DNA of 33,158 nt from Melioribacter sp. (GTDB lineage Bacteria > Bacteroidota > Ignavibacteria > Ignavibacteriales > Melioribacteraceae): contig PMDS01000134.1 in assembly GCA_003155655.1 (NCBI GenBank), positions 1-33,158 of the forward strand. The letters are read 5' to 3'. This document shows positions 1 through 33,158 of this stretch, piece by piece. The notes under the pieces are model-generated. The model saw only the letters and a list, made by a program, of their open reading frames with translations. It was not told where the DNA came from and did no database searches. Made by a program: the position numbers and the translations under genes. How positions within the stretch are numbered: position 1 is the first letter of the stretch; the number at the start of each line of letters is the position of its first letter.

Positions 1-36
1 TTTTTATCTTGGACAGCAGTGTATTTAGTAATTATT

Positions 37-131
37 CCGCCGCTGCGGAATTGTGGCTTTGTGTCTGCCGCGGTGGATTGTGGCTGTTCCCGTAATCTTT
101 TAAAAAACTCAATGGGATGCCACGAAGGCAC
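37..131. repeat. Dispersed intergenic repeat, two-module copy
   Basis: Positions 37-57 and 67-84 are two versions of a GC-rich motif (the second reads GCCGCGGTGGATTGTGGC) in otherwise AT-rich DNA. Positions 115-131 hold a GGATGCCACGAAGGCAC module. The same two modules in the same order recur at 25131-25150 and 25164-25180, with 17/18 and 14/17 matches. This is non-coding DNA downstream of the DinB-fold gene and looks like a degenerate copy of a genome-wide repeat family; its function is unknown. Confidence 0.6.
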
Positions 132-141
132 TAAGTTGTTT

Positions 142-678
142 TCATTTGGCGTTATTGACTTCCCAAAGATCATTAGAACTTACATTCTTACCCATCAATT
201 TAATGTAATAATAGAGCTGTCCTTTATGGTGCACAAGGTGAACTATCATTTGAAGCAAATGATGAAATAGCGGCAAAACTTCTCCACCCCAAGGCGCTTT
301 TAAATGCTCACTCAATAGTCTTGCTTCATCAACTTCTTTAAGACAGTTTATTGTTAGTTTTTTGTCCTCTTTTAAAAGCTCAATCGCTGCTTCAACACTT
401 TTGACACGGGGTAATTCTTCAACTGATGGGGTGTGATCACTTTCAATCAGTTCTTCTATCGTTTTACCATCATGCAAGCCCCAATCTCCTTTTACAAATC
501 CTTGAATTGCTTTGCCGCAGCCAAATGCAGAACAATGCATTAATAGCTGTCCAACTGTCATCCAGTTTTTTCCTTCTGCCGGGGTCCAATTGAGCTCGTC
601 ATTAGAAATAAAAGTAAAAAGTCTTTCCGCTATTGAATAAGTTTTTTCAGATTCATTAAGAAGTATATTTCTTAGCAT
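142..678 (-). CDS. DinB-fold (DinB/YfiT-like) family protein
   Basis: This 178-residue protein looks like a DinB-superfamily four-helix bundle. Candidate metal ligands are His48 in the LLMHCS segment and the C-terminal HLVHHKGQLYYY segment with His147, His150 and His151, matching the family's spaced three-histidine pattern. The family covers metal-dependent thiol transferases and many uncharacterised stress-linked proteins, so the substrate cannot be named. The start is supported by an AAGGA ribosome site about ten bases upstream. It is transcribed away from lexA and nothing ties it functionally to its neighbours. The family is fairly sure; the function is open. Confidence 0.75.
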   Translation of the reverse strand: MLRNILLNESEKTYSIAERLFTFISNDELNWTPAEGKNWMTVGQLLMHCSAFGCGKAIQGFVKGDWGLHDGKTIEELIESDHTPSVEELPRVKSVEAAIELLKEDKKLTINCLKEVDEARLLSEHLKAPWGGEVLPLFHHLLQMIVHLVHHKGQLYYYIKLMGKNVSSNDLWEVNNAK

Positions 679-1068
679 ATTATAAATCCTTAATTAACTA
701 AAATTATTATTTTAAAATTAACAAATTTTTGAACTGACTTCTAACAGCATTCATCCAATAAAGCTGCTTTAATTACGAATAAGTTTGGTAGATATATGGC
801 GTCATTCATAAGCCTTCATATGAGAAGCCCTTGATTCCTATTCCATCACACAAGATGTACTGCGAAAATTATTTTAATTAGGTGTAATGAATTATTTAGG
901 AGTCTGATATTTGTTATACTATAAATTTAAATCAACTCATCCCTCTGGCAAGCTATAAGGCTCAATGTTTAGAGTTAAAATCTTGCAGCCTACGGCTTGA
1001 AACTTAAAGCAAAAGAATTGCTATCTATATATATCCATCCCCTTAAAAATATTTTTTTATTTTTTCTC
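679..1068. other. Intergenic region between the divergent DinB-fold gene and lexA
   Basis: This stretch of about 390 bases is AT-rich with no credible ORF. The one structure seen is an imperfect inverted repeat: CAAGC and AGGCT at 949-962 facing AGCCT and GCTTG at 987-999. It could form a hairpin with a loop of about 24 bases, but it lacks a following T-run, so it is not an obvious terminator. A TATACT at 915-920 has no good -35 partner. No tRNA or recognised riboswitch was seen. Confidence 0.4.
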
Positions 1069-1097
1069 TTGACAAGTGCTCATGCGTTCACTATATT
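1069..1097 (+). promoter_or_regulatory. lexA promoter
   Basis: A TTGACA at 1069-1074 and a TATATT at 1092-1097 are separated by exactly 17 bases, a near-consensus sigma-70 promoter. The expected start of transcription is near 1104, about 17 bases before the lexA ATG. The -10 box sits in the centre of the palindromic operator structure at 1076-1116. Confidence 0.8.
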
Positions 1098-1116
1098 GTG
1101 GTGAACAAAGGAGCAC
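1076..1116. promoter_or_regulatory. Double, mirror-image LexA operator
   Basis: Four hexamers form a nested perfect palindrome centred on 1096: GTGCTC (1076-1081), GTTCAC (1086-1091), GTGAAC (1101-1106) and GAGCAC (1111-1116). Read as boxes, 1101-1116 is GTGAAC-N4-GAGCAC, and 1076-1091 is the same box on the other strand with all twelve outer bases identical. The centres lie 25 bp apart. One box fills the promoter spacer and the other covers the predicted transcription start, the expected layout for repression of lexA by its own product. The inner GAAC half-site resembles known LexA sites, but identification as the LexA operator is an inference. Confidence 0.7.
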
Positions 1117-1120
1117 TATT

Positions 1121-1756
1121 ATGAGTACTTCATTAACAGAACGGCAGAAAGAGATTCTTGAATTCATCCAGGAATATGTTTCAATTAATGGATATCCTCC
1201 AACCTACCGGGAAATAGGCAAAAAATTCGATATTTCAAGCACTTTTGGCGTTAAACGCCATCTAGATGCGCTTGTAAAAAAAGGATTTTTAACTAATGAA
1301 AGCAAAACGAGTAGAACTTTAACAATAATTAACGAATTGCTAAACAATACTGGACCGGTTCTCGATAATACTTTAGGTATTCCGATTGTAGGTCGTGTAG
1401 CAGCCGGACAACCGATTTTAGCTGAGGAAAACATTGAAGGAAATTTTTTAGTGGATGCGGCTTTAGTAAATAATAAATCTGATTGCTTTGGTCTTAAAGT
1501 CCGCGGTGACAGTATGATCAATGCAGGCATTTTTGAAGGTGATCTTGTAATTGTTTCTCCCCAGCAGGAACCAGCCAACGGCGATATCGTTGTTGCTCTT
1601 ATTAACGATGAGGCAACAATGAAGCGCTTCGTGATCAACGAAAAGAAAATTTACCTGATGCCGGAAAATGAAAAATACAAGCCAATAGAAGTACATGGAC
1701 GCGAAGATTTTTCTATTGTTGGTAAAGTAGTCGGCGTATTTAGAACTTACAATTGA
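1121..1756 (+). CDS. lexA: LexA repressor, SOS regulator
   Basis: LexA represses DNA-repair genes and inactivates itself by self-cleavage when RecA filaments form. The 211-residue protein has an N-terminal winged helix (TERQKEILEFIQEYV, then TYREIGKKFDISS) and a C-terminal S24 peptidase domain. The cleavage site is Ala95-Gly96 in VAAGQP, the nucleophile is Ser131 in GDSM, and the general base is Lys168 in ATMKRF. Length is normal for the family. The reading frame is open from a GTG at 1076, but that start would lie inside the promoter. The ATG at 1121 follows an AAAGGAG ribosome site and begins MSTSLTERQ as in homologues, so it is chosen. Confidence 0.95.
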   Translation: MSTSLTERQKEILEFIQEYVSINGYPPTYREIGKKFDISSTFGVKRHLDALVKKGFLTNESKTSRTLTIINELLNNTGPVLDNTLGIPIVGRVAAGQPILAEENIEGNFLVDAALVNNKSDCFGLKVRGDSMINAGIFEGDLVIVSPQQEPANGDIVVALINDEATMKRFVINEKKIYLMPENEKYKPIEVHGREDFSIVGKVVGVFRTYN

Positions 1757-1774
1757 TTAGTAAAGGAAGGTTAT

Positions 1775-2023
1775 ATGAAATCATTATTATTTACATCGGC
1801 AATTCTTAATAGAAATAGAGTAAAATTTTTGTATGGTTTTGAAGAAGTTATAATGGAGCCATATTACATCGGCAAAAACAAAAATGGTAAAAAAGTTCTT
1901 TTTGGAAAAACGATGGGTTCTAACGAAATTAAAATTTTTGAATATGATAAAATGCTGAACATAAAAATATACCAGTTCGAAAAATTTTCACCGGTAATAC
2001 CAATAATTCCACTTTTTAATTAG
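1775..2023 (+). CDS. Small WYL-like protein
   Basis: This 82-residue protein starts 18 bases after lexA behind an AAGGAAGG ribosome site, so it is probably co-transcribed with lexA. The pattern AILNRNRVKFLYG, then MEPYYIG, KKVLFG and IKIFEYDKM resembles the small beta-barrel WYL domain, which binds nucleic acid or nucleotide ligands in many regulators. There is no DNA-binding helix-turn-helix and no other domain, so it would be a stand-alone barrel. The WYL assignment is by eye and moderate. The function is unknown, though the position suggests SOS control. Confidence 0.65.
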   Translation: MKSLLFTSAILNRNRVKFLYGFEEVIMEPYYIGKNKNGKKVLFGKTMGSNEIKIFEYDKMLNIKIYQFEKFSPVIPIIPLFN

Positions 2024-2031
2024 AGCAGCAA

Positions 2032-2421
2032 ATGAAAGTTAAAACAAGAAGAGATAGAGTAGATTCACTAATTGACCACTTATGGCAGCATGGTTATTTG
2101 ACATTAAGCCGTCAATTTGGGAAATATTTGCCCGCTCCACCGTTGATGGGCGAATACGAAATTGATGCCGTGGCCAGGTACAAGAAAAAAATTGCTCTTG
2201 GGGTTACGGCTTCAGAGGAAGATATTAACGATCCGTCTTTCTTAACAAAGCTCGATTTTCTTGCTAATTATCATGCCCGCTTTCCTCAGCACCGGGTAAC
2301 ACTGTTTATCGGGGTTCCTTATAATTCGATTGTTAAAGCATCATTATTAATCTCCTCTCTAGATGAACAGACCCAAAAACATATTAAGATAGTTACCTTG
2401 TCCGATTCAACTGCCCCGTAG
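2032..2421 (+). CDS. Uncharacterised protein, weakly PD-(D/E)XK-like
   Basis: This 129-residue protein lies 8 bases after the WYL-like gene, with an AGCAGCAAATG start context. The stretch GEYEIDAVARYKKKIALGV (about residues 40-58) has the acidic residues followed by beta-strand layout of endonuclease-like folds, and LDFLANYHARFPQHRVTLFIGVPY looks like a helix followed by a strand. A clear catalytic ExK motif is missing, so activity cannot be claimed. It may be an inactive relative or an unrelated fold. It is the third gene of a probable lexA transcription unit, hinting at a link to DNA damage. Confidence 0.6.
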   Translation: MKVKTRRDRVDSLIDHLWQHGYLTLSRQFGKYLPAPPLMGEYEIDAVARYKKKIALGVTASEEDINDPSFLTKLDFLANYHARFPQHRVTLFIGVPYNSIVKASLLISSLDEQTQKHIKIVTLSDSTAP

Positions 2422-2451
2422 TCATTTATTATTCACTAAGCCCAAATATTC

Positions 2452-2480
2452 TTGACATTTAGCCCCTTGCGAACTATTTT
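2452..2480 (+). promoter_or_regulatory. Promoter of the envelope-biogenesis cluster
   Basis: A TTGACA at 2452-2457 and a TATTTT at 2475-2480 lie 17 bases apart, in the 82-base gap before uppS. The predicted start near 2487 leaves a leader of under 20 bases with a short AAGGG site just before the uppS ATG. No other comparably good promoter was seen in the next 8 kb, where gene spacing is minimal. Confidence 0.65.
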
Positions 2481-2503
2481 TTCGAGCTGAAATCTAAGGG
2501 CGA

Positions 2504-3325
2504 ATGAGTAAGTTGGCGAAAAATTTAAGCTCAACTGATAAAAGATTAATTGAAGAAGTTAAAGCAAAAGGGAATATCCCTCAGCATATTGCAATAATAA
2601 TGGACGGTAATGGAAGATGGGCTAAAAAAAGAAGTCTTCCGCGTATTGCTGGGCATCAAAGAGGAACTAATTCTGTTCGAGAAACTGTTGAAACTTGCGT
2701 TGGACTCGGAGTAAAAATTCTTACCCTTTATACTTTCTCTACTGAAAATTGGAAAAGACCAAAAGAAGAAGTTTCAACATTAATGCGTTTGATCGTTAAG
2801 AGCCTTCAGAATGAAACAGATGTGTTGAATAAAAATGATATTAGATTAACAACTATTGGTGATACTAATTCACTACCCGATGTTGTTCAAAAGGAGCTTA
2901 AGACCGCTTTACGAAAAACGGCACAAAATTCAAAAATGATATTGAATCTTGCTTTGAGTTATAGCGGCAGGTGGGAACTTGTTGAGGCACTGAAACATAT
3001 AACCAGTCAGGTAATTAATAAGAAAATCAAAGTTGATGAGATCTCTGAAGATCTGATTTCCAGGAATCTTACAACTTTTGACATGCCTGACCCTGATTTG
3101 CTGATAAGGAGCGGTGGCGAGTTTAGAATAAGCAATTTTTTACTCTGGCAAATAGCTTATTCAGAAATTTTTATATCTGATGTACTCTGGCCGGAATTTA
3201 AATGCAAAAACCTGCTGGAAGCTGTTAAAAACTATCAGAAAAGAGAAAGAAGATTCGGATTAGTTAGTGAACAAATATCGACCAACATAAAAAATATAAA
3301 GAATGCTAAAACACACACCAAGTAA
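2504..3325 (+). CDS. uppS: Isoprenyl transferase (undecaprenyl diphosphate synthase)
   Basis: This cytosolic cis-prenyltransferase condenses farnesyl diphosphate with isopentenyl diphosphate to make the C55 lipid carrier used for peptidoglycan and surface glycans. The 273-residue protein has the signature HIAIIMDGNGRWAKKR with catalytic Asp34, followed by GHQRG, LTLYTFSTENWKRP, DPDLLIRSGGEFRISNFLLWQ and a C-terminal YQKRERRFG. The first ~25 residues are a short extension before the conserved core. RSGGE replaces the more usual RTSGE or RTGGE, a mild change. Its 3' end overlaps the start of bamA by 23 bases. Confidence 0.95.
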   Translation: MSKLAKNLSSTDKRLIEEVKAKGNIPQHIAIIMDGNGRWAKKRSLPRIAGHQRGTNSVRETVETCVGLGVKILTLYTFSTENWKRPKEEVSTLMRLIVKSLQNETDVLNKNDIRLTTIGDTNSLPDVVQKELKTALRKTAQNSKMILNLALSYSGRWELVEALKHITSQVINKKIKVDEISEDLISRNLTTFDMPDPDLLIRSGGEFRISNFLLWQIAYSEIFISDVLWPEFKCKNLLEAVKNYQKRERRFGLVSEQISTNIKNIKNAKTHTK

Positions 3326-5798
3326 ATTACTAAAGTTTAGCTTAATCATCTTTTTGATTTCGTTAGCTGGACTTAGTGCGCAGCCGCAAAAAACGGTTTA
3401 TAAGGTTTTAGGTATATCTGTTATTGGGGGTAAAACTGCGGATGCTTCTACTATTATTGCAAACACTGGTCTGAAAGTCGGGGACGAAATATCTATACCG
3501 GGAGACCAGACAAACAGCGCAATCAAACATTTATGGAATCTTGGAATTTTTCAGGATGTCCAGATTGTGATTGAGAAAAAAACCGACGACGGTATTTTTC
3601 TGCAGATACAAATTAAAGAATATCCGCGCCTTGAAAAAATTGTGCTTCAAGGGAATAAAGAACTAAATGATGATAAGATAAATAAAAAAATTACAATTGT
3701 GCGCGGGCAAACTCTCAAACCACAGGAAATCTCTCATTTTATTAGTAAAATTAAATCACTTTATGAAGATGACGGTTACCTCAATGCTGCCATTGTACCA
3801 CATTACTATAATTTCTTCCAGGCTGATACCGCGAATAAAGAAGTGACAGTTACATGGAGAGATCAGAAAGATTTATCTAAAGAATATAAAACTACATATG
3901 AACTTGACAAAACCTCATCTGTCAACTCTGTATCAAGAATTAAAGGCAGAACAGTTCTAATTTTTGATATAAACGAAGGGGACGAGGTTAATGTAGAACT
4001 TATTAAATTTAACGGCAACATAGCTTTTGATGATGACCAGCTGAAAGGTGAATTTGATGATACAAAAGAACCTAGATGGTGGAAATTCTGGTCATCACCG
4101 AAATTCAAAAGAGAAAGTTTCGATAAAGATAAAGATCTTTTAGTAAAATTTTATAGAAAGAAAGGCTACAGGGATTTTGCCATACTTAAGGATAGTCTTG
4201 TATTTTCTCCCGATAAAAAACATGTTAATGTAATTGTTGACGTTTATGAGGGAAACCAATTCAAAATTAGAAATCTACTTTGGGAAGGTAACTCCGTTTA
4301 TCCAAATGATGCATTGAGCGAACGCCTCGATTTTAAACACGGTGATATTTTCGATTACGAAAAACTCAACCAAAATTTGCACTACAACGAGAAACAGTCT
4401 GATGTATCTTCAATGTACCAGGATAACGGTTATCTCGGATTTCAAATTGATGCTAAAGAAGAAAAAGTAGCACCGGATTCAATTGACTTACATCTTAAGA
4501 TATCCGAGGGAAATCGTTACAAAATTGGCAAGGTTGATATATTTGGAAATGATAAAACACGGGATAATGTAATACGCAGGGAACTATATACAGTACCGGG
4601 AAGTTATTTCAGCCGCTCCTATATTTTAAGAAGCATACAACAGCTTTCAAATCTTCAATATTTTAATGCAGAGGCTCTTTATAAAGGAATTGATTACAAA
4701 CCTGCTAACGATAGTACGGTAAATATAAGTTATAAGGTGGAAGAAAAATCAAGTGATTACCTAAATGCTTCTGTTGGCTATAGCGGTTCGTTTGGATTTA
4801 GCGGCGCAGTGGGCTTCACACTCACAAACTTCTCTCTCGCTAATCCATTCCAGATGGGTGCCGGACAAATATTAAATTTCAACTGGCAGTTTGGTGTTGG
4901 CAATTATTATAGAACATTTACTCTTGGTTTTACAGAACCATGGCTCATGAATACACCAACTTCTTTAGGCTTTGAATTATTCGATACAAGGCAAAATTAT
5001 GTTTACGAATTACAGCAATCCGGTTTTTCTGTAAGTACCGGTAGAAGATTAACATGGCCGGATGATTTCTTCTATATACAAGGTCTATTTCGTTTTCAAT
5101 ATAATGATGTTGTCAACGGAGGGGGTTACTATCCTGAAGGACTTTCACGGCAGTTTACAATTGGGGCTACTATTACTAGAACAGATATTGATAATCCTAT
5201 CTTCCCTTCCCGCGGTTCAAAAATTTCTTTGGGCGGAGAATTATCAGGAGGACCATTTTTACCCGGTAACGTTGATTATTATAAAATTAATCTCAAAACA
5301 GAATGGTACAAAACTCTTTTTAGAAATAGTAGATTTGTACTTTACTCTTCGGCTGAAGCGGGTTATATTGGGAAGTTAAAAGATGATACTCCTATACAGC
5401 CGTTTGAATATTTTTACATGGGCGGCAATGGATTGATTATTGCAACTACCCCTCTTCGTGGGTATGAGGATAGAAGTTTAGGCGATAAAGATCCCTCTAC
5501 AGGCAGTGTTATCGGAAGCACTGTAATGGCAAAGTTTACAACAGAGTTTAGAGTTGCATTAGCATTAGAACCAATTCCAATTTATTTACTTGCTTTTGCT
5601 GAAGCAGGTAATGTTTTTTTAGATATTAAACATACGAATATGTTCGATTTGAAGAGGTCTGCAGGTGTTGGCGCAAGAATTTTAATAAATCCAATTGGTC
5701 TTGTTGGATTTGATTATGGTTATGGATTTGACCGTATGAGTGTAGACGGACAGAACCCACAATGGGTATTCCATTTCCAATTTGGAAAAGGATTTTAA
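3303..5798 (+). CDS. bamA: Outer membrane protein assembly factor BamA
   Basis: BamA inserts and folds beta-barrel proteins in the outer membrane. The 831-residue protein has a signal peptide (residues 1 to about 26, ending LAGLSAQ), five POTRA domains up to about residue 485, and a C-terminal Omp85 barrel. The POTRA starts are recognisable as repeated blocks such as LEKIVLQGNKEL, VELIKFNGNIAF, IRNLLWEGNSVY and IGKVDIFGNDKT. The barrel carries the conserved LRGYEDR lid-loop motif and ends in FHFQFGKGF with the C-terminal Phe typical of barrels. POTRA2 carries an insertion (around YNFFQADTANKEVTVTWRDQ). It is followed by its likely chaperone genes. Confidence 0.95.
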   Translation: MLKHTPSKLLKFSLIIFLISLAGLSAQPQKTVYKVLGISVIGGKTADASTIIANTGLKVGDEISIPGDQTNSAIKHLWNLGIFQDVQIVIEKKTDDGIFLQIQIKEYPRLEKIVLQGNKELNDDKINKKITIVRGQTLKPQEISHFISKIKSLYEDDGYLNAAIVPHYYNFFQADTANKEVTVTWRDQKDLSKEYKTTYELDKTSSVNSVSRIKGRTVLIFDINEGDEVNVELIKFNGNIAFDDDQLKGEFDDTKEPRWWKFWSSPKFKRESFDKDKDLLVKFYRKKGYRDFAILKDSLVFSPDKKHVNVIVDVYEGNQFKIRNLLWEGNSVYPNDALSERLDFKHGDIFDYEKLNQNLHYNEKQSDVSSMYQDNGYLGFQIDAKEEKVAPDSIDLHLKISEGNRYKIGKVDIFGNDKTRDNVIRRELYTVPGSYFSRSYILRSIQQLSNLQYFNAEALYKGIDYKPANDSTVNISYKVEEKSSDYLNASVGYSGSFGFSGAVGFTLTNFSLANPFQMGAGQILNFNWQFGVGNYYRTFTLGFTEPWLMNTPTSLGFELFDTRQNYVYELQQSGFSVSTGRRLTWPDDFFYIQGLFRFQYNDVVNGGGYYPEGLSRQFTIGATITRTDIDNPIFPSRGSKISLGGELSGGPFLPGNVDYYKINLKTEWYKTLFRNSRFVLYSSAEAGYIGKLKDDTPIQPFEYFYMGGNGLIIATTPLRGYEDRSLGDKDPSTGSVIGSTVMAKFTTEFRVALALEPIPIYLLAFAEAGNVFLDIKHTNMFDLKRSAGVGARILINPIGLVGFDYGYGFDRMSVDGQNPQWVFHFQFGKGF

Positions 5799-5823
5799 CT
5801 AACATAAATTAATAGAGGTTAAA

Positions 5824-6372
5824 GTGAAAAAAATCGTTTTACTAGCATTAATAATTTTTGCAGGAGCAATATTTGCTCAGACTCAAACTTCTCAACCTGC
5901 ACAGGCACAATTAAAATTGGGTTACGTTGATTCTGAAGTTATTTTAGCGCAATATCCTGAAGCTGTAAAAGCAAAAAGTGATCTTGACGGAATGGTTGCA
6001 AAATGGAGAAAAGATATTGATAGCATGGCGCAAGATTATCAAAAATCAGTAGCTGATTACCAGAGCAAAGCTCAAACATTAAAAAAGGAAGATCTTGATA
6101 AGCTTGCAAAAAGCATTGGCGAAAAAGAACAAAAAGCCCAGACATACAACCAATCAAAATTCAGCCAGCCAAACGGAGAGTATTATCAGAAACAGGATCA
6201 GCTTATGAAACCTGTAAAGGAAAAAATCTTCAAAGCTATTGATGCAGTTTCTAAAGATGAGAATATGCAGTTTGTTTTTGACAAAGCCGGTGATGTAGTT
6301 CTGTTAAAAGCTGACCCACAATTTGATATAACTTATAAAGTTTTAGATCTTCTTAAAAGAGGCAAAAAATAA
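5824..6372 (+). CDS. OmpH/Skp family periplasmic chaperone, copy 1
   Basis: Skp-like chaperones hold unfolded outer-membrane proteins in the periplasm before delivery to the BAM complex. This 182-residue protein has a signal peptide (MKKIVLLALIIFAGAIFAQ), the family start LKLGYVDSEVILAQYPEA, a long Lys/Glu/Gln-rich coiled coil over about residues 50-130, and the closing VFDKAGDVVLLKADPQFDITYKVLDLL. Translation starts at GTG, preceded by an AGAGG site. It lies 25 bases after bamA and 16 before its paralogue. Confidence 0.9.
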   Translation: MKKIVLLALIIFAGAIFAQTQTSQPAQAQLKLGYVDSEVILAQYPEAVKAKSDLDGMVAKWRKDIDSMAQDYQKSVADYQSKAQTLKKEDLDKLAKSIGEKEQKAQTYNQSKFSQPNGEYYQKQDQLMKPVKEKIFKAIDAVSKDENMQFVFDKAGDVVLLKADPQFDITYKVLDLLKRGKK

Positions 6373-6388
6373 TTACCGGGATTAGAGC

Positions 6389-6904
6389 ATGAAAAAAATC
6401 GGTTTAGTTTTATCGTTCATTTGCATTTTTTTATCATCTAATAACCTTTACAGCCAGCTGAAAATTGGCTATGTTGATAGTGATGCAATTATGAAACAAC
6501 TTCCCGACGCCCAAGATACTCAGAAAAAGATTGACGCTATAATCAAAGAATGGCAGGAAGAGCTTTCCAAAATGGAAAAAGATTGGAAAACTAAGTATGA
6601 CGACTATGATAAGCGTAAGTTAATTTTGAGTGAACAGAAACGTGTTGAAATTGAAAAAGAACTGGTTACAGTGGAAAATCAAATCTCTAAATACCGCCAG
6701 GATAAATTTGGCGTTAAAGGAGAACTTTTCCAAAAGCAGGAAGAACTGATGAAACCGGTTCAAAATAGAATTTTTAATGCAATCCAGCAGGTTGCAAAAG
6801 ATAATAATTACGATTTTATTTTTGACAGAAGCGGTGATATAATCTTTCTTTATGCTAAGGAAGATTATGATGTAACTAAGCTTGTGCTTGAAAAACTTAA
6901 ATGA
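6389..6904 (+). CDS. OmpH/Skp family periplasmic chaperone, copy 2
   Basis: This 171-residue paralogue of the gene just upstream has the same layout: a signal peptide ending about NNLYSQ, LKIGYVDSDAIMKQLPDA, a charged coiled coil, and FIFDRSGDIIFLYAKEDYDVTKLVLEKL. The two proteins align along their length but differ at many positions, so the duplication is old. The pair probably gives two chaperones with different clients or forms mixed trimers, although that is an inference. It lies 6 bases before lpxD. Confidence 0.9.
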   Translation: MKKIGLVLSFICIFLSSNNLYSQLKIGYVDSDAIMKQLPDAQDTQKKIDAIIKEWQEELSKMEKDWKTKYDDYDKRKLILSEQKRVEIEKELVTVENQISKYRQDKFGVKGELFQKQEELMKPVQNRIFNAIQQVAKDNNYDFIFDRSGDIIFLYAKEDYDVTKLVLEKLK

Positions 6905-6910
6905 GAGTAT

Positions 6911-7969
6911 ATGAAAATAAAATTGAAAGAAGCCGCCGACCTAGTCGGCGGTGTCGTTATTGGTAATCCGGAATTAGAAATAAACGGATTAGCTAAAATT
7001 GAGGAAGCCAAAATTGGCGAACTCACTTTTCTTTATTTACCGGCTTATGAAAAATTTCTTAAATCAACTAATGCGTCTGCAGTATTAATTGGGCCGGAAT
7101 TTAAAAGAACAAGGGATGATCTAAGCTACATTGAAGTTAAAAATCCACATCTTGCTTTGCAGAAAATTATAATCAGTTTTCTAAAACCTGAAATTAATTG
7201 GGAAGGCATTGACCATAGTGCCAGTTTGGACCCTAGTGTTAAGATTGGTAAAAATGTTAAAATTGGGAAAAATGTAGTCGTTGAAGAAGGTTGTTCAATT
7301 AACGACGATACAACAATATTGCACAATACTGTAATTCTTGCAAATGTTAAAATTGGAACCAACTGTTTAATTTATACAAATGTTTCAATTAGAGAGAACT
7401 GCAAAATTGGCAATAACGTTATTATCCATTCCAATACTGTTGTCGGTTCAGATGGTTTTGGCTACATACCCGATGCTTCTGGCGCTTATCAAAAAATCCC
7501 CCAGATTGGTAATGTTGTTCTTGAAGATGATGTTGAGCTTGGCTCAAATGTTTCAATTGACCGCGCTGCACTTGGTTCTACAATTATTAAAAAGGGTGTA
7601 AAAATTGATAACCTTGTGCAAATTGCTCACAATGTAGTTATTGGTGATCATACAGCAATCGCTGCACAGGCAGGAATTGCAGGCAGCACTACTGTTGGAA
7701 AACATTGCATGCTTGCCGGGCAGGTTGGCGTTGTCGGTCATATTGAAATTACTGACCAGGTAATTGTTGGAGCACAATCCGGAATTTCTAAACCGGTAAC
7801 AAAACCCGGCAAGTACCGCGGCTCTCCTGCTCAGGATATGGGACAGGCGCTTAAAATAGAAGCCCATTTAAGAAATGTTCCTGTATATGCAGAAAAAATT
7901 AAAAAGTTAGAAGAAAAAATTGCATTTTTAGAGGCAAAAATTTCAGAAATAATCTCCAAAGGAAGCTAA
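6911..7969 (+). CDS. lpxD: UDP-3-O-(3-hydroxyacyl)glucosamine N-acyltransferase LpxD
   Basis: LpxD adds the N-linked hydroxyacyl chain in the third step of lipid A synthesis, in the cytosol at the membrane. The 352-residue protein has the N-terminal uridine-binding domain (about residues 1-100), a left-handed beta-helix of hexapeptide repeats ([17 protein letters not shown] and onward), and the catalytic His240 in NLVQIAHN. The C-terminal helix ([25 protein letters not shown]) is the usual trimer/ACP-contact region. The stop overlaps the lpxC-fabZ start in TAATG, which suggests translational coupling. Confidence 0.95.
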
Positions 7970-9381
7970 TGCTAGAACTTCAAAGAACTATTGCCAAACC
8001 CGTCTCACTTTCGGGTATTGGATTACATACAGGCACATCTTGTACAATGACATTTCAACCTGCACCCGATAACAGCGGAATAAAATTTGTTAGAACCGAT
8101 CTTGGCGGTCATCCCGAAATACCAGCTAATGCAGATTATGTTGTTGATATTTCAAGAGGCACAACACTAGGACTTGGCGATGCAAAAGTATATACAGTTG
8201 AACATGTTCTTGCCGCAATTGTTGGTTTACAGATTGATAATATTACTATTGAGTTAAACGGAATCGAGCCTCCTATAGGCGATGGTAGCGCTATGCCTTA
8301 TGTTGAGAAATTATTGGAAGCCGGATTTGTAACGCAGGAATCGCCAAAAGATTATTTGTTAATAGATCAGACTGTGATGTATCATAATGAAGAAGAACAA
8401 GTTGATATTGTAGCTCTTCCCTTAAATAATTATAGAATTACAGTTATGGTGGACTACCAAAATCCTGTCCTTGGCAGCCAGCATACAGGGTTGTTTGATT
8501 TAGAAAAAGAATTTGTTGATGAGTTCGCTTCAGCGCGTACGTTTAGTTTTTTAAGCGAAGTTGAAATGCTTGCAGACAAGGGTTTGATCAAGGGCGGTAA
8601 TATAGATAATGCAGTTGTAATTGTTGATCATGAGATTGACGAAGCTGGTCTTAAACGTTTGAAAGAGAAACTTGGTCTGGATCAGGATATTTCGATGAAC
8701 CATGAAGGTTTTTTGAATAATAACAAACCACGTTTTAAAAATGAACCGGCACGTCATAAACTATTAGATTTGATGGGAGACTTAGCATTAATAGGTGTTC
8801 CAATCAAAGCACAAATACTTGCCGCAAGACCGGGTCATAAAGCAAACGTTGAGTTCGCAAAAAAAATCAGGACTCTTTACCAACAAAAGAAATTTATTAA
8901 AAAATATCAATTGGTTAAAAAAGAAGGCGTTGTATTTGACGCTGATGCAATTCAAAGAATTTTACCGCATCGTTATCCAATGCTTTTAGTCGATAAGATA
9001 ATCGACCTGGATCTTGATAAGAAAGTTGTTGGCGTTAAATCAGTTACAATCAACGAACCGTTTTTCCAGGGACACTTCCCGGGGCATCCAATTATGCCGG
9101 GAGTTTTAATTGTAGAGGCTCTTGCGCAGGTAAGTGGAATTTTAGTTCTTAATTCACTTGATGATCCTTCAAAATATCTTGTTTATTTTATGAGCATTAA
9201 CAATGCAAAATTTAGAAAACCGGTTGTACCCGGGGATCAATTAATACTCGAAGCTGAAATTATTAGCAAAAAAAGTAAGTATTTTTCAATTAAAGGTACT
9301 GCTTACGTTAACAATGATCTTGTTGCCGAAGCTGAATTTATGGGCGCATTAATAAATAGAGATAACAAAACTGAAAATTAA
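7969..9381 (+). CDS. lpxC-fabZ: Bifunctional LpxC deacetylase / FabZ dehydratase
   Basis: This single 470-residue polypeptide fuses two enzymes. Residues 1 to about 310 are LpxC, the zinc deacetylase that commits UDP-3-O-acyl-GlcNAc to lipid A; zinc ligands are His79 (VEHVLAA), His263 and Asp267 (RHKLLDLMGDL), followed by ARPGHKAN. Residues from about 325 are FabZ, the 3-hydroxyacyl-ACP dehydratase, with ILPHRYPMLLVD, catalytic His369 in FFQGHFPGHP, and VEALAQ. FabZ and LpxA/LpxD draw on the same hydroxyacyl-ACP pool, so the fusion joins the branch point to the committed step. The fusion is known from Bacteroidota and Chlorobi relatives. No frame break is seen at the junction. Confidence 0.96.
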   Translation: MLELQRTIAKPVSLSGIGLHTGTSCTMTFQPAPDNSGIKFVRTDLGGHPEIPANADYVVDISRGTTLGLGDAKVYTVEHVLAAIVGLQIDNITIELNGIEPPIGDGSAMPYVEKLLEAGFVTQESPKDYLLIDQTVMYHNEEEQVDIVALPLNNYRITVMVDYQNPVLGSQHTGLFDLEKEFVDEFASARTFSFLSEVEMLADKGLIKGGNIDNAVVIVDHEIDEAGLKRLKEKLGLDQDISMNHEGFLNNNKPRFKNEPARHKLLDLMGDLALIGVPIKAQILAARPGHKANVEFAKKIRTLYQQKKFIKKYQLVKKEGVVFDADAIQRILPHRYPMLLVDKIIDLDLDKKVVGVKSVTINEPFFQGHFPGHPIMPGVLIVEALAQVSGILVLNSLDDPSKYLVYFMSINNAKFRKPVVPGDQLILEAEIISKKSKYFSIKGTAYVNNDLVAEAEFMGALINRDNKTEN

Positions 9382-9393
9382 TATAAAAATTCT

Positions 9394-10170
9394 ATGAACA
9401 TAATTCATTCTACCGCAATTGTAAGTCCAAAAGCTAAACTTGGTACTAACATAAAAATTGGTCCTTTTGCTATTATTCATGATGATGTTGAGATCGATGA
9501 TGATTGTGAGATTGGTCCGCATGCAGTAATTTATGACTATGCAAGAATTGGAAAAAGAGTCAAAATTTTTCAAAGCGCTTCGGTTTCCAATCTTCCCCAG
9601 GATCTAAAATTCGACCAGGGAAAAACTCTTCTTAAAATTGGAGATGATACTACCGTGCGCGAGTTTGCTGCTTTACACCGAGGTACTCACGCCACTGGTG
9701 AAACAAGTATTGGAAAAAACTGTTTGCTTATGGCTTACTCTCATGTTGCGCACGACTGCCACATTGGCGATAATTGTATATTGGCAAATGGAGTTCAGCT
9801 TGCCGGTCATATTGAGATTGAAGACACAGTAATAATTGGAGGACTTGCTGCTGTTCACCAATTTTGTAAAATAGGAAAACATTGTATGATTGGAGGAGGT
9901 TCAATGATAGGCATGGACGTTCCTCCATTTATTACGACGTCAGGATATCCAGCACGCTTCATGGGATTAAACATTATTGGTTTGCAGCGGCGTGGTTTTA
10001 CAAAAGAAGAGATTGCATCAATTAAAGAGTCCTACAGATTATATTACTCCGCAGGGTTAACTCCCGCAGTAGCAAAAGAAAAAATTAATGAAAAGTTTGG
10101 ATCACAGCCATATTGTAAAGACATTTTGGATTTCATGGGGAAATCTGAACGCGGAATTATTAGGAAATGA
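9394..10170 (+). CDS. lpxA: Acyl-ACP--UDP-N-acetylglucosamine O-acyltransferase LpxA
   Basis: LpxA performs the first, reversible step of lipid A synthesis, O-acylation of UDP-GlcNAc. The 258-residue protein has a left-handed beta-helix from residue 1 (IHSTAIVSPKAKLGTNIKIGPFAII), the catalytic His120 in HVAHDCHIGDNC, the GGLAAVHQFCKIGKHCMIGGGSM ruler region, and a C-terminal helical part (GLQRRGFTKEEIASIKESYRLYY). Length is normal. It follows lpxC-fabZ by 12 bases and overlaps the next gene by 4 bases (ATGA). Confidence 0.95.
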   Translation: MNIIHSTAIVSPKAKLGTNIKIGPFAIIHDDVEIDDDCEIGPHAVIYDYARIGKRVKIFQSASVSNLPQDLKFDQGKTLLKIGDDTTVREFAALHRGTHATGETSIGKNCLLMAYSHVAHDCHIGDNCILANGVQLAGHIEIEDTVIIGGLAAVHQFCKIGKHCMIGGGSMIGMDVPPFITTSGYPARFMGLNIIGLQRRGFTKEEIASIKESYRLYYSAGLTPAVAKEKINEKFGSQPYCKDILDFMGKSERGIIRK

Positions 10171-10916
10171 TCTGGCATTTCATTAATTCAGGCTCTAATA
10201 CAGGCGCATTTAATATGCAACTTGATCTTGAACTTGCCCATCAATGCAAACCTAACGAAGCATACTTCAGAATTTACAGATGGAACCCTTTCTGTATTTC
10301 GCTTGGCGCCAACCAGCGCTTTGAAGATATTAACTTGAACAAAACCAAAGATGATGGAATTGATGTTGTTAAACGCCCAACAGGCGGACGGGCAATTCTT
10401 CACGCTGAAGAACTTACTTATTCTGTTGTATTACCATTTAACTATGAATTCTCTCCCAGGGAAATATATTTTAAGATTTCAAAATCATTGATGCGAGGAT
10501 TAGAGATTTATAATCCTTTGCTGGTCAAAACCGAATTAGAGAATCAACAGCCTGATTTTCAAAAATTGCTTGAAGAACCGTCCGGAGTTTTATGCTTTGC
10601 CAGTACGGCTAAAAACGAAGTAAAATATAATGGTAAAAAACTGATTGGCAGCGCTCAGAGAAAACTTAATAATATTGTATTGCAGCATGGTTCAATTTTA
10701 TGCGGGAGCTTTCATAACAAGCTGGTTGATTATTTGAACTGTACTACGGAGGCGAAACAAGCTCTTTCAATTGAATTGCAGGAAAAAACAACTGAAATTC
10801 AAACAATCTTGGGTGAAATGATTGATTACGAAAAGTTAATTGAATGTCTTAAACAAGGGTTTGAAAATGAGTGGAATATAAGCTTTAGCCTGGCTTCTTT
10901 AGAAGTGCAATATTAG
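10167..10916 (+). CDS. LipM-like octanoyltransferase (lipoate/biotin ligase family)
   Basis: This 249-residue cytosolic protein belongs to the lipoyl/biotin transferase fold. It has VVKRPTGGRAILHAEELTYSVV for the acyl-binding loop and CFASTAKNEVKYNGKKLIGSAQR followed by QHGSIL. Cys143 lies where LipM-type octanoyltransferases carry their catalytic cysteine, so transfer of octanoyl from ACP to a lipoyl domain is more likely than ATP-dependent lipoate ligation. Lipoate-protein ligase remains possible. Its start overlaps lpxA in ATGA, so it is translated with the lipid A genes; both use acyl-ACP. Confidence 0.8.
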   Translation: MIWHFINSGSNTGAFNMQLDLELAHQCKPNEAYFRIYRWNPFCISLGANQRFEDINLNKTKDDGIDVVKRPTGGRAILHAEELTYSVVLPFNYEFSPREIYFKISKSLMRGLEIYNPLLVKTELENQQPDFQKLLEEPSGVLCFASTAKNEVKYNGKKLIGSAQRKLNNIVLQHGSILCGSFHNKLVDYLNCTTEAKQALSIELQEKTTEIQTILGEMIDYEKLIECLKQGFENEWNISFSLASLEVQY

Positions 10917-11029
10917 CATACGTGTTAAAATTTACCTAAAAAATCTTTCCTAAAAATTTCCATCCCTAATTTCTTAATGTTAAATTTCCTTATAGAAATC
11001 AATTGTATTCATAATTTGATAAAAGGTTG

Positions 11030-12130
11030 ATGAAAAAAATACTTTTCCTCTTTTATTTGTTTTTTGCACTGGATTTTTATTCACAGACTCTACCGGATCT
11101 TGAATTCTATTTGAAAGATACTCAGGTAACGGGTATTGCAAATGACGGAACAAATCTTTGGTTTGCCACAAATGGAAACGGTATTTATAAATATTCATTA
11201 AAAAATAACAGCTGGTTACAATATTCAACTTCGCGTGGTAATTTACAGCACGATTTTTTTTATTCAATTGCTGCTAATAGGGATTATGTTTGGGCAGGCT
11301 CAACAGACGGACTTTTCATATTAGAACAAAAAAATGATGTCTGGACGAAAAGAAAATTCGGTCTAGGCGGGCAGCTTGCAAATTGGATTCGCGCCTTAAC
11401 TTTCGATAAATATGAAAACGTATTATGGATAGGGCGTTTTAAGTATTTAACAAAATTTAGTGTTAGGGAAAGAAAATACACAGATTATGACTTAACTGTT
11501 AAAGGCAATGAAAAAACAAATAATATTAAATCCATTAAATTAGATGGTGATTCATTATTGTGGATAGGAACTGAAGCAGGGCTGCATAAGTATGATAAAA
11601 CAAAAGACCTTAACGATAAAAGCGCAATAACTTTTTATGATACAAAATATAATTACTTTGGCGGTGAGGGAGAGCAGGTTTCAATAACTTCAATTTTATT
11701 TGAAAGAAAATTTGTTTGGATTGGTCTCGATGAATTTATAACACCAGACCGGCCCGAGTTTAATCTTGGGGGCTTATTCCGGTTTGATAGAAGAAATGAA
11801 TGGCTGCGTATTGATGATAAGAACGGACTGCCTGCTAATGGAATTTATGATTTAGAAAGAACCGGCAATTATATTTGGGTATCTTTATACCAGTTTGGTA
11901 AAAGTACAAAGGAACAATTTGGTAGAGGTATTGTTTTAATTAACAGAATTACACACGAGATTATACCTATTATAGATAATAGAATTCCAAAAACCGTTTT
12001 TACAATATTCTTTGACGGCACAAACCTATGGTTAGGAACAGAATCAGGATTGATTAAAGTAAATTTCTTCAATAAGCTTGCACAATGGATTGGCAATAAC
12101 AGTGATGCCAAAAGTGGAGTTAGAAAATGA
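11030..12130 (+). CDS. Secreted seven-bladed beta-propeller (two-component regulator propeller type)
   Basis: This 366-residue exported protein has a signal peptide (MKKILFLFYLFFALDFYSQ). It has seven repeats of the Reg_prop kind, recognisable by NLWFATNGNGIYKY, YVWAGSTDGLFIL, VLWIGRFKYL, LLWIGTEAGLHKYD, FVWIGLDEF, YIWVSLYQF and NLWLGTESGLIKV, enough for one complete propeller. Such repeats usually form the periplasmic sensor of hybrid histidine kinases, but no kinase or membrane domain follows here. A TTG three bases upstream is also possible; the ATG after AAAAGG is chosen. A 113-base gap separates it from lipM, and it overlaps hldA by 4 bases. Function unknown. Confidence 0.8.
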   Translation: MKKILFLFYLFFALDFYSQTLPDLEFYLKDTQVTGIANDGTNLWFATNGNGIYKYSLKNNSWLQYSTSRGNLQHDFFYSIAANRDYVWAGSTDGLFILEQKNDVWTKRKFGLGGQLANWIRALTFDKYENVLWIGRFKYLTKFSVRERKYTDYDLTVKGNEKTNNIKSIKLDGDSLLWIGTEAGLHKYDKTKDLNDKSAITFYDTKYNYFGGEGEQVSITSILFERKFVWIGLDEFITPDRPEFNLGGLFRFDRRNEWLRIDDKNGLPANGIYDLERTGNYIWVSLYQFGKSTKEQFGRGIVLINRITHEIIPIIDNRIPKTVFTIFFDGTNLWLGTESGLIKVNFFNKLAQWIGNNSDAKSGVRK

Positions 12131-13122
12131 TAAATGTTTCTCAAAAGAAGTTAAACAGTCTCAGGAATAATTTTACCGGTAAAAAAATTGCTGTAATTGG
12201 CGATCTAATGCTTGATTGTTACTTCCGGGGAGCGGTTAAAAGAATTTCTCCTGAAGCACCTGTACCTGTTGTAGAAGTTGATAACGAATTTTACCGGTTT
12301 GGCGGGGCCATGAATGTTGCATATAACATTTCAACTCTTGGTGGTATTCCAATTACATATGGTATTATTGGCAATGATAATGACGGCATTATATTTAAAA
12401 AACTTTTAGCGGAAAAAAATATTACCGACAAAGGAATTATTATTGATTCTAAAAGACCCACTACAACAAAGACACGTGTTATTGCAAACAACCAGCACGT
12501 AGTTAGAATTGACAAGGAAGATACGTCTGAAATATCAAGACAGACAGAAAAGAAAATTATAAATCTGTTAAGAAAAGAAATTAATAAACTTGACGCCGTA
12601 ATTCTTGAAGACTATAACAAAGGTGTTATGACAGAAAGTTTGATTCAAGAAGTGATTGAACTTGCAAAGAGATTTAAAAAGGTTATAACTGTAGATCCTA
12701 AATTCCACAATTTCTTTTCTTATCAAAACGTAACCGTATTTAAACCTAATAGAAAAGAAACTGAGGACGCACTGGGAATAAGAATTAACAAAGCTCAAGA
12801 TATTTCCAAAGCAGGGCAGCAATTGTTGGAAAAAATTAATTGCAAATATGCGCTATTAACCCTGGGTGAACAAGGTATTGCTCTTTTCGAAAAAGGAAAA
12901 CCAGAAAGAAGGGTACCAACAATTGCAAGACAAGTTGCCGATGTATCGGGTGCGGGAGACACAGTAATTTCAACATTAACAATTGCATTGAGCGCCGGAG
13001 CAGAAATTTTTGATGCAACCTATCTAGCAAATTATGCAGGAGGTCTGGTTTGCCAGGAAGTTGGGATAGTACCAATTGAATTAAACAATTTATTTAGTGC
13101 AGTTACAAAAGAGTTAAAATGA
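12127..13122 (+). CDS. hldA: D-glycero-beta-D-manno-heptose-7-phosphate kinase (HldE N-domain homologue)
   Basis: This PfkB/ribokinase-family sugar kinase of 331 residues phosphorylates heptose 7-phosphate at C1 on the way to ADP-heptose for the LPS inner core. Evidence includes IAVIGDLMLDCYFRGAVKRISPEAPVPVVEV, typical of RfaE domain I, the GGAMNVAYN sugar-binding segment, and the DVSGAGDTV signature with probable catalytic base Asp278. In enterobacteria this domain is fused to the nucleotidyltransferase; here they are separate genes overlapping by 4 bases. Confidence 0.93.
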   Translation: MINVSQKKLNSLRNNFTGKKIAVIGDLMLDCYFRGAVKRISPEAPVPVVEVDNEFYRFGGAMNVAYNISTLGGIPITYGIIGNDNDGIIFKKLLAEKNITDKGIIIDSKRPTTTKTRVIANNQHVVRIDKEDTSEISRQTEKKIINLLRKEINKLDAVILEDYNKGVMTESLIQEVIELAKRFKKVITVDPKFHNFFSYQNVTVFKPNRKETEDALGIRINKAQDISKAGQQLLEKINCKYALLTLGEQGIALFEKGKPERRVPTIARQVADVSGAGDTVISTLTIALSAGAEIFDATYLANYAGGLVCQEVGIVPIELNNLFSAVTKELK

Positions 13123-13595
13123 GCTATATAAAAAATATAAGTGAACTTATTGCAATAAGAACTGAACTGAAAAAGCAGAATAAAAAAGTTGTGTTTACTA
13201 ATGGCTGCTTCGATATCTTACATGCAGGACATGTAGATTATCTTTCCAAAGCAAAGGAGAAAGGTGACGTATTAATTGTTGCAGTAAATTCAGATGCATC
13301 AACTAAAAGCATTAAAGGTGATAAGCGCCCAATTGTACCACAAGATGAACGTGCAATTATTATTTCATCTTTAAAGCCAGTTGATTATGTTATTCTCTTT
13401 GATGAAGACACACCTTACGAGGTTATTAAAAAATTAGTACCCGATGTTTTGGTAAAAGGTGCAGATTGGGCAATAGATAAGATTGTAGGAAAAGATATTG
13501 TAGAATCCAACGGCGGCAAGGTTATTGCAATTGATTTTGTGAATAACACATCAACCACAAATATTATCAAGACTGTTCTTGAAAGATTTAAATAA
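13119..13595 (+). CDS. hldC: D-glycero-beta-D-manno-heptose 1-phosphate adenylyltransferase (HldE C-domain homologue)
   Basis: This 158-residue cytidylyltransferase-fold enzyme has the nucleotide-binding FTNGCFDILHAGH, with the HxGH motif at residues 35-38, and the family C-terminal GKDIVESNGGKVIAIDFVNNTSTTNIIKTV. It transfers AMP to heptose 1-phosphate, giving ADP-heptose precursors. The length equals a stand-alone HldC. Its start overlaps hldA (ATGA) and it ends two bases before tamB. An epimerase (HldD) and heptosyltransferases are not in this window. Confidence 0.92.
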   Translation: MSYIKNISELIAIRTELKKQNKKVVFTNGCFDILHAGHVDYLSKAKEKGDVLIVAVNSDASTKSIKGDKRPIVPQDERAIIISSLKPVDYVILFDEDTPYEVIKKLVPDVLVKGADWAIDKIVGKDIVESNGGKVIAIDFVNNTSTTNIIKTVLERFK

Positions 13596-13597
13596 CA

Positions 13598-16500
13598 ATG
13601 ACAGAACAAGAAAAAGATAATTCCACGGCAAACATTCCGGCAGCCCCAAAGCCGGTTGAACAAAATAAGCCTCTTTTAAAGAGAAGCCTTTTCCACAAAA
13701 TTGTTAATGTTTTCATTGGAATTGCTCTTGGATTAATAATAACGATCCTTCTATTTCTAGGTTTCACCCAGACAAGTACATTTAGAGAGATATTAAGAGA
13801 AAAAGTTATAGCGCTGTTAAACAACGAAACAAAAGGCAAGGTGAATATTGGAAAAATTGAGGGCACAATTTTCACTTCTCTTTTTTTAAGGAACACCTCA
13901 ATAGTGGTTGATAAAGATACTTTACTTTTTGCGCGCAATATTGAGATTAAAGCCAGTCCTCTTCAACTTCTGTTAAAAAAGATATATGCAAGAAAAATTC
14001 TGCTTGAAAACGTTAAAATTGCGATGCTTCAGGATTCTGCCGGAGTTTGGAATTTTTCTAAATTTTTGAAACCGAAACCTGAAGATAATTCTAAATCATC
14101 TTTTCCATTTATGATACAGGTGAATGATCTTCAACTGCATAATGTAAGCCTTACACGGCAATCATATTCCAATTTAAAATCAGTCAATGTTTATAGTGAA
14201 ATGAATTTTGATGATTTAAGAATCCAGGACATTTATTTTGGCGCCCAGGCTTTTATCGATATAGATAATTCGAATTATTTATTAATACTCAAAGAATTCT
14301 CTTTTAAGCCAAATCTGAACCGTTTTAAGCTTAAAAATATTTCTGGTGAGATTGCCGTCACAAAAAATTTTTCCAGCATAACAAATTTCAATTTCATTAC
14401 TGATAGCAGTCGGATTAAAATAAATGCACGTTTGGACAGTCTTGATTTATTTGGAAAAGTAAGTCTTGAAGATTTTAAAAACTATCCTGTATCAATTGAC
14501 ATTAAAGCGCACCCCTTCAATTTTGACGATCTTTCATCTTTTATTGGCTCAACAGAAATTTTAAAAGGTGGCCCTTCGCTTGAATTAAAAGCGCACGGTA
14601 AATTTGGAGGTTTTAAAATTGACAAATGTATTCTTGATTACCGCAACACTCATTTTGATTTAGACGGAAAACTTCTTAATCTGAACAAGCCTCAAAACCT
14701 TTTTATACAAGCAAAGATTAATAATTCCGATATTGATTATAAAGATGTTAATGTGCTTCTTCCTACATTAAAGCTGCCTGAATATGCCCTGCTTCAATTA
14801 CGAAAATCTAATTTGGAATTCGAAGGCGAACCGACAAATTTTAAATCCACGTTTATCGGAAATATTGATGAAGGCAAAGTTAAATTTGAAGCTGCATTAA
14901 ATCTTAGCAGCAGCCCGATGAATTATAATATTAAATTTGAGACCGAGAATCTGAACTTGGCGCCAGTACTTGAATTTAATACAAAGTTAAATTCAAACGG
15001 AACACTTGTCGGCAGGGGTGTATCTCCAAGCGAATTAAATATGGAGTTAAATTTTTCAGCATTTAACTCTTCAATTAATGGTTATTCAATAGATAAAATT
15101 AATTTGAAATCCCACGCCGCTAATAGAACTATTGATTTGAATCTTAATGCAGCCAGTGATACAGCCAGTGCAAATTTCAAAGGCAGCCTTGTATTTGACA
15201 AAGACACTATTCCCTCATACAATTTAAATGGAGTATTGAAAAATTTTAATCTAGCCACTTTTATTAAAAATCCCAAATATGACAGCAACCTCAATCTTAA
15301 TTTTAATTTGAATGGAAAAAGCTTTAATCCTGATGAACTAATTGGGGCAATAAAATTTGGTGTTGATTCATCCCGCTTCGGCAACAAATATATTGATCAT
15401 TCAGAAATTCAATGTTCATTTAAAAAAGATTCTGCCCACAGAGAAATATTACTGGTTTCTGATTTTGTCGACTTCAAAATCGATGGAAATTATTCTCTTA
15501 ACAAAGCGATTGAATTAATAAGTTATGAATCAAGCACCATTTCAAAAATAATAACCAGGAAAATCAACCAGTTAAATCCGCTAAATGTTGTTCAAAGGAG
15601 GCCAAGAGACTCCACAACAGTTTCAGCGCTGCCCATAATTGTAGATGAAAATCTTAAATTTAATTATGATGTCAAGTTTAAAGATTTTGAACTTATTGCA
15701 AAATTTTTAGGTAACGATAGAATGGATATTTCCGGCTCATGTGGTGGTTACGTCCAGAACCAGTCGGGTAATTTTTCTATTACAGCCCAGCTTAAGTTAG
15801 ATTACATAATTATGGTGCAAAAGGCATCAACATTTTATATTTCCGATCTCTCGGCAGATATAAATTTTACGCGCGATAATCACTCATTAGCTTTCAGCAA
15901 ATTATTTGGCACAGCATCAATCACCGGAAAAAGATTTTATTCGGGCAGCAACATTAAATCAATAGATGCTGATATTGTTTTCAACCAGAACAAATTAATC
16001 TTCAATACTTCTGCCAATATTGATGATATAATAAATGCAAATGCTGAAGGAATTATTTATATGACTCCCGGCGAGCAGAAATTAGCAATAAACAAACTTT
16101 CATTATTATATGAAGGAATTGACTGGACAAATAGAGATACTGTTAAAATTCTTTTAAATCCGGATTATTTTAAAATTATTAGCTGCCAGCTTCAAAAAGA
16201 TACTTCCTTAATTAGTTTAAATGGAATTATTGAAAGCTCAGGCAAGCAGGATTTAACAATAAATGCAAATCGAATTTCCGGCGATATATTAGAGAAATAT
16301 CTTTTAGGAATGAAAGATAACCAGATAAAAACCAGCGGACAGGCTGTTATTAAGATTAGCGGTGAATTTGAGAAACCATTGATGGACATTTCAATTGATC
16401 TGAAAAATCTTGAGATAGGTACTTCAAAGCCAAGCAACATAAAAGGAAATGCAACTTATACCGATAAAAAACTTACCGCCAATTTTACTTTTCTTGATTT

Positions 16501-18136
16501 AACTTCAAACGAAAACAAACCATTAATATCATTTAAGGGTAATCTGCCTGTAGACCTGAGTTTTGCACCGGTTGAACAACGCTTTCTTAAGGATGATAAA
16601 TTAAATATTCAATTGTCATCATCTAATTTTGATTTGAGTTCTCTCGGAAGTTTAATACCTCAAATATCAGATCAAAAAGGAATACTAACAGCAAACATTA
16701 GCATGGATGGAACGTTTAAAACCCCTATTTATTCCGGCAGCCTCTCTTTAACCGAAGGCAGTTTCAGGTCAGTTTATAATAACTTAATTTACACAGCCGG
16801 GTTAAAACTGCATTTCACCGATCAGACAATGAACCTGGATAGTTTGGTTATCTCTAATACCGGTGATACACAATACGCTGGAACAATTGTTGGAAGCGGT
16901 GGAATAACATTCGACGGATTCAATGCAAAAGATATTGAGTTAAAATTCAATGGCGACCTTGCAGTGCTTGGACCACCAACAAAAAATATAAGTCCATTTT
17001 TTTATGGTGATCTTTTAATTGGAACAGACGGTGACTGGCTCCTAACGAAACGCGGTGATAGAGTTTTCTTCAAAGGTAATGCTTTGATGAAATTTACCAA
17101 CCTTGTTTATACTACTGGCATAGAAACCGGGGGTCTATCTAATAAAGATTTTGATATTCAAATACTTGAAGACACAACCAAAGTTGATAAAGAATTTTTA
17201 AGATTCAAGCAGGTGCTAACAAAAGAAAAAGCATTTCAGGAGCAGATTGCGCAAAATTCAGAAAAGGATCTAAACTTTGATTATGAAATAGGAATACGCG
17301 CGGAGAACAGCGCTACGTTGACTTTTATTCTTGGACAGGTTGCGAATCAGAAACTGGTAGTTGAGATACGTGGTGATATGAAATATTCTAATGTTGAAGG
17401 TCAATCACAAGCTCAAGGCGTTTTTGAATTGTTGCAGGGCTCAAAACTTGAATTCTTTAAAACTTTTGAAGCAGCCGGAACTTTACGTTTTGAGAGTGAT
17501 ATCACAAATCCATATCTTGATATTGTTGCTACTTATAAAAGTGATTATGTTAATCCACATGATGTAACCGGTACAACCCAAGAGATTGCTGTAAAGATTA
17601 AAATTAAAAGCCCTCTCTCAGAATTGGGTAAAAATCTTGCAAGCAATACTGAAAGCATTGGTGTTTATACTGTTTCAAAAAATGGTCAGAGTGATGTTAG
17701 AGATACAAGGTACGACTACGCTGACGCTTTTTCATTTATTATTTTTGGAAAATTTAAGGATGAGTTAACTGCCCAGGACAAAACCTCGTTTGCGGGGCAG
17801 TCAAATGCATTTGGCAGTACAGCAACTTCCCTGCTTGGTTCTTTGCTTTCAAATTTTGTTAACACTCAAGTTGGCGATCTGATAAACAACATACAAATAT
17901 CCCAGTATGGCTATTACACAAAATTTTCTGTTTCAGGCAGGATTCAAAATTTTAGTTACTCGATTGGCGGCACAACAGAAACATTTCAGAGTTTATCTAA
18001 GGCTATTTTCGGGTTAAGGTATAATTTTACACCAAGATTTTCTATGAGCTTTGACAGGAAAGACCCTATAGGAACCCAATATAGTTTGGATGATAAAATC
18101 TTAGAATTTTTAATTAAATATAAATTTGAGTTCTAA
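13598..18136 (+). CDS. tamB: TamB-family translocation and assembly module protein
   Basis: This is a 1,512-residue AsmA-like protein with a short cytosolic tail rich in Pro and Lys, one membrane segment (about residues 36-56, VNVFIGIALGLIITILLFLGF), and a very long beta-rich periplasmic region ending in a conserved TamB C-terminal domain (from about residue 1050, including LDIVATYKSDYVNPHD and the GQVANQKLVVEIRGDMKYSNVEGQ block). Such proteins span the periplasm as a hydrophobic groove and support outer-membrane protein and phospholipid transport. No TamA is adjacent; BamA upstream may be its partner, as proposed in bacteria without TamA. It overlaps rnr in TAATG. Confidence 0.9.
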   Translation: MTEQEKDNSTANIPAAPKPVEQNKPLLKRSLFHKIVNVFIGIALGLIITILLFLGFTQTSTFREILREKVIALLNNETKGKVNIGKIEGTIFTSLFLRNTSIVVDKDTLLFARNIEIKASPLQLLLKKIYARKILLENVKIAMLQDSAGVWNFSKFLKPKPEDNSKSSFPFMIQVNDLQLHNVSLTRQSYSNLKSVNVYSEMNFDDLRIQDIYFGAQAFIDIDNSNYLLILKEFSFKPNLNRFKLKNISGEIAVTKNFSSITNFNFITDSSRIKINARLDSLDLFGKVSLEDFKNYPVSIDIKAHPFNFDDLSSFIGSTEILKGGPSLELKAHGKFGGFKIDKCILDYRNTHFDLDGKLLNLNKPQNLFIQAKINNSDIDYKDVNVLLPTLKLPEYALLQLRKSNLEFEGEPTNFKSTFIGNIDEGKVKFEAALNLSSSPMNYNIKFETENLNLAPVLEFNTKLNSNGTLVGRGVSPSELNMELNFSAFNSSINGYSIDKINLKSHAANRTIDLNLNAASDTASANFKGSLVFDKDTIPSYNLNGVLKNFNLATFIKNPKYDSNLNLNFNLNGKSFNPDELIGAIKFGVDSSRFGNKYIDHSEIQCSFKKDSAHREILLVSDFVDFKIDGNYSLNKAIELISYESSTISKIITRKINQLNPLNVVQRRPRDSTTVSALPIIVDENLKFNYDVKFKDFELIAKFLGNDRMDISGSCGGYVQNQSGNFSITAQLKLDYIIMVQKASTFYISDLSADINFTRDNHSLAFSKLFGTASITGKRFYSGSNIKSIDADIVFNQNKLIFNTSANIDDIINANAEGIIYMTPGEQKLAINKLSLLYEGIDWTNRDTVKILLNPDYFKIISCQLQKDTSLISLNGIIESSGKQDLTINANRISGDILEKYLLGMKDNQIKTSGQAVIKISGEFEKPLMDISIDLKNLEIGTSKPSNIKGNATYTDKKLTANFTFLDLTSNENKPLISFKGNLPVDLSFAPVEQRFLKDDKLNIQLSSSNFDLSSLGSLIPQISDQKGILTANISMDGTFKTPIYSGSLSLTEGSFRSVYNNLIYTAGLKLHFTDQTMNLDSLVISNTGDTQYAGTIVGSGGITFDGFNAKDIELKFNGDLAVLGPPTKNISPFFYGDLLIGTDGDWLLTKRGDRVFFKGNALMKFTNLVYTTGIETGGLSNKDFDIQILEDTTKVDKEFLRFKQVLTKEKAFQEQIAQNSEKDLNFDYEIGIRAENSATLTFILGQVANQKLVVEIRGDMKYSNVEGQSQAQGVFELLQGSKLEFFKTFEAAGTLRFESDITNPYLDIVATYKSDYVNPHDVTGTTQEIAVKIKIKSPLSELGKNLASNTESIGVYTVSKNGQSDVRDTRYDYADAFSFIIFGKFKDELTAQDKTSFAGQSNAFGSTATSLLGSLLSNFVNTQVGDLINNIQISQYGYYTKFSVSGRIQNFSYSIGGTTETFQSLSKAIFGLRYNFTPRFSMSFDRKDPIGTQYSLDDKILEFLIKYKFEF

Positions 18137-20235
18137 TGAAAAAAGAAATTAAGGCATTTTTTAAAAATCATCCTTCTCTTAAGCTCAAATCAAAAGAGCT
18201 TGCAAAAAAATTAAATATTCTTGATGAATATGCTTATGCAGAATTGAAACATTTTCTTCACGCACTTACAGAGGAAGGTTTCCTTACAAAACAAGCAAAG
18301 AGATATCAATTCAACAAATTTGATGCGAACAAACTTATAGGCCCTCTGCAAATTATTAACGGCGGCGAGTATGGATTTGTAATTTTGAAAGATCCACAAA
18401 TTAAAGATATTTTTATTGCGGGTAAGAACCTTAATACTTCTTTTGATGGAGACATAGTTGAAGCAGTTTTAATAGCCTCACGCCGCGGTAAAAGTTTGGA
18501 AGGTGAAATTGTGAGGGTTGTGGAAAGGAAAAGAAAAGAGATAGTGGGGACACTTCAAAAAAGTCAATCTTTCTTCTTTGTACAGCCGGCTGATAATAAA
18601 ATCCACAGGGACATTTATATTTCTGAAACCAAGTTAATAGGTGCAAAAATTGGCGATAAAGTTGTAGCTGGTGAAATTGAATGGAAAGCACCATTATTAA
18701 ACCCTGAAGGACGCATTATAGAAATACTTGGAAAATCAGGAAGTAATGACGCCGAAATTGCATCTATTGCAAGAGAGTATGGCTTGACTTATAAATTTTC
18801 AAAGGCTGTATTAAACGAGAGTGAATCTTTTTCAGAACTAATTCCCCCAGTAGAAATTAAAAACAGGCTGGACTTGCGCAATAAAACAATTTTTACAATT
18901 GACCCCGAAGATGCAAAAGATTTTGATGATGCTGTTTCAATTGAAACCCTGCCTAATGGAAATTACCAGATTGGAATTCACATTGCAGATGTGAGTCATT
19001 ATGTTAAAGAAGGAACTGAATTATACGAAGAAGCATTAAACCGGGGAACAAGTGTATACATTGTGGGCAAAGTTATACCAATGCTTCCGGAAAAATTATC
19101 TAATAATATTTGTTCTTTAGTCCCCAACAAAGACAGGCTTACATTTTCAGTATTAGCGGAATTTACACCGCGTATAAAATTAGTTTCTTATGAAATTCAT
19201 AAAACAATTATAAAAAGTAAAAGACGCTTTACTTATGATGAGGTACAGGAAATATTAGAAAAAGGAGAAGGAGACTTTTTTGAGCAGATATCCCTGCTGA
19301 ACTATGTATCTAAAACACTGCGGGCAAAAAGAATGAAGAAAGGAAGTATAAACTTTTTCTCTCCTGAAGTTGTCTTTAAACTGGATAATAATGGAATTCC
19401 TGTAGAAATTAAAATTAAAGAAATACGCGAAAGTCACAACTTGATTGAAGAATTAATGCTTTTAGCCAATCAAATAATTGCTGAACATATTCGTCCTAAA
19501 ACGAACAAAAAGTCAATTCCATTTGTTTACAGGGTACATGATTTACCGGATAAAGAAAAAATTACAGAGTTTGCCCGGTTTGTAAAAACACTGGGATATC
19601 ATTTTGACCCAAACTCAGCAAATAACTCAAAACAGTTTCAACTTTTACTTGATGAAGTTCAGGGTAAGGAAGAAGAGGCAGTTGTGAATGAGATTGCAAT
19701 CCGTTCGATGGCTAAAGCAGTTTATTCAACAAAAAATATTGGTCATTACGGTTTAGGATTCAGGCATTACACCCATTTTACTTCTCCAATCAGGCGTTTT
19801 CCGGATTTAATTGTTCACAACTTGATTTATAAATATATCCAGGATAATTTGGAGAAAAATTTATCGCTGGAAGAATTAGAAGAAATTTGTAATCATGCAT
19901 CTGCGCGTGAGCGTAATGCAGTTAATGCAGAACGGCTTTCAGTTAAATTGAAACAAATTGAGTTCTTAAAAAGTAAAGTTGGTGAAAATTTTCACGGTGT
20001 TGTTTCAGGCATTACACATTTTGGAATTTTTATTGAATTAAATCAAACCCTGGCAGAAGGATTAATAAGACTGCGCGATATGGATGACGACTATTATCTT
20101 TTTGACGAAAAAAATTATTCAATTTTTGGTAAAAGAAACGGCAAAAGAATTCGTCTTGGAGATAAAGTTAATGTAAAGCTTATACGCGTAGATGAAGAGA
20201 AACGCGAAATTGATTTTATACTTCTTGACGAATAA
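18136..20235 (+). CDS. rnr: Ribonuclease R
   Basis: This 3'-to-5' exoribonuclease degrades structured RNA in the cytosol. The 699-residue protein has an N-terminal winged helix (residues 1-60), cold-shock domains, the RNB catalytic domain with DPEDAKDFDDAVSI at 256-269 (Asp256, Asp262, Asp264 and Asp265 are likely metal ligands), IADVSHYV, and FTSPIRRFPDLIVHN. A C-terminal S1 domain starts about residue 616 (FHGVVSGITHFGIFIEL). The lysine-rich tail of some RNase R proteins is absent. The start is coupled to the tamB stop. It has no evident link with the envelope genes beyond co-transcription. Confidence 0.95.
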   Translation: MKKEIKAFFKNHPSLKLKSKELAKKLNILDEYAYAELKHFLHALTEEGFLTKQAKRYQFNKFDANKLIGPLQIINGGEYGFVILKDPQIKDIFIAGKNLNTSFDGDIVEAVLIASRRGKSLEGEIVRVVERKRKEIVGTLQKSQSFFFVQPADNKIHRDIYISETKLIGAKIGDKVVAGEIEWKAPLLNPEGRIIEILGKSGSNDAEIASIAREYGLTYKFSKAVLNESESFSELIPPVEIKNRLDLRNKTIFTIDPEDAKDFDDAVSIETLPNGNYQIGIHIADVSHYVKEGTELYEEALNRGTSVYIVGKVIPMLPEKLSNNICSLVPNKDRLTFSVLAEFTPRIKLVSYEIHKTIIKSKRRFTYDEVQEILEKGEGDFFEQISLLNYVSKTLRAKRMKKGSINFFSPEVVFKLDNNGIPVEIKIKEIRESHNLIEELMLLANQIIAEHIRPKTNKKSIPFVYRVHDLPDKEKITEFARFVKTLGYHFDPNSANNSKQFQLLLDEVQGKEEEAVVNEIAIRSMAKAVYSTKNIGHYGLGFRHYTHFTSPIRRFPDLIVHNLIYKYIQDNLEKNLSLEELEEICNHASARERNAVNAERLSVKLKQIEFLKSKVGENFHGVVSGITHFGIFIELNQTLAEGLIRLRDMDDDYYLFDEKNYSIFGKRNGKRIRLGDKVNVKLIRVDEEKREIDFILLDE

Positions 20236-20257
20236 TAGTTACTCAAAGGATATAACA

Positions 20258-23200
20258 ATGAAAAAGATTTTTTACCCGGTGATTCTTTCATTTTTATTAC
20301 TTACTACGGTTCGTGCCCAGTTTGGCCAGAACAAAGTAAACTACAAAGAATTTGATTGGTTTTATATACAGACCAAACACTTTGATATTTACTTTTCAAA
20401 AGGCGGAGAGAAAATAGCAGAATTTACCGCTTCAGCTTCTGAGGATGCGGTTGCACAATATCAAAAAGACCTTAACTACCAGATAAATAATAGAATTTCT
20501 ATCATTGTCTATAACTGCCATAATGATTTCCAGGAATCCAATGTTACTGACGAATATTTAAGTAAAGGGACCGGAGGATTTACAGAACCTTTCAAAAACA
20601 GGGTTGTATTCCCGTTCGAAGGATCGTATAAAAAATTTCAACATGTAATAGCCCATGAACTTGTTCATGCAGTTATGCGTGATATGTATTATGGCGGAAC
20701 TATTCAAAATATAATTTCAAAAGGAATTACACTTCAGCTGCCTACCTGGTTCTGGGAAGGGAGCGCAGAATACCTTTCGCAGGGATGGGAAACAAATACA
20801 GATATGTTTATTCGCAATGCGATTATTAGTGAAACCCTGCCGGATATTAACCAACTTGACGGTTATCTTGCATACCGCGGAGGGCAGGCTCTATTTAAAT
20901 ATATTGCCGATACTTACGGCAGACAAAAAATTGGCGAATTGATGGCTAAGATTCAAAACCTTGGCGGACTTGAACCGGCTTTAAAAGCTGCTATAGGAAT
21001 TAATATTGAGGAATTAAATGAACGCTGGAAAAAAAGTTTAAAGAAACAATTTTGGCCTGATATTGCAGTAAAACAGGACCCTGATGAACTTTCCAAACGA
21101 TTAACAGATAATAAAAAGGAAAAAGGATTTTACAATACAAGTCCCGCAATCTCACCACAAGGGGATAAAATTGCTTTCATCTCCGACCGCGATATATATT
21201 TTGACGTTTACATTATGAATGCTCATGATGGAAAAGTATTAAAGAAAATTGTTGAAAGTGGAAAAACTGCTGACTTTGAGGAACTTACTGTATTACATCC
21301 GTCTTTGGCATGGTCGCCGGATAATAAACATATTGCCCTATCTTCAAAGTCCGGCGGTTATGACGTAATTACAATTATTAATTCGGAAACAGAGGAAAGC
21401 TACGAGCTCCCCTTTCAACTGCTTACAATTGAATCAGTCAGCTGGTCGCGTGATGGAAGTAAACTGGCATTTGGAGCGCAGAATTCTTCACAGTCCGATA
21501 TATACATTTATGACATGAACACCAAGCAGCAATCAAATCTTACGAGTGATATTTATAGCGATTCTGACCCGGCATGGACACCAGACGGTAAAAAAATTAT
21601 TTTCTCTTCAGACCGCGGCGATGAATTGACTCAGACAGCTCCGACAGTAGATTACATGATGTATAAACACAATTACAAACAGCTCGATCTTTATTCAATT
21701 GAAGTTGACACAAAAAAGGTTGAAAGGCTTACTGATTGGCAATATAGTGATGAAAAATATCCAATTGTGTCAAATGACGGCAAAGAACTGATTTTTGTTT
21801 CAGACCACAACGGCATAAATAATATTTATATAAAAAGCCTTATTCCATCTGATAGGAATCCGGGTAAAACCGTTCTTGAAAATAAGGCAATACCAATTAC
21901 AAATTCTTACAGCGACTTAGGACAAATATCTCTTTCCTATGATTCTAAAAAATTAGTTTTCACAGCGCTATATAATCTTGGCTATAATATTTTTCTGCTC
22001 AATAATCCTTTTGACATGAAAATTGACTTAGATAGTTTGAAATACACTAATTATATGAATGAAATAGTTAATGCAAAGACAAGCAAAGATAAAGCCGGGA
22101 CTGTTGAACAGGTTTCAATTTTGAAGGATACAACCAAGAATAAAAATATTGTTTTAAACGATTCAACAGCTCAAAAAACAAAAATATTTGTTGGCCAATA
22201 TGTAGAGAAAAAAGTCGGCAAAGATTCAGTTACAACTGATTACAGCAGGTATGTTTTTACAAAAAATGCAGCAGAAAGCGACAGCGCCTTAATTGAGAAA
22301 AGAAATCAGATGTTTAAAGAAACATTAGATAAAAATGGAAATTTTCTTGTAAATAAATACAAAATAAATTTTACACCCGATATCATTTATGCTAATGCCG
22401 GTTACTCAACGCTATACGGATTATTAGGAACAACGGTTCTCTCATTCAGCGATGTGCTTGGAAATCATAGGCTCATAGGACAAACCAGCTTGCAGATTGA
22501 TATTAAGAACAGCGATTATGGATTGGCTTATTACTATATGAAAGAGAGAGTAAGTTATGGACTACAGGCATTTCATACGGCGCGTTTTCTTTACAGAGAT
22601 TCCGATTATGGTTCAGAACTTTACCGCTTTTCCAATTTTGGAGTTGTGGCACAAGCAAGTTACCCGCTTGACCGTTTTCACCGTCTGGACTTTGGGTTTA
22701 GTGTCTTGGGTGTAAGCTCAGAAAATCTTGACGATACTACTGTTCCTATAGATCAGAACACTTTTACACTTCCCTCGATAAGTTTTACTCAAGATAATGT
22801 ATTATGGGGTTATACATCCCCTATTGAAGGCACACGTTATTCATTTACTCTTTTTGGAGATCCGGGTTTTGTTAAGCAGTCACAAAGTTTTTACTCATTT
22901 GTTTTTGACTATAGAAATTATTTTAGATTCTGGTGGGATAATGGATTTGTATTCAGGCTTTCCGGTGGTATCTCAGGAGGCGGGAATCCTCAAAGATTTT
23001 TTATTGGAGGAACCGAGAGCTGGATCAATAGAGAATTTGCAACCGGAAACGTGCCTGTTAATAGCGCAAGTGATTATGCTTTCCTGACACCGGCGCTTCC
23101 CCTGCGTGGCTATGATTACGCAGAACGACTTGGAACAAAGTATGGGTTGTTAAATCTTGAATTGCACATACCTATAATAAGATATTTACTAACAGGCGGT

Positions 23201-23455
23201 CTGCCTTTATTCTTTCAAAATGTACTGGGAGTGTTCTTCCTTGACGCAGGAACAGCATGGGATGATACAAAGCAGCTTCAGCTTATTGGCAAAGACGATA
23301 ATGGCGAAACTGTAACAAAAGACCTGCTTATTGGAACCGGTGCCGGATTAAGAGTTTATTTTCTTTTCTTGTGGAAGTTTGATGTTGCGTGGAAATATAA
23401 CTTAAATCATTTTTCAGAGCCGCGCTATTTAGTTTCTCTTGGTTTGGATATTTAA
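20258..23455 (+). CDS. Metalloprotease, TolB-like propeller and outer-membrane barrel fusion
   Basis: This 1,065-residue exported protein combines three parts. A signal peptide (to about residue 20, TTVRAQ) precedes a peptidase-MA-like zinc protease domain with HELVH at 133-137 and the downstream EGSAEY (Glu167, Glu171). About residues 285-590 hold six WD40/TolB-like blades such as SPAISPQGDKIAFISDRD and DPAWTPDGKKIIFSSDRG. The C-terminal ~330 residues look like an Omp85/surface-antigen barrel with FFIGGTESW and LPLRGYDYAERLGTKY. The frame is open from 20192 within rnr, but the ATG at 20258 has an AAAGGA site and the signal peptide. The likely location is the outer membrane with the protease facing the periplasm. 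The substrate is unknown. Confidence 0.88.
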   Translation: MKKIFYPVILSFLLLTTVRAQFGQNKVNYKEFDWFYIQTKHFDIYFSKGGEKIAEFTASASEDAVAQYQKDLNYQINNRISIIVYNCHNDFQESNVTDEYLSKGTGGFTEPFKNRVVFPFEGSYKKFQHVIAHELVHAVMRDMYYGGTIQNIISKGITLQLPTWFWEGSAEYLSQGWETNTDMFIRNAIISETLPDINQLDGYLAYRGGQALFKYIADTYGRQKIGELMAKIQNLGGLEPALKAAIGINIEELNERWKKSLKKQFWPDIAVKQDPDELSKRLTDNKKEKGFYNTSPAISPQGDKIAFISDRDIYFDVYIMNAHDGKVLKKIVESGKTADFEELTVLHPSLAWSPDNKHIALSSKSGGYDVITIINSETEESYELPFQLLTIESVSWSRDGSKLAFGAQNSSQSDIYIYDMNTKQQSNLTSDIYSDSDPAWTPDGKKIIFSSDRGDELTQTAPTVDYMMYKHNYKQLDLYSIEVDTKKVERLTDWQYSDEKYPIVSNDGKELIFVSDHNGINNIYIKSLIPSDRNPGKTVLENKAIPITNSYSDLGQISLSYDSKKLVFTALYNLGYNIFLLNNPFDMKIDLDSLKYTNYMNEIVNAKTSKDKAGTVEQVSILKDTTKNKNIVLNDSTAQKTKIFVGQYVEKKVGKDSVTTDYSRYVFTKNAAESDSALIEKRNQMFKETLDKNGNFLVNKYKINFTPDIIYANAGYSTLYGLLGTTVLSFSDVLGNHRLIGQTSLQIDIKNSDYGLAYYYMKERVSYGLQAFHTARFLYRDSDYGSELYRFSNFGVVAQASYPLDRFHRLDFGFSVLGVSSENLDDTTVPIDQNTFTLPSISFTQDNVLWGYTSPIEGTRYSFTLFGDPGFVKQSQSFYSFVFDYRNYFRFWWDNGFVFRLSGGISGGGNPQRFFIGGTESWINREFATGNVPVNSASDYAFLTPALPLRGYDYAERLGTKYGLLNLELHIPIIRYLLTGGLPLFFQNVLGVFFLDAGTAWDDTKQLQLIGKDDNGETVTKDLLIGTGAGLRVYFLFLWKFDVAWKYNLNHFSEPRYLVSLGLDI

Positions 23456-23477
23456 GTAAATCCAACTAACAGTTAAA

Positions 23478-23723
23478 TTATTTTTTTTCGCTGGTTGAAT
23501 CATTTTTCTTTGTGGATGAGCCGGTATCTGGTTTTTTAGATTTATTTTTATAATCTGTTTGATAAAATCCGCTTCCCTTAAAGATTGTTCCCGCGCCGGC
23601 GCCAATTAATCTTTTTACAGTTCCATTACATTTAGGACAATTTGTTAAGGGTTCTTCAGTTATTCTCTGAAATTTTTCAAATAAATGTCCGCAGTCTAAA
23701 CATTTATAATCGTATGTTGGCAT
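23478..23723 (-). CDS. FmdB-type zinc ribbon protein
   Basis: This 81-residue protein starts MPTYDYKCLDCGHLFEK, the hallmark of the FmdB/CxxC_CxxC_SSSS family. Four cysteines at 8, 11, 29 and 32 make one zinc ribbon. A Gly-rich segment (GAGAGTIFKGSGFYQTDY) and a charged Lys/Ser/Thr tail follow. The family is widespread and named after a putative formamidase regulator; its true role is unsettled. A GGAAGG ribosome site precedes the start. It converges on the protease-barrel gene with only 22 bases between them. Confidence 0.88.
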   Translation of the reverse strand: MPTYDYKCLDCGHLFEKFQRITEEPLTNCPKCNGTVKRLIGAGAGTIFKGSGFYQTDYKNKSKKPDTGSSTKKNDSTSEKK

Positions 23724-23839
23724 TTGTAACCTTCCATATTAACAATATATTGGATGCAAAAAATAAGTAGAGAGATTCATAAATCAAACTTCTATTTTGT
23801 TAACCGGAAATTTTGCATATTTGTTCAAAAAAAAATCCA

Positions 23840-24508
23840 ATGAAGAAAACATTTCCAGTTTTATTGTCTCTTGCCTTGATAATCTTCATCAACGGCTGCT
23901 TAAATTACACACAAGTTACAACAATTAAAAAAGACGGTTCCGGCAACATGTTCATCCATTATTGGATGAAGTGGACTTCAAAGAAGGATTCGTCAATTGT
24001 AGGACAGCTTGGTATTTTTAGTAAAGATTCGGTTCAGAAGGAATTTTCTTCAAAATATAATTCTATTACCAATGTTGAAGTCTATGAGAGCATTGCAGAT
24101 AGCAGCATCCATGCAAAAGTTGAATTTAACTTCAACAGCCTGGATTCCTTGAATGCAACACCTGCTTTTAGAAAATCAGAATTATCGATCAAAGACGGCG
24201 CAAAAAACATCAAAATATTTTCACAATTCATTCCGCCGATTGCCACCGGCTTTGGATACCAAAGTAAGAATTTTTCACTTACTTACGTTTATTATCTGCC
24301 CGGAGAAATACTAAGCCATAATGCGCCGGAATCCGACCGGAATAAGCTGACATGGAAATATACACTGGATGAAATTGGCACAGGCAAGTATATAACCGCA
24401 ACTTACCGCCCGTTCAAGCTGAAGGAAACACCAACCTGGATTTACGTTTGCGCTCTTATAGTTTTTGTTATTGTTGTTGTTTTTCTGTTCAGCAAGAGGA
24501 TGAAATAA
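23840..24508 (+). CDS. Putative lipoprotein with C-terminal membrane segment
   Basis: The 222-residue protein begins with a lipoprotein-like signal (MKKTFPVLLSLALIIFINGC), the modified residue being Cys20, although the lipobox INGC is not ideal. The middle is a beta-rich domain that starts TTIKKDGSGNMFIHY and ends near YRPFKL. It then has a hydrophobic segment of about 19 residues (IYVCALIVFVIVVVFLF) followed by SKRMK. This would leave the domain outside the cytoplasmic membrane, tethered at both ends if the lipobox is used. The frame extends to an ATG at 23813, but the later ATG matches the signal. The family is not recognised with certainty. Confidence 0.65.
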   Translation: MKKTFPVLLSLALIIFINGCLNYTQVTTIKKDGSGNMFIHYWMKWTSKKDSSIVGQLGIFSKDSVQKEFSSKYNSITNVEVYESIADSSIHAKVEFNFNSLDSLNATPAFRKSELSIKDGAKNIKIFSQFIPPIATGFGYQSKNFSLTYVYYLPGEILSHNAPESDRNKLTWKYTLDEIGTGKYITATYRPFKLKETPTWIYVCALIVFVIVVVFLFSKRMK

Positions 24509-24578
24509 ATCTCTGGTATAAGTTTAAAGTGTAATCAAAATATAGCAATTCTCTTCTTACTGCTGGTCTACAACTTTT

Positions 24579-24665
24579 CATCCCATTTTCATCCTTTTTC
24601 ATCCCGGTTTTATCCCGGTTTTACCTTGGTTTTACCTTGGTTTTATCCTGGTTTTGCCGCGTTTT
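24579..24665. repeat. 11-bp tandem repeat (minisatellite)
   Basis: About eight diverging units of 11 bases are present, such as CATCCCGGTTT, TATCCCGGTTT, TACCTTGGTTT (twice in a row) and TATCCTGGTTT. The period is kept across the array except for one 10-base unit. All units are of the form YRYCYYGGTTT, so one strand is pyrimidine-rich. There is no reading frame of note, and 11 is not a multiple of three. Confidence 0.8.
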
Positions 24666-24669
24666 TTTC

Positions 24670-24685
24670 AATGCTTTAAAGCATT
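24670..24685. repeat. Perfect 16-bp palindrome
   Basis: The sequence AATGCTTTAAAGCATT is a perfect palindrome directly after the 11-bp array. It could be a protein-binding site or a small cruciform; no gene lies close enough to assign it a role. Confidence 0.55.
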
Positions 24686-24740
24686 TATGAAAAGTCAATA
24701 TGTCAAAGAACTTTTAGGGTTAAATATTTTTACATTTTCC

Positions 24741-24765
24741 CCCTCTCCTTTTTTTAAGGAGAGGG
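24741..24765. repeat. Hairpin-forming intergenic repeat
   Basis: CCCTCTCCTT at 24741-24750 and AAGGAGAGGG at 24756-24765 form a perfect 10-bp stem with a five-T loop, followed by TCGGGGTGAGG. This C/G-rich stem with its trailing GGGGTGAGG resembles an intergenic element seen in many unrelated bacterial genomes, as far as I recall. It is not followed by a T-run, so it is not a typical terminator. Confidence 0.6.
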
Positions 24766-24779
24766 TCGGGGTGAGGTCC

Positions 24780-24795
24780 TTTGCAAATTTGCAAA
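24780..24795. repeat. Perfect 16-bp palindrome
   Basis: The sequence TTTGCAAATTTGCAAA is a tandem duplicated 8-mer and also a perfect palindrome. It shares TTTGCA with the half-sites upstream of the fic gene (27246-27312), but that hexamer-level match is weak evidence of a relation. Confidence 0.5.
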
Positions 24796-24842
24796 ACTTC
24801 TTTAAAATATAATTTTGAATAGTTCAAAAAAGTTGAGTATTG

Positions 24843-24858
24843 AGTACTTAGTATTTAG
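24843..24858. repeat. 16-bp direct repeat, copy 1
   Basis: AGTACTTAGTATTTAG occurs here and again at 25859-25874, identical and in the same orientation. Each copy is preceded by related AGTATT units. The two copies bracket the toxin-antitoxin pair, about 1.0 kb apart. Confidence 0.7.
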
Positions 24859-24872
24859 TCCATAGACAAGAA

Positions 24873-24901
24873 AGGCTGCCCTTTTGAGACAGCCTCTTTT
24901 T
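24873..24901 (+). terminator. Terminator-like hairpin
   Basis: AGGCTG at 24873-24878 pairs with CAGCCT at 24890-24895 around an 11-base loop, followed by C and a run of five Ts. A shorter A-rich run precedes the stem, so it might act in either direction. It is 365 bases beyond the nearest upstream stop codon, which weakens the case. Confidence 0.4.
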
Positions 24902-25130
24902 ATCCAAAGTTATCCGGTTTTTACCAAATTAATTTTTAGCAGAATATTACTATTCTCTTTTTGATGCTAATCTTCTCATTTCGCTTCCATTTTTATACCG
25001 TTTAATCCCATGTAATCCCGTTCAGAAAAACAAGTATAAAATTTACCCTGAGTCCGTCTCCGTTTCCGTCAGCTGACGAATAACGGATGACGGATCGAAG
25101 GGCTTGCCCTGAACGTAGTTGAAGGGTTTA

Positions 25131-25180
25131 CCGCCGCGGCGGATTGTGGCAGTAAAACTTTTAGGATGTCACTAAGACAC
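25131..25180. repeat. Dispersed intergenic repeat, second two-module copy
   Basis: The perfect palindrome CCGCCGCGGCGG (25131-25142) runs into GATTGTGGC, then GGATGTCACTAAGACAC at 25164-25180. Both parts match those at 67-84 and 115-131 in order and orientation, with a shorter spacer here (13 rather than 30 bases). It lies directly upstream of the toxin-antitoxin promoter. Confidence 0.6.
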
Positions 25181-25191
25181 AACAATTTTGT

Positions 25192-25220
25192 TTGACATAA
25201 TTATTAGTATAGACTATATT
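25192..25220 (+). promoter_or_regulatory. Toxin-antitoxin promoter
   Basis: A TTGACA at 25192-25197 and a TATATT at 25215-25220 with 17 bases between them give a near-consensus promoter. The antitoxin ATG lies 22 bases beyond, after an AAGGA ribosome site. Confidence 0.8.
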
Positions 25221-25227
25221 TGGTCTA
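25210..25227. promoter_or_regulatory. Probable antitoxin operator
   Basis: TAGAC at 25210-25214 and GTCTA at 25223-25227 are inverted around 8 bases that contain the whole -10 box. Phd/RelB-type antitoxins bind such palindromes over their own promoter, so repression by the antitoxin, or by the antitoxin-toxin complex, is the natural reading. Confidence 0.6.
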
Positions 25228-25242
25228 AAAAAGGACTACGGC

Positions 25243-25515
25243 ATGAGATTAAGCGAATCGGTAAAATCAATTAGTTATCTTAAAGCTAATGCCGCTGATT
25301 TGATTGACGAAATTAACAAAGAACAAAAAACTTTTGTTATTACTCAGAATGGCGAAGCAAAAGTAATTGTTCAGGATATAAAAGTTTATGAAAAGACCCA
25401 GGAAACTATGGCAATGCTTAAATTACTTGCAACTACCCGCGGTAAGAGCAAAGAAGCCAAGGGAATTAAAGAGACTTTTACTGAACTTCGCAATGAATTG
25501 AAATTCAATCAATGA
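25243..25515 (+). CDS. Phd/YefM-type antitoxin
   Basis: The 90-residue protein has the Phd/YefM N-terminal DNA-binding dimer domain (SVKSISYLKANAADLIDEINKEQKTFVITQNGEAKVIVQDIKVYEKTQET), followed by a C-terminal tail that would wrap the toxin (KETFTELRNELKFNQ). It neutralises the toxin encoded by the next gene and represses the operon. The start is 22 bases after the -10 box with AAGGA upstream. It overlaps the toxin gene by 4 bases (ATGA), a coupling common in these modules. Confidence 0.88.
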   Translation: MRLSESVKSISYLKANAADLIDEINKEQKTFVITQNGEAKVIVQDIKVYEKTQETMAMLKLLATTRGKSKEAKGIKETFTELRNELKFNQ

Positions 25516-25841
25516 CTAAGAAATATAAAGTTATTATTGATCCGCAGGCAAAATTAGATCTTAAAGAGATATTCATTTACGCTGCTATGGATGACAGCGT
25601 ACAATCCACAAATAGACTTTTGGATGCTCTTGAAGAAACTTGTTATAAACTTGAGAAATTTCCTGAACGGGGTCATGTACCGCCTGAATTGAAACCTACC
25701 GGAATTAAACACTATTTGGAAATTCACTATAAACCATACCGCATAATCTACGAGATTGAAAACAATTTAATTTATATTCATTCCGTAATTGACGGCAGAG
25801 GAAATATTCAAGAAATTCTAAGTAATAGACTGTTACGATAA
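25512..25841 (+). CDS. RelE/ParE-superfamily toxin
   Basis: The 109-residue protein has the compact toxin fold: an N-terminal strand (KYKVIIDPQAKLDLKEIFIYAA), two helices (QSTNRLLDALEETCYKLEKFPERG), and the C-terminal strands HYKPYRIIYEIENNLIYIHSVIDGRGNIQEIL. The PYRIIYEI and VIDGRGNI segments match RelE/ParE proteins. Whether it is a ribosome-dependent mRNase (RelE) or gyrase poison (ParE) cannot be told from sequence; the pattern of FPERGH near the middle is common in ParE/YoeB-like members. Confidence 0.87.
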   Translation: MTKKYKVIIDPQAKLDLKEIFIYAAMDDSVQSTNRLLDALEETCYKLEKFPERGHVPPELKPTGIKHYLEIHYKPYRIIYEIENNLIYIHSVIDGRGNIQEILSNRLLR

Positions 25842-25858
25842 TAAAGTATTAAGTATTC

Positions 25859-25874
25859 AGTACTTAGTATTTAG
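25859..25874. repeat. 16-bp direct repeat, copy 2
   Basis: This is identical to 24843-24858 and lies 17 bases after the toxin stop codon. AGTATTAAGTATTCAGT immediately before it extends the same motif in degenerate form. The following bases up to about 25990 are typical low-information intergenic DNA with no gene. Confidence 0.7.
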
Positions 25875-26018
25875 ACGCTTGAAGCGGTAAGGGAGATTCA
25901 AGTATCAAGCTGTGAGCTGCAAGACTTAAAACGAAGCGTGAAACGAAAGCTTGCCCGATGTGGAGGGATGAAAAACGGGAAAACGAACGAGTCTAGTGGT
26001 TAGTACGCCAAGCTGAAA

Positions 26019-26073
26019 CAATTCTATTCCAAAGGACTCCCGGAGAATCCCTGTGGGAGAATACCTGGCGTTG
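26019..26073. repeat. Direct repeat flanking the fic gene, copy A
   Basis: It starts AATTCTATTCCAAAGGACT and continues with GAGAATC-like and TGGGAGAA blocks to about CCTGGCGTT. The same order of blocks is found at 27378-27437 on the other side of fic, with the first 19 bases identical. Copy A is also closed by an inverted repeat, ACGCCA at 26005-26010 and TGGCGT at 26066-26071. Confidence 0.75.
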
Positions 26074-26089
26074 CAAATATGTTTACCAA

Positions 26090-27226
26090 CTATCCTTCAA
26101 AAAGACGGATATATTTTTCAAAAGCAAAAATTCTATTCCTCTGGAAGCCAGTCATTTCTTTAAGAATATTCAATCGAACAAAATCTTCAATCAACCTAAA
26201 AGCAGTGGATGGATTTATTGATAAAGATGAAGCTACATTCTGGCTGTCAACAATAGGATTACTATAAAGATGCTGCACAAATTGCCGGGCAAGTTTTGTC
26301 TTTTTACCAAGAGTCAAAATATCCCTGGATTCAATTTCCTGCCGGAGTTTAATAATTTCCTTAAAAGTCTGAATAGAATTTTCCGAAGTCTGCTTTATCC
26401 CTTCGAGGAAAAATTTTAACCACTGTGTTATATCGTTATTAGTACGGGCTCTTGTAAGATTATCATAATAAAGCGATTTATGTTTTTCAAAAAACGCGGA
26501 AAGATATAAAGTGGGTTTTAGTAACAATTCTTTGCTTACAAGATAAAGCGTAATCAACAATCTTCCTATTCTCCCGTTGCCATCTAAAAACGGATGTATT
26601 GTTTCAAACTGGTAATGCGCCATACCAATTCTTATTAAATGAGGCAAAGGATATGTTTCTGAATTAATAAATTTTTCGAGATCCGACATTAATTCCGGCA
26701 ACTCCTCAAAGTGAGACGGGATAAAATAAGCATCATTTATTGAAGAACCGCCTATCCGGTTTTGGCTTGTGCGAAACTCACCGGGCATTTTATTTTCGCC
26801 TCTTACACTTTGAAGCAAGGTGTAATGAGTCTTTTTTAAAAGTCTGTTCGAGAGCGGCAATGTTTGAAGATTTGCAATTGCGTCATTCATAGCTTTGATA
26901 TAATTCTGAACTTCCATCCAATCGTTCTTTTTTTCCGGAGCTATATACTCTTCCTTTTGAAGCGCTTCCTCTATGTTGGTTTGTGTTCCTTCAATCCGGC
27001 TGCTTGTGGTTGCTTCTTTGCTTACGTGCATCATTATGAAGAAATTAATATCCGGTACTAGCTGGGAAAACGCGTTTAATTCCCCAAGTTTAATGTTTGC
27101 TTCGCTCAATAAATTAACCAGGCTGCTGTTGCTGATCTGCCAATCTTTGTTAATTATTGAAGGAGAAAAGCTTTTGTACTTAAACTGTTGCTTATAGGCT
27201 CCGGCTTTGAAATTCTTCAAATCCAT
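26090..27226 (-). CDS. Fic-family AMP-transferase with C-terminal winged helix
   Basis: Fic enzymes usually transfer AMP from ATP to hydroxyl groups on target proteins. The 378-residue protein has an N-terminal helical part with the inhibitory motif SSRIEG (Ser75, Glu79), matching class II Fic proteins whose helix blocks the active site. The core motif HPFLDGNGRIGR starts at His211 and includes the full catalytic set. The C-terminal ~70 residues (VDSQNVASSLSINPSTAFRLIEDFVRLNIL) look like a winged helix that could bind DNA. Both active and inhibitory motifs are intact. It stands alone between two copies of a ~55-bp repeat. Confidence 0.92.
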   Translation of the reverse strand: MDLKNFKAGAYKQQFKYKSFSPSIINKDWQISNSSLVNLLSEANIKLGELNAFSQLVPDINFFIMMHVSKEATTSSRIEGTQTNIEEALQKEEYIAPEKKNDWMEVQNYIKAMNDAIANLQTLPLSNRLLKKTHYTLLQSVRGENKMPGEFRTSQNRIGGSSINDAYFIPSHFEELPELMSDLEKFINSETYPLPHLIRIGMAHYQFETIHPFLDGNGRIGRLLITLYLVSKELLLKPTLYLSAFFEKHKSLYYDNLTRARTNNDITQWLKFFLEGIKQTSENSIQTFKEIIKLRQEIESRDILTLGKKTKLARQFVQHLYSNPIVDSQNVASSLSINPSTAFRLIEDFVRLNILKEMTGFQRNRIFAFEKYIRLFEG

Positions 27227-27245
27227 TCATTTTACTCACTTTTAA

Positions 27246-27312
27246 TGCAAATATAATATTTATTATTTGCAATAAAAGGGTTTTCTGCAAATAAGGGAAT
27301 TCTTATTTGCAG
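27246..27312. promoter_or_regulatory. Two palindromes upstream of fic, probable operators
   Basis: TGCAAATA (27246-27253) and TATTTGCA (27264-27271) form one inverted repeat. CTGCAAATAAG (27285-27295) and CTTATTTGCAG (27302-27312) form a second, perfect over 11 bases per arm. All four arms share GCAAATA, and the two centres are 40 bp apart. They lie 20-86 bases upstream of the fic start codon, a natural place for autoregulation by its winged helix, though that is an inference. Confidence 0.65.
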
Positions 27313-27377
27313 ATACTTATTAAATCAACCGTTTTTTAAAAATGAACGATGCTATAAGTTAGGTCGCTATGCGGAAA

Positions 27378-27437
27378 TAATTCTATTCCAAAGGACTGCT
27401 ACTGAGAATCGCTATGGGAGAAGTCCTGCCGTTACGG
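27378..27437. repeat. Direct repeat flanking the fic gene, copy B
   Basis: AATTCTATTCCAAAGGACT is identical to copy A; then come GAGAATCGCTATGGGAGAA and CCTGCCGTT, matching copy A with a few differences. Within copy B, AGGACT (27392-27397) can pair with AGTCCT (27422-27427), a pairing lost in copy A. It sits between the fic upstream region and the end of the putative nuclease gene. Confidence 0.75.
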
Positions 27438-27442
27438 AAAAT

Positions 27443-28210
27443 TCAGAATATTGAACCAATTTTAATCACCTTAGACATTTTTATTCTAGAATATGGTTGA
27501 TTTCTTGAATAAAAGAGACCGAAAAAAATATTTGTTTTATATCTATTCATTATATCTTTTCTTATCAAATTTGTATGATAATTTCCACCACCAGAAATCA
27601 TCATGGAGGGAGCTATATGTTTTGGTTTTTTATCCGAATGATTTTTTTGTACAATTTCATTTTTCAATTCTTGGAGTAGACCAATAAAGTTAAACAACAA
27701 TTCAGGGAATGGATTAAAATTTTTCACTTCACAGAATGTTTGTAAATTTTTATTAGGGATATAATAATATGATCGTGAACCAGAAAAGAAATATCGCGGG
27801 TCTTTCAATTCTTTAATTGAACCTTTACTTATTATCGATATATCTGGCGTGACATACAAGTTGTTGTTGATAGCAGATTGAACTGCAACATTATGGTGTA
27901 TTTCAAAATCGAATTTCTGCTGACACTTTTTATAAATGTACTTTTTTGAGATTTCAAAATAGGAAAAATTATTTGGGTAACCTGCAGGTGATAATTTATA
28001 TCTGAATTCATTATTAATTAAATTTTGGGGAGAAACGGTGTAACCGTTGTTTTCATAAAATTTAACAATACTATTGTAATTCGACATTTCAAAATAGTCA
28101 CTAATTCGTGCACTATGACTGCTTATTGTTGTTTTATGCTTTTTCAAAAAAACAGCAATTTCGATTTTGAACTTATTTAAATCTTTAAATGGATTATTAG
28201 GTTTCCGCAC
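27443..28210 (-). CDS. Putative PD-(D/E)XK nuclease downstream of the Gabija-like genes
   Basis: This 255-residue protein is not one I can name. Its centre carries a likely restriction-endonuclease core: Glu103 in FDFEIHH, Asp123 in YVTPDISII, and Glu161 and Lys163 in TFCEVKNFNPF, followed by a helix (PELLFNFIGLLQELK). This is the E...D...ExK layout of PD-(D/E)XK nucleases. A conserved-looking C-terminal block (PSMMISGGGNYHTNLIRKDI) follows. The start overlaps the preceding helical-protein gene by 14 bases, so the two are probably co-translated. A DNA-cutting effector is the best guess. Nuclease assignment by motif is moderate; target and specificity unknown. Confidence 0.7.
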   Translation of the reverse strand: MRKPNNPFKDLNKFKIEIAVFLKKHKTTISSHSARISDYFEMSNYNSIVKFYENNGYTVSPQNLINNEFRYKLSPAGYPNNFSYFEISKKYIYKKCQQKFDFEIHHNVAVQSAINNNLYVTPDISIISKGSIKELKDPRYFFSGSRSYYYIPNKNLQTFCEVKNFNPFPELLFNFIGLLQELKNEIVQKNHSDKKPKHIAPSMMISGGGNYHTNLIRKDIMNRYKTNIFFGLFYSRNQPYSRIKMSKVIKIGSIF

Positions 28211-28643
28211 TTAGGATGCCAATGTTTTTATTGTATTCTCTAAATTTAAATAAGAATTGAGTAATGTTTTCAAAATCAAACAAATAATTACTAATATTAT
28301 ATCTACCGCATAGAAACCTAAAATCATTAACAATTGCATTTAATTTTCGACTTTCAGCTTTACTAAGTAAATAATTGCCAATTTTAATTCCGTTAATATT
28401 TTCAGAAAATAAGAATCTTTCGGAAAAATCAACAGCTGAGTCGAGTTGTACAATTATTCTACGGTAAAATATTGCTAAAGAAAGAAAAATTTGAAAATAT
28501 TCAAAGTCAATATCGTTAGTCCATGCGTATCTGCTACGGTAAGTGTTAAGTAAAAACTTTAACTCTTTTTCATAATTATTATATTCGTTATATAATAAAT
28601 TGGAAAGATTACGAGGTAAATTTTTACAAAACAATTTTATCAT
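28197..28643 (-). CDS. Uncharacterised all-helical protein paired with the putative nuclease
   Basis: This 148-residue protein is rich in Phe, Tyr, Asn and Leu and looks almost entirely helical (NLSNLLYNEYNNYEKELKFLLNTYRSRY, FEYFQIFLSLAIFYRRIIVQL, LSKAESRKLNAIVNDFRFLCGRY). There is no signal peptide or obvious membrane segment, and I recognise no family. The gene starts 38 bases after the helicase stop with no evident Shine-Dalgarno site, but with a good promoter-like sequence upstream. Its 14-base overlap with the nuclease gene suggests a regulator, specificity subunit or inhibitor of that nuclease. Confidence 0.65.
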   Translation of the reverse strand: MIKLFCKNLPRNLSNLLYNEYNNYEKELKFLLNTYRSRYAWTNDIDFEYFQIFLSLAIFYRRIIVQLDSAVDFSERFLFSENINGIKIGNYLLSKAESRKLNAIVNDFRFLCGRYNISNYLFDFENITQFLFKFREYNKNIGILSAET

Positions 28644-28673
28644 GCGAATATTTTAATGTATGATTATTTTCAC

Positions 28674-28701
28674 ATTATAGATTAATTATTAGAATTTTCA
28701 A
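28674..28701 (-). promoter_or_regulatory. Candidate promoter of the helical protein/nuclease pair
   Basis: On the minus strand, TTGAAA (28701-28696) and TATAAT (28679-28674) are 16 bases apart, ahead of the ATG at 28643. The -35 box lies inside the last codons of the helicase gene. It would allow the two small genes to be expressed apart from the Gabija-like pair. Confidence 0.5.
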
Positions 28702-30517
28702 TTTTCAATTTTTTCTTCCATACTTCGCAATCGTTTTCTGGCACCGCAATTATTAATATTTTACTAGGTCTAGTTACAGCCACATAAATATTTCTTAATT
28801 CTTCGGCTTGTTCATTAGATAACGATTTATTCTTTATTGGGTCAAGAATATTACAATAATTAGTTGTTTTTGCTTTGTGCCCTACAATTAGTAATACAGC
28901 TTCAAATGTTTTACCTTTTGCAGAATGTATTGTACCGATAAAATAGTCTTTATCTTTTGTAATTGGAGCTAATCCAAATAGCTCGTCAAATTGTTTTTTA
29001 GATTTACTAAAATCAATTTTCAATTCATTCTTAAGACCTTTTGAAAGAATAATTTTATTAGTTGCATTAATCCATTCATACAAACTTGTGCCTATTGTTA
29101 TTGGCAATAAATCAATAAAATCGAATATCTTATTCCGATATTCTTTGTACCCTATTTTTTCTATTTCACTTTCAATATGCATTTTTGAGACACGGCTATT
29201 AATTTCATTCATGTATTTGTGGTAACCACGTTCAAGATTTTTATAACCTTCATCAAACATTCCATTATCGATAAGATGTTTTCCATAAGTAATATCTCTT
29301 ACGTGATAATGTTCATTTATCCAAGGTTCTTCATTCTTACCAGGTATAGGTATTCCCAAAAGTTCACCCACAGCATGACTTCTATATAATATTGCAACTG
29401 AGTCTTGGTTAAGTGGTATATTATTCTTTGAACATGTATCTAGATACTCACGAACAATTACTTTAAGTTTTTCTTTATCTCTCTCTTCGTTATGACCAAT
29501 TACCTGTGGTTTAAAAGGAAAGTCTTTAACATTATTATTAATAACCTCATATTCATCAATTTGTAACAGTTGACGAGTGCAATTACATATTAATTTAGAG
29601 CTGCGGCGGTTTTCATTAAGGTCATATTCTTTACTTTTCTCCCATGTGATATATTTATTTTCAAACAGTTCTGGTTTTGCATCATTCCATTCAAAAATTG
29701 CTTGATTGGGATCCCCTACTAAAACAATCTCGTTCGCACTACATATTTCTAATAAATCAATAATTCCCATTTGCACATCCGTTGTATCCTGAGCTTCATC
29801 AATTATAAAATGAGAAAATTTATTTTTTATAGCTTGAGTTATAGAAACATATTTAGAAAGCACCTTGTATGAAATATAATTAGCATCTGATTGTGTAGCT
29901 TTGCCAAGTTGAAAAGTATTCCACTTTGAATCAATTATATCCTGGACATCTATACGATATTTTCCATTTGTATTGTGTATCTTACCCCAAGTAAAAGGAA
30001 AAAATTCTTTACTGTAAATAGGTATCAATTCATTTTCTTTATTAAAAGTCGTTTTATCAAAATATTCTAATGGATCACGACTACTTATTTGCCATTTATT
30101 AGTTTTTTTATTTTTGTAACATTTTCTTTTTGAAATATCATATTCATACCAATTTGAAAAGGGTTTACCAACTAATTCTGGTCGATCTTTACAGCCCATT
30201 ATTAAATGGCCTTGGGGAAGAAAGATATAATTATTAATAAAGCTATCAATTGTACCAACGAAATGCGGATATTGTAACGGTATGGAAATACCGAATTTCT
30301 CTCTTAATGCTTTCTGGATTTCATCACAGGCAACATTTGTAAAAGATAATGCGGCAACAGCTAAATAATCCTCTGCTTTTCTATTTCTAATTAAATGCGC
30401 AATTCGTGCTGCGACAGAAAACGTTTTTCCACTGCCTGGACAGGCTTTAACAACAAATTTACCTGTACCTTCAATTATTTTTTGTTGTTTGGCAGAAAAT
30501 TCAATTTTTGGATCCAT
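28682..30517 (-). CDS. gajB: UvrD-like SF1 helicase, GajB-like
   Basis: This 611-residue superfamily 1A helicase has all usual motifs: Walker A ACPGSGKT (25-32), DEAQD (240-244), VLVGDPNQAIFEW, LNENRRSSKLI, IGTIHSAKGKTFEAV and IYVAVTRPSKIL. In Gabija systems a UvrD-like GajB follows GajA, is thought to sense DNA ends or single strands, and activates GajA. It is longer than the ~500 residues of the best-known GajB. Other UvrD-family roles are possible, but the coupling to the OLD-type gene (17-base overlap) favours Gabija. Confidence 0.87.
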   Translation of the reverse strand: MDPKIEFSAKQQKIIEGTGKFVVKACPGSGKTFSVAARIAHLIRNRKAEDYLAVAALSFTNVACDEIQKALREKFGISIPLQYPHFVGTIDSFINNYIFLPQGHLIMGCKDRPELVGKPFSNWYEYDISKRKCYKNKKTNKWQISSRDPLEYFDKTTFNKENELIPIYSKEFFPFTWGKIHNTNGKYRIDVQDIIDSKWNTFQLGKATQSDANYISYKVLSKYVSITQAIKNKFSHFIIDEAQDTTDVQMGIIDLLEICSANEIVLVGDPNQAIFEWNDAKPELFENKYITWEKSKEYDLNENRRSSKLICNCTRQLLQIDEYEVINNNVKDFPFKPQVIGHNEERDKEKLKVIVREYLDTCSKNNIPLNQDSVAILYRSHAVGELLGIPIPGKNEEPWINEHYHVRDITYGKHLIDNGMFDEGYKNLERGYHKYMNEINSRVSKMHIESEIEKIGYKEYRNKIFDFIDLLPITIGTSLYEWINATNKIILSKGLKNELKIDFSKSKKQFDELFGLAPITKDKDYFIGTIHSAKGKTFEAVLLIVGHKAKTTNYCNILDPIKNKSLSNEQAEELRNIYVAVTRPSKILIIAVPENDCEVWKKKLKIENSNN

Positions 30518-32309
30518 TAACTACCCATTTAATAGCAATCTCAATATAGGATGGAACCTTGAATTCATTTATCAAGCACTTAATTGGATAAATTTTTTCC
30601 AATAATATTGCCATATTATGAGCAAATTCAGCTTTATCTTTTTTCTTATCCAATTCGTTTAAAAATTCAACAGCCTTTTCTTCCAAAGTACCAGATCGTT
30701 TTAGTTTCGTCTTAGTATGCATCTTTTCATAAATAAATCTTATGAGTCTTGCGTTAAATTCAGATGCTACAAATAATTCATATTCAAATGTATTTTGTGC
30801 TAAGCGACATAGTACTTTGTCAACATTTTCGCATATTTCTTCTACATTTCTAGCTCTATCAGATTTATTACCCGAATATCTATGTTGGTCATTATCTGTT
30901 AACACAGCACAGTATGAGTTTAAGCTTTTTTTCCTTTCTTGATCCTTAGCGATAAATAAGTTTATAAAATGATTAAAAGAAGTTCCATTAACATTTACAA
31001 TTTCTATTCCATGCCTCATTAAATCATATCCAATAAATTTTGAAAAAATTGGTAGTAATAATGCTTCAGAAATTCCTTCAACAAGGATTATACCTTTAGC
31101 AAAGAATAGTTGAGATTTTGTAACATCTAGGAACTTCCCAAGATATTTTCTATTTTCTAGTGTAAGACTGGATTCCTTTAATGCTAATGAACTAATTTCA
31201 TTTTTATCTTTATGCAGAACTGTAACAAACTCGAGATCCGTTTTGGCAGTAATAGTAGGTGAATGCGAAGTGATAAATATTTGAATTTCTTTCCCTTTTA
31301 AGTCATTAAGATACTTAAAAAACGTGTTTTGTTTTTGCGGATGTAAATGAGCTTCCGGTTCTTCAATCAATAATGCATGATAATGACCTTTAGCCTTTTT
31401 ATTTAAGAGATCACCTAGGATAGTTGCAGCATAAATTAAATTGTTTTGACCAAGTCCATTTTGGTTGAGATTAAAATATTTTAATTCATTTTCATTCGAT
31501 TCTTTATTACTAAAAATTGGAATACGTAATTGTAGATTGCTAACAATATCTTTATAGTCATAACCAGAAAAAGCTATGTCAATTGGTGTTTGCTCACCTT
31601 CTATATCCGAGTCATGAAGATGCTTGTTAACGTTAGTTTGTCCTTCAAGTATTAAATATTTCCATTCATTGTCTTTATCCTTTAACCACGTCTCCAGTTT
31701 ATCTGCAAATTCCTTTTTCTTGTCTTTATCAAGAATAATATTCTTACCATCTTTATCTTTAAAAGTGATAAGATTTTCAAACAGTTGCGCTAATTTATTT
31801 TGTTGGCTATAGGGCCGTAATTTTTGTGTTGCATCACGTAAAGCATCAAGAAAAGTATAATCAATAAATCTTAAGGAATCATAATTAACGGGTTGTCCTT
31901 CATTTGTACCGCCCCATAACTTCCAACGAACAATTTCCTTCTCATCTTTCTTTTCAATGTAATATCTAAAATGAAGTTGAATTTCCTGTGAAGAAATATC
32001 ATCTTTATCCTGATGAAGCATTTCATAAAAATATCTGGTTTCCAGAGGATCATTTATTTTAAAATGTAAGTGAAATTCTATATTTGGTCGATCTTCAAGT
32101 GGTTTATTTCTATCAATATAAAAATCGGTTATTTTAACACCAATTTCTCTAATTTGTTTTCCGTAACCAAGACAAATTCGAAGAGCATCAATTATGGAGG
32201 ACTTTCCTGAATTGTTTTCTCCAATTAATACATTTACATCCTTGTTAAAATCCAGTGTTAAGGATTTAATTGCACGAAAATTTATTATAACAAATTTTTT
32301 GAGATACAT
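30501..32309 (-). CDS. gajA: OLD-family ATP-dependent endonuclease, GajA-like
   Basis: This 602-residue protein joins an SMC-like ABC ATPase to a TOPRIM nuclease. The ATPase has Walker A GENNSGKS (30-37), the signature-like NGLGQNNLIY, Walker B LLIEEPEAHLHP (Glu317), and TSHSPT. The TOPRIM part has VEGISE (410-415, Glu411), TDND (471-474) and a late KKDKAEFA containing Lys559, the usual metal and catalytic residues. Known GajA proteins are sequence-specific nicking nucleases held off by normal nucleotide levels and released when phage replication depletes them. Length matches GajA. Overlap with the helicase gene makes this a two-gene Gabija core. Confidence 0.9.
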   Translation of the reverse strand: MYLKKFVIINFRAIKSLTLDFNKDVNVLIGENNSGKSSIIDALRICLGYGKQIREIGVKITDFYIDRNKPLEDRPNIEFHLHFKINDPLETRYFYEMLHQDKDDISSQEIQLHFRYYIEKKDEKEIVRWKLWGGTNEGQPVNYDSLRFIDYTFLDALRDATQKLRPYSQQNKLAQLFENLITFKDKDGKNIILDKDKKKEFADKLETWLKDKDNEWKYLILEGQTNVNKHLHDSDIEGEQTPIDIAFSGYDYKDIVSNLQLRIPIFSNKESNENELKYFNLNQNGLGQNNLIYAATILGDLLNKKAKGHYHALLIEEPEAHLHPQKQNTFFKYLNDLKGKEIQIFITSHSPTITAKTDLEFVTVLHKDKNEISSLALKESSLTLENRKYLGKFLDVTKSQLFFAKGIILVEGISEALLLPIFSKFIGYDLMRHGIEIVNVNGTSFNHFINLFIAKDQERKKSLNSYCAVLTDNDQHRYSGNKSDRARNVEEICENVDKVLCRLAQNTFEYELFVASEFNARLIRFIYEKMHTKTKLKRSGTLEEKAVEFLNELDKKKDKAEFAHNMAILLEKIYPIKCLINEFKVPSYIEIAIKWVVNGSKN

Positions 32310-32657
32310 TAGATACTTTTATATGGCTTCAACTATTATTATTTCTTCTTTTCTTAGTCCGTAAAGCATATTCTTCTGATATTAGGACTTAAAGTCTTGG
32401 TACACCTTACTATATTTCTATATTACCTGAAAAATAATTTCAATCAAAACTTAGCCCACGTGTTCTATAGAGCAGAGTATTTGGAGATGGAGTATTCGCG
32501 AGGGTTATTTTAAAAACAAAATAGTGAAAAAACCTGTGATATGATAGAGACGAGAAGCTAGAAGTGAAATGAATAAAAAATAAAATCAGATGGATTTTCC
32601 ATTAAACTTATTTACATTCAATCTTAATTTTATTAAAAATTTAGAAAAATTAAAAAA
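32310..32657. other. Divergent intergenic region between gajA and the DUF2283-like gene
   Basis: This 348-base AT-rich stretch has no credible gene. It contains a GACTTAAAGTC palindrome (32386-32396), a candidate minus-strand promoter (32420-32447), and low-complexity DNA. A stretch at 32476-32512 repeats GAGTATT twice and may be the relic of a repeat element. No plus-strand promoter of good quality was found ahead of the gene at 32658. Confidence 0.45.
32420..32447 (-). promoter_or_regulatory. Weak candidate promoter of the Gabija-like operon
   Basis: On the minus strand TTGATT (32447-32442) and TAATAT (32425-32420) are spaced by 16 bases. It would leave a leader of about 100 bases that includes the GACTTAAAGTC palindrome. 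Both boxes are imperfect and the region is very AT-rich, so this could be chance. Confidence 0.25.
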
Positions 32658-33068
32658 ATGAATAAGATAGAGATAACATATTTTTTTAAGGAAGACGTTA
32701 CTTATATATCTCTTTGTGATGAAAAATCGTCAATTGGTGATGAAGAATTCCAGGATGGAGTTGTATTATATAGAGGTGATAACAATAAAGTAAGTGGTGT
32801 TGAGATTCTTAATTTTTCTGGATTCAAAGAAAGTAAAATTACTTTATCAGTTGAACAATCTTTAGATTTTACAACTACTTTTCGGGAATTGCACATGCTT
32901 ATTAGTTTACGTGATATAATGTTTGTTGACCCCGAACAATTTGAGTCGACTTGTAAAGAATGGGGAATTCGTGTGCAAAAAATCAGCAGTAAGTTAGATG
33001 AGTCACCTTCGATTAATATTCCACTTTCTAGTAAAGATGTTCATAATTTATCGCTTACAAATTGTTAG
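32658..33068 (+). CDS. DUF2283-like hypothetical protein
   Basis: In this 136-residue protein, residues 1-60 (ITYFFKEDVTYISLCD, then DGVVLYRGDNNKVSGVEILNFSGF) look like the small DUF2283 fold, which pairs an acidic D/E-rich strand with a GIEIL-type strand. A second half of similar size (from about residue 70, including DIMFVDPEQFESTCKEWGIRVQKI) is unassigned. DUF2283 proteins are common near toxin-antitoxin and mobile loci, with no settled function. No clear Shine-Dalgarno site precedes the start. It is transcribed divergently from the Gabija-like operon. Confidence 0.6.
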   Translation: MNKIEITYFFKEDVTYISLCDEKSSIGDEEFQDGVVLYRGDNNKVSGVEILNFSGFKESKITLSVEQSLDFTTTFRELHMLISLRDIMFVDPEQFESTCKEWGIRVQKISSKLDESPSINIPLSSKDVHNLSLTNC

Positions 33069-33138
33069 TAAATTTTGTCTCAGTAACTCACGTTACGCAA
33101 AAATGGTATTTACGCCAATTGATTTTAAAACTTCATAA

Positions 33139-33158
33139 CTCCACCGTTTACGGTGGAG
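33139..33158. repeat. REP-like hairpin at the window edge
   Basis: CTCCACCG, a TTTA loop and CGGTGGAG form a perfect 8-bp GC-rich stem that ends exactly at the window edge, so more of the element may lie beyond. Short hairpins of this kind mark REP elements and the ends of IS200/IS605-like transposons. A single copy cannot decide between these. There is no visible T-run for a terminator, although the next bases are not shown. Confidence 0.6.

Follow-up and report, generated by a model that had tools for sequence, protein, structure and literature searches.

Among the Omp85 proteins described so far, the WD40-Omp85 subfamily represents a published architecture without POTRA domains, in which an N-terminal TolB-like propeller is followed by an Omp85 barrel and for which a BamA-BamB-like fusion has been proposed (Heinz and Lithgow, 2014; PMC4104836). 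In the same survey, an expanded Omp85/TpsB diversity is reported for Bacteroidetes/Chlorobi and Ignavibacteria, a "Metallo" Omp85 subfamily rests on PF00149, and the main text does not contain "peptidase", PF13485 or PD40 (PMC4104836). On the protease side, E. coli BepA (YfgC) is a periplasmic HExxH metallopeptidase of the M48 family with a TPR domain (PMC7950410), which degrades or matures LptD on the BAM complex (PMC8423444, PMC7950410, PMC13067283). BepA, YcaL, LoiP and DegP, the outer-membrane quality-control proteases treated in those sources, are proteins separate from the assembly barrel (PMC7950410, PMC13067283).

The protein analyzed here is encoded in a 33,158-nucleotide stretch of Melioribacter sp. 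DNA (the window; contig PMDS01000134.1) and has elements of each of these systems. The propeller is N-terminal to an Omp85 barrel as in WD40-Omp85, but a conserved zinc peptidase precedes it. This peptidase is different from PF00149, a metallophosphoesterase family. With BepA the fusion has in common an envelope HExxH metallopeptidase linked to an Omp85-type assembly site, the difference being M48 plus TPR in BepA versus Peptidase_MA_2, propeller and an own barrel in the fusion. PlpD and other patatin-Omp85 proteins likewise carry a hydrolase N-terminal to the barrel, although in their case it is a lipolytic patatin domain in place of the zinc peptidase and propeller. TolB has the same propeller fold, but is a periplasmic protein of the Tol-Pal system. 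At E ≤ 0.1 the Pfam matches of the fusion consisted of Peptidase_MA_2 and propeller-type models, with neither patatin nor POTRA among them and also no M48 or TPR, the absence of the last two leaving a BepA-like mode of action unaffected. Among the papers listed by searches of the open-licence PMC literature, none was recognized as treating a peptidase-propeller-Omp85 fusion.

Anatomy of the fusion protein

The full open frame of the fusion gene covers positions 20192–23455 on the plus strand (1087 codons). The start at 20258 was favored because the longer frame would overlap rnr by 44 bases, AAAGGA ends 7 bases before this ATG and the resulting N-terminus is signal-like. The AlphaFold2 model built from a 41-orthologue alignment had a pLDDT of 82.0 and a pTM of 0.79, whereby the blades and barrel strands were counted by eye in the DSSP strand list. 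The initial annotation had read a zinc protease, a propeller and a barrel in one polypeptide; Pfam, AlphaFold2 and fold comparison back each part, and the anatomy, in the order peptidase, propeller, barrel, is well supported (Table 1).

Table 1. Features of the fusion gene and its neighbors (positions in the window)
Feature	Position	Strand	Basis and remarks
Fusion gene, zinc peptidase - propeller - Omp85 barrel	20258..23455	+	1065 aa; ORF, Pfam, AlphaFold2
Sec-type signal peptide, residues 1-20	20258..20317	+	MKKIFYPVILSFLLLTTVRA; recognized by eye
Gluzincin-fold zinc peptidase domain, residues 22-275	20321..21082	+	Peptidase_MA_2 PF13485; fold matches
HELVH, residues 133-137, two zinc histidines and catalytic Glu	20654..20668	+	H, E, H invariant in 41/41
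EGSAEY, residues 167-172, third zinc ligand Glu167	20756..20773	+	E167, G168, E171 invariant in 41/41
Tyr206, candidate transition-state tyrosine	20873..20875	+	Invariant in aligned homologues; tentative assignment
Six-bladed TolB-like beta-propeller, residues 290-583	21125..22006	+	PD40 repeats, model, fold comparison
Variable linker, about residues 585-700	22010..22357	+	Very low model confidence at 612-668
16-stranded Omp85-type beta-barrel, residues 706-1065	22373..23452	+	Model, fold comparison, relatives' Pfam matches
LRGY motif, residues 949-952, loop L6 between strands 11 and 12	23102..23113	+	R950 in 41/41, G951 in 40/41
bamA, near start of gene run	3303..5798	+	TIGR03303, E 8e-125; 14 kb upstream of fusion gene
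TamB/AsmA-like gene, two genes upstream	13598..18136	+	NCBIfam TamB E 6.6e-20, DUF748 E 4.7e-10, both below cut-off
rnr (RNase R), immediately upstream	18136..20235	+	TIGR02063, E 2.2e-223
Small lipoprotein-like gene, immediately downstream	23840..24508	+	Lipobox-like ING-C and C-terminal hydrophobic stretch, by eye

The gluzincin-like protease, first suspected from HELVH and EGSAEY, was recovered by Pfam as Peptidase_MA_2 (PF13485; E 1.2e-16, 61.6 bits against a curated cut-off of 32.4) and by gluzincin fold matches. The HExxH and the third-ligand Glu of gluzincins are present in all 41 aligned orthologues, so that the ligands, whose conservation the annotation had put forward as a check, are invariant; they were also unchanged in 11 out of 11 more distant homologues, with H, E, H kept in 22/22 sequences of that wider alignment. 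A locus with a tricorn-like protein by eye, lacking HExxH (L124), was excluded from alignment A2, and another (L125) had no homologous frame. Among 68 further loci, which include repeat records of the same genomes and are not 68 independent genomes, 13 carried Y or V after W, and HExxH and EGxxE were kept in all 13 as judged by reading. Chance motifs were rejected as an explanation, because both ligands and fold are conserved. The peptidase is the most conserved part, with a mean identity to the window protein in the orthologue alignment of 56%, compared to 47% for the propeller, 21% for the linker and 48% for the barrel, which fits a working enzyme.

Modelled alone, the peptidase reached a pLDDT of 86.4. 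It shares the catalytic-domain fold (Z 13–16) with M30 lugdulysin (7bb8_A: Z 16.3, 233 aligned, 3.9 Å), M9 collagenases (8jt1_A: Z 16.1, 219 aligned, 3.7 Å) and M1 aminopeptidases (best 6atk_C, Z 15.0), but differs from them in sequence, with 9–16% identity in the listed alignments. The ligand set of these peptidases is HExxH plus Glu, as in the fusion. The spacing from Glu134 to Tyr206 is 72 residues; in lugdulysin it is 73, going by the residue numbers of the E242Q/Y315F mutant in the 7bb9 title. A profile search with the peptidase alignment against PDB sequences retrieved no M30, M9 or M1 peptidase, the best hit being a Pumilio-type protein with an E of 1.5. BepA and M48 proteins were absent from the listed fold matches, which does not prove a difference.

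The propeller was found by Pfam PD40 above the curated cut-off (E 6.4e-22), and its model has six blades (five of four strands and one of three, residues 292–582), as had been annotated. It aligned with TolB 2ivz_C in VIA-align at Z 27.2 (244 aligned, 2.3 Å) and TolB was in the Foldseek list as well, while the NCBIfam equivalog cut-off for TolB itself was not reached (116.5 bits vs 343.15). The linker behind it varied from 77 to 160 aa between alignment columns 585 and 695 over 41 rows.

A C-terminal Omp85-like barrel with LRGY was likewise borne out: the model, which could have lacked a barrel, predicts 16 long strands at 706–1061, not counting five 3-residue loop strands. Its fold matched BamA barrels at Z 22–25, among them BamA of D. 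radiodurans (8xnb_A; VIA-align Z 24.7, 312 aligned, 3.9 Å), and BamA also appeared in the Foldseek list. The [V/L]RG[F/Y] motif of loop L6 in the Omp85 superfamily is present as LRGY. No Pfam model matched the window's own barrel, while PF01103 (Omp85) matched 23 of the 41 aligned barrels at E ≤ 0.01 (best 2.4e-17). The only clear match of the barrel profile to PDB sequences was 9ccg_A (E 4.3e-11), titled Fusobacterium BamA-Fab, and HHalign against the barrel of the window's BamA was weak (probability 29%); the Omp85 assignment therefore rests on the fold, the motif and the Pfam matches of the relatives. An aromatic C-terminal residue is usual for outer-membrane barrels. The window's fusion ends in Ile instead of Phe, and a -DF terminus was present in 59 of the 68 further loci (not all separate genomes). 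The predicted strand order places the LRGY loop L6 opposite the two termini, which share a side of the barrel.

A barrel of this kind might also export what precedes it. In such a type Vd-like (PlpD-like) surface enzyme, the peptidase and propeller would pass outside, where the protease would act or be released to digest external protein. We regard this as unlikely. It would agree with the variable linker, which could thread the barrel, and with the likeness of the peptidase to M9 collagenases and M30 lugdulysin, which are secreted. PlpD-type proteins carry a POTRA domain, but none was detected in the fusion by Pfam, while the same search found four POTRA stretches in BamA. A folded peptidase-propeller of about 560 residues would moreover be a large passenger, and the conserved N-terminus together with the partial tamB/rnr linkage (see below) suggests housekeeping rather than a variable secreted enzyme. 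The precedent remains the patatin-Omp85 PlpD, whose N-terminal enzyme reportedly reaches the surface (PMC4104836).

Distribution and gene neighborhood

In the genome tables, counted by reading, all 149 genomes of the class had a match at E ≤ 1e-3 and 145 at E ≤ 1e-100 (our own label for orthologue level), and among 149 genomes from other classes of the phylum, 53 reached the latter level. The closest named relatives were Melioribacter/Ignavibacteriales assemblies. At least 40 of 57 relatives had, at E ≤ 1e-50, another match covering the peptidase-propeller part, and the window's genome also encodes a second peptidase-propeller-type protein. Its other Omp85 proteins include BamA, a patatin-Omp85 (contig C25; patatin by eye) and a pair of POTRA-Omp85 proteins, 707 and 588 aa long.

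The gene run of the window includes bamA, two ompH/skp-like genes, lpxD, lpxC/fabZ, lpxA, a tamB-like gene, rnr and the fusion gene. The annotated position at the end of an outer-membrane assembly operon thus holds in the window, although metabolic genes are interspersed between bamA and the fusion gene, rnr directly precedes it and a lipoprotein-like gene follows. The generality of this context was evaluated in 40 loci hand-picked from the search tables across 31 families, a non-random set with some loci cut by contig ends. The order tamB-like, rnr, fusion gene was present in 18/40 loci and in 10/31 families, of which three do not belong to the class, and was missing in 22/40 loci; the tamB-like count may be low because this gene evolves fast. 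Two loci (L103 and L105) had the fusion gene with neither rnr nor tamB nearby. Upstream bamA was found in 9 of 18 stretches, i.e., in 9/10 within the own order and in 0/8 outside it, with skp-like and lpx genes also upstream within the order. The suggestion that homologues always sit near bamA/tamB proved false, and a constant place beside bamA was rejected on the 0/8 count.

The tamB-rnr-fusion order invites a different interpretation, in which the barrel would be the outer-membrane partner of a TamB-like bridge and the fusion a TAM-like lipid/protein delivery station with a built-in peptidase. Many bacteria have TamB without TamA/TamL, often with an adjoining Omp85 gene (PMC4494059). We consider such a station improbable, since rnr intervenes in all 18 loci, the order is missing in more than half of the set and the fusion has no detected POTRA. 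Furthermore, the two POTRA-Omp85 proteins encoded elsewhere could serve TamB, which weakens the fusion as a sole TamA substitute, and the TamB name of the neighbor is itself weak, because a PF04357 search found no TamB in the window's genome.

The lipoprotein-like gene downstream had no Pfam match. Its homologue was directly 3' of the fusion gene in 9/40 loci, with a Cys after the signal-like stretch in 9/9, and the protein is a possible partner of the fusion. It could also be a client, if the fusion were a maturation protease processing exported precursors of secreted or lipid-anchored proteins instead of performing quality control. The second copies in the relatives and in the window's genome would suggest several client sets for such an enzyme; given that the lipoprotein-like gene accompanies only those nine loci and no other obvious client gene was seen to recur beside the fusion, we find this quite unlikely.

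A possible role at the outer membrane

The quality-control or secretion-maturation role originally suggested from sequence is plausible. For the function we infer, tentatively and with somewhat less than even confidence, a putative zinc endopeptidase anchored in the outer membrane and facing the periplasm, for quality control or processing of proteins of the outer membrane or of the envelope elsewhere. By analogy with Omp85 precedent the termini would be periplasmic, so that peptidase and propeller may hang beneath the barrel, with the propeller as a possible substrate receptor or gate before the active site. The barrel would anchor the protease and, being of the Omp85 type, may dock with or resemble an assembly site, at which stalled or misassembled clients would be cut. 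This would resemble the action of BepA at the BAM complex, except that protease and barrel share one chain.

We counted in favor of the endopeptidase the invariant metal site, the best-conserved peptidase, the gluzincin fold, the Omp85 barrel fold and the -DF ends, as well as the tamB-rnr order in 10/31 families, the bamA, skp-like and lpx genes upstream within the order and the BepA precedent at BAM. Against it are the listed fold matches to M30, M9 and M1 instead of the M48 of BepA, the 22/40 loci without the tamB-rnr order and the lack of bamA in the eight stretches outside the order, and, for the window's own barrel, the missing Pfam match, the weak profile likeness to BamA and the Ile end. 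The barrel need not perform assembly, because the genome already has BamA, a patatin-Omp85 and two POTRA-Omp85 proteins.

In a bolder version, which we hold to be rather unlikely, the fusion would be a self-contained surveillance machine, in which an active Omp85 insertase barrel carries a propeller as client receptor and a zinc protease in the same chain. The neighboring TamB-like bridge would hand clients or lipids over to it, and one polypeptide would decide between insertion and destruction. If true, a single chain would here correspond to BAM, BamB and BepA together, a machine old in the phylum holding Ignavibacteria. The fusion adds an enzyme to the WD40-Omp85 subfamily, until now read as a BamA-BamB-like fusion, and a widely conserved protease-Omp85 fusion would be a physically simple system for how stalled barrels are recognized and cut.

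Zinc site and barrel of the fusion protein

The fusion gene was read from the ATG at 20258, which is preceded by AAAGGA ending 7 bases upstream; an alternative longer frame from 20192 would overlap rnr by 44 bases. The product starts with a Sec-like signal peptide (recognized by eye) and carries Pfam domains Peptidase_MA_2 (E 1.2e-16, 61.6 bits against a cut-off of 32.4) and PD40 (E 6.4e-22), with no Pfam match in the C-terminal third. Its last residue is Ile (23450–23452); among the 68 loci examined, 59 have -DF at the C-terminus.

Coordinates of the fusion gene and other features discussed
Feature	Location	Strand	Remarks
Fusion gene	20258–23455	+	ATG at 20258, stop ends at 23455
HELVH	residues 133–137		two His and catalytic Glu of gluzincin
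EGSAEY	residues 167–172		third ligand of gluzincin
Second peptidase-propeller protein	L153:2598–5666, contig C92, same genome		1022 aa
Distant homologue in a relative (G018)	L137:17714–19900		24% over 590 aa, ~11 kb from bamA
ParE-like gene	25512–25841		
Fic protein	26090–27226	-	SoFic defence model, PADLOC E 7.6e-115
Gabija-like anti-phage pair	28682–32309	-	PADLOC: GajA-like E 4.8e-152, GajB-like UvrD helicase E 5.2e-185

The zinc site, initially proposed from the two motifs alone, was borne out by conservation: H133, E134, H137, E167, G168 and E171 were invariant in the alignment of 41 orthologues and in all 22 rows of a second one, combining 11 orthologues with 11 more distant homologues. 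Motifs of the same type were kept in 68 further loci (recognized by pattern in 55 and by reading in the remaining 13), some of which repeat the same genomes. The peptidase domain modelled alone (254 aa, pLDDT 86.4) resembled M30 lugdulysin (7bb8_A, Z 16.3, 233 aligned, 3.9 Å), M9 collagenase (8jt1_A, Z 16.1, 219 aligned, 3.7 Å) and M1 aminopeptidases (6atk_C, Z 15.0, 219 aligned, 3.8 Å), with a consistent Foldseek result (1z1w, E 7.5e-06). Tyr206, invariant in both alignments, is a candidate transition-state tyrosine: it lies 72 residues downstream of Glu134, compared to a Glu-Tyr spacing of 73 in the lugdulysin double mutant E242Q/Y315F. A dedicated maturation protease is an alternative reading, which we consider the least probable.

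The whole-protein model (41 input sequences, pLDDT 82.0, pTM 0.79) contained a propeller of six blades by manual strand count, matching TolB (2ivz_C, Z 27.2, 244 aligned, 2.3 Å), a linker whose pLDDT falls below 50 at 612–668, and, between 706 and 1061, 16 long strands. The latter agreed with the suggested Omp85-like barrel, matching BamA of Deinococcus (8xnb_A, Z 24.7, 312 aligned, 3.9 Å) and, from the BAM complex of F. johnsoniae, chain A (9n2d_A, Z 24.2, 313 aligned, 3.7 Å). LRGY fell within a 53-residue loop joining strands 11 and 12, the position of loop L6 in Omp85 proteins. Judged from its sequence, the barrel is divergent: it had no Pfam match itself, an Omp85 match was found in 23 of the 41 aligned barrels, and hhalign matched it weakly to the barrel of the window's BamA. 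If the chain enters strand 1 from the periplasm, the peptidase and propeller would face this compartment; the barrel might instead export the peptidase to the cell surface, which appears unlikely.

Distribution and related proteins

Near relatives that carry a name are assemblies of Melioribacter sp. and Ignavibacteriales/Ignavibacteriae, plus a single 'Bacteroidetes bacterium'. The protein was matched at E<=1e-3 in all 57 relatives (in G021 with no better than 1.2e-8), in all 149 genomes of the class, four of them (G100, G109, G136, G152) weaker than 1e-100, and in 187 of 198 genomes of the phylum sample. Within the latter, as read from the table, 49/49 class genomes and 53/149 others reached E<=1e-100; outside the class, a further 32/149 fell between 1e-100 and 1e-30, and in the remaining 64/149 matches were weaker still (53) or absent (11).

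In at least 40 of the 57 relatives, the peptidase-propeller part had another match at E<=1e-50, usually within a frame of ~940 aa, and 11 second-copy or more distant homologues of 930–1065 aa were aligned. No close paralogue was found among the three matches in the window's genome. The more diverged protein on contig C92 has a signal-like start, HEFTH, WFAEGTAQY, PD40 repeats and a barrel-like C-terminus (by eye), and hhalign aligned its peptidase and propeller with the profile of the family (probability 99.9%, E 4.6e-32); an RGY-type motif was not found in it. On contig C25 (L127), the same genome encodes a fusion of an Omp85 barrel with a domain that looks patatin-like by eye.

PF00149 is a metallophosphoesterase family. 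The 'Metallo' Omp85 subfamily in PMC4104836, named metalloprotease, was built on this profile. The same work (Heinz and Lithgow, 2014) defined a WD40-Omp85 subfamily, suggesting a BamA-BamB-like platform; zinc-peptidase fusions like the present one may belong to this group. A term search found no 'peptidase' in the main text of the paper. Term searches likewise returned no propeller, WD40 or peptidase in the Nature 2025 Bacteroidota BAM paper (PMC12611786), and no WD40 in the TamL paper (PMC12045153). No recognized description of a peptidase-propeller-Omp85 fusion was found in the open-licence PMC literature searched.

Gene neighbourhood and possible function

The window's gene run comprises uppS, bamA, two ompH/skp-like genes, lpxD, lpxC/fabZ, lpxA, lipoate-ligase-like, propeller-repeat, pfkB kinase, cytidylyltransferase-like and TamB/AsmA-like genes, rnr, the fusion gene and a small lipoprotein-like gene without Pfam match. 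Thus, the initial placement at the end of an outer-membrane-assembly operon holds for the bamA, skp-like, lpx and TamB/AsmA-like genes upstream, but metabolic genes are interspersed and rnr adjoins.

Among 40 hand-picked loci of 31 families, rnr was present in 20 and a tamB-like gene in 19, with the strict order tamB-rnr-fusion gene in 18 (10 families, three outside the class). In a separate look at 18 upstream stretches, bamA occurred in 9, all among the 10 genomes of the window's taxonomic order. The tamB-rnr linkage is therefore more widespread than that to bamA, and the check first proposed, for constant proximity to bamA/tamB, had a negative outcome: tamB was nearby in part of the loci, and bamA was seen only within the taxonomic order. 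This linkage is compatible with a TamB-partner station, but the order is absent from 22 of the 40 loci, and we regard such a role as unlikely.

The lipoprotein-like gene followed in 9/40 loci, with Cys after a hydrophobic start in 9/9. PRPP-synthetase-like, L25-like and peptidyl-tRNA-hydrolase-like genes (named by eye) come after it in 8–9/40 loci; in the window, synteny breaks from 24508 onward, with ParE-, Fic- and Gabija-like genes next.

Our analysis tentatively favors, at somewhat less than even odds, an outer-membrane-tethered periplasmic endopeptidase for quality control or processing. It would act on envelope clients as BepA does on BAM; however, BepA is a separate protein, whereas here the Omp85 barrel is in the same chain.
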